Assembly: GCF_001427785.1 (NCBI RefSeq)
Contig: NZ_LMHM01000012.1
Span: forward strand, 87,208-135,818
Length of the DNA: 48,611 nt
Reading direction: 5' to 3'
Origin: Lysobacter sp. Root690
GTDB taxonomy: Bacteria > Pseudomonadota > Gammaproteobacteria > Xanthomonadales > Xanthomonadaceae
The notes beneath the pieces are model-generated. The model was not told the origin of the DNA and searched no databases. It saw only the letters and a list, made by a program, of their open reading frames with translations. Positions 1 to 48,611 of the stretch are shown here, in pieces; the stretch's first letter is position 1, and each line of letters starts with the position of its first letter. The position numbers were made by a program, and so were the translations under genes.

Positions 1-92
1 ATTTGCTAACGCGAGTCAGTGGCTTCGCGGCGCTGGATGAACTGCGCGACCTCAGGCCCAAGCCAAAGGCAAAGGCAAAGCCGTATGGCCTC

Positions 93-124
93 CCTGTAGG
101 AGCGGCGCAAGCCGCGACCGCGAC
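93..124 (+). repeat. GTAGGAGCGGCGC-type palindromic repeat
   Basis: Copy of a short dispersed palindrome (CTGTAGGAGCGGCGC then AAGCCGCGACCGCG) that recurs at 25905, 25963, 35287, 35355, 35516 and 35586. GCGGC and GCCGC form the stem. Such REP-like units are common between genes in Xanthomonadaceae and pseudomonads. The rest of 1-460 shows no convincing gene. Confidence 0.75.
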
Positions 125-469
125 ATCACGGCCACGACGCAGGCGACGAGGTCGTCGCGATGACGCGACCGCCCACAGGAGTGGATCAAGACAAAGGCAA
201 GTGAGCTGCCGGCGACCTCGTGGTCACATCCCGCCCCCCACCTAGGTCTTCAGTCATGGGTGCGCAATTGCAACCCTCGCCGCCCCCGCCACATCTCTAT
301 TACCGAACCCGGCAGCCACGCTCCACCCACCCGCGGTACCCCCGGCAACAAGCACCAGCGGGGCATGACTAAAGGGGGATATGACTTCCGGCATATAGTT
401 ACTTCTACTTAGGTGTTGTAGATTACCAACACACCGAAGCACTACAACCCCACGACACAGGAAACCACC

Positions 470-664
470 ATGAACACCCAGACCGCCAACACCGTCACCA
501 CCACCACCGCGACCACCGCCCCGGCCGCCGCCCCGACCGCCCCGGTCGCCCGCCACATGCACCGCCAGCGCGACTTCGGCGTCGGCTACGGCAACAGCAG
601 CGGCTACGCCAGCAACCGCAGCTACGCCAGCAACTGGGTCCAGCCGCGCTTCCGTTTCGCTTGA
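470..664 (+). CDS. small Tyr/Ser/Gly-rich protein, conserved-looking, function unknown
   Basis: A 64-residue reading frame. AGGAAACC sits just upstream of the ATG, a good ribosome site. The N-terminal third is Thr/Ala/Pro-rich and low in complexity. The C-terminal half (about residues 32-64) carries RDFGVGYGNSSGYAS followed by a tail of aromatic and basic residues. I believe this resembles small uncharacterised Xanthomonadaceae proteins with a similar RDFGVGYG block, but that is memory and not a search. There is no signal peptide, membrane segment or cysteine pair. It stands alone, with about 240 bp before the next gene. Function is unknown. The defined C-terminal block and the ribosome site argue that it is real. 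Confidence 0.6.
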   Translation: MNTQTANTVTTTTATTAPAAAPTAPVARHMHRQRDFGVGYGNSSGYASNRSYASNWVQPRFRFA

Positions 665-901
665 TCGCGGACCGACCGTCCATGGACCGGCTGATTCCGG
701 CAAGGACCTCCACCCTCTCGTTCTCACCCGGACCGGCGCGCACCCCCGACCTCCCCCGCGCGCCGTTCCGGGTCCACTGAGACCCGGCCGTCCCCGAATC
801 ACCGCTCCAGCAGCACCGGCAACACCCCTCGCAGCACCTCAGGATCACCAACCGACCGGCCACGACTGGCCCGGCCCGGCCATCGCCGCTATCGTGCAGC
901 G

Positions 902-1357
902 ATGAACCCATCCGACCCCGCACCCACCGCCGCGCGTCCACTGTTCCGCGGCACGACCACCGTCGACGACCTCAACCGGCTCTCGCGCAACACCGCGATG
1001 GAACCGCTCGGCATCGTCTTCACCGAAATCGGCCCGGACTACGTCCGCGGCACCATGCCGGTCGACGCTCGCACCCACCAGCCCTACGGCCTGCTCCACG
1101 GCGGCGCCTCGGTCCTGCTCGCCGAAACCCTGGGCAGCAGCGCCGGCAACCTGTGCTGCGCCGAAGGCAAGGTCTGCGTCGGCATCGAGATCAACGCCAA
1201 CCACCTGCGCGGCGTGCGCAGCGGCACGGTCACCGGCACCGCCCGGCCGATCCATGTCGGCGGCAGCACCCAGGTCTGGGACATCCGCATCGAGGACGAG
1301 GCCGGCAAGCTCGCCTGCATCTCGCGCCTGACCCTGGCCGTGGTACCCAAGATCTGA
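902..1357 (+). CDS. hotdog-fold thioesterase, PaaI/MenI-like
   Basis: A 151-residue single hotdog domain of usual length for the PaaI / 1,4-dihydroxy-2-naphthoyl-CoA hydrolase (YdiI) group. These enzymes hydrolyse acyl-CoA thioesters in the cytoplasm. The signature runs from about residue 60: YGLLHGGASVLLAETLGS, with HGG before the hot-dog helix and the Glu in AETLGS at the catalytic position. A typical second half (EINANHLRGVRSGTVTGTARPIHVGGSTQ) forms the strand-rich part of the fold. The gene lies 70 bp upstream of the LacI-type regulator on the same strand and could be cotranscribed with it. The substrate cannot be deduced: an aromatic or quinone-precursor acyl-CoA is possible, and no menaquinone genes are nearby. 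Confidence 0.9.
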   Translation: MNPSDPAPTAARPLFRGTTTVDDLNRLSRNTAMEPLGIVFTEIGPDYVRGTMPVDARTHQPYGLLHGGASVLLAETLGSSAGNLCCAEGKVCVGIEINANHLRGVRSGTVTGTARPIHVGGSTQVWDIRIEDEAGKLACISRLTLAVVPKI

Positions 1358-1426
1358 AGCGGCGAGTAGGCTAAGGTCCCGTCCGGCACGCCCCGCGCGC
1401 CGGCACCGCGCCCACCGCGAGGCTCC

Positions 1427-2473
1427 GTGCGCCGACCCACCATTAAAGATGTCGCCGAGCTGGCCCAGGTCTCGCTGAAGACCGTCTCGCGCGTGATCAA
1501 CGACGAATCCGGCGTCCGCGCCCGCACCCGCGCGCGGGTGCACGAGGCCATCGCCGAACTGGAATACCGCCCCGACCCGTCCGCGCGCAGCCTGCGCAGC
1601 GCGCAGCCGTATGCGCTGGGGGTGGTCTACGACAATCCGAATCCGTACTACATCATCAGCGTGCAGAACGGCGTGCTCGCCGCCTGCCGCGAGACCGGTT
1701 ACGGCCTGCAGATCCATCCCTGCGATTCGTCCTCGCCGTTGCTGGCCGCCGACCTGATCGACCTGGTCCAGGGCGCGCGCCTGGCCGGCCTGGTGCTGGC
1801 GCCGCCGATGTCCGAACGCAAGGAACTGGTCGCCGAACTGGTCGCCCACGGCATCCGCCTGGTCCGCATCGTCTCGGCCGCCGAGGACCCCAAGGACGGC
1901 TCGCCCTGCGTCTGGGTCGACGACCGCGACGCGGCGTACGACATCACCGAACACCTGATCCAGCTCGGCCACCAGCGCATCGGTTTCCTGTGGGGCGGCA
2001 AGTCGCATCTGTCGAGTTGGGAACGCTACAAGGGCTACGCCCAGGCGCTCGCCGACTACGGCATCGTCGAGGACGAAAACCTGGTCCTGCCCGGCGACTA
2101 TTCCTTCGACGACGGCTTCCGCGGCGCGCGCCGCCTGTTCGCGCTACCCGACCGGCCGACCGCGATCTTCGGCAGCAACGACGAAATCGCCGCGGGCGTA
2201 CTGGCGGCGGCAAAGTCCTCGGGGATGCACGTGCCCTACGACCTGTCGATCGCCGGCTTCGAGGACAGCCCGTTCTCCAAACAGTCCTGGCCGACCTTGA
2301 CCACCGCACGCCAGGCGACCGAAGAGATCGCGCGGCATGCGGCGTATCGCTTGATCGCCGAATTGCGTCGCGACGGCGATCAACAGGCCGAGATGCCGGC
2401 GAACGAGGGATTCAGCCCGATTCTGGTGGTGCGTGGGTCGACCGCGCCGCCGCGGCCGCTTGCGGGGGCTTGA
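1427..2473 (+). CDS. LacI-family transcriptional regulator
   Basis: A 348-residue LacI/GalR-type repressor, of usual length. Residues 4-50 hold the N-terminal helix-turn-helix (TIKDVAELAQVSLKTVSRVI) and hinge (PDPSARSLRS). The remainder is a periplasmic-binding-protein-like sensor domain, with the typical FGSNDEIAAGVL and DLSIAGFEDSPF stretches late in the protein. The start is GTG. The gene converges on eda and belongs physically to the Entner-Doudoroff/amino-sugar island, so a sugar phosphate or sugar-acid effector is a reasonable inference. LacI regulators are known to control N-acetylglucosamine genes in xanthomonads, but the sequence alone does not show what this one binds. Confidence 0.92.
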   Translation: MRRPTIKDVAELAQVSLKTVSRVINDESGVRARTRARVHEAIAELEYRPDPSARSLRSAQPYALGVVYDNPNPYYIISVQNGVLAACRETGYGLQIHPCDSSSPLLAADLIDLVQGARLAGLVLAPPMSERKELVAELVAHGIRLVRIVSAAEDPKDGSPCVWVDDRDAAYDITEHLIQLGHQRIGFLWGGKSHLSSWERYKGYAQALADYGIVEDENLVLPGDYSFDDGFRGARRLFALPDRPTAIFGSNDEIAAGVLAAAKSSGMHVPYDLSIAGFEDSPFSKQSWPTLTTARQATEEIARHAAYRLIAELRRDGDQQAEMPANEGFSPILVVRGSTAPPRPLAGA

Positions 2474-2648
2474 TCGGCGCTGATTGCTGGATCGGCTCGA
2501 AGGTGGGATTCGTCGTCGATTGAACCACCATCGATCGATGCGCATGCGGTTGCTCCCACTGCTGCTCACGCGATTGCTTCCACGTAAGCCGCGTCGACTC
2601 CGTCTGTCTCGCCTTTGCTGTTTTCTCGCCGTTGCTGTTGCTTTTGCT

Positions 2649-2795
2649 GTTCCCCCCTTTGGAAAAGGGGGGCAGGGGGGATTCGCTTTGGCTTTGGCTT
2701 TGGCTTTGGCCCTAGCCGCTTTCATCACTTGAAAAGATAAAGCGCAGAGCAAAAGCGAATCCCCCTGCCCCCCTTTTCCAAAGGGGGGAAAAACA
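2649..2795. repeat. pair of inverted CCCCCC-TTT hairpin repeats
   Basis: Two copies of the dispersed element face each other: one at about 2649-2691 (CCCCCCTTTGG, AAAAGGGGGG, then a GGGGGGATTCGCTTT tail) and its reverse complement at about 2748-2795. Each copy forms its own C/G-rich hairpin, and the two can also pair with each other. GGCTTT hexamers follow the first copy (2688-2710). The element lies between the 3' ends of the lacI-type gene and eda, so it could end transcription from both sides. The rest of 2474-2887 shows no gene. Confidence 0.85.
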
Positions 2796-2887
2796 ACAGC
2801 AGGGGCAACAGCCGCGGCGCTTACGCAATTACGCAGTCGCTCGTCACGTAGTTGCTCACTCAGTCGCTCACTTAGTCACTCAGTCGC

Positions 2888-3535
2888 TCAACCACGCAAC
2901 ATCACCGCCGCGCGCGCCAGCGCCTCGATCTGCGCCCAATCCCCAGCCTTCACCGCCGCCGCGGGCGCCACCCACGAGCCGCCGACACAAGGCACATTCT
3001 TCAACGCCAGATACTCATGCGCGTTGTTCGCGCCGATCCCTCCGGTCGCGCAGAAGCGCAGCTCCGGCAACGGGCCGCCCAAGGCCTTGAGCGCGGTCGC
3101 GCCGCCGATCGATTCGGCCGGAAAGAATTTCAGCTGGGTGTAGCCGTGCTCGAGTAAGGCCATCGCTTCCGACGCGGTCGCCGCACCCGGCAGCCACGGC
3201 AGATCGATCTCGCGCGCCGCGGCGATCAAGCCCGGCGAACTGCCCGGCGACACCGCGAAGGTCGCGCCGGCCTTCAAGGCATCGACGAAATCCGATGGCC
3301 GCCGCACGCTGCCGACCCCGACCGCCGCGCCCTCGACTTCGGCCGCGATCGCGCGCACCGCGTCCAGCGCGACCGGCGTGCGCAAGGTCACTTCGATGGC
3401 CGGCAGACCGCCGGCGACCAGCGCGCGCGCCAGCGGCACCGCGTCCTTGAGATCGTCGATCACCAGCACCGGCACCACCGGCGCAAGCGCCAATACCGCG
3501 GCGACGCGCGCTTGCAGATCCTGCATCGAACTCAT
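2888..3535 (-). CDS. eda: KDPG/KHG aldolase
   Basis: A 215-residue 2-dehydro-3-deoxy-6-phosphogluconate aldolase, the last step of the Entner-Doudoroff pathway. It splits KDPG into pyruvate and glyceraldehyde 3-phosphate. Family landmarks are clear: Glu48 in PAIEVTLRT and the Schiff-base lysine at about 136 in TQLKFFPAE. The phosphate-binding glycine-rich turns are VSPGSSPG and CATGGIG. The first glycine loop reads GVGSVRRP, where E. coli has GAGTV. I chose the ATG at 3535 because the enzyme fold begins just after it; the longer in-frame extension is Pro/Asn-rich and reads like intergenic DNA. The partner genes edd, pgl and zwf lie upstream on the same strand, separated by a HAD phosphatase gene and repeats. 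Confidence 0.95.
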
Positions 3536-3671
3536 TGCTTGGCTCCGGTTGGGGTTGGGGTTGGGTTTGGGTGGGGCGGTGGTGCTTTGGTTTGTGGGAG
3601 GCGATGAATGATTCCGCGTGACATTCAGTCGCGCATACGACTTATGTCCAGATCCTCGCGGATCTCTCACA

Positions 3672-3784
3672 TCGTCATTCCCGCGAAGGCGGGCTCCGCC
3701 TTACTTCGGCGTAGCCGAATATCCAGTGACTTCAAACGTTCTCGCACGAAAGGCTCTGGATTCCCGCCTTCGCGGGAATGACGA
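3672..3784. repeat. 113-bp MITE-like element, copy A
   Basis: The element has inverted ends of about 22 bp (TCGTCATTCCCGCGAAGGCG and its reverse complement). Its middle contains GACTTCAAACGTTCTCGCAC. A second copy of exactly 113 bp lies at 4651-4763 in the same direction, and the start of a third is cut by the window end at 48589. The size, terminal inverted repeats and lack of coding capacity fit a non-autonomous mobile element. Confidence 0.8.
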
Positions 3785-3881
3785 TCTGGAGAGATGGCGC
3801 TAAAGCCTTTGCATCCTCAGCTCAACCGAAATCGGACAGAGCCGCCTTCGCAGAAACGAAAAATAAAAAATTTCACATCAT

Positions 3882-4562
3882 TCAAGGCCGCGCAGCCACT
3901 TCATCAATATGCTTGAGCAGATCCGCCGGATCTTCGTAAACCCGGAACGCACCCGCGCGCTCAAGCTCCTCCTGTCCATAACCGCCCGACAACAGCCCGA
4001 CCCCAAGCGCCCGCGCGCGACGCGCGGCCAGCAGATCCCAGATGCTGTCGCCGACCACCACCGAATGCTCGATGTCGGCGCCGAGTTTGTCGGCGGCGGC
4101 GAGGAACAGGTCCGGATCGGGCTTGGCGTACTTGACCATGTCGCGGGTGATCACCACGCGCTGCTCCGGATCGACACCGAGCGCGATCAGGTTGTGACGC
4201 GCGGTTTCCATGCGGCCGCTGGTCGCGATCGCCCAGGGAATGTCGTTGGCGGTCAGATACGCGAGCAGTTCGACCGCGCCCGGCAACGGGCGGATCTGGG
4301 TCGCCTGGCGGCCGTAGGCTTCGGCGTGCAGGCGATGCAGGCGCTCGATCCGCTCCGGGGTGATGTCGATACCCGTTTCGCGAAGCAGGATGTTGGTGAA
4401 CAAACCGCCGCTCATGCCGATCTTGCGGTGGATGCGCCACACCGACAGCGGGATGCCGTCGGCGTCGAGCGCCTGCTTCCAGGCGAGCACGTGCTGATAG
4501 ACGCTGTCGACCAGGGTGCCGTCGAGATCGAACAGGAAGGTGGTGCGGGCGGGGGCGGGCAT
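3882..4562 (-). CDS. HAD-superfamily phosphatase, phosphoglycolate phosphatase/beta-PGM-like
   Basis: A 226-residue HAD hydrolase with a helical cap of the beta-phosphoglucomutase/phosphoglycolate-phosphatase type. Motif I is FLFDLDGTLVDS (residues 9-20), with the nucleophile and acid/base aspartates in DLDGT. Motif II is IATSGR, the motif III lysine lies in KYAKPDPDLF, and motif IV is VVVGDSIWD. It should dephosphorylate a small phosphorylated metabolite in the cytosol, perhaps a sugar phosphate given its place between edd and eda; the substrate is not readable. The gene is bracketed by two 113-bp repeats. Its start codon lies only about 12 bp from a run of six GGGATTC heptamers, so its upstream region looks repeat-derived. 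No strong ribosome site is visible. Confidence 0.85.
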   Translation of the reverse strand: MPAPARTTFLFDLDGTLVDSVYQHVLAWKQALDADGIPLSVWRIHRKIGMSGGLFTNILLRETGIDITPERIERLHRLHAEAYGRQATQIRPLPGAVELLAYLTANDIPWAIATSGRMETARHNLIALGVDPEQRVVITRDMVKYAKPDPDLFLAAADKLGADIEHSVVVGDSIWDLLAARRARALGVGLLSGGYGQEELERAGAFRVYEDPADLLKHIDEVAARP

Positions 4563-4574
4563 GGGAGGCGTCCG

Positions 4575-4620
4575 GGGATTCGGGATTCGGGATTCGGGAT
4601 TCGGGATTCGGGATTCGGGA
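4575..4620. repeat. GGGATTC heptamer tandem repeat (6.6 units)
   Basis: Six exact GGGATTC units and a partial seventh lie immediately upstream of the HAD gene start codon, reading as GAATCCC on that gene's strand. Related GGGATTCGGGA sequences occur at 30060-30094 and around mnmG (37548-37684). A heptamer tract can change length by slippage, which would alter the HAD gene leader but not its reading frame. Confidence 0.9.
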
Positions 4621-4650
4621 AAAGGCTACGGGTTACGACGACTATTTGAT

Positions 4651-4763
4651 TCGTCATTCCCGCGAAGGCGGGAATCCAGCGACTTCAAACGTTCTCGCAC
4701 GAAAGGCACTGGATGTTCGGCTCCGCCGAAGTAAAGCGGAGCCCGCGTTCGCGGGAATGACGA
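4651..4763. repeat. 113-bp MITE-like element, copy B
   Basis: Second copy of the element at 3672-3784, the same length and orientation, with the same inverted ends. The middle section is shared (GACTTCAAACGTTCTCGCAC), while the flanks of the middle differ and look rearranged. With copy A it brackets the HAD gene. Confidence 0.8.
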
Positions 4764-4868
4764 CTTGAGAGATTCGCGGGCATACACGGCAGCGACATCG
4801 GCCAACTCTCCATCACCGAACCAAACCGAATTGAGTCGAGCCAAACCGACCGAACTAATCCAACCCAA

Positions 4869-6689
4869 TCAAAGCGTCACCGACCCAAACACCCCCGCCC
4901 CGCGATCCGCCGGCGCGGCGTAATCGCGGAACGCGGCGAACAATTCGCGGCCCATGCCGACGTGATGCCCGGACAGATCGGCCGTCGCGTTTTCGCGCGC
5001 ATCCCAGTCGGCGGGTTCGACCACGTTCAAGGTCCCTTCGATCGCATCGAGCCGCAGCACGTCGCCGTCGCGCAACTTCGCCAACGGTCCGCCCGCCATC
5101 GCTTCGGGGGTGATGTGCATCGCCGCCGGCACCTGACCCGACGCGCCGGACATGCGGCCGTCGGTCACCAGCGCGACGCGATGGCCGCGCTTCTGCAGCA
5201 CGGTCAGAGTCGGCGTGAGCTGATGCAGTTCGGGCATGCCGTTCGCGCGCGGGCCCTGGAAACGCACGACCACGATCACGTCGCGATCGAGTTCGCCGCG
5301 TTCGAACGCCTGCTTCACGTCCTGCTGTTCGACGAACACCCGGCACGGCGCTTCGATCACCCAACGATCCTCCGGCACCGCCGAGACCTTGATCGCGGCG
5401 GTGCCCAGATTGCCGCTGAGCACGCGCAAACCGCCGTCCGCGCGGAACGGTTCGCTGACCGGCCGCAGCACCGCGGTGTCGCAACTGGTTGGCGTGCTCG
5501 GCACGTATTCGACCTGACCGTCCGCGCCGAGTCGCGCTTCGACCCGATAGCGCGCCAGGCCATGTCCGGCCACGGTCTCGACATCGCCGTGCAGCAGACC
5601 GTGATCGAGCAACTCGCCGATCAGATAAGCCAGACCACCGGCGGCGTGGAAATGATTCACGTCGGCACTGCCGTTCGGATACACCCGCGCCAGCAGCGGA
5701 ATCGCCGAGGACAGCGCGTCGAAATCCTCCAGCCGCAGATCGATGCCGGCCGCGGCGGCCATCGCGATCAGGTGCAGCAGATGATTGGTCGAACCGCCGG
5801 TCGCGTGCAGGCCGATCACACCGTTGACGATCGCCTTCTCGTCGACGATGCGACCGATCGGACGGTAGTCGTCGCCGAGCGCGGTGATCTGCGCGGCGCG
5901 TTGCGCGGCCAGCGCGGTCAGCGCATCGCGCAGCGGCGTGTTGGGATGGACGAAGCTGGAACCGGGCAGGTGCAGGCCCATCAGCTCCATCAGCATCTGA
6001 TTGGAATTGGCGGTGCCGTAGAAGGTGCAGGTGCCCGGGCCGTGGTAGCTGCGCGCCTCGGCTTCGAGCAATTCGTCGCGGGTCGCCTCACCGGTCGCGT
6101 AACGCTGGCGCACCCGCGATTTTTCGTCGTTCGGCAGGCCCGAGGTCATCGGCCCGGCCGGCACGAAGATGCCCGGCAGATGGCCGAAATGCAGCGCGCC
6201 GATCAGCAGGCCCGGCACGATCTTGTCGCACACGCCCAGGTACAGGCCGGCGTCGAACATGTCGTGCGACAACGCGATCGCGGTCGACATCGCGATCACG
6301 TCGCGCGAGAACAGCGACAGCTCCATGCCTTCGCGGCCCTGGGTCACGCCGTCGCACATCGCCGGCACGCCGCCGGCGACCTGCGCGGTCGCGCCGCAAT
6401 CGCGCGCGGCGGCCTTGAGCAGATCGGGATAGCGCTCCAGCGGCTGATGCGCCGAGAGCATGTCGTTGAACGAGGTGACGATGCCGAGGTTGGGCGCGTA
6501 ACCGCTGCGCAACGCGGCCTTGTCGCCGGTCGAACAGGCCGCGAAACCGTGGGCGAGATTGCCGCAGGACAGGCGTCGCCGATGCGGGCCGCCGCTACCG
6601 GCCGCATCGATGCGGGCGAGGTAGGCGGTGCGGCGCGCGCGGCTGCGTTCCTGGATACGGTGCGTGACTTGCGCGACAACTCGATGCAT
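4869..6689 (-). CDS. edd: 6-phosphogluconate dehydratase
   Basis: A 606-residue Edd/IlvD-family Fe-S dehydratase that turns 6-phosphogluconate into KDPG in the Entner-Doudoroff pathway. Recognisable blocks in order are [11 protein letters not shown] near the N-terminus, [22 protein letters not shown] and [11 protein letters not shown] (cysteines expected to bind the cluster), [28 protein letters not shown] and [16 protein letters not shown] near the C-terminus. I prefer the ATG at 6689, which gives an N-terminus like that of E. coli Edd; an in-frame GTG at 6701 would add four residues. Neither start has a strong ribosome site. It lies downstream of zwf-pgl on the same strand, with about 300 bp of repeats in between, so it may have its own promoter. 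Confidence 0.96.
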
Positions 6690-6744
6690 TGGGGTATTCA
6701 CGTTTACTCAGTCAGTGCGAGGCCCCTTCCGAAGAGGCCGAACA

Positions 6745-6873
6745 GTTCCCCCCTTCGAAAAAGGGGGGTTAGGGGGATTTGCTCTTCCTACACCTTCCGC
6801 AGAAGCAAAGGCAAAAGCAAATCCCCCCACGCCGTCAGGCGGCGTGGCCCCCTTTTTTTCAAAGGGGGCGACA
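6745..6873. repeat. inverted pair of CCCCCC-TTT hairpin repeats, one carrying an extra hairpin
   Basis: Copy at 6745-6787 (CCCCCCTTCGAAAAAGGGGGG then GATTTGCTCTT is the pattern, in two parts) faces a reverse copy at about 6809-6873. The second copy is interrupted by an extra palindrome, ACGCCGTCAGGCGGCGT, between its C-run and its G-run half. It fills most of the pgl-edd gap. No gene is seen in 6702-6989. Confidence 0.8.
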
Positions 6874-6989
6874 GCAAAGGCCGAAGTGGGAGGGGAGGGA
6901 ACTCTGGCCTGGCTGTCGAGACACCCAATTGGATCGCGGGCATCAAATGAAACGCTTGGAAACGAGTGCGGGTCTTCGATTGGAACGGA

Positions 6990-7745
6990 TCAAGGACTCC
7001 AATAAAGCGTCGGCGTGACCGGCGCGCCGCTCAACACCGAACGGATCGGCAAGCTGCAACGCGGATCGCGCTGCGCGGTATCGAGCACCGCGCGCTTCTT
7101 GCCGCCTTCGATATGCAGGTACAGCGCCGGCGCGGTGAAGATCGCGCTCAGGGTCAGGGTCATGCGCGGCTCGGGCATCGCCGCGGTGCGCACCGACATC
7201 ACCGGCGCGCGGCCGCGCGGTTGCAGACCGATCTCGCGCAGCGCCGGGTTGTCGTAGCCCAGGTCCGGGAACAACGAAGCGACATGGCCGTCGTCGCCCA
7301 TGCCGAGCACGGCGACATCCAGCGGCAAACCTTCGTTGGCGATCTTGGTCAGCACCGGCATCAACGCCATCTCCGGCGTTTCCGTCGGTCGGTACAACGG
7401 CAGCAGGCGCGCGACCGCGGCGTTATGCTGCAGCAGGTTCTCGCGCAGCAGACGTTCGTTGGAACGCGGATGCTCCGGCGGCAACCAACGTTCGTCGATC
7501 GGCAGCACGGTCACTCGCGCCCAATCCAGCGTCTGCGTCGACAGCGCCTGGAAGAAACGTTTCGGCGTGTTGCCGCCCGACAAGGCAATGCAGGCTTCGC
7601 CGTGACGGGCGAGCGCACCGCGCAGATCGGCGGCGACCTGTTTGGCCAGCGCCTGCGCCAATTGTTCGCCGTCGTCGAACAGGCGTTCGTGCAAGGGCAG
7701 CGGCAAGGGTTCGATCACGGTCAGTCGCTCAGCCTGCATCTTCAT
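6990..7745 (-). CDS. pgl: 6-phosphogluconolactonase
   Basis: A 251-residue DevB/Pgl-type lactonase that opens 6-phosphoglucono-1,5-lactone to 6-phosphogluconate, the step between Zwf and Edd. Family marks are ALSGGNTPKRFF (sugar-phosphate loop), LPIDERWLPPEHPRSNERLL and VLGMGDDGHVASLFPD. It is of usual length. The ATG at 7745 is chosen because GGGAG lies 8 nt before it; a second ATG at 7739 is possible. Its start overlaps the end of zwf by 17 nt, so translation is probably coupled. The two form a tight zwf-pgl transcription unit. Confidence 0.95.
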   Translation of the reverse strand: MKMQAERLTVIEPLPLPLHERLFDDGEQLAQALAKQVAADLRGALARHGEACIALSGGNTPKRFFQALSTQTLDWARVTVLPIDERWLPPEHPRSNERLLRENLLQHNAAVARLLPLYRPTETPEMALMPVLTKIANEGLPLDVAVLGMGDDGHVASLFPDLGYDNPALREIGLQPRGRAPVMSVRTAAMPEPRMTLTLSAIFTAPALYLHIEGGKKRAVLDTAQRDPRCSLPIRSVLSGAPVTPTLYWSP

Positions 7746-9246
7746 GCCAGGTTCTCCCGTCGCGTTCAATCAAGGCAACCGCGGCGCTCGGGCCCCAGCT
7801 GCCGGCGGTGTAAGGACGCGGCGCGTCGGCGCTCGCGGCCCAGGCGGCGCGGATCGGATCGATCCACTTCCACGCCGCGTCGACTTCGTCGCGGCGCATG
7901 AACAACATCGGATTGCCGCGCACCACGTCCATCAGCAGACGCTCGTAGGCGTCGGCCTGACGGCCGCCGAAAGCCGCGGCGAAACTCATGTCCAGCGGCA
8001 CGTGGCGCAGGCGCAGGCCGCCGGGGCCGGGCACCTTGTTCATCAGCCACAGCTTCACGCCTTCGTCGGGCTGCAAGCGCAGCACCAGCTTGTTCGGCGC
8101 CAGCCGGCTGGACGGATCTTGTTCGGTCAATTCTTCGAAGATCGAATGCGGCACCTGGCGGAAGGTCACCACGATCTCCGACACCCGCTCGCCCAGGCGC
8201 TTGCCGGTGCGCAGATAAAACGGCACGCCGGCCCAGCGCCAGTTCTTCACTTCGGCCTTGATCGCGACGAAGGTTTCGGTGAGCGACTGCGCGCCGAGTT
8301 CGTGCGCATAGCCCGGCACCGCGGCGCCGTCGACCGCGCCGGCCTTGTACTGGCCGCGCACGGTGGATTGCGCCGCGTTGCCGTTGACGATCGGACGCAG
8401 CGCGCGCAGCACTTTCAATTTTTCGTCGCGGATCGCATCGGCGGCGAGCGAGGACGGCGGTTCCATCGCGACCAGGCACAGCAGCTGCAGCAGATGGTTC
8501 TGGACCATGTCGCGCAACGCGCCGGATTTGTCGTAGTACGGCGCGCGCGATTCCACGCCCACCGTCTCGGCCACGGTGATCTGCACGTGGTCGATGTGCT
8601 CGGCCTTCCACAGCGGCTCGAACAGCGCGTTGCCGAAGCGCAGCGCGGTCAGGTTCTGCACCGTTTCCTTGCCGAGGTAATGATCGATGCGGAAGATCTG
8701 GGTTTCGGCGAACACCCGGCCCAAGGCGTCGTTGATCGCATCGGCGCTGACCCCGTCCTTGCCGAGCGGCTTTTCGACCACCACGCGGGTCTTCGGCCCG
8801 ACCAGACCGTGCGATTGCAGGCGGTCGCCGACGATGCCGAACAGGTCCGGGCCGACCGCGAGGTAGAACACCCGCACGCGTTCGTCGCCGCTGAACTCGG
8901 CCGCGAACTCCGGCCAGCCGCCATCGGAGCTCAGGTCGAGCCGGCGATACAGCAGCAGATCGAGGAAGCCGTCGATCGCGGCGGACTCGCGCGCATCGAG
9001 GTTGGCGAACTTGGCCAGCGCCTCGCGCACCCGGCTGCGGTAATCCGCGTCGCTCTGGGTGTCGCGGGCGATCGCGACGATGCGGGTGCCGGCGACGATC
9101 TGTCCGTCGGCATAACGGTGGAACAGCGCCGGCAGCAGCTTGCGCAGGGCGAGGTCGCCGGTGCCGCCGAAGATCACCAGATCGAACGGGGCCAACGGGG
9201 CGAGATGCGGCGCTTGGGACGTGGTCGGCACGGTGTAGACGCTCAT
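7729..9246 (-). CDS. zwf: glucose-6-phosphate 1-dehydrogenase
   Basis: A 505-residue enzyme of usual length, which oxidises glucose 6-phosphate to the lactone while reducing NADP (or NAD). The nucleotide-binding loop is FGGTGDLALRKLLPAL (residues 26-41). VVEKPLGKD (157-165) and the active-site signature RIDHYLGKETVQNL (186-199) are intact. It is the first gene of the leftward Entner-Doudoroff series. Its upstream region is shared with the divergent GntR-type gene and contains three ATACCAGT-type half-sites 30-60 bp before its start, so it is a likely target of that regulator. Confidence 0.97.
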   Translation of the reverse strand: MSVYTVPTTSQAPHLAPLAPFDLVIFGGTGDLALRKLLPALFHRYADGQIVAGTRIVAIARDTQSDADYRSRVREALAKFANLDARESAAIDGFLDLLLYRRLDLSSDGGWPEFAAEFSGDERVRVFYLAVGPDLFGIVGDRLQSHGLVGPKTRVVVEKPLGKDGVSADAINDALGRVFAETQIFRIDHYLGKETVQNLTALRFGNALFEPLWKAEHIDHVQITVAETVGVESRAPYYDKSGALRDMVQNHLLQLLCLVAMEPPSSLAADAIRDEKLKVLRALRPIVNGNAAQSTVRGQYKAGAVDGAAVPGYAHELGAQSLTETFVAIKAEVKNWRWAGVPFYLRTGKRLGERVSEIVVTFRQVPHSIFEELTEQDPSSRLAPNKLVLRLQPDEGVKLWLMNKVPGPGGLRLRHVPLDMSFAAAFGGRQADAYERLLMDVVRGNPMLFMRRDEVDAAWKWIDPIRAAWAASADAPRPYTAGSWGPSAAVALIERDGRTWHEDAG

Positions 9247-9276
9247 GGACAGGCTCGGACAGGTCTGGGTTTAACC

Positions 9277-9307
9277 ATACCAGTAAAGATACCAGTAAGA
9301 TACCACT
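9277..9307. promoter_or_regulatory. three direct ATACCAGT half-sites upstream of zwf
   Basis: ATACCAGT occurs at 9277-9284 and 9289-9296, and ATACCACT at 9300-9307, spaced 12 and 11 bp, about one helical turn. The reverse complement (ACTGGTAT/AGTGGTAT) resembles half of the DasR/NagR GntR-family operator AGTGGTCTAGACCACT. The same half-site recurs on the other strand next to the GntR gene. Binding by that regulator is inferred. Confidence 0.6.
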
Positions 9308-9320
9308 TCGACAAATAGAC

Positions 9321-9339
9321 GATAAATCAACGATTTATC
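9321..9339. promoter_or_regulatory. perfect palindrome GATAAATC-N3-GATTTATC
   Basis: An 8-bp perfect inverted repeat with a 3-bp spacer lies in the middle of the zwf/GntR intergenic region, between the two half-site groups. It is AT-rich against a GC-rich background and looks like a dimeric regulator site. GGTTTAAC is also repeated on either side (9268-9275 and 9342-9349). The binding protein is unknown. Confidence 0.5.
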
Positions 9340-9366
9340 AAGGTTTAACACGGCTTTGTTGCCGCC

Positions 9367-9395
9367 AGTGGTCTACGACTGGTATCTTTTTACCA
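9367..9395 (+). promoter_or_regulatory. GntR/NagR-like operator overlapping the regulator start codon
   Basis: AGTGGTCT (9367-9374) and ACTGGTAT (9378-9385) lie 11 bp apart in direct order. TGGTA-N6-TACCA forms an inverted repeat at 9380-9395 whose last base is the A of the ATG. This resembles NagR/DasR-type sites and suggests that the GntR protein represses its own operon. Confidence 0.55.
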
Positions 9396-10147
9396 TGCAG
9401 TCCTATTTGCAAAGCGAGTTCCGCCGCCAGACCGACGCGCGCCGCGCGCCGGCCTATCAACACCTGCGCCGGACCCTGCAGCACGCGATCGACAACGGCG
9501 AACTGACCGCCGGCCAGGCCCTGCCCGGCGAACGCGAGCTCGGCAAGCTGCTCGACCTGTCGCGGGTGACCGTGCGCAAGGCCATCGCCGGCCTGGTCGC
9601 CGACGGCCTGCTGGTGCAGCGCCAGGGCGCCGGCACCTTCGTCGCCGAGCGCATCGTCAAATCGTTCTCGCGCCTGACCAGCTTCACCGACGACCTGCGC
9701 GCGCGCGGGCTCGATCCGCGTTCGACCTTTCTCGAACGCGGCGTCGGCGAGGTCACGCCGGAAGAGGCGATGGCCTTGAACCTGTCGCCGGGCGCGGCGG
9801 TGATTCGTTACTACCGATTGCGCACCGCCGACGGCGTGGCGCTGGCGCTGGAACGCACGGTGGTGCCGCTCGCGGTGCTGCCCGATCCGGCGCTCGTCGA
9901 AAACTCGCTGTACGAAGCCTTCGCCAAGCTCGACATCCGCCCCGCGCGCGCCCTGCAACGGCTGCGCGCGATCGCCTTCGACGCCGAACAGGCGCGGCTG
10001 ATGAACCTGCCCGAAGGCGCGCCCGGATTGTTCATCGAACGCCGCACCTTCCTCGACGACGGTCGTGTCGTCGAGTTCACTCGATCCTTCTACCGTGGCG
10101 ACGCTTACGACTTCGTCGCCGAACTGCAGAGCGAACCCACGCCGTGA
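9395..10147 (+). CDS. GntR-family (HutC/NagR subfamily) regulator
   Basis: A 250-residue regulator with an N-terminal winged helix (about residues 18-85: AYQHLRRTLQHAIDNGELTA, GERELGKLLDLSRVTVRKAI, then the GAGTFVAE wing end). A C-terminal UTRA-type effector domain follows, about 95-245, with ERRTFLDDGRVVEFTRSFYRG near its end. UTRA GntR proteins such as NagR/DasR sense N-acetylglucosamine 6-phosphate or glucosamine 6-phosphate. It is the first gene of an operon with a deaminase and nagA (GTGA overlap with the next gene), so the same effector is likely. I chose the ATG at 9395; an upstream in-frame start at 9356 would place coding sequence over the operator-like repeats. Confidence 0.92.
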   Translation: MQSYLQSEFRRQTDARRAPAYQHLRRTLQHAIDNGELTAGQALPGERELGKLLDLSRVTVRKAIAGLVADGLLVQRQGAGTFVAERIVKSFSRLTSFTDDLRARGLDPRSTFLERGVGEVTPEEAMALNLSPGAAVIRYYRLRTADGVALALERTVVPLAVLPDPALVENSLYEAFAKLDIRPARALQRLRAIAFDAEQARLMNLPEGAPGLFIERRTFLDDGRVVEFTRSFYRGDAYDFVAELQSEPTP

Positions 10148-11193
10148 GCACCCACACCCTGCTGGACCCGACGAGCACGCGCATGTACGCCGAGGCGCAC
10201 GAAGCCGGCGACGCGGTCGCGCGCCAATTCGCCGCCAACGCCGACATCGTCGACGAGCTGACGCAACGCCTGCAAAAGCAACCGCCGCGGTTCATCGTGA
10301 CCTGTGCGCGCGGCAGCTCGGATCACGCCGCGACTTACGGCAAATATTTATTCGAAACCCAGTTGGGGTTGGTCACCGCCTCGGCCTCGCCCTCGGTGGG
10401 CTCGGTGTATGCGATCCGACCCAAGCTGGAAGGCGCGCTGTTCGTGGCGATCTCGCAGTCGGGCAAGAGCCCCGACCTGCTGCGCAACGCCGAGATCGCC
10501 AAGGCCGCCGGCGCCTACGTGGTCGCGCTGGTCAACGTGACCGATTCGCCGTTGGCGCAGCTCGCAGACACCGTGCTGGGCCTGCACGCCGGTCCGGAAA
10601 CCAGCGTCGCGGCGACCAAGAGTTATCTGTGCTCGCTGGCCGCGCTGCTGCAACTGACCGCGCGCTGGAGCAACGACGCGGCGCTGTTCAACGCCGTGCA
10701 TGCCTTGCCCGATGCGCTGCGCGAAGCGTCGAAGCAGGATTGGTCGCCGCTGGTCGAAGGCCTGACCGAAGCGCGCAACCTGTTCGTGATCGGCCGCGGT
10801 CTCGGCTTGGGCGCGGCGCAGGAAGCCGCGCTCAAGTTCAAGGAAACCTGCGGCCTGCACGCCGAAGCCTTCAGCAGCGCCGAGGTCAAGCACGGGCCGA
10901 TGGCGATCGTCGGCCCCGGCTTCCCGGTGCTCGCCTTCGCTCAGGACGACGGCACCGGCGACGGCACGGTCGCGGTCGCGCGCGAGTTCCGCGCGCGCGG
11001 CGCGCCGGTGTGGCTGGCCGCGCCGGGCATCCACGGCGGCGACGCCTTGCCGCTCGCGCGCTCCTCGCATCCGGCGATGACCCCGCTGATCACCGTGGCG
11101 AGCTTCTACCAGGCGGTCAACGCGCTCGCGGTCGCGCGCGGCTACAACCCCGACCTGCCGCCGCATCTCAACAAAGTCACCGAGACGGTCTGA
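10144..11193 (+). CDS. SIS-domain glucosamine-6-phosphate deaminase (NagB-II type)
   Basis: A 349-residue protein with two SIS (sugar isomerase) domains resembling the C-terminal half of GlmS, without the glutaminase domain. It carries CARGSSDHAATYGKYL, the phosphate-binding ISQSGKSPD, and SVAATKSY. In the C-terminal domain are IGRGLGLGAAQEAALKFKE and EAFSSAEVKHGPMA. Such GlmS-like proteins beside nagA act as non-orthologous glucosamine-6-phosphate deaminases (NagB-II), giving fructose 6-phosphate and ammonia. The GTG start overlaps the stop of the GntR gene. The alternative reading, an aminotransferase of glutamine-independent type, is less likely next to nagA. Confidence 0.9.
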   Translation: MSTHTLLDPTSTRMYAEAHEAGDAVARQFAANADIVDELTQRLQKQPPRFIVTCARGSSDHAATYGKYLFETQLGLVTASASPSVGSVYAIRPKLEGALFVAISQSGKSPDLLRNAEIAKAAGAYVVALVNVTDSPLAQLADTVLGLHAGPETSVAATKSYLCSLAALLQLTARWSNDAALFNAVHALPDALREASKQDWSPLVEGLTEARNLFVIGRGLGLGAAQEAALKFKETCGLHAEAFSSAEVKHGPMAIVGPGFPVLAFAQDDGTGDGTVAVAREFRARGAPVWLAAPGIHGGDALPLARSSHPAMTPLITVASFYQAVNALAVARGYNPDLPPHLNKVTETV

Positions 11194-11206
11194 GGAACGC
11201 ATCGCC

Positions 11207-12352
11207 ATGTCCGTCAATGCCGGCGCCCTCGCCTTCGTCAACGGCCGCGTTCTGAGCGAACGCGGGTTCGAACCGGACCTGAGCGTCATCGTCGAGGACG
11301 GGCATATCGTCGCGGTATTGCCCGGGCCCGCGCCGAAGGGCGTCGAGGTCGTGGATCTGCACGGCCAGTACCTCGTGCCCGGCTTCATCGACACCCAGGT
11401 CAATGGTGGCGGCGATGTGTTGTTCAACGATGCGCCCGATGTCGACGGGCTGCGCCGCATCGCCCAGGCGCATCGCAAGTTCGGCACCACCGGCCTGCTG
11501 CCGACGCTGATTAGCGACGATGTGTCGGTGATGCTGCGCGCGATCGACGCGGTGCGCGAGGCGATCGCGCAGAACGTACCCGGCATTCTCGGCATCCACC
11601 TGGAAGGCCCGTACCTGGCCGCCGCGCGCAAGGGCGTGCACAACCCCGACAAGTTCCACACGCCCAGCGAGGCCGAACTCGACCAGATCGCCTCGCTCGA
11701 AGTCGGCAAGACCCTGCTGACCCTGGCGCCGGAACGTTTCGACAACACGACCTTGCAGGCCCTGGCAGCGCGCGGCGTAGTGCTCAGCGCCGGCCACACC
11801 GCCGCCGATTACGACCGCCTGCGCGATGCATTCGCCCATGGCGTCAGCGGCGTGACCCATCTGTTCAACGCGATGACCCCGCTCGGCAGCCGCGAACCCG
11901 GCGGCGTGGGCGCCTGCATCGAAGATCCGAACGCGTGGTGCGGAGTGATCGTCGACGGCGAACACGTCCACGACGCCTCGTTGCGTATCGCCATCGCGGC
12001 CAAGCCGCGCGGCAAGATCATCCTGGTCACCGACGCGATGCCGCCGGTCGGCGGCGCGCAGGACGACTTCGTGCTGTACGGCCAGACCATGACCTGCCGC
12101 AACGGCAAATGCACCACCGCCGACGGCACCCTCGCCGGCTCCGCGCTCGACATGGCGACCGCGGTGCGCAACACCGTGCAGCGGCTCGGCCTGCCACTGG
12201 ACGAAGCCTGCCGCATGGCCTCGACCTACCCGGCCGACTTCATCGGCCTGGGGCACGAACTTGGGCGAATCGCGCCGGGGTATCGCGCCGATCTGGTGGC
12301 GTTGGACGATGGGTTGCGGGTTACGGATAGCTGGATCGCCGGCTTGGGTTGA
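11207..12352 (+). CDS. nagA: N-acetylglucosamine-6-phosphate deacetylase
   Basis: A 381-residue NagA of usual length, removing acetate from N-acetylglucosamine 6-phosphate. Metal and catalytic sites are visible: HLEGPYL (Glu133), SAGHTAAD (His197), THLFNAM (His218), the substrate loop IVDGEHVHD, and the catalytic aspartate in LVTDAMPPVGG. An N-terminal strand motif, FVNGRVLSERG, and a C-terminal ADLVALD belong to the flanking amidohydrolase beta-sandwich. It follows the deaminase by 13 bp, completing a regulator-deaminase-deacetylase operon. The product passes to the adjacent SIS protein, and fructose 6-phosphate can re-enter the divergent zwf route after isomerisation. No transporter or kinase for the sugar is in the window. 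Confidence 0.96.
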   Translation: MSVNAGALAFVNGRVLSERGFEPDLSVIVEDGHIVAVLPGPAPKGVEVVDLHGQYLVPGFIDTQVNGGGDVLFNDAPDVDGLRRIAQAHRKFGTTGLLPTLISDDVSVMLRAIDAVREAIAQNVPGILGIHLEGPYLAAARKGVHNPDKFHTPSEAELDQIASLEVGKTLLTLAPERFDNTTLQALAARGVVLSAGHTAADYDRLRDAFAHGVSGVTHLFNAMTPLGSREPGGVGACIEDPNAWCGVIVDGEHVHDASLRIAIAAKPRGKIILVTDAMPPVGGAQDDFVLYGQTMTCRNGKCTTADGTLAGSALDMATAVRNTVQRLGLPLDEACRMASTYPADFIGLGHELGRIAPGYRADLVALDDGLRVTDSWIAGLG

Positions 12353-12416
12353 GCGCCGCGTAATCGTTCAAATCTTCGCGCTCGTTCAAACCTGCCGCGT
12401 TGCAACACCCGCCCGT

Positions 12417-12690
12417 GCTGTTCCCCCCTTTGCAAAAGGGGGGTAGGGGGGATTCGCTTTTAGCTCGGATCGCAACAGCATCCCAGCAAAAAGCGAATCC
12501 CCCGCGTCGCAAGCATCCACCTCGCCACCGAATAAACGCCGGGCGCCCGCCCCCTTTTCCAAAGGGGGCAAGCCAACGCGCTTGTCCGTACGAAATACCG
12601 ACATCGCGATCGCAAACTGCCGAACCATGAAGCGAACGCTTTTGCTGTTCCTCCCTTTGGAAAAGGGGCTGGGGGATTCGCTTTTCACTC
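12417..12690. repeat. three CCCCCC-TTT hairpin repeat copies
   Basis: A forward copy lies at about 12417-12466, and a reverse, longer variant at about 12488-12577. The variant contains GCGAATCCCCCGCG, then CGCCGGGCGC, then CCCCCTTTTCC/AAAGGGGG. A shorter, decayed forward copy lies at about 12638-12687. They fill the gap between nagA and the amidohydrolase 3' end and could end transcription from both. No gene is seen in 12353-12707. Confidence 0.8.
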
Positions 12691-12707
12691 AAGTCATCGG
12701 CGCAAGC

Positions 12708-14174
12708 TCAATGCAACCCCACCTTCCCCTTCATCGCCTCGAAAATCGCATCGGTCTTGTAGCCCTTGCCTTCCTTGAACACCAACGGCATCCGCTCGAT
12801 CGCGCTGGCATCGCGGGTCGGATCGCCATCGATCATCACCACGTCCGCGCGCTTGCCCACTTCCAGGCTGCCGATGCTCGCATCGCGACCCAGATAGCGC
12901 GCACCGTTCAAGCTCGCCACCCGCACCGCCTCTTCGAACGAGAAACCGGCCTCGACCATCAGCTGGATCTGGCGCTTGCTCGCATACCCCGGAATCACCC
13001 CGCCGTAACCGGTCGGATCGGTGCCGGCCAGCAACAGACCGCCGGCATCGACGAAGCGCTTCTCCCACCGGCCGAGCTTGGGAAACAACCGCGCCCATTC
13101 CCAATCGGCCGGCTTGGTTTGCATCGATGCCCAGCCCGCTTCGTATTGCTCGCGCACTTCCGGCAGCAGCATCGACAGCGCCGCCTCGGGCACCTTGGGC
13201 CGCCGCGCTATCAGGGTCTCGAACACCGGCAGGGTCGAGGTGATCGCGACCTTGCGCGCGACCAGCAGATCGATCAACTCATGCATCCGCGGCGCATCCA
13301 CGTCGAGATCGGCGAGCGAGCGGGTGATCGAGGCCGGACAGGTGTCGGCCTGCTTGTCGGTCACGAAGTCCGATGCGAATGCAAAGCCGTGTTCGAGATT
13401 GTCGATGCCCATCGCCGAGGCTTCGGCGAAGGTCACCGAACACAGGTGCGCGGTGACCTTGCGCGAACGCCGGTGCGCGACCTCGATGATGCGTTGCAGC
13501 TCATCGCGGCGAATGTGCATGTAGGCCTTGTACGAATCCACGCTCTCGTCGGCCCAGTAACTCACCGCGCGTTCGGCGTCGTCCGCGCCGTTGACCACCT
13601 TGACCGCGAGCACCGCCAAGCCGGGGCCGTTGAGCAGCGGCGCGGTCACGTCCATGTCCGGTCCGGCGATCGCGCCGGCCTGGATCTGCGCGCGCATGTT
13701 GAGGTCGGCGTACGGCAGCATCGCGCCGGCGGTGCGCAGCGTGGTCACGCCGCCGGCCAGATACAGCGCCGGAAAGCTGTAGACCATCTCCGAATAATTG
13801 CCGTGCCCGGTCGGATAGAACATGTGCTCGTGCATCATCACCAACCCCGGCAACAAGGTCTTGCCGCGCGCGTCGATCACGGTCGCGTCCTTCGGGATCG
13901 CGATACGTCCGCTCGCGCCCAACGCGCGGATCTTTCCGTTTTCGATCAGCAAGGTTTGATCGCGCCGGATCGGCGCGCCGGTGCCGTCGACCACGTCGGC
14001 ATGGGTGAAGGCCAGCAAGGATTGCTCGTAGGCCAGGAACGGCGATTGGGCTGGTGATTTGGCCGGCGCCTGGACCGCGGCCGGCGCGGTCGCGGGCTTG
14101 GTCGGCTCGGCGGCGCCGACGGCCACGGACATGCACAACGACAACGCGAATGCGATCGAACGACTCAAGTTCAT
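12708..14174 (-). CDS. secreted amidohydrolase (imidazolonepropionase/prolidase-like)
   Basis: A 488-residue metal-dependent hydrolase with an N-terminal signal peptide (MNLSRSIAFALSLCMSVAVG, then AAEP). An Ala/Pro-rich spacer precedes the amidohydrolase sandwich. Active-site marks are MMHEH (H115, H117), a lysine in DSYKAYMH, VTAHLC, NLEHGF and the aspartate of LLAGTDPTGYGG. ADVVMIDGDP is the closing sandwich strand. It should act in the periplasm or outside the cell on an amide or peptide-like bond; related proteins include Xaa-Pro dipeptidases. The ATG at 14174 is preferred because GGGGAG precedes it and the signal peptide starts there. It is unlinked in function to nagA, which converges on it. 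Confidence 0.88.
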   Translation of the reverse strand: MNLSRSIAFALSLCMSVAVGAAEPTKPATAPAAVQAPAKSPAQSPFLAYEQSLLAFTHADVVDGTGAPIRRDQTLLIENGKIRALGASGRIAIPKDATVIDARGKTLLPGLVMMHEHMFYPTGHGNYSEMVYSFPALYLAGGVTTLRTAGAMLPYADLNMRAQIQAGAIAGPDMDVTAPLLNGPGLAVLAVKVVNGADDAERAVSYWADESVDSYKAYMHIRRDELQRIIEVAHRRSRKVTAHLCSVTFAEASAMGIDNLEHGFAFASDFVTDKQADTCPASITRSLADLDVDAPRMHELIDLLVARKVAITSTLPVFETLIARRPKVPEAALSMLLPEVREQYEAGWASMQTKPADWEWARLFPKLGRWEKRFVDAGGLLLAGTDPTGYGGVIPGYASKRQIQLMVEAGFSFEEAVRVASLNGARYLGRDASIGSLEVGKRADVVMIDGDPTRDASAIERMPLVFKEGKGYKTDAIFEAMKGKVGLH

Positions 14175-14339
14175 GACGGCTCCCCAGCCTGGCGCGAATG
14201 ATCCGCTGCGAATGAAACGGCGACGGCTCGCGTAGCGCGTCCGTTCCTCAGTATCGGCGCTTCGCCGACACGGCACCTGTCCGTGCTTGGCGGGTGCGGG
14301 GCGGGTTTACTTAGATCGATGGCGAGGTATTTACTGGCG

Positions 14340-15134
14340 TTACTCGACGCCCTGTTTGACCATCTTCTTGGGCCTGCTCTTCGCGGCGCCGAATAGGCCC
14401 GCTCTGCCATCCTCGGCGATGAACTGCGCGACCAGCGATGCGTAAGGCTCGGGTGGACGCGGCACCTTGTCGTCGGCAATGGCGAGCTGCTCCTTTGCCA
14501 GCAACCGCACGCAGTTCCAGGCCAAGGCCGCGGCATATTGCTTGAGCAACTTCGCGCCGTCGGCGAGAAGCGCTTCGTGGGCTGGCGGGTGCTCGCTGGC
14601 ATAGCTACTGGTGTCGCAGGCGGCGCGAGCGACTCTGCGTCCGCTCTTGACCTCGACCAATTGCATCTGCGCCGAGTAGAGCAACTGATAGTTGTTCCAG
14701 TCGCCGGGATAATAACCGTAGCGCCAGAATGCGGTACGCACATTCAGCACGTAGTCCGCTTCGGGGTGGGTGTTCGCCACCTCCTTGGCCCGAGTGGCGT
14801 CTGTCGCCGTCGTATCCACCGCTCGTGTATCGGCGCCATGTACATCACGTAATGCTGCGGCAAGCTGTTCGCGGATGATGACGGCCGGATCTTCGATACC
14901 GTTGTCGCGCACCAGGTTTTTTCCGGATTGCTTCGTCGCTACCGCACCTAAAGGGCCGAGCAAGGCCTTGCCTCCGGTAACCGCCGCCAAAACCGGCGGT
15001 TCGTGCAAGGTGACCGCGACAACCTTGCCCTTCAGCAGCGCGGCGGTCTGCATCGACAGATTGATCGTCGCTTCAGCGGCAAACGCCGACGGAACTGCCA
15101 GCAAAAGTGCTGTCGCACAGAACACGAGCTTCAA
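14340..15134 (-). CDS. exported protein of unknown function
   Basis: A 264-residue protein with a clear signal peptide (MKLVFCATALLLAVPSAFA, cut before AEA). The mature part has no recognisable enzyme motif. A middle block with aromatic residues (NVRTAFWRYGYYPGDWNNYQ) is followed by SAQMQLVEVKSGRRVARAAC. This shape recalls periplasmic or lipoprotein-like proteins that build a GNA1162/LpoB-type fold, but the match is weak. It has one cysteine in the signal peptide, with no proper lipobox. The tail is basic (RPKKMVK). It is separated from the amidohydrolase by 165 bp and is probably transcribed alone. Confidence 0.75.
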   Translation of the reverse strand: MKLVFCATALLLAVPSAFAAEATINLSMQTAALLKGKVVAVTLHEPPVLAAVTGGKALLGPLGAVATKQSGKNLVRDNGIEDPAVIIREQLAAALRDVHGADTRAVDTTATDATRAKEVANTHPEADYVLNVRTAFWRYGYYPGDWNNYQLLYSAQMQLVEVKSGRRVARAACDTSSYASEHPPAHEALLADGAKLLKQYAAALAWNCVRLLAKEQLAIADDKVPRPPEPYASLVAQFIAEDGRAGLFGAAKSRPKKMVKQGVE

Positions 15135-15216
15135 GATACGGTCCCCACGTGGATGGTGCGCTTGCTTGTACCAGACCCTCGGTAATCATCCAACATCCGC
15201 ACCAACCATCAACGCA

Positions 15217-15807
15217 TCACCGCATCAACCCCGCATGCTGCGCCAATACCCCGCGCGCGCTGTTGCGCCAGTCGGTTTCGCCCAGCACGACATCGGCGTA
15301 GGCCGCGCGCATCTGCCGCGCCACGCGATCGAACGGCATCGCGCCGATGCCGGCGCCGAGCGCGGGGCTGGTCAACGACGCGATCGCGCCGGCATGGTCG
15401 CGATTGTGCGCATCGATCGCGATCAGCGCGGCGCGGAAGGCCAGATAGACATGGGTGGTGCGATCCACCGGCATCGGCACGCGCATGGTCGGCGCGCTGA
15501 TCAGGAACGGGAACTTCGGGTGGCGGGTCGCGACCACGATCGCCTGGCCGACCGGCAGTTCGCCGCCGTGTTCGGCGCGTATCCGCGCCTGCACCGCGTC
15601 CTGCAGTTCCCAGCCGAAGTAGCGCGAATACAGCAGGTCGATGCCGCCGTCCATGAAACCGAAACTGTTGGCCGGGCTCAGGATCGCATCGGCCGGCGCG
15701 TCGAGGATGTCGCCGACCTCGATCGTGGCTTCGGATTCGCTGAAAACTGCTCGCCAGGCCTCGGCCATGTCGGGGTCGAGCGTGCGCAGGTGCAGCATCA
15801 GGGGCAT
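15217..15807 (-). CDS. macro-domain protein
   Basis: A 196-residue protein that is essentially one macro domain, the fold that binds ADP-ribose or removes it from proteins or nucleic acids. The ligand loop reads DAILSPANSFGFMDGGID (about 41-56), and the second loop is SPALGAGIGAMPFD (147-160). ILDAPADAI supplies the usual acidic residue after strand 2. It is longer between loops than the short poly-ADP-ribose binders, like members often labelled Appr-1''-p processing or phage-tail-associated. The ATG at 15807 is chosen because upstream codons are unlike the fold and AGGA precedes it. There is no toxin partner next to it, so a defence or toxin-antitoxin role is not supported by context. Confidence 0.82.
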   Translation of the reverse strand: MPLMLHLRTLDPDMAEAWRAVFSESEATIEVGDILDAPADAILSPANSFGFMDGGIDLLYSRYFGWELQDAVQARIRAEHGGELPVGQAIVVATRHPKFPFLISAPTMRVPMPVDRTTHVYLAFRAALIAIDAHNRDHAGAIASLTSPALGAGIGAMPFDRVARQMRAAYADVVLGETDWRNSARGVLAQHAGLMR

Positions 15808-16007
15808 GGGGACGGTGTTCCTGGCATGGATTGGCGGATGGCGAATCGATTGAACAAGACGACGGTGAAACAGGCGCGGCGGCACGGCGGCCGACCCAGC
15901 CGAGGTCGCCTTTCGTCCTGAAAATCTGTCCATTTCACGGAACTTTTATACCTGCCGGCGCCGCTGGTAGCACAGTACGCAAACGGTCTAGCAAATGGAG
16001 ATGCACG

Positions 16008-17435
16008 ATGGGTGAGCCCACCGGTTCCAGCAATGGACAGACACCGCCGCCGAGCGGTTCGCCGACCCCGCCGCCAGACGTGCGCCTGCAGCCGTTCGGC
16101 ATTCCATTGCCGCAGCCGCAGTGGCCGGACATGTCCGCCACCGGGCCTTGGCCGCTGCCGCCGGCGTCACCACCGGGCACGGTGCCGGGGTTCCGCATTC
16201 CGCCCTCGCAAGACCCGCTGAGCGTGCTCGGCCCGGGCCTCGGCGCGGCCGGATTGACGGCGCCGGTCACCCTGCCCGGGCGGTCGGAAGGATCGGGCAT
16301 CACCTGGTCGGGCAACACCCCGTTGCTCGGTCACTTTCAGCGGCAGACGATCACCGGCGCGGACGGCAGCGTGACCTCGATCGGCGCCACCCTCACCGAT
16401 CCGCGGAACGGCGTGGTGTCGGGGTACGCGGGTGCGAGCACCGGCCCCTTCAACCTGGCCATTGGCGGCAACTCGAACGGCTTCGTGGCCGCCGGCAGCC
16501 AGACCAACGGCGTCGACACCCTGTCGCTGGGCGTGGCCGGCAACCTGCAGACCCAGACCTACACCGGCTTCGGCAGCCTGCAGCTCGGCGTGAACCAGTG
16601 GACCGCGCAGTATTCGCAGTCGCCGGCCGGGGCTAGCGCATCGCTGGGCGCCGCGCGCGACCTCGGCGGCGGGACCTCGCTCAGCGCCGGGGTGAACTAC
16701 AACGGCGCAACCGACACCACCCGCTTCAACGGCGCCTACGCCGGCGGGGCGCACGGCTTCAACCTCAACGGCGCGGTCGTGCTCAGTCCGCAGGGCACCC
16801 GGATTGAAGGCGCCGCCAACGCGCCGCTGGGAACCAACGACTGGCTGCGCCTGGGCGTGGCCGGCTCGGTCGGCCCGGGCGATGCGCACAGCTACGGCCC
16901 CACGGTTTCGGCCACCCTCGCGCCGGGCCTCACCGCGAACGGCCAAGCCCGGTTCGAACGCGACCTGACCGGACGCGATTCGTTCACCGCCGGCGCGGAC
17001 TTCCGCTACCGGATGCCCGACAGCCCGTTCAGCGTGCGCGCGGGCGGTTCGGTGACCGACGGCCGGCCGCAGGGCTATATCGGCTTCGATCTGACCTTCC
17101 CGTTCGGCGGCGGCTCGCGCTCGCCGGCGCCGTCCAGGGATCACTTGCCCGATCGCCGCAGCGCACTGGAACCGCCGGCGCCGGTCGAAGGTCGCGCGCC
17201 GACCGGACCGCGCACCGCGTCGGCCGCTGACGACCCGAACGCGCTGATCCATGGATTGATGACCGGCGACCGCGGCGCCCTGGACGCGGCGCGCAACCTG
17301 CCCGCGGGCCAGGAGATGCGCCGGCAGGCGGTGGCCACCGTCGATCGCCAGGAGCAACAGGCGGCGCAAGCGCCCGAGACCCAACAAGCGGTGCAGCCGG
17401 ATGCGCCGTCGCGTGGAGCGCGCTCGATCGGCTAG
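16008..17435 (+). CDS. large Gly/Asn-rich beta-barrel-like protein, function unknown
   Basis: A 475-residue protein with three parts. Residues 1-90 are Pro/Ser-rich with no signal peptide. Residues about 100-385 alternate polar and hydrophobic residues in short Gly/Asn/Thr-rich strands (GAASLGAARDLGGGTSLSAG-like patterns), as in outer-membrane barrels or autotransporter-type repeats. GYIGFDLTFPFGGG is the last barrel-like strand. A polar tail of about 90 residues ends in a Gln/Ala-rich stretch. True outer-membrane barrels normally have a signal peptide and end in an aromatic residue, and this has neither. GGAG lies 7 nt before the ATG. It may be a secreted or effector-type protein. I do not recognise a family. 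Confidence 0.7.
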   Translation: MGEPTGSSNGQTPPPSGSPTPPPDVRLQPFGIPLPQPQWPDMSATGPWPLPPASPPGTVPGFRIPPSQDPLSVLGPGLGAAGLTAPVTLPGRSEGSGITWSGNTPLLGHFQRQTITGADGSVTSIGATLTDPRNGVVSGYAGASTGPFNLAIGGNSNGFVAAGSQTNGVDTLSLGVAGNLQTQTYTGFGSLQLGVNQWTAQYSQSPAGASASLGAARDLGGGTSLSAGVNYNGATDTTRFNGAYAGGAHGFNLNGAVVLSPQGTRIEGAANAPLGTNDWLRLGVAGSVGPGDAHSYGPTVSATLAPGLTANGQARFERDLTGRDSFTAGADFRYRMPDSPFSVRAGGSVTDGRPQGYIGFDLTFPFGGGSRSPAPSRDHLPDRRSALEPPAPVEGRAPTGPRTASAADDPNALIHGLMTGDRGALDAARNLPAGQEMRRQAVATVDRQEQQAAQAPETQQAVQPDAPSRGARSIG

Positions 17436-17557
17436 GCGGTGCCCGAAACGCTGACGCGGTGGATCGGAGCCTGCAGGTCTCGACCCGAATCGGGCGACGG
17501 CTACGGACAAGGCTCGGCTACAACGAGCCGGCAAAACGCCGCGTTGCCGCGGCGCGG

Positions 17558-17911
17558 CTATCGATCCGCTGACGCCGGATCGCGCGCCAACACCGCATTG
17601 AAGACCTCGACCACCGTCGCGCTCGCCACGCGCCGCTCGCCTTCGGCCACGTCAAACACGCGCCCGGGCCACACCAGGCCCGGATAGGCCTCGGGTGTGA
17701 GGAACCACACCCACGCCTGCGCCCGCGCGCCCGGTTCGACGCTATCGGTATCGATGAACTCATGCCGCACCGAGGTCCAGTAATCCACGCGCACCGCGTA
17801 GGCCGGCGAGTAACCGCTGAGGACGGCGCTCGTCCTCCCGCCATGCTCCGCCGCAAGCAGTTCGAACAGCACGCGCGCATCGGCGGGACGTTGATTCGCG
17901 GCTGACGGCAT
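17558..17911 (-). CDS. small protein resembling EF-Tu domain 3
   Basis: A 117-residue protein whose residues 13-105 follow the pattern of the third (beta-barrel) domain of elongation factor Tu. EHGGRTSAVLSGYSPAYAV matches the GGR...GYRPQF region, LVWPGRVFDVAEGERRVASA matches MV.PGD...EGGRTVGAG, and it ends VVEVF. There is no GTPase domain. The role is unknown; it could be a stand-alone barrel that binds RNA or a protein partner. The ATG at 17911 is preferred over an upstream TTG. It stands between two unrelated genes with its own apparent promoter region. Confidence 0.65.
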   Translation of the reverse strand: MPSAANQRPADARVLFELLAAEHGGRTSAVLSGYSPAYAVRVDYWTSVRHEFIDTDSVEPGARAQAWVWFLTPEAYPGLVWPGRVFDVAEGERRVASATVVEVFNAVLARDPASADR

Positions 17912-18215
17912 CGTGTTGTCTTCGCTCAAGTGAAGTGGCAATGCGCTCGCCGCGCCGCCCTGTTACGACCAGACCGCCGCAGGGTTTGGAACCGCGCGCT
18001 TTCGGACCACACGGTAGCGCACGTCACTATCGGCCGCGGCCAGGGCGCCCCCGCCCCGGCACACCCGCTCCGCCTTTCGGCCCCAATCCCCGCGATTGCT
18101 ATAATTCCGAGTCTTTGCTCGGTCCCCGGCGCGCCACCGCCGGTCCGGCCCATCGCTGCACCGTCCGCCGAACGCCCCCGCCAGCCAACCCGCGGCACCG
18201 CCGCGAGAGCCCGCC

Positions 18216-21200
18216 ATGACCAGCACCGCAGAACTCAGCTCGCCCTCGTCGGCGAATACCTCCCTGACCAACAGTGTCCTCGACCCGGATTACGGGCTGG
18301 AGCACAAGTACACCCGTCAGGAAGGCCGCATCTACCTGTCCGGCGTGCAGGCGCTGGTGCGCCTGCCGCTGATGCAGCGCCTGCGCGATCAGGCCGCGGG
18401 CCTGAACACGGCCGGCTTCATCTCCGGCTACCGCGGTTCGCCGCTGGGCGGATTCGACCTGGAGCTGTGGCGCGCGCGCAAGCACCTGGAAGCGGCCGGG
18501 GTGAAATTCACCCCCGGCCTCAACGAGGACCTGGGCGCGACCATGGTCTGGGGCACCCAGCAGACCAATCTGTTCCCCGGCGCCAAGGTCGAAGGCGTGT
18601 ACGGCATGTGGTACGGCAAGGGCCCGGGCGTGGACCGCACCGGCGACGTGCTCAAGCACGCCAACGCCGCCGGCACCAGCAAGTACGGCGGTGTGCTGGC
18701 GCTGGCCGCCGACGATCACGCTTGCCGCTCCTCGACCTTGCCGCACGGCTCCGAGGGCGAGTTCACCAGCGCGATGATGCCGATCCTCAACCCGGCCGGC
18801 GTCCAGGACATCCTCGACATGGGCCTGATCGGCTGGGCCATGTCGCGTTACACCGGCCGCTGGGTCGGCTTCAAGACCATCGCCGAAACGGTTGAATCGT
18901 CCGCGTCCGTGGACGTCAATCCGCTCGCGCTCAACATCATTACCCCCGACGATTTCGTCCTGCCGCCGGGCGGCCTGAGCATCCGCTGGCCCGATCCGCC
19001 GATGGATCAGGAGATGCGCCTGCACCAGTACGCGGTCAAGGCCGCGCAGGCGTTCGCGCGCGCCAACAAGATCGACCGCATCGTCATCGATTCGCCGAAC
19101 GCGCGGCTGGGCATCATCACCACCGGCAAGAGCTACCTCGACGTGCTGCAGGCGCTCGAATACCTCGGCCTGGATCAGCGCGCGTGCTCGGACCTGGGCA
19201 TCCGCGTGTACAAGGTCGGCATGACCTGGCCGCTGGAACCGGTCGGCCTGCGCGCGTTCGCGCGCGGCCTGGACGACATTCTGGTGGTCGAGGAAAAGCA
19301 CGCCTTCATCGAAAGCCAGATGAAGGAGTCGATGTACAACTGGGACGGCGAGCGGCGTCCGTCGATCGTCGGCAAGTACGACGAAAGCGGCGAGTGGATT
19401 TTGCCGTCGACCGGCGAACTGACCCCGGCGCGCATCGCCGGCGTGATCGCGCGCCGCATCCAGCGCTTCCACGACAGCGAACACATGCGCGAAGTGCTGC
19501 GCTGGATGGAAGAGAAGGAAAGCGAACTCGCCTTGCCGCGCGCCTCGTTCCCGCGCGTGCCGCATTACTGCTCGGGCTGCCCGCACAACACTTCGACCGT
19601 GGTGCCGGAAGGCTCGCGCGCGCTCGGCGGCATCGGTTGCCATTACATGGTGACGTGGATGGATCGCGACACCAACACCTTCACCCACATGGGCGGTGAA
19701 GGCGTGACCTGGTCGGGGCAGGCGGCGTTCACCGAAACCCAGCACGTGTTCCAGAATCTCGGCGACGGCACCTATTTCCACAGCGGTTCGCTGGCGATCC
19801 GCCAGTCGGTCGCGACCGGCGTCAACATCACCTACAAGATCCTCTACAACGACGCGGTCGCGATGACCGGCGGTCAGCCGGTCGACGGAACCTTGTCGGT
19901 GCCGCAGATCGCGCATCAGGTGCGTTCGGAAGGCGTGCACACGATCGTGTTGCTGTCGGACGATATCGGCAAGTGGCACAAGCGCGAAATCTTCCCGAGC
20001 GACATGGAGTTCTACGATCGCTCCGAGCTCGACGCGGTGCAAAAGCGCCTGCGCGAAGTGAAGGGCACCAGCGTGCTGATCTTCGATCAGACCTGCGCGA
20101 CCGAGAAGCGCCGCCGCCGCAAGCGCGGCAAGATGGTCGATCCGCAGAAGCGGGTCATGGTCAACACGCTGGTGTGCGAAGGCTGCGGCGACTGCGGCAA
20201 GAAATCGTTCTGCGTGTCGGTGCTGCCTAAGGAAACCGAGTTCGGCCGCAAGCGCGAGATCGATCAGTCCAACTGCAATAAAGACTATTCCTGCGTCAAT
20301 GGTTTTTGCCCGAGCTTCGTCACCGTCGAAGGCGGCGGCGTGCGCAAGAAGAAGGGTTCGGCCAAGGATCGCCTCGCCGACCTGCCGATGCCGTCGCTGC
20401 CGTCGCTCGACACGCCGTGGAATATCCTGATCACCGGCGTCGGCGGCACCGGCGTGGTCACCATCGGCGCGTTGCTCGGCATGGCGGGGCACCTGGAAGG
20501 CAAGGGCGCCAGCGTGCTCGACCAGACCGGTCTGGCGCAGAAGGGCGGCGCGGTCACCACCCACATCCGCATCGCCAAGACCCCGGCCGACATCCACGCG
20601 GTGCGCATCGCCGCGGGCGAAGCCGACCTCGTGCTCGGCTGCGACATGGTCGTGGTCAACGATTACTGGGCGCTGTCGAAGGTGCGCGCCGGCCGCAGCC
20701 AGGTCGTGCTCAACAGCTACGAAGCGATGCCGGGCACGTTCACCACCCGTCCGGACATGCAGTTCCCGGCGACCGACATCGTCGCCGCGATCAAGCAGGC
20801 GCTCGGCGGACAGGATCCGCTGATCGTCGACGCGACCCAGCTCGCCACCGCGCTGCTCGGCGATGCGATCGCGACCAATCTGTTCATCCTGGGCTACGCC
20901 TGGCAGCGCGCGCTGGTGCCGATCACCTTCGATGCGCTGATGCGCGCGGTCGAGCTCAACGGCGCGGCGATCGAAATGAACAAGACCGCGTTCGCCTGGG
21001 GCCGCCTGGCCGCGATCGATCCGCAGTCGGTGGCCGAAGCCGCCGGCGTGACCCGCAAGGTGCCGACCGCGGCCGAAGCCACTCCGCACGACCTGCCGCA
21101 TTTGGCGCCGGGCGAATGGGAAGGCAACGAATGGGGCGCCACCTCGGCGCCGCGCGCGACCCGCAACGAAGACGAGCTGCGCCACGTGCCGGCCAAGGCC

Positions 21201-21905
21201 GACGGCGACAACGTCGCGTTCCTGCCGCTCGACGACCTGCGCCTGTCGCGTTCGCTCGATGAACTGATCGCGCGCCGCGTCGCGTTCCTGACCGAGTATC
21301 AGGACGCCGCCTACGCCAAGCGCTATTCGGACTTCGTCGCCAAGGTGCGCAGCGCCGAGCAGGCCAAGGCGCCGGGTTCGACCGATCTGGCCGAGGCGGT
21401 CGCGCGCTACTCGTTCAAGCTGATGGCGTACAAGGACGAGTACGAAGTCGCGCGCCTGTACACCAGCGGCGATTTCCAGCGCAAGCTGGAGCAGCAGTTC
21501 GAAGGCGATTACAAGCTCAAGTTCCACCTCGCCCCGCCGCTGCTGGCCAAGAAGGACGCGCAGGGCCGCCTGATCAAGCAGGAATTCGGCCCGTGGGTGT
21601 TCACCGCGTTCAAGTGGATGGCGAAACTGCGCAAGCTGCGCGGCGGCACCTTCGACATCTTCGGCTACACCGAGGAACGCAAGATGGAGCGCCAGCTGAT
21701 CGCCGATTACGAGCAGACCATCGCCGATCTGCTGCCGACCCTGGACGGCGGCAACGTCGACCTGGCCGCCGAGATCGCCGGCATCCCCGAGCACATCCGC
21801 GGCTACGGCCACGTCAAGGAAGATCACCTGCACAAGGCCAAGGCGCGCGAAGCGGAGTTGCTCAAGGAATACCGCAATCCGCTGCGGATCGTGCAGGCGG
21901 CTTGA
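18216..21905 (+). CDS. indolepyruvate:ferredoxin oxidoreductase-type fused 2-oxoacid oxidoreductase
   Basis: A 1229-residue single-chain enzyme joining the alpha and gamma functions of 2-oxoacid:ferredoxin oxidoreductases. The N-terminal 450 residues form the pyrimidine-binding domain (SGYRGSPLGGFDLEL). The TPP domain follows (GCHYMVTWMDR, HMGGEGVTW, NLGDGTYFHSG and NITYKILYND, about 470-560). Near 650-700 lies a ferredoxin-like cysteine cluster (CEGCGDCGKKSFC and NCNKDYSCVNGFCP). The gamma domain starts near 737 (ITGVGGTGVVTIGALLGMA). It oxidatively decarboxylates aryl or branched 2-oxoacids from amino-acid breakdown to acyl-CoA, passing electrons to ferredoxin. This long fused form is known in aerobic proteobacteria. 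It is transcribed alone and ends in a strong terminator. Confidence 0.94.
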   Translation: MTSTAELSSPSSANTSLTNSVLDPDYGLEHKYTRQEGRIYLSGVQALVRLPLMQRLRDQAAGLNTAGFISGYRGSPLGGFDLELWRARKHLEAAGVKFTPGLNEDLGATMVWGTQQTNLFPGAKVEGVYGMWYGKGPGVDRTGDVLKHANAAGTSKYGGVLALAADDHACRSSTLPHGSEGEFTSAMMPILNPAGVQDILDMGLIGWAMSRYTGRWVGFKTIAETVESSASVDVNPLALNIITPDDFVLPPGGLSIRWPDPPMDQEMRLHQYAVKAAQAFARANKIDRIVIDSPNARLGIITTGKSYLDVLQALEYLGLDQRACSDLGIRVYKVGMTWPLEPVGLRAFARGLDDILVVEEKHAFIESQMKESMYNWDGERRPSIVGKYDESGEWILPSTGELTPARIAGVIARRIQRFHDSEHMREVLRWMEEKESELALPRASFPRVPHYCSGCPHNTSTVVPEGSRALGGIGCHYMVTWMDRDTNTFTHMGGEGVTWSGQAAFTETQHVFQNLGDGTYFHSGSLAIRQSVATGVNITYKILYNDAVAMTGGQPVDGTLSVPQIAHQVRSEGVHTIVLLSDDIGKWHKREIFPSDMEFYDRSELDAVQKRLREVKGTSVLIFDQTCATEKRRRRKRGKMVDPQKRVMVNTLVCEGCGDCGKKSFCVSVLPKETEFGRKREIDQSNCNKDYSCVNGFCPSFVTVEGGGVRKKKGSAKDRLADLPMPSLPSLDTPWNILITGVGGTGVVTIGALLGMAGHLEGKGASVLDQTGLAQKGGAVTTHIRIAKTPADIHAVRIAAGEADLVLGCDMVVVNDYWALSKVRAGRSQVVLNSYEAMPGTFTTRPDMQFPATDIVAAIKQALGGQDPLIVDATQLATALLGDAIATNLFILGYAWQRALVPITFDALMRAVELNGAAIEMNKTAFAWGRLAAIDPQSVAEAAGVTRKVPTAAEATPHDLPHLAPGEWEGNEWGATSAPRATRNEDELRHVPAKADGDNVAFLPLDDLRLSRSLDELIARRVAFLTEYQDAAYAKRYSDFVAKVRSAEQAKAPGSTDLAEAVARYSFKLMAYKDEYEVARLYTSGDFQRKLEQQFEGDYKLKFHLAPPLLAKKDAQGRLIKQEFGPWVFTAFKWMAKLRKLRGGTFDIFGYTEERKMERQLIADYEQTIADLLPTLDGGNVDLAAEIAGIPEHIRGYGHVKEDHLHKAKAREAELLKEYRNPLRIVQAA

Positions 21906-21923
21906 GGTTTGGTCGGTCGCAAT

Positions 21924-21955
21924 AAAAAGCCCCGCGAAAGCGGGGTTTTTTATGG
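21924..21955 (+). terminator. Rho-independent terminator of the oxidoreductase gene
   Basis: AAAAAGCCCCGC, a GAAA loop, then GCGGGG and a run of T: a stable stem with a tetraloop and U-tract, starting 19 bp after the stop codon. Confidence 0.92.
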
Positions 21956-21965
21956 GCGAGAGGGC

Positions 21966-22113
21966 AAGAGCAAATCCCCCCTGCCCCCCTTTTTCAAAGG
22001 GGGGAACAGCACGGGACGATCTGGCCGAAATCGAAGCGATGTGACCCACACGATCTGAAACATCCCTGCAGGAGATTCCCCCCTTTGAAAAAGGGGGGCA
22101 GGGGGGATTTGCT
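21966..22113. repeat. CCCCCC-TTT hairpin repeat pair facing outward
   Basis: A reverse copy at about 21966-22010 and a forward copy at about 22074-22113 lie between the oxidoreductase terminator and the small-gene 3' end. Unlike the pairs at 2649 and 6745, here the GATTTGCTTTT tails point away from each other. No gene is seen in 21956-22338. Confidence 0.82.
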
Positions 22114-22338
22114 TTTGAAGCGCCAAGTGAGATCGCTGTCGAAACGCGCAAGCCAGGCCGCGCCGATCAAACAGCCCCGAACGCGGACAAATCCGAGCGG
22201 AGTCAGACCGATATCGGACAGATTCACGCCAACCCGATCGAATCGCGTCGCAGTGCGCTAAGCTGCGGATCAAAAAACCTCGAAAACCCCATCGGCCCCT
22301 GCGCCTGGCGCAAGCCGATCCCCGCGAGGAGGTTCCGC

Positions 22339-22587
22339 TCAGATGGCCAGGCGGCGGATGAGCTCGCTCGCCGCGTCGCGGACCTTGGACGAATCGGTGG
22401 GCATGCGCGAATCGGTAAGGGACACCTTGACCAGTTCCATCCGCGCCGTTTCCAGCGCGGCATCGCTGTAATGCGCGATCGCGTGGCGCCGCCAGTCCTG
22501 TTGCGTCGCCGAACCCTCGGCCAACAAATGCAGAAACTCCGTGAAGCCCTCGTGGGCTTGCTGCGTTTCCTTCGGCGCCGCCGTCAT
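22339..22587 (-). CDS. small protein of the sigma/anti-sigma operon, function unknown
   Basis: An 82-residue, probably alpha-helical, soluble protein. GAGGAAA lies about 7 nt before the ATG, a strong ribosome site. It contains helical stretches such as FTEFLHLLAEGSATQQDWRR and SSKVRDAASELIRRLAI, no cysteines and no membrane segment. It begins 32 bp after the anti-sigma gene on the same strand and so is probably the third gene of the ECF operon. I recognise no family. A role as accessory regulator or adaptor is only a guess from position. Confidence 0.65.
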   Translation of the reverse strand: MTAAPKETQQAHEGFTEFLHLLAEGSATQQDWRRHAIAHYSDAALETARMELVKVSLTDSRMPTDSSKVRDAASELIRRLAI

Positions 22588-22619
22588 GACCGTTTTCCTC
22601 GAGATCGAACCGTGCGCGA

Positions 22620-23387
22620 TCAGATCGCGCCTGCCAGCGCGCGCCTGACGACGTTCGCCGAATCACCACGGCTCACCATCGCATAGTTGTAGTCGCCGCG
22701 CGACCAGTATTGCGCGAACAGATCGCCGTCGCGGCGGTCGCCGCGCGGCAGCAGGTGGCGCTGCGGGCCGGGCGGCCGGATGTAGAAGCTGATCGCGTTG
22801 CCGGACGGGTCGGCATACACCACCAGCGCCGCCGCGCCCTGTTCAGTCGACAGCATCCGCACTCCCGACGGACGGAAGCCCGCCGCGCTCAGATCGGGCA
22901 GCCGCATGGGCGCGCGGAAATTGGCGTCGAGCCAGGTCTGCAGGTCGCCCGTACCGTCCGTGCGATCAAGGCGCAGATCGTGACGCACCGCGAACAAGCG
23001 ATGGGCGGCGATCGCATCGGCCATCGGCAGCGGTCGCGCTTGCGCCTGCAACGACGGCGCGTCGACCGACTGCGACCACACCCGCGCCTGCCAACCGCCG
23101 AGGCCGCCCACGCCGATGCTCAGCACGATCGCCGCGGCCATCGCGTAACGCGCGTTGCGCTTGCGGGTGAGGCCGCGGCGCAGGCGCGCGGGGTCGAGTT
23201 CGGGCTGCGCGCTCAGGGCGTCGCCGGCCAGCGCGGCGCGCAGTTGCTGCGCATCGCGTTGCCATGCGCGCAATTCCTCGGCCGATTCGGGATGACGCGC
23301 GAGCCAGGCCTCGACTTCGGCGCGACGCGCGGCATCGAGACGTCCGTCGACGTAAGCATGCAGATCGTGTTCGCTGGGGATGTTCAT
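22620..23387 (-). CDS. anti-sigma factor, membrane-anchored
   Basis: A 255-residue anti-sigma factor. The N-terminal 70 residues are the cytoplasmic sigma-binding part (EHDLHAYVDGRLDAARRAEV, then helices). A membrane segment lies at about 80-102 (YAMAAAIVLSIGVGGLGGW). A periplasmic domain of about 150 residues ends in GDYNYAMVSRGDSANVVRRAL. The position of the usual HxxxCxxC zinc motif reads HAYVDGRLD, so it is a zinc-free type and unlikely to sense thiol oxidation directly. It would hold the adjacent ECF sigma factor inactive until a periplasmic or membrane signal releases it. It follows the sigma gene by 64 bp. Confidence 0.88.
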   Translation of the reverse strand: MNIPSEHDLHAYVDGRLDAARRAEVEAWLARHPESAEELRAWQRDAQQLRAALAGDALSAQPELDPARLRRGLTRKRNARYAMAAAIVLSIGVGGLGGWQARVWSQSVDAPSLQAQARPLPMADAIAAHRLFAVRHDLRLDRTDGTGDLQTWLDANFRAPMRLPDLSAAGFRPSGVRMLSTEQGAAALVVYADPSGNAISFYIRPPGPQRHLLPRGDRRDGDLFAQYWSRGDYNYAMVSRGDSANVVRRALAGAI

Positions 23388-23451
23388 TCGACGGCGCTCG
23401 CACAGTGCGATGGAAAACTATGGATCATCCGAACAACTTCACTAAACGACT

Positions 23452-23967
23452 TCATTTCAACAACCTCAACGCCGGCCCCGGCGTCTCGCCTTCGCTGAGC
23501 CGGCGCAAGGCCTGACGCGCGCGCGACAGCCGCGACATCACCGTTCCTATCGGCACCTCGAGAATGTCGGCGACGTCCTGATAGCTCAGCCCTTCCACCG
23601 AGACCCACAGCAGCAGGCTGCGCTGCTCGACCGGCAGGCGTTGCATCGCCTCCAACGCCGAGCGCGCGACGAACTCGCGTTCGGCCGAGGGTTGATGCTC
23701 GTTGCCGGCCAGACCCAATCGCGACAACAGCCCGGCGTAGCGCTGCGAACGCCGCTGCGCATCGAGGAATTGGCGGTAGACGATCGCGAACAGCCACGGC
23801 CGCAGCGCCTGATCGTCGTGGCGGCTGTGCCAGCGGGTGATCGCGCGCTCCAGCGCGGCCTGGACCAGATCGTCGGCCGCGTGCGGATCGCGCGTGAGCC
23901 AACGCGCGAAACGCCGCAACGACGGCAGTTGTTCGCGCAGGGCGGTGTCGAGCTCGTGGGCGGGCAT
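23452..23967 (-). CDS. ECF-type RNA polymerase sigma factor
   Basis: A 171-residue ECF sigma factor with only regions 2 and 4. Region 2 is at about residues 12-75 (LPSLRRFARWLTRDPHAADD, then LVQAALERAI, with WLFAIVYRQFLDAQRR as 2.4). Region 4 is at about 108-160 (ALEAMQRLPVEQRSLLLWVS, with the helix-turn-helix VEGLSYQDVADILEVPIGTV then MSRLSRAR). It should direct transcription of its own operon and of the divergent peroxidase/b561 pair: the shared intergenic region has the same bipartite motif facing each way. No good ribosome site precedes the ATG. Confidence 0.93.
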   Translation of the reverse strand: MPAHELDTALREQLPSLRRFARWLTRDPHAADDLVQAALERAITRWHSRHDDQALRPWLFAIVYRQFLDAQRRSQRYAGLLSRLGLAGNEHQPSAEREFVARSALEAMQRLPVEQRSLLLWVSVEGLSYQDVADILEVPIGTVMSRLSRARQALRRLSEGETPGPALRLLK

Positions 23968-24008
23968 GGGCGGGCGGAGCGGGCGCTCGGAGAGGACGTC
24001 ATGGGTGA

Positions 24009-24033
24009 GACGCCGCAGGCCGCAGTTTATTCC
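24009..24033 (-). promoter_or_regulatory. ECF promoter-like motif facing the sigma gene
   Basis: On the minus strand the -35-like GGAATAAAC (24033-24025) is followed after exactly 12 bp by the -10-like CGTC (24012-24009). A start near 24002 would give a leader of about 35 nt for the sigma gene. The same motif and spacing occur on the plus strand at 24092-24116, which is the main argument that both are used. Confidence 0.65.
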
Positions 24034-24091
24034 GTCGGCCCGCTGATTCCGTTGAGGATGATTGCGTCGATCGCTTTATTCCATCCAGCCG

Positions 24092-24116
24092 GGAATAAAC
24101 CCCGCGGCCGGGCGTC
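24092..24116 (+). promoter_or_regulatory. ECF promoter-like motif facing the catalase-like gene
   Basis: GGAATAAAC (24092-24100), a 12-bp spacer, then CGTC (24113-24116), about 34 bp before the peroxidase ATG. It is identical in both boxes and in spacing to the minus-strand motif in the same intergenic region. An ECF-dependent promoter controlled by the adjacent sigma factor is inferred. Confidence 0.65.
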
Positions 24117-24149
24117 GTACCGGTATCGCGCCCCCACCGAGACCCCGCC

Positions 24150-25259
24150 ATGTCGCCGCCCGAACCCGACTCAGCCAACGCCTCAACCGTTCCTTCGTCC
24201 ACGTCCTCGCGGCCGCCCGCGCCGCTCGCCCGCTATGCCCTGATCGCGTTCGTGGTCGGCGCCGCGGCCGCCGCGTTCGCCTATGTCGCCGGCCCGCTCG
24301 ACCCGCAGCGGCTCACGCCCAAGCGCATCGTCGACGATCTGCAGGCCAACGGCGGCCTGCATCCGGGTTATCGCCGCAACCACGCCAAGGGCGTATGCGT
24401 GATCGGTTATTTCGACAGCAGCGGCGAGGCCGCGGCGTATTCAAAGGCCGGCGTGTTCGCGCGCGGACGCACGCCGGTGGTCGGGCGCTTCGCCCTGCCC
24501 GGCGGCAACCCCTACGCGCCCGACGGCGGCGTGCCGATCCGCAGCTTCGCCCTGCGCTTCACCCAGGCCGACGGCCAGCAGTGGCGGACCGGCATGAACA
24601 GCATGCCGGTGTTTCCGGTCGCCACGCCGCAGGCGTTCTTCGCGCAATTGCAGGCCGGCGCGCCCGATCCCGCCACCGGCAAACCCGATCCGGCCAGGCA
24701 GAAGGCGTTCTTCGCCGCGCATCCGGAAACCGCGGCGTTTCGCGCCTGGGCGAAAGACCGCAAGCCGTCGGCGAGCTACGCGACCGAACGTTATTACGGC
24801 CTCAACGCGTTCTATTTCGTCGACGCCGCCGGCACGCGCCAAGCGGTGCGCTGGCGGGTGGAACCCGACAACGGCGCGGCGGCGTTGCCGCTGACGGCGC
24901 AGGATCAGAACGTGCTCGCCGACGAACTGGATCGACGCCTGGCGCAGGGACCGCTGCAGTGGCGGCTGTGGGTGACCCTGGCCGCGCCGGGCGATCCGAC
25001 CGCCGACGCCACCCGGGTTTGGCCGCCCGACCGGCGCGAAATCGACGCCGGCCGCATCGTGCTCGCCCGCGCGCAAGCGCAGGACGCGGGCGAATGCCGC
25101 GACATCAACTACGACCCGCTGATCCTGCCCGACGGCATCGCCGGCTCCGACGATCCGCTGCTGGCCGCGCGCTCGTCCGCGTACGCCGAATCCTACCGCC
25201 GCCGCACCGCCGAAGAAGCGCAAGCCGGCGGCCATCCGCCGAAGGAGCTGCCGCGATGA
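24150..25259 (+). CDS. catalase-family heme peroxidase (SrpA-like), membrane-anchored
   Basis: A 369-residue short catalase-family protein. An N-terminal membrane anchor lies at about 28-47 (YALIAFVVGAAAAAFAYVAG). The heme domain carries the distal histidine His78 in RRNHAKGVCVIGYF, Asn150 in NSMPVF, and the proximal R-x3-Y in RSSAYAESYRR (Arg341, Tyr345). Such SrpA-like proteins are peroxidases with weak catalase activity, and many are exported. The active site should face the periplasm. The stop overlaps the start of cytochrome b561 (ATGA), which suggests that the b-type cytochrome supplies electrons. It is divergent from the ECF sigma gene and probably under its control. Confidence 0.9.
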   Translation: MSPPEPDSANASTVPSSTSSRPPAPLARYALIAFVVGAAAAAFAYVAGPLDPQRLTPKRIVDDLQANGGLHPGYRRNHAKGVCVIGYFDSSGEAAAYSKAGVFARGRTPVVGRFALPGGNPYAPDGGVPIRSFALRFTQADGQQWRTGMNSMPVFPVATPQAFFAQLQAGAPDPATGKPDPARQKAFFAAHPETAAFRAWAKDRKPSASYATERYYGLNAFYFVDAAGTRQAVRWRVEPDNGAAALPLTAQDQNVLADELDRRLAQGPLQWRLWVTLAAPGDPTADATRVWPPDRREIDAGRIVLARAQAQDAGECRDINYDPLILPDGIAGSDDPLLAARSSAYAESYRRRTAEEAQAGGHPPKELPR

Positions 25260-25870
25260 ACCGCAACGAGGACATGTTCTGGTGGCCGGCGCGCGTGCTT
25301 CACTGGCTGATGGCGTTGATGATCGTGAGCATGCTGTTCATCGGCGCCGGCATGGTCGCGACGGTGTCGGACAAGCACACCTGGCTGCTCGCCTTGCACA
25401 AGCCGCTGGGGATTTCGATTCTGGCGTTGGCGGTGCTGCGTCTGGCGCTGCGATTGCTGCGCAAACCACCGCCGTTGCCGATCGATCTGCCGCCGCTGCA
25501 ACGCTTCGCCGCGCGCGCCTCGCATTGGCTGTTGTACTCGCTGATGTTCGCGCTGCCGCTGATCGGCTGGGCGATGCTGTCGGCCGGAGGTTATCCAGTC
25601 AGCCTCGGCGCCGGCATCGTGCTGCCGCCGATCGCGCCGTTCGACCCGAGCGTGTTCGCATTGTTGCGTTGGCTGCATCGCACGTTGGCTTACCTGTTGT
25701 TCGCGACGGTGCTGCTGCATCTGGCGGCGGCGTTGTATCACGGCCTGATTCGGCGCGATGGGGTGTTGCGCAGCATGGTGTGGCGGGGTGGGATGCGCGA
25801 TGACGGCGCGTCGTCGCCGCCATCGGGCGATGTGGTTGCATCGTCTGTCGAGGATGCGTCCGCGCGTTGA
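25256..25870 (+). CDS. cytochrome b561
   Basis: A 204-residue integral membrane b-type cytochrome with four membrane helices. Candidate heme histidines are His16 (RVLHWLMA), one in LLALHKPLG, one in RASHWLLY, and those near the last helix (VLLHLAAALYHGL). It would carry electrons from the quinone pool to a periplasmic partner, most likely the catalase-family peroxidase encoded by the gene it overlaps. The C-terminal 30 residues are polar and cytoplasmic. It reads in a different frame from the peroxidase with an ATGA junction, so the two are translationally coupled. Confidence 0.93.
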   Translation: MNRNEDMFWWPARVLHWLMALMIVSMLFIGAGMVATVSDKHTWLLALHKPLGISILALAVLRLALRLLRKPPPLPIDLPPLQRFAARASHWLLYSLMFALPLIGWAMLSAGGYPVSLGAGIVLPPIAPFDPSVFALLRWLHRTLAYLLFATVLLHLAAALYHGLIRRDGVLRSMVWRGGMRDDGASSPPSGDVVASSVEDASAR

Positions 25871-25904
25871 GATCGCAATTGCGTTTGGGTTGCGCCGGTT
25901 GGCG

Positions 25905-25997
25905 CGGTTCGCGGTCGCGGCTCGCGCCGCTCCTACAGTGTGGATCGTAGGCCACGTATCTACCTGTAGGAGCGGCGCGAGCCGCGACCGCGAAACG
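25905..25997. repeat. inverted pair of GTAGGAGCGGCGC repeats
   Basis: A reverse copy at about 25905-25938 (GGTCGCGGCTCGCGCCGCTC) and a forward copy at about 25963-25997 form a large stem-loop of about 30 bp per arm just after the cytochrome b561 stop. It may protect or end the mRNA of the convergent genes. Confidence 0.82.
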
Positions 25998-26053
25998 CAC
26001 AAACAACGATCGCTACGGAAATCGCGGATACGCGAGGCGCACGACCGCTGCGA

Positions 26054-26452
26054 TCAACGCGCCTTCGTCAGTCCGTGCCCGCCGATTGGTTCGATCTCAT
26101 GATGCTCATCGAAACTCGCGATCATCGGTCTGGCCTTGGCGATCGCGGACTTCACCGACGGCAATGCCAACGAGGCGCGATGGCTGTCCTGACTGTCCCA
26201 GACTTCGCTGATCCAGATCGCATCGGCATCCTTGGGATCGCGCGCGACGATGTAACTCAGGCAACCGGGCATCGCGTCGATGCCATCGAGCAGGATCGCG
26301 ATCAGGGCGTCGCGTTGGCCGGCGGCGGCTTTCATCTTGCCGATCAATCCGTACATGGTCCGGGTCTCCGTGGTGGCGGCATGCCCCGGCAACGCCAACG
26401 CAAGCGCGGCGGCGCCGGTGAGGACGATGAACTGGCGTCGGTCGAAAGGCAT
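26054..26452 (-). CDS. exported antibiotic-biosynthesis-monooxygenase (ABM) domain protein
   Basis: A 132-residue protein. The N-terminus MPFDRRQFIVLTGAAALALA, then LPGHAA, is a twin-arginine-like export signal. The remaining 105 residues form one ferredoxin-like ABM domain (MYGLIGKMKAAAGQRDALIA, ILLDGIDAMPGCLSYIVARD and ISEVWDSQDSHRASL). ABM domains act as dimeric cofactor-free oxygenases or heme-degrading proteins; many are only putative. I chose the ATG at 26452 because the signal peptide starts there; a longer in-frame start exists at 26527. It is a single gene. The role is unknown beyond the fold. Confidence 0.82.
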   Translation of the reverse strand: MPFDRRQFIVLTGAAALALALPGHAATTETRTMYGLIGKMKAAAGQRDALIAILLDGIDAMPGCLSYIVARDPKDADAIWISEVWDSQDSHRASLALPSVKSAIAKARPMIASFDEHHEIEPIGGHGLTKAR

Positions 26453-26554
26453 GCGGGTCTGGGGCGGGCGGGTGCGCGCCGACTCTAGCGCCCGATCGCG
26501 GACCGCCACAAGGACAGATCGAGGCATGCCGACGCTGGCATGCGCAAGTGTGGA

Positions 26555-27157
26555 TCAACGCGACGGCAGGGTCGCGCGGCCGAGCGCGTACGGCATCAGC
26601 CGGGCGATATTGCGCGCATCGTCGATGCCGCGATGGTGGGTGCCGGCGAAGGTCAGCCCGGCCATGCGCACCGCGCCGCCGAGACCGGGTTTCTTGCTCA
26701 GGCCCTGCGCCTGTGCGAACGCCAGCTTGATGTTGCGATGGGCCGCGCCGATCGGATTGGGCAGACGATGGAAATCGCAGTCCTGCTGCAACTGATGCAG
26801 ATCGTAATCGCCCCACGAACCCCAGACGAAATCGCGATAGCGATAAAGCCAGGGCTTGAAGGCGTCGAGCATCTGCGCGAACGACGGCGCCGCGTCGACA
26901 TCGGCCTGGCGGATCGAGGTCAGCTGGGTGCAAAACCCGGTCAGACGCGGGTGCCGCACGGGCCGCACGAAGCTTTGGAATTCGTCGATGACCTTCAGCG
27001 TTTCGGTCTCGACCATCACCGCACCGATCTCGATGATTTCCATCTGCGCGCGCGGGACCGATTGGTCGTCGGCGCAGGTCGCCTCGAAATCGATCAGCAG
27101 GTAGTGGGCGGGCTCTCCCGGCGTTTGTATCTCTTCAGTAGTGTTCATGCGCGGCAT
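26555..27157 (-). CDS. DEDDh 3'-5' exonuclease (ERI-1/KapD-like)
   Basis: A 200-residue exonuclease. Exo I is LLIDFEATCADD, with Asp and Glu. Exo II carries the GDYDLHQLQQDC aspartate, and Exo III is THHRGIDDARNIARL with the catalytic histidine and last aspartate. EIIEIGAVMVE and GFCTQLTSIRQADVDAA match the ERI-1-like subgroup that trims structured RNA 3' ends. Starts at 27157 and 27148 (both ATG) are possible; GAGG sits about 12 nt before the first. It is a cytoplasmic single gene. The exact RNA or DNA substrate is not known. Confidence 0.9.
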   Translation of the reverse strand: MPRMNTTEEIQTPGEPAHYLLIDFEATCADDQSVPRAQMEIIEIGAVMVETETLKVIDEFQSFVRPVRHPRLTGFCTQLTSIRQADVDAAPSFAQMLDAFKPWLYRYRDFVWGSWGDYDLHQLQQDCDFHRLPNPIGAAHRNIKLAFAQAQGLSKKPGLGGAVRMAGLTFAGTHHRGIDDARNIARLMPYALGRATLPSR

Positions 27158-27235
27158 TGTCGCGCAAGCCTCGACCCGCCGACATGCCGCCGAGCTACCG
27201 CCGATCGGGGTACGACCGGTCGACGTGGACCGCGC

Positions 27236-27895
27236 TCAGGCCTGGGCGCGGAAACGGAAGGCGGGTTGACGCTTGCTGTCCTCGCTCACCCGCAGTTCGC
27301 CCTGGAGGCGATCGAGCAGGGCGCGCACGCGGCTCAGCGGATGCTCGGGGAAACCCGCATCATGCTCGCGTCGTTCCGAGCGGTTGCGCGTCAACGGCCC
27401 CTCCAGTCCGGGCTCGTACGGGTCGTCGAGCCAACCGAGCACGCCGTCGTCGCCGAATTCGAGTTCGCCGGACTGCAGCAACTGCATGAGCACGGCGTTG
27501 TCGCGCACGCCGGTGATGCCTTCCTCGGCGCAGAACACCTGCAGCACGTGGCTGGCGTCGCGGAACGGCAGGGTCAGCGAGCCCAGGTAACACCGTCCGC
27601 TGGGCTGGTGCGCCTGCTTGAACACGGTGCGCACGGCCGCGCAGCCGTCGATGCGCACGCTGTCGATCTCGATCACGCCGCACCCCGCCGGTTCGACGGC
27701 GGCGCGGTAGAAAGCGCGCAGCGCGGGCGGGTCGTCCAGGTCCGCGCCGATGTCCGGCGGGCGCGCGAAACTGGCCAGGGCAACCGAATCGCCGTTACCG
27801 TCGCGCCACAGATGCAAGCCGTCGCTGCGGCCCAGGTAGTCCAGTCCCGCGGATTGGAAACTCGACAGGTCGAATCCGGTCTGCTCGTCGTTCAT
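27236..27895 (-). CDS. protein of unknown function
   Basis: A 219-residue soluble protein with a GGGAAGG ribosome site before the ATG. It has no signal peptide or membrane segment. It contains DYLGRSDGLHLWRDGNGDSV, a CGVIEIDSVRIDGCAAVRTV stretch, and a C-terminal acidic/Arg-rich half ending QPAFRFRAQA. The pattern, with CYLGSLTLPFRDASHVLQVF, looks like an alpha/beta domain, and I recognise no family. The reading frame continues open upstream, but that part overlaps the M61 peptidase and is a shadow. It is probably transcribed alone, downstream of the peptidase. Confidence 0.7.
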   Translation of the reverse strand: MNDEQTGFDLSSFQSAGLDYLGRSDGLHLWRDGNGDSVALASFARPPDIGADLDDPPALRAFYRAAVEPAGCGVIEIDSVRIDGCAAVRTVFKQAHQPSGRCYLGSLTLPFRDASHVLQVFCAEEGITGVRDNAVLMQLLQSGELEFGDDGVLGWLDDPYEPGLEGPLTRNRSERREHDAGFPEHPLSRVRALLDRLQGELRVSEDSKRQPAFRFRAQA

Positions 27896-27990
27896 GCCTT
27901 CCCCATGGCTCGTGCGACTGGCGCGAGCCATTCGATTCAAACGCATGCGCTCGGCGACGGCAAGCCATCGCGCGAGCGCGGCAGATGCGC

Positions 27991-29886
27991 TTACTTCGGC
28001 GCGAAGATCTTGCTCAAGCGATCGGGCGCGCCCTCGATGCGTTCGAGCTTGGGATAGCGCAGGCCGTCGCGGTAATCGATGCGCACGGTCTTGATCACGT
28101 CGGCGTTCTTGACGATCAGTTCGATCGGATGCTTTCCGTCCTTGGCCGCGGTGACCGCGTCCTTGAGCCGCTCGCCGCTGGCGGTGTAGCCGTTGACCGC
28201 GAGCAAGGTGCTGCCCGGGGCGATGCCGGCGTTGAACGCGGGGCCGTCCCAGCGCACGGTGCTGATGGCGCCGTCGCCCGACAGGTTCAGGCCCAGCGAA
28301 TAGGTCAGGTCGGTGTATTTGCGATCGGCTTCGGCGAACTTGAGGAAGTCGCTGGGCGTATCGGTGTAGCTCAGTTTCCAGCCGCTCGCGGCCAGGCCGT
28401 CCAGCGGCGGCGCCTTGGCGTCGATGCGTTCGCGCAGGAAGCTCGCCCAGTCGAAGGCCGCGACCTGGTTCAAGGCGGCGACCACGTCTTCGAACTGGTA
28501 AGGCTTGACCTGGTAATCGCCGTTTTCGCCGCCGAAGAAGCCGCGCGCGAAATCGTCGAGCGAGCGCTTCTCGCCGCTGAGCGCGCGCAACTTGGCGTCG
28601 ACCGCGAGCCACACCAGCTGGCCGCCGCTGTAGTAGTCCTCGCTGAGCTGATAGCTGCCGTACGACTTCGGCCGGCGCATCGCGATCACCGGGTCGAGCG
28701 TGGTGTCCTGGATCGAACGCCAGCTCATGCCGGGGCGGTCGTCGGCATAACGCGCCGCGACCATCGCCAGCGCATCGCGCGCGAACTCGGGCTTCCACAA
28801 TCCCGCGCGCGCGGTCAGCACATAGCCCCAGTACTGGGTCTGGCCTTCGTACACCCACAGCAGGCCGTCGCTGAGCGGCTGGTTGAAGTTGCTCGAAGTG
28901 ATGCCGGCCGGGCGGCGGTACTTGCCGTTCCACGAATGCACGAACTCGTGCGCGAGCAGATCGCGGCCGACGATGCTGCTGCCGTCCCAGCCGGTGAAAT
29001 AGTCCGGGTCGACGCCGTTTTCGCTGGAGCGGTGATGCTCCAGGCCGTTGCCGCTCATCTGGCTCGACAGCGAGAACAGGAAATCGTAGTGGTCGTAATG
29101 ATGCGAGCCGAACAGCTTGTACGCCTGGCTGACCAGTTCGCGGTGCAGCTTGATCTGCTCGGGCTTGGCTTCGAGAAACTTGGGCGCGTCGGCGACGATG
29201 TTGATCCGCACCGGGACCTTCGCGCCCGGATCGAGATCGATCTGCTTGTAGTGACGGCCGGCGTACACCGGCGAATCAAGCAAGGTATCGAACGGCACCG
29301 CGCGATAGCGCAGGGTGTCGCCCTGGCGCGAGTCCAGGTCCAGCGCGGTGCCGGCCTGCCAGCCGGGCGGCAGTTTCAGGCTCGGCGCGATCTGGATGCC
29401 GCGCGCGTAGTAGCCAGCCGGGTACAACGCGACCTGGTTCCACTGCACGTTGAGCATGTCCGGCGTCATCACCACCCGGCCCTGGTTGCCGGCGGTGGGG
29501 GTGAGCATGTCGAAGTCGAGCTCGATCTCGCTAACGCCCGCGGGCACGGTGAGCTGGAAGGCGTAGACGTCGAGCGGGTCGCGGGTCCATGCGATCGGCT
29601 GGCCGTTGCCGCGGATGCGCAGGCCGGCGAGCTTGTCGATCGGGCCGCTGGGCGAGTGGTTGCCCTGGATCCACTGCGGAAACAGCAGGGTCAGCGGCCC
29701 GACCTGGACCGGGATGCGTTGACGCGCGTGCAGCACCCGGCGGGCGATGTCGGTGGCGTCGACCTCCAGCTGCAAGGTGCCCGGATACGGCGTGTCGCGC
29801 GGCGCCGCGGTCTGCGCGTGCGCGGCCGACAAGGGCAGCGCCGCGGCGAGCAGCACGGGCAACAGGGCGAGGGTGGGTCGACGCAT
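27991..29886 (-). CDS. M61-family aminopeptidase with PDZ domain
   Basis: A 631-residue exported metallopeptidase. A signal peptide (MRRPTLALLPVLLAAALPLS then AAHAQ) is followed by a beta-rich N-terminal domain. The catalytic domain holds the zinc site HEFVHSWNGK at about residue 315-324 (HExxH), and the third ligand glutamate lies in VYEGQTQYWG. A C-terminal PDZ domain includes YSLGLNLSGDGAISTVRWDG and FNAGIAPGSTLLAVNGY. M61 enzymes are glycyl aminopeptidases that trim N-terminal Gly or Ala. The ATG at 29886 has GGAG 5-6 nt upstream; a longer frame begins at 30024 but lacks a signal-like start. It faces the same way as the serine hydrolase gene upstream. Confidence 0.93.
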   Translation of the reverse strand: MRRPTLALLPVLLAAALPLSAAHAQTAAPRDTPYPGTLQLEVDATDIARRVLHARQRIPVQVGPLTLLFPQWIQGNHSPSGPIDKLAGLRIRGNGQPIAWTRDPLDVYAFQLTVPAGVSEIELDFDMLTPTAGNQGRVVMTPDMLNVQWNQVALYPAGYYARGIQIAPSLKLPPGWQAGTALDLDSRQGDTLRYRAVPFDTLLDSPVYAGRHYKQIDLDPGAKVPVRINIVADAPKFLEAKPEQIKLHRELVSQAYKLFGSHHYDHYDFLFSLSSQMSGNGLEHHRSSENGVDPDYFTGWDGSSIVGRDLLAHEFVHSWNGKYRRPAGITSSNFNQPLSDGLLWVYEGQTQYWGYVLTARAGLWKPEFARDALAMVAARYADDRPGMSWRSIQDTTLDPVIAMRRPKSYGSYQLSEDYYSGGQLVWLAVDAKLRALSGEKRSLDDFARGFFGGENGDYQVKPYQFEDVVAALNQVAAFDWASFLRERIDAKAPPLDGLAASGWKLSYTDTPSDFLKFAEADRKYTDLTYSLGLNLSGDGAISTVRWDGPAFNAGIAPGSTLLAVNGYTASGERLKDAVTAAKDGKHPIELIVKNADVIKTVRIDYRDGLRYPKLERIEGAPDRLSKIFAPK

Positions 29887-30059
29887 GAGAGCTCCGGCGA
29901 TGCCTGGGACTGGATTGAGCATCCTAACCATGCCGCCGGGCTTGCCCCCTGCCATTGGGCATGGACCCGCGCCGCCGGTCCGGCGCGATGGATTAGGCAA
30001 AGCGGCCGCGCAAGATCGGGACACCCGGCAAGCCGCTTCGGCGCGTTACCTAACGCCCA

Positions 30060-30094
30060 CCCAATCCCCAATCCCGAATCCCCAATCCCGAGTC
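30060..30094. repeat. GGGATTC/GGGGATT-type repeat
   Basis: Reverse copies of the GGGATTCGGGA sequence (CCCGAATCCCCAATCCCGA) lie just past the 3' end of the beta-lactamase-fold gene. It is the same family as the heptamer tract at 4575 and the mnmG inverted repeat. Confidence 0.75.
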
Positions 30095-31520
30095 AAGGCA
30101 TCGCTTCGCCACTGCGCGCGGTGAACTCGCTCTCGCCGCTGCCATCGGGGAAGAACCGCATCCCGGTCACCGCGCCCTTCGCATCGCGCTCCAGGGTCAT
30201 GCGCGCGATGCGATCGGGGTAAACGAAGGTATCGCGCGCCACCACCGTCAACGCGATCGGCTTGCCGCCGATACGCTGCACGGTCAGCGCGCCATCGACC
30301 ACCCGCAGCACCCAGGCGCGTTGCGGCGACTGCCGGTACACGCCTTCGGCCTGCTGCAGCGCGGACGCCGCGACCGGCACCGCGACGGGAACGGGATACG
30401 CATCGCCCACCGCCACCGCGGCCAGGGTACGACTGAGCTTGTCCAGGCCCGGCCGGTCCGGAAGACCGGTATCGGTATTGGTCAGCACCGCCACCGTCGT
30501 CCTCGACTCGGGCAGGTACAGCAGGTACGACGCGAACCCGAAGATCCCGCCTCCATGCGCATACCCGGTGCGTCCGCGCACCGTGACGCGGCTGATCCCG
30601 TAACCGTAGTCGCTCTTGGCCGCCTTGCCTTCCGGCGAAGTCATCGCGCGGTAGTTCGCCGGCTGCAGCGCCTTGCCCTGGTGCAAGGCCAGGTTCCAGC
30701 GCAGCAGATCGTCGAGCGTGGACACCAGCGCGCCGGCCGCGTGCGGCTGGCTCATGTCCAGATGGCCCATCGGCGCTACCCGATCGTCGATGCGGGTGTA
30801 GCCGTTGACGTAACCGGGAATCAGCGCATGCACGTCGCCGTAGCGGGTCTGCGTCAGGCCGAGCGGCTTGAACAGAGTTTCATCGAGGTAGGCATGCCAG
30901 GGTTTTCCGCTGGCCGCTTCGATCACCGCGCCGACCAGCACGTAGCCCGAATTGTTGTACGCATAACCCTGGCCCGGCGCGAAATCCACCGGCAGATCCT
31001 TGAACACGTCGATCAAGGCCTTCGTGCTCAAGTCGCGCTTGATCGACTCGGTCATGTAGCCGTCGATGCCGGTGTAGCTCTTCACCCCGGAGGTGTGATT
31101 GAGCAACTGGCGCACGCTGATCGCGCCGCCATTCGGATAGTCCTTGAGGTACTTGGACACGGGATCGTCGAGCCCGACCTTGCCGGCCTCGACCAGTTTC
31201 AGCACGCCCGCCGCGGCGAACTGCTTGGTCACCGATCCGATGCGGAACACCTGGTCCGGAGTCAGCGGTACGCCGAGTTCAACGTCGGCCAGGCCGCGCG
31301 CGCCACGGAACAGCACCTGATCGCCGCGCGCGACCAGGATCGCGATGCCCGGGCCGTCGGCGGCGGCGTTGTCGGCGAGCAGTTGCCGCGCGTACGCCGC
31401 GACCTCGGCCGCGGACGCCGGCTGCACCATCGTAGCCGCAGGTTTTTCGGCCGCGGACGCGCACAACGATGGCGCAACACAAAGACCGGCGCTCAACGCC
31501 AGCGACATCCAAACGCGCAT
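30093..31520 (-). CDS. exported serine hydrolase, class C beta-lactamase/esterase family
   Basis: A 475-residue protein with a signal peptide (MRVWMSLALSAGLCVAPSLC, then ASAAE). The serine hydrolase domain has the SxxK motif SVTK (Ser96-Lys99), the YxN motif YNNSGYVLVG (Tyr188-Asn190), and the third-motif variant HGGG near 325. A C-terminal domain of about 110 residues (PQRAWVLRVVDGALTVQRIG and after) resembles the lipocalin-like tail of these enzymes. It may be a D-aminopeptidase, an esterase or a penicillin-binding-like hydrolase; the sequence cannot decide. The ATG at 31520 has AGGA 8 nt before it, which I prefer over the ATG at 31529. It is the upstream neighbour of the M61 gene, with a gap of about 200 bp. 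Confidence 0.9.
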   Translation of the reverse strand: MRVWMSLALSAGLCVAPSLCASAAEKPAATMVQPASAAEVAAYARQLLADNAAADGPGIAILVARGDQVLFRGARGLADVELGVPLTPDQVFRIGSVTKQFAAAGVLKLVEAGKVGLDDPVSKYLKDYPNGGAISVRQLLNHTSGVKSYTGIDGYMTESIKRDLSTKALIDVFKDLPVDFAPGQGYAYNNSGYVLVGAVIEAASGKPWHAYLDETLFKPLGLTQTRYGDVHALIPGYVNGYTRIDDRVAPMGHLDMSQPHAAGALVSTLDDLLRWNLALHQGKALQPANYRAMTSPEGKAAKSDYGYGISRVTVRGRTGYAHGGGIFGFASYLLYLPESRTTVAVLTNTDTGLPDRPGLDKLSRTLAAVAVGDAYPVPVAVPVAASALQQAEGVYRQSPQRAWVLRVVDGALTVQRIGGKPIALTVVARDTFVYPDRIARMTLERDAKGAVTGMRFFPDGSGESEFTARSGEAMP

Positions 31521-31662
31521 GAACCACATCCTGTGCAGGGAACCGACCTCGACCTTAGCCAGCCGCGCGCGCCCGCGACATGGCCATAAGTCAGGTCGCC
31601 GGCCGCATCGTCGCGATGTGCATCGGCGGCAAACACCGCCGACGATCAGGCCACGCGGATAC

Positions 31663-33342
31663 TCAGGCCGCGCGGCCCGCGTCGCCGAGGATGCTCAACG
31701 CCACCGCCTCGGCGGTGCGGATCCCGTCCACCGCCGCAGACAGAATGCCGCCGGCGTAACCGGCGCCCTCGCCGGCCGGGAACAGGCCGCGGGTGTTGAG
31801 GCTGTGGCCGTCGGGGCCGCGGGTGATGCGCACCGGCGAGGACGTGCGCGTCTCCACCCCGGTCAACATCGCGTCGGGCAGGGCGAAGCCCTTGAGCTGT
31901 TTGTCGAACGCGGGCAATGCTTCGCGGATCGCGGCGATCGCGTAGTCCGGCAGCGATGCGCTCAGATCGCTGAGCCGCACGCCCGGCGTGTACGACGGTT
32001 GCACCGCGCCGAGCGCGGTCGAAGCGCGGCCGGCGAGGAAATCGCCGACGGTCTGGCCCGGCGCCTCGTATTCGCCGCCGCCGAGCGCGAACGCCTGCGC
32101 TTCCCAATGCCGCTGCAAGGCCACGCCGGCCAGCGGCGAGCCGCTGTCGTCGTAGGCCTTGTAATCCTCCGGCGTGATCCCGACCACGATCGCCGCGTTG
32201 GCGTTGCGCTCGTTGCGCGAGTACTGGCTCATGCCGTTGGTGACCACGCGGCCGGGTTCGCTCGCCGCGGCGACCACGGTGCCGCCCGGGCACATGCAGA
32301 AGCTGTACACCGAACGGCCGTTGCGGCAGTGGTGCACCAGCTTGTAATCGGCCGCGCCGAGGATAGGATGCCCGGCCTGCGGCCCGAAGCGCGCGGCGTC
32401 GATCAGCGATTGCGGGTGTTCGATGCGGAAGCCGATCGAGAACGGTTTCGCCTCCATGAACACACCGCGCTGATGCAGCATCGCGAAGGTGTCGCGCGCG
32501 CTGTGGCCGATCGCGAACACGACATGATCGGCGCGCAACTGCTGGCCGTCGGCCAGACTCACCCCGCGCACCTTGCCGTCTTCGATCAGCACGTCCTCGA
32601 CCCGCTGCGAGAAGCGGATTTCGCCGCCGAGCGATTCGATCGTCGCGCGCATGTTCTCGACCATCGACACCAGCCGGAACGTGCCGATGTGCGGCTTGCT
32701 CACATACAGGATTTCTTCCGGCGCGCCGGCCAGCACGAATTCGCTGAGCACCTTGCGGCCGTGATGGTGCTTGTCGCTGATCTGGCTGTAGAGCTTGCCG
32801 TCGGAGAACGTGCCCGCGCCGCCTTCGCCGAACTGCACGTTCGATTCGGGATTGAGCACGCGCTTGCGCCACAGGCCGAAGGTGTCGACGGTGCGTTCGC
32901 GCACCGCCTTGCCGCGTTCGAGGATGATCGGGCGAAAACCCATCTGCGCCAGCACCAGGCCGACGAACAGGCCGCACGGCCCCATCCCGATCACGATCGG
33001 TCGCAGCGGCAGCGTGGCCGGTGCGCGGGCGACGAACTTGTACTCGGTGTCGGGCGTCGGCAGCACCTTGCTAGTGTCGGCCGGGCCTTTGTCGCGTTTC
33101 TTCGCCGGAGTGAGTTCCACGCCGGCCTGTTCGCGCGCGAGGATCTCGGCCTCGCGCGGCGTGTCCACGTCCAGCGAATAGATCAGCACGATGCCGCCGC
33201 GCTTGCGCGCGTCGTAGCTGCGCTTGGCGACGGTGAAACCGCTCAGGTCGGCGGCGTCGATGCGCAGGCGCGCGAGCACGGCATCGGTGAGTGCGCGCTC
33301 GGGATGATCCAGCGGCAGGCGGAGGTCGGTGATTCGAAGCAT
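31663..33342 (-). CDS. FAD-dependent oxidoreductase (COG2509-type)
   Basis: A 559-residue flavoprotein of the large uncharacterised FAD-dependent dehydrogenase family. An N-terminal helper domain of about 100 residues (KRSYDARKRGGIVLIYSLDV) precedes the FAD domain. There the dinucleotide fold is VIGMGPCGLFVGLVLAQMG and FGEGGAGTFSDGKLYS is the family signature. The C-terminal GLFPAGEGAGYAGGILSAAV closes the FAD site. The substrate is unknown; members of this family are found widely with no settled role. It is of usual length and ends in a soluble C-terminus. It sits alone, 140 bp upstream of the beta-lactamase-fold gene. Confidence 0.9.
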   Translation of the reverse strand: MLRITDLRLPLDHPERALTDAVLARLRIDAADLSGFTVAKRSYDARKRGGIVLIYSLDVDTPREAEILAREQAGVELTPAKKRDKGPADTSKVLPTPDTEYKFVARAPATLPLRPIVIGMGPCGLFVGLVLAQMGFRPIILERGKAVRERTVDTFGLWRKRVLNPESNVQFGEGGAGTFSDGKLYSQISDKHHHGRKVLSEFVLAGAPEEILYVSKPHIGTFRLVSMVENMRATIESLGGEIRFSQRVEDVLIEDGKVRGVSLADGQQLRADHVVFAIGHSARDTFAMLHQRGVFMEAKPFSIGFRIEHPQSLIDAARFGPQAGHPILGAADYKLVHHCRNGRSVYSFCMCPGGTVVAAASEPGRVVTNGMSQYSRNERNANAAIVVGITPEDYKAYDDSGSPLAGVALQRHWEAQAFALGGGEYEAPGQTVGDFLAGRASTALGAVQPSYTPGVRLSDLSASLPDYAIAAIREALPAFDKQLKGFALPDAMLTGVETRTSSPVRITRGPDGHSLNTRGLFPAGEGAGYAGGILSAAVDGIRTAEAVALSILGDAGRAA

Positions 33343-33414
33343 GGCGATATTCTAAGAGGCTTCGTGGGTGGGTGGTTTTTTGGCGGTCGTCGTCGCCATC
33401 ACCGCGCTTGCGCG

Positions 33415-33550
33415 TGCCCTCACCCCGGCCCTCTCCCGCAAGCGGGGGAGGGAGACAAGCGGCGCCGCCCATCCATCTCAACTCGAAGCAATGCCTCGCT
33501 CCCTTCTCCCGCGAAGCGGGAGAAGGTGCCCGCAGGGCGGATGAGGGCCG
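33415..33550. repeat. pair of CTCTCCCGCAAGCGGG palindromic repeats
   Basis: CCCTCTCCCGCAAGCGGGGG at about 33430 and CCCTTCTCCCGCGAAGCGGG at about 33500 are palindromic copies joined by about 50 bp. They are followed by GGTGCCCGCAGGGCGGATGA. This is a familiar Xanthomonadaceae intergenic repeat. It lies between the divergent FAD oxidoreductase and opgD genes, and no gene is present there. Confidence 0.75.
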
Positions 33551-33657
33551 CACGCCCACAACCGCGACCCACGCCCCACCTAGACAAACCCCTAACCAAC
33601 CCCGCGCCGCGATTGGCTAGCATGCTCCACCCCCATCGCTACCCCGTCGCCTGCCCC

Positions 33658-35250
33658 ATGATCCGACGCGAGTTCCTCAAATCCGCGGCCGCCGCGCTGG
33701 CCTCGTTCGGCCTGCCCCTGCCCGCGCTGGCCCTGACCGGCCCCGCCGCGACCAAGCTCGGACCGGCCCAGCCGTTCGATTTCGCCGCGCTCAAGGGCCA
33801 GGCCCGCGCGCTCGCCCAGCGCGCCTATGCGCCGCGCAGCACCACCTTGCCGGCGCCGGTCGCGGCGATGGACTGGGACCAGTACCAGTCGATCCGCTTT
33901 AACCGCGACCACGCCCTGTGGGGCGGCGGCGACGGCAAGTTCCTGGCCCAGTTCTTCCACCTGGGCCTGTTCTTCAAGTCGCCGGTGCGCATGTACGAAG
34001 TCGACGCCGGCCAGGCGCGCGAAATCGCCTACGACCCAAGCATGTTCGACCGCAAGCGCAGCGGCCTGGATGGCAAGCCGCTGCCGGCCGACCTGGGCTT
34101 CGCCGGTTTCCGCCTCAACACCCGCCAGGACCCCGAACGCGATTTCGCCGCGTTCCTGGGCGCCAGCTATTTCCGCGCGGTCGGGGTCGAGGGCCAGTAC
34201 GGCCAGTCCGCGCGCGGCCTGGCGATCGACACCGGCACCGGCCACGCCGAGGAATTCCCCGACTTCGTCGCCTACTGGCTGGAACGCCCGTCGCCGCAAT
34301 CCAACACCGTGGTCGTGTACGGCCTGCTCGACTCGCCCAGCATCGCCGGTGCCTACCGCTTCGCGATCACCCCGGGCGAAGTGCTGTTGATGGACATCGA
34401 CTGCGCCTTGTACCCGCGCAAGACCATCGAACGCCTCGGCCTGGGCCCATGCACCAGCATGTACCAGACCGGCGAGAACGACCGCCGCATGGACTGGGAC
34501 TGGCGCCCGGAGATCCACGACACCGATGGCCTGGCGATGTGGAGCGGCAGCGGCGAATGGATCTGGCGCCCGCTGTGCAATCCCGAGCACCTGCGCTTCA
34601 ACATGTTCAGCGACGACAACCCGCGTGGCTTCGGCCTGTTGCAGCGCGACCGCAATTTCGATCATTACCAGGACGACGGCGTGTTCTACGACAAGCGCCC
34701 ATGCCTGTGGGTGGAACCCAAGCAAGGTTGGGGCGCGGGCTCGGTGCAGTTGGTCGAGATCCCGACCCTGGACGAAACCTTCGACAACATCGTCGCGTTC
34801 TGGAACCCGCGCGAAAAACCGCAGGCTGGGCAGGAGCTGCTGTACGGCTATCGTCTGTACTGGGGCGCGCAGCCGCCGGCGGTGCCGAAGCTTGCGCATT
34901 GCGTCTCCACCCGCACCGGCCTGGGCGGGCGCATCGGCTTCAAGCGCGATTATTTCTCCTGGCGCTTCGCGGTGGATTTCGCCGGCGGCCCGCTGGCCGC
35001 GTTGGCCAAACGCGACGCCAAAGTCGAACCGGTGCTGCAGATAGGCGGCGGCGGCAAACTGGAAACCGTGTCGTGCCGACCGCTGCACGAGATCGGTGGC
35101 TATCGGGTGATGTTCGACGCGGTGCCGCCGGGCGATTCGACCGAACAGATCGATCTGCGGTTGTTCCTCAAGGACGCCAGCGGCGCGCTGAGCGAAACCT
35201 GGCTGTATCAGTGGTCGCCGCCGGCGAAGGGCGAGCGCAAGGTGTATTGA
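33658..35250 (+). CDS. opgD: glucan biosynthesis protein OpgD
   Basis: A 530-residue periplasmic protein of the OpgG/OpgD family, which shapes osmoregulated periplasmic glucans. The N-terminus MIRREFLKSAAAALASFGLP is a twin-arginine signal, which separates OpgD from OpgG. The N-terminal carbohydrate domain starts at about 40 (FDFAALKGQARALAQRAY). FLGASYFRAVG and DIDCALYPRKTIERLGLGP lie in the middle. The region MDWDWRPEIHDTDGLAMWSG and the following RPL are typical, and an Ig-like domain forms the C-terminus. A start 36 bp upstream (33622) is also possible. It is transcribed away from the FAD oxidoreductase gene and alone. Confidence 0.95.
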   Translation: MIRREFLKSAAAALASFGLPLPALALTGPAATKLGPAQPFDFAALKGQARALAQRAYAPRSTTLPAPVAAMDWDQYQSIRFNRDHALWGGGDGKFLAQFFHLGLFFKSPVRMYEVDAGQAREIAYDPSMFDRKRSGLDGKPLPADLGFAGFRLNTRQDPERDFAAFLGASYFRAVGVEGQYGQSARGLAIDTGTGHAEEFPDFVAYWLERPSPQSNTVVVYGLLDSPSIAGAYRFAITPGEVLLMDIDCALYPRKTIERLGLGPCTSMYQTGENDRRMDWDWRPEIHDTDGLAMWSGSGEWIWRPLCNPEHLRFNMFSDDNPRGFGLLQRDRNFDHYQDDGVFYDKRPCLWVEPKQGWGAGSVQLVEIPTLDETFDNIVAFWNPREKPQAGQELLYGYRLYWGAQPPAVPKLAHCVSTRTGLGGRIGFKRDYFSWRFAVDFAGGPLAALAKRDAKVEPVLQIGGGGKLETVSCRPLHEIGGYRVMFDAVPPGDSTEQIDLRLFLKDASGALSETWLYQWSPPAKGERKVY

Positions 35251-35285
35251 GTTCCTTAAAGCACAGGCCGATTTCACGGGCGCCC

Positions 35286-35637
35286 CCTGTAGGAGCGGCG
35301 CAAGCCGCGACCGCGCCAATGCAACTACGTCGTAAGTTCGTCGTGATCGTATTGCCGCGGTCGCGGCTCGCGCCGCTCCTACAGTCGCAATCGCGACACC
35401 AACTCGTCCTTGCGCTCCCAGCTCACGCCATTAACGAACGCTCCGCGCGCGCGATGCATAAGCAACCACTAGATCGCAGCCGAGGTCATACCTGGGACGA
35501 CCTCACGGCGGCTGCCTGTAGGAGCTGCGCAAGCCGCGACCGCGCCAACGCAACTGCGTCGTAAGTTTCGTCGTAGCGGTGATGACGCGGTCGCGGCTCG
35601 CGCCGCTCCTACAGTCGCAATCGCGACACCGACTCGT
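35286..35637. repeat. duplicated block with four GTAGGAGCGGCGC repeats
   Basis: Two copies of about 120 bp (35286-35407 and 35515-35637) each contain a forward and a reverse repeat (35287 and 35355; 35516 and 35586). They share the inner sequence AACGCAACTGCGTCGTAAGT-like and the end ACAGTCGCAATCGCGACACC. The block fills the space between opgD and mnmG 3' ends; no gene is seen in 35251-35655. Confidence 0.82.
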
Positions 35638-35655
35638 CGCGCTGCCCGCTCCCGC

Positions 35656-37545
<1,890 letters not shown>

Positions 37546-37547
37546 GA

Positions 37548-37684
37548 GGCCGGGATTCGGGAGTGGGGATTCGGGATTCGCAAAGGCGAAAGCGGCGCCG
37601 AGCCGTTGTTGCCAGGATGTTGCTGGGGGGCGGATTGTCTCACGCGCTTACCGAATCCCGAATCCCCACTCCCGAATCCCGGCC
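37548..37684. repeat. perfect 33-bp inverted repeat upstream of mnmG
   Basis: Arms at 37548-37580 and 37652-37684 are exact reverse complements over 33 bp, built of GGGATTCGGG and GGGGATTCGGG units. The loop is 71 bp. The left arm occupies the ribosome-site position of mnmG, and the right arm ends four bases before the sigma-54-like motif at 37689. It belongs to the same sequence family as the heptamer tract at 4575. Confidence 0.93.
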
Positions 37685-37688
37685 CTGG

Positions 37689-37704
37689 TTGGCACGGATC
37701 ATGC
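37689..37704 (+). promoter_or_regulatory. sigma-54 (-24/-12)-type promoter candidate
   Basis: TTGGCACG, four bases, then ATGC matches the consensus TGGCACG-N4-TTGC. The invariant GG (37691-37692) and GC (37703-37704) are exactly 10 bp apart. A start near 37716 would lead straight into the small-RNA candidate below. One base of the -12 element (TTGC) differs. No enhancer-binding site was identified. Confidence 0.45.
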
Positions 37705-37715
37705 GTAGCTACTCA

Positions 37716-37827
37716 TGCACCTTGCGGGGCAGGCGCTAGACGCCGGCTGGAATTGGAACAGGGGCTGGCCAAGCGCTCGCGGGGGAAGCCGGGGGGCCGA
37801 ATGTCGGGGGACATTCGGCCCCTTTTT
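37716..37827 (+). ncRNA. candidate small RNA, about 112 nt
   Basis: A non-coding stretch begins at the expected start of a sigma-54-type promoter and ends in a strong Rho-independent terminator. Possible folds are GGCG-CTAGA-CGCC at 37732-37744 and GGCT...AGCC at 37763-37790, then the terminator hairpin. The middle carries two GGA triplets (GCTGGAATTGGAACAGGGG) that could bind a CsrA/RsmA-type protein. No known Rfam family is recognised by eye; 6S, SRP, RNase P and tmRNA signature sequences are absent. The reading frame across it runs through both terminators and looks non-coding. Confidence 0.42.
37793..37827 (+). terminator. Rho-independent terminator of the small-RNA candidate
   Basis: A perfect 12-bp stem (GGGGCCGAATGT, loop CGGGGG, ACATTCGGCCCC) is followed by TTTTT. 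There is no protein gene on this strand that it could serve, which is the main evidence for a small transcript upstream of it. Confidence 0.9.
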
Positions 37828-37934
37828 ATTGCCTGGCGTTTGGGCGGGCCGTGAGGCCATCAGGCCCCGCACGCCGTGGGCATCCGAGCTGGCGCGGCCG
37901 CTCGGGCAAATCACCAAGTCATTGACCGGAAACG

Positions 37935-37964
37935 AAAAAACGCGCGTCAATGCGCGCGTTTTTT
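37935..37964. terminator. bidirectional terminator
   Basis: AAAAAACGCGCG, a six-base loop, then CGCGCGTTTTTT. The A and T runs make it work in both directions. From the right it would end the transcript of the Gly/Tyr-rich lipoprotein gene, 300 bp away. From the left it could back up the small-RNA terminator or end a second transcript from 37840-37935, which itself holds a GGCC/GGCC stem. No gene is seen in 37828-38269. Confidence 0.82.
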
Positions 37965-38269
37965 CGCCGTGCCTCGTCGCCGAGGGAATGGGCGCCGACG
38001 CCTGACAAGGACGGAACAGGGGGGATCCGTGATTCCTCGCCAGGCGCCGACATAGAAGCCTGTGCTTACCGAAAACGTCCAAATGCGACGCAAGCGGTCA
38101 GTAGCGGTAGATTGCTGTCACTTCGGCGTGAACGCAAGTGCGCACCGTTCCACTTTCGGCACAGCCGACGACCGGGCGGATGACCGGCAAGAAACGGTTC
38201 AGGCAAGAAGCGGTTCAGGCCGGCGCCGCCCGACCGGGAGCGGCGTCCGACCGGGCGCCCGGCAACGGT

Positions 38270-38809
38270 TCAGCGCTCGACGTCCTTCCACGCCCGGCCA
38301 CCATCGCGACGGACCGAGGGAGCGGTCGGCATGCGCGGCTGCATCTGCGGCTGCGAGAAGCTGCGCGGCTGCGGCGCCGAGTAGGCGCGCGGCTGCGGCT
38401 GCTGTTGAACCGGATTGTTCGGCGCCCAGGCGCCGCCGCCGACCGGACGCGTATCGCGCCACGGCACCCCGCCGTCCTGACGCGGGTTCGGCGGCCGCGA
38501 CGGGTTGTGCGGACGGCCCGGGCGGTTCGGATAATGCGGGCGCGGGTAGTAGCCATACGGGTAACCACCGTAATAGCCGCCGCCGTAATAGCCCGGATAG
38601 CCGTAGCCGCGGTAGCGATAGGCCTCGCCGTACGGATAGCCGTAGCCGGGGCCGTAATAGCCGCCGTAACCGCCGTAATAGTTGTAGTCGACGCTGGGGC
38701 GGCCGTAGTAGTACGAGCCGCCGCCACCGCCGCCACGCAGCGAATAGTCGGATACGCAACCCGCCAACAGGCTGGCCGCGACCAGTGGAATCATCAATTT
38801 GCGGATCAT
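38270..38809 (-). CDS. Gly/Tyr-rich lipoprotein
   Basis: A 179-residue protein with a lipoprotein signal (MIRKLMIPLVAASLLAGC, lipid-attached Cys18). The mature part starts with a poly-Gly run (about 26-31). A long Tyr/Gly repeat region at about 33-92 is built on YGYPYG and GGYYGG units, and a Pro/Asn/Gln-rich basic tail follows. There is no enzyme motif. It is probably a surface or periplasmic, low-complexity protein; Gly/Tyr-rich lipoproteins of this sort are common and poorly understood. It is followed, with 300 bp between, by the bidirectional terminator at 37935. Confidence 0.82.
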   Translation of the reverse strand: MIRKLMIPLVAASLLAGCVSDYSLRGGGGGGSYYYGRPSVDYNYYGGYGGYYGPGYGYPYGEAYRYRGYGYPGYYGGGYYGGYPYGYYPRPHYPNRPGRPHNPSRPPNPRQDGGVPWRDTRPVGGGAWAPNNPVQQQPQPRAYSAPQPRSFSQPQMQPRMPTAPSVRRDGGRAWKDVER

Positions 38810-38892
38810 GGGCAGACCCCCCGAGTAGGGATTCAGCTTCTGCCCGATGCGTTGAACTCGGGCTTAACTCAACCAGCCGGAGCCTATACGGT

Positions 38893-39018
38893 TCAGGACT
38901 TGGCGCTGTTCGCCGCCTGCGCGCGCGGCGCCTGGCTCAGCTCTTCCGGGGCCATGCGCGGCGGCAGGCAACCGGTGAGCAGGACGATCAGCACACATAC
39001 CGAGAGTTTGCGGAGCAT
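38893..39018 (-). CDS. small lipoprotein, 41 residues
   Basis: A very short gene with strong support. AGGGGAAC lies 7 nt before the ATG. The protein opens MLRKLSVCVLIVLLTGC, with a lipobox LTGC at Cys17, and has a short Pro/Glu/Ala-rich mature part of about 25 residues. It would be a small lipid-anchored peptide, like entericidin or Lpp-related small lipoproteins in size only. It sits upstream of the Gly/Tyr-rich lipoprotein on the same strand, with 83 bp between, and the two may share a promoter. The role is unknown. Confidence 0.75.
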   Translation of the reverse strand: MLRKLSVCVLIVLLTGCLPPRMAPEELSQAPRAQAANSAKS

Positions 39019-39526
39019 GAAGTGTTCCCCTGTGGTGGCGTCGATATGGCCGCGCCTGGTGGTGTGCGGCCGCGAATACGGCGGCCGCGAGCGTGTCGGG
39101 TCCGGCCATCGAGCGACGGTTCGACCGTGGAACATCCTATGCGCGAAACCCGACAGGCAGCCATCCGTATGGCTACATGCACCATAAGTAGGTATTTGGC
39201 GCTGAAATCTTCCATGACCCTGTGCATAAGCTAGCGGTCGCGCAAATCGCAATAGCGGTACGGGCTCACAAAACGCCTTGTGCATGACATCCATCGCAGG
39301 GACGACGGGGCGCTGGCCGCGCCGGCCCCGGGGTAAGCTAGCCCACGAACGGCGGTACCCGGCCATGGAACGGTCCGCGCTCGGCACGACCCATGCACCG
39401 GCTCGCCTCACCGGCCCGCGGCGGGGCCACGCCGGGAACCTTGGCGTCAGCGCCGGGTCGATTGCATGAGGAACGCAGCGGCCCGCACGCGCCGCTCCGC
39501 CGGATATCCCCTATCACCTGTGGCTG
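39019..39526. other. intergenic region between lipoprotein and exporter genes
   Basis: About 500 bp with no supported gene. It must hold the divergent promoters of the small lipoprotein and of the ABC exporter operon. The near-repeat CTGTGCATAAGC / TTGTGCATGACA (about 39220 and 39280) is the only pattern I noticed. No clear -35/-10 pair can be asserted. Confidence 0.5.
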
Positions 39527-39532
39527 TTGTCG

Positions 39533-40190
<658 letters not shown>

Positions 40191-40207
<17 letters not shown>

Positions 40208-41213
40208 GGTGATTCGGATTCGACTCGCCGTATTGGCTCTGGCGCTGACCGCGCTGCCGGCCGCGGCCGTGGTGCTGACCGGCGAAGTGCGCTCGGTCGG
40301 CGGCCAGACCATCTATACCCCGCAATCCAACAGCGCGCCGGTCGCGATCCGCTATTTCGTGCCCGAAGGCCAGCCGGTCAAGGCCGGCGAGGTGGTGCTG
40401 CGGATCGATCCGGGCCAGGCCGGCACTCAGATACCCGACCTCGAAGCCAAGATCGAGCAAGCCCACGCCAAGGCCGCCAAGGAACTGGCCGAACTGGAGG
40501 TCAAGGCGGTCGACGCCGAGGTCGCGCTCGCCGAGGCTGATGCGGCCCTGGCCACGGCCAAGATCGAAGCGGCGATTCCGCGTTCGCTGATCTCGGCGCT
40601 CGACTACGACCGCCACCAGGGCGAACTCGACAAGACCACTCGCGAAAGCAAGCTCAAGCGCGAACAGCTCGACGCCGCGCAAGCCGCGGTCGCCCGGCGC
40701 AAGCGCGACGGCGAGCTGGAGGTCGGCAAGCTGGAAGTGCAGCGCGATTACTACCGCGCGCTGTTGCGCCAGTCCGAGGTGCGCGCGCAACAAGACGGCA
40801 TCGTCGTGCACGGCTTCAACAACAACTGGATCGGCGGCCGCATCGACGAAGGCAGTTCGACCATGCCCGGCAGCCAGGCCGGCGCGGTGGTGGTCGAGGG
40901 CGGCCGCATGGAAGTGCGCGCCTGGGCGCTGGAACCGGACCGCCGCGGCCTGCGCGTGGGCCAGAACGTGCAGCTGAGTTTCGATGCCTTGCCGCAGCAG
41001 CGCGTGCAGGGCCGCATCCGCAACATCGCCGGCGCGCCCGACCGCAAATCCGAATGGGGCGAAGGCCGTTACTTCACCGTCGACATCGATCTGCCGGCCG
41101 CGCACGGGCTGCGCCTGCTGCCGGGCATGAGCGTGCGGGTAACGGCGGCCACGCCGCCCGCGGCGGCTGCCGCCGCGCCGGTCGCGACCGCACGCAACGG
41201 AGCGCAGCGATGA
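40191..41213 (+). CDS. HlyD/RND-type periplasmic adaptor, first of three
   Basis: A 340-residue membrane-fusion protein. A signal peptide or anchor (IRLAVLALALTALPAAA) precedes the lipoyl half GEVRSVGGQTIYTPQSNSAP. A long coiled coil follows (about 80-190, with LEAKIEQAHAKAAKELAELE and LKREQLDAAQAAVARRKRDG). The second lipoyl half and barrel domain include VRAQQDGIVVHGF. It bridges the inner-membrane permease to an outer-membrane channel. The gene starts 17 bp inside the ATPase gene and overlaps the next by 4 bp (ATGA). It differs in sequence from the two adaptors that follow. Confidence 0.92.
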
Positions 41214-42205
41214 GTCGTGCCTATGCAAGCCGCGCGTGGTGCTTGCTCGCACTGCTCACGGTCGCGCCGGCGCTCGCAGCCGCGCCGTTGCGGGTCGACG
41301 GCGAGGTGTATGCGCGACGCAGTTCGCCATTGATGCCGCCAAGCGTCGAGCGCATGTGGCAGTTCAACATCACCGAACTGGCCACCGACGGCACCCCGGT
41401 CAAGAAAGGCCAGCCGGTGATCCGCTTCGACAGCAACGATGTGATCAAGCAGCTCACCGAAAAACGCAGCCAGCTCAAGGAAAAGCAGAGCGAGCTCGGC
41501 AAGCTCGACCTGGAACTGGCCGAACGCGAACGCAGCGAGCATCTGGCCACCGCCGAGGCCCAGGCCGAGTTGGAAAAAGCTCAGCGCAAGACTCAGCAGC
41601 CGGCTGAGCTGATCGCCGGCATCGAGTACCGCAAGCTGCTGGTCAAGCGCACCCAGATGGAACGCAAGATGGCGCTGGCGCGCAAACGCGAAGTGTTGTC
41701 GGCCGAACAGCGGCGGCAGGAACGGCGCCTGCTCAGTTCCGAACTCGGCCAGTTGCAGGCCGATGTCGATCGCCTGCAGCGTTCGCTCGCGGCCTTGAAC
41801 GTGATCGCGCCGCGCGACGGGCTGATGATGCATCGAAGCAATTTCGAAGGCGAAAAATACGATGTCGGCTCGCAGGTGTGGGTCGGTCAGACGGTCGCGG
41901 AGATTCCCGACATGAGCACGCTCGCGGTGCGCGCCGAATTGGCCGAGCGCGATCTGCAGCGGGTCGCGGTCGGTGTGCCGGTACGGATCGTGGTCGAAGG
42001 CGGCGCCGGCAGCGTGTTGAGCGGCAAGATTGCTTCGATCGGCCGCGCGATCCGCAGTAAATCGCAGGTGCAGCCGGTGCCGGTGCTGGATCTGGACGTA
42101 CAACTCGACGACCCGCGCGCGCCGCTGCGGCCGGGGCAGGCGGTGCGGGTCGAAATCCAGCCGCCGAGCACGAGCGGCGCGGCCGCACGGAAGGCGACAC
42201 GATGA
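41210..42205 (+). CDS. HlyD-type periplasmic adaptor, second of three
   Basis: A 331-residue adaptor with a signal peptide (SRAWCLLALLTVAPALAAA). The lipoyl half carries ELATDGTPVKKGQPVIRFDS. A coiled coil at about 85-190 (LTEKRSQLKEKQSELGKLDL and RRQERRLLSSELGQLQADVD) is followed by IAPRDGLMMHRSNF and the barrel domains. Its C-terminal part (RAELAERDLQRVAVGVPVRI) looks like a beta-barrel of the membrane-proximal type. ATGA overlaps join it to the genes on both sides. It is paralogous to the adaptors next to it but with only loose similarity. Confidence 0.92.
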   Translation: MSRAYASRAWCLLALLTVAPALAAAPLRVDGEVYARRSSPLMPPSVERMWQFNITELATDGTPVKKGQPVIRFDSNDVIKQLTEKRSQLKEKQSELGKLDLELAERERSEHLATAEAQAELEKAQRKTQQPAELIAGIEYRKLLVKRTQMERKMALARKREVLSAEQRRQERRLLSSELGQLQADVDRLQRSLAALNVIAPRDGLMMHRSNFEGEKYDVGSQVWVGQTVAEIPDMSTLAVRAELAERDLQRVAVGVPVRIVVEGGAGSVLSGKIASIGRAIRSKSQVQPVPVLDLDVQLDDPRAPLRPGQAVRVEIQPPSTSGAAARKATR

Positions 42206-43539
42206 GACCGACGCGGTTCGCAGTGGCTTGTCGAAACACTCTGCGTTACGGCGTAGCGCTGTGCCTGCCAGCGATGCTGATCGCCTGCGGCGGCGAAGTC
42301 GCGCCGGCGGCGACCGAGACCGTCGCCAGCGCGCCGCTCAACCTCAGCGTGCGCGGCGAAGGCGAACTCAAGTCGGCCAAGTCGACCCCGCTCAACGTGC
42401 CCGGCCGCAACTGGGCCGCGCGCCAGGTCGAATGGATGCTGCCCGAGGGCAGCGCGGTCAAGAAGGGCGACCTGATCGCGCGCTTCTCCGCCGAACAAGG
42501 CAAGCAGGAACTGGCCCAGACCCTGATCGATCTGCAGCGCAACGAGCTGGCGCGCGCGGCCAAGCAGGGCGAACTGGAAACCGCGCAGAGCAAGGTCGCG
42601 GTCGACCTGGCCCAGGTCGCGGTGCAGCTCGGCATCGCCGAGCGCTACGCCACCGCCGACCTGAGCACGATGGCGCGCAACGAAGTGCTCGACGCGGTCG
42701 AGGACAAGCGCTTCCTCAGCGAGAAACGCGACACCCTGCAATGGCAGCGCGGCCAGGCTGGCGTGCGCGGCAGTGCCGAACTCGGCGTGCTCGACGCGCA
42801 GCGCGCGACCTTCGACATCACCGCCAAGGCGCGCCAGTCCGATCTGGACGCGCTGGAACTGCGCGCGCCCAACGACGGCGTGCTGATGCTATCGAGCAAC
42901 TGGTCCGGTGATAAACCCAACGTCGGCGCGACCCTGCGCGCCGGCTTCGACTACGGCAGCCTGCCCGACGCGTCGGCGATGGAGCTGGAACTGAGCCTGC
43001 CGCAGATCGAAGCGCAAGGCATCAAGGTCGGCAACGCGGTGGAGATGTTCCCGGTCGGCCGGCCCGAGCAGAAGATCGCCAGCAAGCTGTCGTGGGTGGC
43101 CAGCGCGGCCAAGGTGCGCAGCCAGGAAAGCCCGGTGAAGTATCTGACGATGAAAGCGCGCATACCGGCCGAGGCGATCGCGCGCTACAGGCTGGTCCCG
43201 GGCCAGCGCCTGCAGGCGCGAGTGATCCTGTTCGACGCGCCGGCATTGAGCGTGGCCAACGTGGCGATCGACAGCGACGACGGCAAGGACTACGTGCGGG
43301 TCCGCAACGACGGCGATTTCCTGCGTCGCCCGATCAAGTTGGGCGTGCGCGGGCCGGCGCGATCGCAGGTGCTGTCGGGCGTGAGCGCGGGCGATGAAGT
43401 GCTGTTGGCCGAGCCCGGCGTGGTCGCCGCGATCACCGCGCCGAGCGAACCGGGCGAAGACGCGAGCGCGGGCAAAGCGGCGACACCCGACGACGCCAAG
43501 GCCGCGCCCGCCGCAGCCGGCCCGGCGGTGCGCCGATGA
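42202..43539 (+). CDS. HlyD-type adaptor lipoprotein, third of three
   Basis: A 445-residue adaptor, the longest of the three. The N-terminus ends in LPAMLIACGG, a lipobox (Cys29), so it is probably anchored by lipid in the inner membrane. Lipoyl, coiled-coil (about 105-205) and barrel domains follow (ELRAPNDGVLMLSSNW), then a membrane-proximal domain with VAIDSDDGKDYVRVRNDGDF and GVSAGDEVLLAEPG, and an Ala/Pro-rich tail. This full domain set is the one closest to MacA. The other two adaptors may have special roles. Confidence 0.92.
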   Translation: MRPTRFAVACRNTLRYGVALCLPAMLIACGGEVAPAATETVASAPLNLSVRGEGELKSAKSTPLNVPGRNWAARQVEWMLPEGSAVKKGDLIARFSAEQGKQELAQTLIDLQRNELARAAKQGELETAQSKVAVDLAQVAVQLGIAERYATADLSTMARNEVLDAVEDKRFLSEKRDTLQWQRGQAGVRGSAELGVLDAQRATFDITAKARQSDLDALELRAPNDGVLMLSSNWSGDKPNVGATLRAGFDYGSLPDASAMELELSLPQIEAQGIKVGNAVEMFPVGRPEQKIASKLSWVASAAKVRSQESPVKYLTMKARIPAEAIARYRLVPGQRLQARVILFDAPALSVANVAIDSDDGKDYVRVRNDGDFLRRPIKLGVRGPARSQVLSGVSAGDEVLLAEPGVVAAITAPSEPGEDASAGKAATPDDAKAAPAAAGPAVRR

Positions 43540-44786
43540 ATCGCGCGCTGCAGTGGTTGCCGACGATCTGGCGCGAAGCGATCGAAGAACTGTGGCGCCG
43601 GCGCCTGCGTACCTTGTTGACTCTGCTCGGCCTGATCTTCGGCGTCGGCGCGATCGTCGCGATGCAGGCGGTCGGCGAAGGCAGCCGGCGCGAGGCGTTG
43701 CATCTGGTCGAGAGCCTGGGCTTGAACAACCTGATAGCCGAGGCCAAGCCGCAGGACGAAAACACCTTGCGCGAAACCCGCGCGCGCAGCCTCGGCCTGA
43801 GCCTGGCCGACGCCGACGCCGCGCTGGCGGTGGTGCCCGGCGCGGAGCGCTACGCCGCCGAGAAACCGATCCGCACCCATTCGGTGTTCAGCGACAACGG
43901 CCGCAGCGACGCCCAGGCCAGCGGTGTGAGCCCGGACTATTTCGCGCTGTCGTCGCTGCGCATCGCCAAGGGCCGCGGCCTGACCGATGCCGACGATCGC
44001 GCCCTCGCCTCGGTCGCGGTGCTCGGGCATCAGGCCGCCGCCGATCTGTTTCCGGGCGTCGATCCGGTCGGCCGGTATCTGAAGGTCAATCATGTGTGGC
44101 TGGAGGTGATCGGCGTGCTCGCCGATCGCGACCTGAGCAAGGATCAGTTTGAAGGCGTGCAGCTCGGGCTGGAAAGTAATCGCGTGTATCTGCCGCTGGC
44201 GAGCGCGCGGGCGCGCTTCAAGTTCCAGCCGCAGGAAGACGAGATCGATCGCTTCCTGCTGCGGCTGCGCGACCCCTCGCAACTGGCGACCGGCGCGCGG
44301 GTGCTGTCGACCGTGCTCAACCAGCGCCATGCCGGCATGGCCGACTTCCGCCTGGTGGTGCCGCAGCAGTTGTTCCAGCAGCATCAGAAGACCCAGCGCA
44401 TCTTCCGCGTGGTGATGGGCGCGATCGCGGGCGTGAGCCTGCTGGTCGGCGGCATCGGCATCATGAACATCATGCTGGCCAACGTGCTCGAACGGCGCCG
44501 CGAGATCGGCCTGCTGCGCGCGCTCGGCGCGCGGCGTCGCGATGTGATCGCGCAGTTCCTGCGCGAGGCGACGGTGATCTGCGTGTCCGGCGCGGCGCTC
44601 GGCCTGGTGTTCGGCATCGTGCTGGCCTACCTGATCGCGACTTTCGCCGGCTGGCAGGTCGCCTGGGCGCCGATTCCGGTGTTGTTGTCGGCGCTGTTCT
44701 GCGCCGCGGTCGGTTTGGCCTTCGGGGTGTATCCGGCGCGGCAGGCCGCCAGGTTGGATCCGATCGCGGCATTGCGGCATGACTGA
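43536..44786 (+). CDS. ABC transporter permease, MacB/FtsX type
   Basis: A 416-residue permease with four membrane segments. The first lies at about 28-48 (LRTLLTLLGLIFGVGAIVAM). A periplasmic MacB-type domain of about 220 residues follows. Three helices lie at the C-terminus (VVMGAIAGVSLLVGGIGIMN, ICVSGAALGLVFGIVLAYLI, PVLLSALFCAAVGLAFGVYP). LERRREIGLLRALGARRRDV is the coupling helix of FtsX-type permeases. It closes the exporter operon. A TolC-like channel is not in the window. The cargo may be a peptide, lipopeptide or macrolide-like molecule; nothing next to it says which. Confidence 0.94.
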   Translation: MNRALQWLPTIWREAIEELWRRRLRTLLTLLGLIFGVGAIVAMQAVGEGSRREALHLVESLGLNNLIAEAKPQDENTLRETRARSLGLSLADADAALAVVPGAERYAAEKPIRTHSVFSDNGRSDAQASGVSPDYFALSSLRIAKGRGLTDADDRALASVAVLGHQAAADLFPGVDPVGRYLKVNHVWLEVIGVLADRDLSKDQFEGVQLGLESNRVYLPLASARARFKFQPQEDEIDRFLLRLRDPSQLATGARVLSTVLNQRHAGMADFRLVVPQQLFQQHQKTQRIFRVVMGAIAGVSLLVGGIGIMNIMLANVLERRREIGLLRALGARRRDVIAQFLREATVICVSGAALGLVFGIVLAYLIATFAGWQVAWAPIPVLLSALFCAAVGLAFGVYPARQAARLDPIAALRHD

Positions 44787-44925
44787 GTTGGTTGTGGCGC
44801 GATGGAATCGATAGCGGCGCGACGGCATCGGTGACGACACGAGTGAGTTCGTTGTGGCGGGACTAAGTCGTCCGATCTCCCCGAAGCGGCCACCGTTGCA
44901 GACCATTCGCTCCTTACCAGATTAG

Positions 44926-45272
44926 TTCCCCCCTTTGCAAAAGGGGGGCCAGGGGGGGATTCGCTTTTGCTCTTGACGCCAAGCAAAAGCAAAAGCGAAT
45001 CCCCCGCGCTATAGCTTTTCCCGTCCTGTCGGTACGCCGGGCGCTTGCCCCCTTTTACAAAGTGGGCACCGGTTTGCTCGCTTCGTTTGAAGGAAGCGGA
45101 TTCTTCGCACTATTCGAATGAGTTTCCTTTTGAAATAAGCGGCAGGGACTTCTTTGCTCCCGAAACGAAGGGCAGAAGCGAATCCCCCGCGCTTTAGCCT
45201 TCCCCGTTCTGTCGCTACGCCGGGCGCTTGCCCCCTTTTACAAAGTGGGCACCGGTTTTATTCGCTTCGTTT
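44926..45272. repeat. CCCCCC-TTT hairpin repeats and a duplicated 97-bp block
   Basis: A forward copy at about 44926-44972 is followed by two long reverse-type copies (about 44994-45090 and 45176-45272). The long copies share GCGAATCCCCCGCGCT, then GTACGCCGGGCGCTTGCCCC-like, then CCCTTTTACAAAGTGGGCAC, and are direct repeats 182 bp apart. A related long copy occurs at 12488-12577. No gene is seen in 44787-45448. Confidence 0.82.
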
Positions 45273-45448
45273 GAAGCAAAAGCCGGCGCTTCGCACGCTC
45301 CCGAATGAAAGCGCGGAACAATGAGAAACGAATGACTGCAGCCTTTACTCGTTTCTCACTGTTCCATACTCGTTCCTATCTCCCAGCCCCAACCCAACCA
45401 GCCAAGCCCCGCACCCCCACCCACCCGCCGCTGCGCTACGCTTGAGCC

Positions 45449-46474
45449 ATGAACAATCTCTCCGCTCCTCAAGGCATCGAGTCCGCCGCCTCGCACACCA
45501 CCTCGCCCGACCCGGCCGCGCCGACCTATTCCGACATCCTTGCCGCGGCCGCGCGCATCGCCCCGCTCGCGCATGCCACGCCGGTGCTGCGCTCGCGCGC
45601 GATCGACGAACTCGCCGGCTGCGAGCTGCACTTCAAATGCGAGAACCTGCAACGCGGCGGCGCGTTCAAGTTCCGCGGCGCCAGTAACGCGGTGTTCTCG
45701 CTCAGCGACGAGGAAGTCGCGCGCGGCATCGTCACCCAAAGCTCGGGCAACCACGGCGGCGCGATCGCCCTGGCCGCGCGCCTGCGCGGTACAACCGCGA
45801 CCGTGGTCGCGCCGCACAACACGCCGCAGGTCAAGCTCGCCGCGATCCGTGCCTACGGCGCGCGGATCGTGCATTGCGAACCCGACCAGGCCTCGCGCGA
45901 TGCGACCACCGCGCAGGTGCTGGCGCAGACCGGCGGCGTGCTGGTGCATCCGTTCAACGATCCGCGGGTCATCGCTGGGCAAGGCACCGCGACCCTGGAA
46001 CTGCTCGCCAGCGTGCCGAACCTGGACGCGGTGATCGCGCCGGTCAGCGGCGGTGGACTGCTGTCCGGCACGGCGATCGCCGCCCACGGCCATAACCCGG
46101 CGATCGAGGTCTACGGCGCCGAACCCGAAGGCGCGCGCGATGCCCGCGACTCGCTGCACGAAGGCCGCCGCATCACCGGCCGCAAGCCCGACACCATCTG
46201 CGACGGACTGCGCGCCGAACTGGGCACGCTCACCTTTCCTATCCTTCGCTCACATCTGCGCGACATTCTGTTGGTCGACGATCCGCAGGTCATCGCGGCG
46301 ATGCGCTTGATCTGGGAGCGCATGAAGCTGGTGGTCGAACCGTCGGGCGCGGTGCCGCTCGCGGTCGTGCTCGCCAATCGCGAACGATTCGCAAACCGAC
46401 GCGTCGGTCTGATCGTGTCCGGCGGCAACGTCGATCTGAATTTGCTCGCGCAATGGTTCGCGCGCACGCCGTGA
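45449..46474 (+). CDS. PLP-dependent serine/threonine dehydratase (or racemase) family enzyme
   Basis: A 341-residue fold-type II PLP enzyme. The PLP lysine lies in GGAFKFRGA (about 74). SSGNHGGAIALAARLRG is the substrate/phosphate loop, and PVSGGGLLSGTA binds the cofactor phosphate. SGGNVDL near the C-terminus is the pyridine-nitrogen region. The length fits catabolic threonine or serine dehydratases and serine racemases without the regulatory ACT domain. Members of this family also include hydroxyaspartate ammonia-lyases, so the exact substrate is open. It begins 76 bp after a repeat-rich stretch and is transcribed alone. Confidence 0.9.
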   Translation: MNNLSAPQGIESAASHTTSPDPAAPTYSDILAAAARIAPLAHATPVLRSRAIDELAGCELHFKCENLQRGGAFKFRGASNAVFSLSDEEVARGIVTQSSGNHGGAIALAARLRGTTATVVAPHNTPQVKLAAIRAYGARIVHCEPDQASRDATTAQVLAQTGGVLVHPFNDPRVIAGQGTATLELLASVPNLDAVIAPVSGGGLLSGTAIAAHGHNPAIEVYGAEPEGARDARDSLHEGRRITGRKPDTICDGLRAELGTLTFPILRSHLRDILLVDDPQVIAAMRLIWERMKLVVEPSGAVPLAVVLANRERFANRRVGLIVSGGNVDLNLLAQWFARTP

Positions 46475-46694
46475 CCGGTCGGCGAACTGCTTTGCGTTTG
46501 TTATGCGACTCGTTTTCGAAGCTGCGCTTTTAGTCGCATAAGCCGCGTAAAACCCGGCATTTTCTGTGATCTTCGTTTGTGTTTTTTGTGAACACAGCTG
46601 GCACGCTGCGCCATCGCGCGCCAGTCCCTAGCCATGCGCGCGGCTCGTTATAAGAGTCGGGACCGGACCAGCGCACAGGCCAGGGAGTTGCAAC

Positions 46695-47507
46695 ATGGTG
46701 GATGTCGAATTTCGCGTGGTGTCCGATCGTCGCGATGGCTTGCTGCTCGCGCTCGGGCAAGTGGTCATCGCCAACGGTTTCACCCTGTTGCGTCAACGCA
46801 TGCTCAACAGCGAGGAAGGCGTGGTGCTGGTGATGGTCGTGCGCGGCCCGGCCGAAGCCTTGTTGATGCTCGAAGAGCGTCTGGGCACGCATCATCTGGT
46901 GCAGAGTTTCGAAGCCTCGCCGTACGAACCGGCGCCCGCCGCCGCGCCTGCACCGGCGCCGGCCGCGCGCAACGGCGCGCCCACTCATGCCCCGGCCGCC
47001 GCGCCGAGCGCGAATCCCGCGCCGCCGGCATCGTATGCTCCGCCCGCCGCCACCGCCGCGCCGATCGACACCCAGCGCGTGGAAACCCTGCTGCCGCAAC
47101 TGGCGCGCAACTACCCCAACATCCTGCTGCAGCTGGTCGCGCTGGAACGCGAGCTGCCGCCGACCCAGCGCGAGGCGACCTTGCGCTACATCGGTCAGCG
47201 CGTCGGCGCCTGGGTCTACAAGCGCGATTTCGCCTTGGGCGGACAGCTGCCGCTGGCCGACTCGGTACGGCGCATCGCGCTGCCGGCGATGCGCCAGCTG
47301 GTCCAGGCCGAACTGCACGAGGACGTGCTCAAGGTCCGCAACAGCCCCTTTTGCCATCGCGGCGAAACCGGCGAGTGCTGCCATTTCCTGCGCGGCATGC
47401 TCGGCGGCCTGCTCGAAGGCCAGCACGGCGCCGACGGCGTGCGCGTGGTCGAAAGCCAGTGCCGCAACACCGGCGCGGAAAGCTGCCGGTTCGAATTCGA
47501 AGCCTGA
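46695..47507 (+). CDS. ACT-like plus V4R-domain protein, function unknown
   Basis: A 270-residue protein in three parts. Residues 1-78 (VDVEFRVVSDRRDGLLLALG, QVVIANGFTLLRQRML) have an ACT-like alternating strand-helix pattern. Residues 79-123 are a Pro/Ala linker. Residues 125-270 resemble a V4R (4-vinyl reductase) domain, with cysteines 220, 228, 229, 256 and 264 in CHRGETGECCHF and CRNTGAESCRFEF. V4R domains bind small molecules and can hold metal. AGGGAG lies 8 nt before the ATG. There is no output domain, so it may be a sensor that acts on a partner. It is upstream of the MHYT gene on the same strand. Confidence 0.75.
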   Translation: MVDVEFRVVSDRRDGLLLALGQVVIANGFTLLRQRMLNSEEGVVLVMVVRGPAEALLMLEERLGTHHLVQSFEASPYEPAPAAAPAPAPAARNGAPTHAPAAAPSANPAPPASYAPPAATAAPIDTQRVETLLPQLARNYPNILLQLVALERELPPTQREATLRYIGQRVGAWVYKRDFALGGQLPLADSVRRIALPAMRQLVQAELHEDVLKVRNSPFCHRGETGECCHFLRGMLGGLLEGQHGADGVRVVESQCRNTGAESCRFEFEA

Positions 47508-47650
47508 CCGGTCCGATCCCGGTCGTCCACGGCAAGGATCGCCGTGGCGCAAGGCACGCCGGGATGCGCCGACGTGCGATGTCGACGCGGCGCGGGACGA
47601 CGCCGTTGCGGCCCATTGCCACTTCAACCCATCCACCCAGGGGGTTCGCC

Positions 47651-48403
47651 ATGCCGCACGATCCAGCCATTCAATGCATCCATGACCCGTTGCTGGTCAT
47701 CCTGTCCTACGTCGTCTCGGTGCTGGGCTCGTTCACCGCCCTGCAGCTGGCGATCGCGATTCCGAACGCGACCAGCGCGGCGCATCGCTGGCGCGCGGTC
47801 GCCGCGGCCGGCATCGCCATGGGCGGCGGCGCGATCTGGGCGATGCATTTCATCGCCATGCTCGCCTGCCAGATGAACGTGGAAGTGACGTACGACCTGC
47901 CGATCACGCTGGGCTCGGCGGTGGTCGCGGTGGTGTCGTGCATGGCCGGCCTGGCCATCGCCGGCACCGGCTTGTTCAACTGGGGCAAGCTGATCATCGC
48001 CGGCGTGCTGATGGGCCTGGGCGTGACCGGCATGCACTACGCCGGCATGTCGGCGATGCTGATGCCGGCCGACACGGTCTACAACAGCACCCTGGTGATG
48101 GCCTCGGCCGGGATCGCGATCGTCGCTTCGATCGTGGCGCTGTGGCTCGCGTTCAACCTGCGCGGCTGGGGCCAGATGCTCGGCAGCGCGCTGGTCATGG
48201 GCGTGGCGGTGTGCGGCATGCATTACACCGGCATGCTCGCGGCGAGTTTCGTGCCGAACGAAGCGCGCGCCTCGTTGGTCGCCGGTGGCGTCAGCGGCGG
48301 TTACCTCGGCGTGGGCATCTTCGTGGTCACCACCGCGCTGCTGGCCGCGGTGCTGACGATCAGCTTGCTGCGCCAGCGGCAGCGGTCGATGGTGCGGATC
48401 TGA
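47651..48403 (+). CDS. MHYT-domain integral membrane protein
   Basis: A 250-residue membrane protein made only of the MHYT sensor: seven predicted helices with the three characteristic motifs MHFIAM (65-70), MHYAGM (128-133) and MHYTGM (190-195). MHYT domains are thought to bind copper and to sense oxygen, CO or NO, and are usually fused to GGDEF/EAL or kinase domains. Here there is none, so a partner must relay the signal. AGGGGG precedes the ATG. The 143-bp gap from the V4R protein gene, same strand, allows cotranscription. It ends in a short basic tail. Confidence 0.94.
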   Translation: MPHDPAIQCIHDPLLVILSYVVSVLGSFTALQLAIAIPNATSAAHRWRAVAAAGIAMGGGAIWAMHFIAMLACQMNVEVTYDLPITLGSAVVAVVSCMAGLAIAGTGLFNWGKLIIAGVLMGLGVTGMHYAGMSAMLMPADTVYNSTLVMASAGIAIVASIVALWLAFNLRGWGQMLGSALVMGVAVCGMHYTGMLAASFVPNEARASLVAGGVSGGYLGVGIFVVTTALLAAVLTISLLRQRQRSMVRI

Positions 48404-48466
48404 GTTCGCCGCCGGGCGCTTGCCGGTGAGGCGGCGGGCGTGGCGGGATAGGTATGCCTGATGTGG

Positions 48467-48498
48467 AAAAGGCCCGCCTGGTGCGGGCCTTTTCTTTT
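48467..48498 (+). terminator. Rho-independent terminator after the MHYT gene
   Basis: AAAAGGCCCGC, a short loop CTGGT, GCGGGCCTTTTCTTTT: a clean 11-bp A/T-ended stem starting 64 bp after the stop codon. Confidence 0.9.
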
Positions 48499-48588
48499 GG
48501 GATGGGTGCTGGGTGGCTTGGTATGGGGCGATGGCTCAATAACCGACCCTTGCTTTGGAATCCAACAGACGACGCATTCTTTCAGGAC

Positions 48589-48611
48589 GTCATTCCCGCG
48601 AAGGCGGGAAT
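48589..48611. repeat. end of a MITE-like element cut by the window
   Basis: GTCATTCCCGCGAAGGCGGG is the terminal sequence of the 113-bp elements at 3672 and 4651. The rest lies outside the window. Confidence 0.65.

Follow-up and report, generated by a model that had tools for sequence, protein, structure and literature searches.

A predicted divergent ECF26-type promoter pair between a sigma factor operon and a catalase-like/cytochrome b561 operon in Lysobacter

Described ECF26 systems and the Lysobacter locus

Promoters of the extracytoplasmic function (ECF) sigma factor group ECF26 have a published consensus of GGAAT at -35 and CGTC at -10, which is supported by reporter experiments and 5'RACE (PMC6527743). 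The S. meliloti factors RpoE1, RpoE3, RpoE4 and RpoE6 have been placed in this group and their target promoters printed (PMC6180224). According to passages of three papers, the genes for RpoE4, RpoE1 and Starkeya novella SigE each share one operon with an anti-sigma gene, these factors have few targets, and the operons of RpoE1 and RpoE4 are switched on by their own sigma factors (PMC6527743, PMC3511301, PMC6180224). The main targets described for RpoE4 are sulfite-oxidation genes with sulfite as the signal, and SMc01022, a cytochrome b-like protein, responds to RpoE1 and RpoE3 (PMC6180224).

Further counterparts have been described in Burkholderia and Pseudomonas. In B. cenocepacia, the sigma gene BCAL3478 and the divergent BCAL3477, a putative catalase gene, showed highly similar expression after H2O2 treatment (PMC2830190). 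In the final H2O2 column, which by the order deduced from the text is that for 60 min, BCAL3478 was up 16.6-fold and BCAL3477 23.1-fold, while both were unchanged under NaOCl (PMC2830190). BCAL3478, also named Bcen-EcfB, has been labelled PrtI-like (PMC2194791). The relevant passages of PMC2830190 and PMC2194791 give no promoter motif for the pair. In P. fluorescens WH6, the PrtI/PrtR system pairs an ECF sigma gene with a gene for a transmembrane regulator directly downstream of it (PMC2997014). PSPTO_1043 and ecf11 of P. syringae were set aside as counterparts, since in the printed descriptions their promoter motif or their ChrR-type partner differs. A literature search from which subscription journals were mostly absent, and which therefore weighs little, found no publication joining an ECF sigma factor, a catalase-like protein and a cytochrome b561; for ECF sigma factors and catalase in Lysobacter, the one paper listed concerns type 6 secretion.

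The following features were found in the window, by which we mean the whole analysed stretch of 48,611 nucleotides:

22339..22587, minus strand: open reading frame of 82 aa behind the anti-sigma gene, matching no family
22620..23387, minus strand: probable membrane anti-sigma factor, 255 aa (topology and position after the sigma gene; weak NCBIfam matches)
23452..23967, minus strand: ECF sigma factor, 171 aa, sigma regions 2 and 4 (Pfam Sigma70_r2 and Sigma70_r4_2, and NCBIfam matches)
24009..24033, minus strand: predicted sigma-facing ECF26-type promoter, GGAATAAACTGCGGCCTGCGGCGTC; -35 GGAATAAAC at 24033-24025, -10 CGTC at 24012-24009
24074..24082, minus strand: half-box GGAATAAAG, inside the 58-base gap
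24092..24116, plus strand: predicted catalase-facing ECF26-type promoter, GGAATAAACCCCGCGGCCGGGCGTC; -35 GGAATAAAC at 24092-24100, -10 CGTC at 24113-24116
24150..25259, plus strand: catalase-family protein, 369 aa, with an N-terminal membrane anchor (PF00199, E 1.4e-28; hydrophobic segment near residue 30)
25256..25870, plus strand: cytochrome b561-family membrane protein, 204 aa (PF01292, E 4.6e-30)

The 171-aa protein comprises sigma regions 2 and 4 only, as is typical of ECF factors, and the ECF26 consensus (-35 GGAATA, -10 (C)GT(C)) is present upstream of its own operon. For comparison with the group, rpoE6 was located in the pSymA record via two promoter strings printed in PMC6180224, and RpoE6, as one reference member, was searched one way against the window's genome. 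Among 14 matches, the sigma factor of this locus was the best (90.6 bits, 41-42% identity), followed by one at 72.1 bits. Because of this best match, the promoter and the topology of its partner, the sigma factor likely belongs to ECF26.

The partner is a protein of 255 aa that contains a single hydrophobic segment and lacks cysteine. In its predicted structure (mean pLDDT 74.1), the N-terminal part is helical and the C-terminal part a beta domain, with a poorly predicted stretch between them. The protein had no Pfam match, its NCBIfam anti-sigma matches were weak and below the cut-off, and a fold search with the model gave no match at E <= 0.001; the best hits, TM1622 (1vr8) and RseB/MucB chains, had a query TM of about 0.25 and E above 0.001. 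A match to this protein adjoins the sigma gene in all 29 loci of the family set and in the best 80 of 500 named relatives (both sets are defined below). It is a probable anti-sigma factor, in which an N-terminal helical domain would be followed by a single membrane helix and a periplasmic beta domain, a topology that fits the partner of an ECF26 factor. The 82-aa frame behind its gene had a tblastn match in three of the 29 family loci (L004, L006 and L007), whose fetched stretches extend no further than about 1.5 kb beyond the sigma gene, and is possibly an operon tail of some Lysobacter only.

On the other side, the earlier note had named a peroxidase/b561 pair. The b561 assignment stands (PF01292), while the supposed peroxidase is a catalase-family protein (PF00199) of putative enzymatic activity. 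Its profile matched 3e4w, a chain of 320 residues, best among solved structures. Residues H78, N150 and Y345 are invariant in 15 aligned proteins, and we take H78 and N150 to be the distal His and Asn and Y345 the proximal Tyr of the catalase haem site. The start codon of the b561 gene overlaps the catalase-like stop codon (ATGA). Alignments A2, A3 and A4 held 15, 15 and 18 sequences, respectively, picked by hand.

Compared with S. meliloti RpoE4 and RpoE1, the locus has the same -35 GGAAT and -10 CGTC boxes at the same spacing and a sigma and anti-sigma operon with predicted autoregulation, and its b561 gene recalls SMc01022. In contrast to the sulfite-oxidation genes of RpoE4, the neighbouring target here would be a catalase-like/b561 operon. 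A further difference is that the sigE promoter of Starkeya lacks the consensus. BCAL3478 and BCAL3477 resemble the locus in their divergent arrangement of sigma and catalase genes, and 21 Burkholderia loci among the best 80 of 500 relatives carry the same module with both motifs. BCAL3477 and BCAL3478 are presumed orthologues of the window genes; strain J2315 lies outside the fetched loci. The Pseudomonas loci of the module are plausible orthologues of PrtI/PrtR, which is a lead only, and the printed ties of PrtI/PrtR to protease and germination-arrest-factor production differ from the present locus (PMC2997014).

The motif pair and its conservation

Both copies of GGAATAAAC-N12-CGTC that the earlier note had reported on the two strands of the intergenic region were confirmed letter for letter. 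The motif itself is already known, as it equals the published ECF26 consensus (PMC6527743, PMC6180224). Within the window, GGAATAAA-N12-14-CGTC matched twice against 0.02 expected, and across the whole genome (6,296,053 bases) the same two matches were the only ones, versus one for the reversed-pattern control. The half-box GGAATAAAC with at most one mismatch occurred six times in the window against 2.8 expected, and seven of 100 shuffles reached six. By itself, the half-box is therefore near chance level and not unusual, which would suit a chance repetition in a GC-rich genome. Yet the full motif occurred twice in none of 100 shuffles, has no other exact site in the genome and is conserved across families, so that we regard chance as an extremely improbable source of the pair.

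The third, ninth-base mismatch copy that had been described between the two also exists (GGAATAAAG) and, as claimed, has no CGTC at the right spacing. When the region was aligned with seven relatives, conservation was concentrated at the promoter boxes. At the position of GGAATAAAG, the closest relative (L004) has GGATTA and L008 a different sequence, and in the remaining five the -35 boxes lie 8-9 bases apart, which leaves no room for a counterpart. A functional third copy was rejected since GGAATAAAG is unconserved in these seven relatives; most likely it is chance or leftover sequence outside the promoter element. A scan for the sigma-70 consensus between the sigma and catalase-like genes found nothing.

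To place the transcript starts, we turned to the printed promoters of S. meliloti ECF26 targets (PMC6180224). Five of the seven tested fit GGAATN-N15/16-[CT]GT[CT], those of SMc01022 and SMc02156 being the exceptions, and in the five that fit, 9-10 bases are left from the -10 box to the printed end. The sorT sequence in Table 1 of PMC6180224 ends at the start mapped by both methods, which is the tenth base after CGTC. Starts are thus expected about 9-10 bases after CGTC, rather than the 6-8 bp proposed earlier. By this analogy, the sigma-facing transcript likely starts at about 24000-23999 and the catalase-facing one at about 24125-24126.

Conservation was analysed in two sets of relatives. 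Among 198 genomes drawn from the family, 45 were positive for the sigma factor, the window's own genome included, and its distribution was patchy, with at least three same-genus genomes lacking it at the search threshold. For the family set, we took the 29 top-ranking of 48 non-self places and set aside the 19 weaker ones, at 40-51% identity. In all 29 loci, the sigma, anti-sigma and catalase-like genes occur together with a pair of GGAAT-type motifs facing away from each other, and b561 is found in 28, the fetched stretch of the remaining one (L020) ending before its position. The named-genome set comprises the best 80 of 500 confirmed relatives (12 Xanthomonadales, 21 Burkholderia and 47 Pseudomonas), the closest being Lysobacter. 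After removal of four duplicates (L051, L052, L053 and L092, from the same contigs as L006, L005, L007 and L010) from the 109 relatives, 105 loci remained. Most of the 76 named ones belong to Pseudomonas (47) or Burkholderia (21), so that the loci are not independent.

A copy of GGAATA-N15/16-CGTC faced the sigma gene in every related locus (105 of 105). An outward copy was found in 94 of the 95 loci with an adjacent catalase-like gene and in none of the 10 without; the sole exception, L023, lacks the strict motif and has an outward variant ending in CGTT. The conservation check beside orthologous sigma genes that the earlier note had proposed was thus passed in both directions. The spacer measured 15 bases in 100 loci toward sigma and 89 away from it, and 16 bases in five and five, while each other length from 9 to 23 gave 0-3 matches. 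In the same loci, we counted 199 sites per 100,800 strand-bases in the upstream windows versus 8 per 1,338,422 elsewhere. The layout kept in related bacteria is real but mostly ordinary.

Conservation also bears on the question of which sigma factor uses the sites. Both could be real ECF promoters that are mainly used by another ECF factor of the genome, with the neighbouring operon as one of several regulated genes. S. meliloti group 26 factors do cross-activate each other's promoters (PMC6180224; PMC10880074), and the 14 RpoE6 matches, the second at 72.1 bits, would provide candidates. However, the motif adjoins this sigma gene in every one of the 105 loci, has no exact second place in the window's genome, and accompanies each of the two genes, sigma and catalase-like, where they lie apart. 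Use mainly by another factor therefore appears unlikely, and we favour the neighbouring ECF26-type factor.

Copy number and gene arrangement

Loci in which the catalase-like gene is displaced allowed a closer look at this association. In 10 genomes, no catalase-like gene adjoins the sigma gene. Seven of them carry a 60-62% identical one on the contig of the sigma gene; in the other three, none was found at E up to 1e-20. The displaced gene has the motif 35-91 bases upstream and in the same direction in 7/7 cases, and in the same genomes the sigma gene retains its own copy, 3.1-3.9 kb away. In L179 (Pseudomonas antarctica, 2729-6427), about 3.9 kb with three open reading frames separate the copies; by eye, the frames resemble an enoyl-CoA hydratase, a membrane oxidoreductase and an AMP-binding enzyme.

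Plasmid relatives were sampled as five among 60 matches listed (511 records matched), plus pSymA by accession. On a Pantoea agglomerans plasmid, the catalase, b561, sigma and anti-sigma genes follow each other on one strand, with a single motif before the catalase gene. A Gluconobacter plasmid (record marked unverified) has divergent genes and two motifs with spacer 16. Cupriavidus and Roseomonas plasmids carry a sigma-facing motif, which in Roseomonas ends in TGTC, and no catalase-like gene within the fetched stretch. Thus, the displaced loci together with the Pantoea and Gluconobacter layouts indicate that the copy number tracks the number of transcription units among closer relatives. This rule fades with distance. 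L195, the S. meliloti plasmid pMl1 with a 43% identical sigma factor, has no GGAAT-N14-18-[CT]GT[CT] in its 6.5 kb, so the promoter specificity of that factor may differ and the rule does not reach every relative. The L195 sigma gene adjoins a cytochrome P450 gene.

These arrangements weigh on another reading, in which the pair is no promoter at all and serves as the operator of a repressor or activator binding an inverted pair. The copies do form an inverted pair, with just 3-9 bases between them in a dozen relatives, which gives them a palindrome-like appearance. Across the 105 loci, however, the gap between the two -35 boxes ranges from 3 to 249 bases (median 28), which argues for two promoters and against a single fixed palindrome. 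Pantoea has a single copy, the copies of the displaced loci are kilobases apart, the distance from the -35 to the -10 box is constant and the same as in printed ECF26 promoters, and the sigma-70 scan left no promoter between the genes for an operator to regulate. We consider an operator very improbable.

Taken together, we are confident that a single ECF26-type sigma factor uses the region as a divergent pair of promoters, driving the sigma/anti-sigma and the catalase-like/b561 operons. The earlier proposal that the ECF factor recognizes the motif, autoregulates and drives the catalase-like/b561 pair is thereby supported, as far as sequence can tell, by conservation and by a copy number that follows the gene arrangement. 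Recognition by an ECF26 sigma factor, autoregulation and co-induction by peroxide would then parallel what has been printed for relatives. Such dependence of motif copy number on gene arrangement offers a useful natural test for promoter prediction.

Proposed function and further candidate targets

On an envelope or oxidative signal, the membrane-bound anti-sigma partner would let go of the sigma factor; as the candidate contains no cysteine, this release should not proceed through an anti-sigma cysteine. RNA polymerase with the sigma factor would then initiate at both GGAATA-N15-CGTC copies. One copy would provide sigma and anti-sigma factor, that is, positive autoregulation with a built-in shut-off, and the other the membrane-anchored catalase-family protein and cytochrome b561. 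The b561 protein may hand electrons from the quinone pool to the catalase-family protein, and peroxides or similar oxidants would be removed, presumably in the periplasm.

More broadly, and tentatively, ECF26 may include a widespread branch with nearly a single target, a periplasmic quinol-linked catalase-family peroxidase (catalase-like protein plus b561), common to Xanthomonadales, Burkholderia, Pseudomonas, Pantoea and Gluconobacter. Some Pseudomonas regulons would have gained a secreted alpha/beta hydrolase and kept it after loss of the catalase operon, and PrtI/PrtR may belong to the branch. If true, PrtI/PrtR of P. fluorescens would gain its missing direct target. At the level of promoters, the present locus yields a prediction for the sigma/catalase/b561 module, which occurs in many bacteria of soil and plants. 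It could also explain why BCAL3478 and BCAL3477 are co-expressed, a finding that PMC2830190 noted without explaining, and it would widen the ECF26 theme from sulfite to the handling of oxidants.

To find further targets, we relaxed the motif to GGAATA-N14-17-CGTC, which gave 28 matches in the whole genome versus 15 for the reversed control. Among the 26 other sites, 25 lie inside an open reading frame of at least 100 codons, an argument weakened by the fact that long chance frames are common in such GC-rich DNA, and none combines GGAATAA with a 15-base spacer. The one site outside such frames (L185, spacer 17) has frames starting 18 and 197 bases downstream and is a possible target. A larger regulon in the window's genome was rejected, given that no convincing third site was found.

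In four Pseudomonas genomes, the motif stands about 70 bases upstream of a gene for a secreted alpha/beta hydrolase (PF12697):

L176:1067-1912, L177:257-1119, L206 and L207: motif-bearing hydrolase genes (PF12697; the query and three at 77-80% identity)

Two of these genomes (G198 and G206) were found via the motif and two (G211 and G212) independently, so the independent score is 2/2. A properly placed motif was absent from all 11 remaining hydrolase matches of the 20 searched genomes (0/11), one of which, in Rhodanobacter, is 80% identical. As G198 and G206 have no catalase-like gene, the hydrolase may be a retained target. On the basis of these few genomes, we suggest the secreted hydrolase as a possible further target in some Pseudomonas.

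In Frateuria sp. STR12 (L178:3138-3114), which has the sigma gene and in which no catalase-like gene was found, the motif lies just before a secreted frame that by eye resembles a beta-propeller and could be an alternative target. In L175, it precedes a small secreted frame; each of these two cases was seen once.

Other features of the window were recorded alongside. Just after the b561 gene, at 25898-26004, lies a 41-nt inverted repeat with 93% complementarity and 25 nt between the arms, the core of which occurs seven times in the window with at most three mismatches; it is perhaps a dispersed REP-like element or a terminator. A dispersed palindromic repeat with the core CCCCCTTTGAAAAAGGGGG gave 25 strand-matches (at most three mismatches) in the window versus 0.02 expected, with sites at 21965-22117, as a 42-nt inverted pair, and near 2653, 2769, 6749, 12424, 12550, 44929 and 45048. 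The stretch 18216-21905 encodes a 1229-aa protein with pyruvate ferredoxin oxidoreductase-type and DUF6537 domains, presumably an indolepyruvate ferredoxin oxidoreductase.
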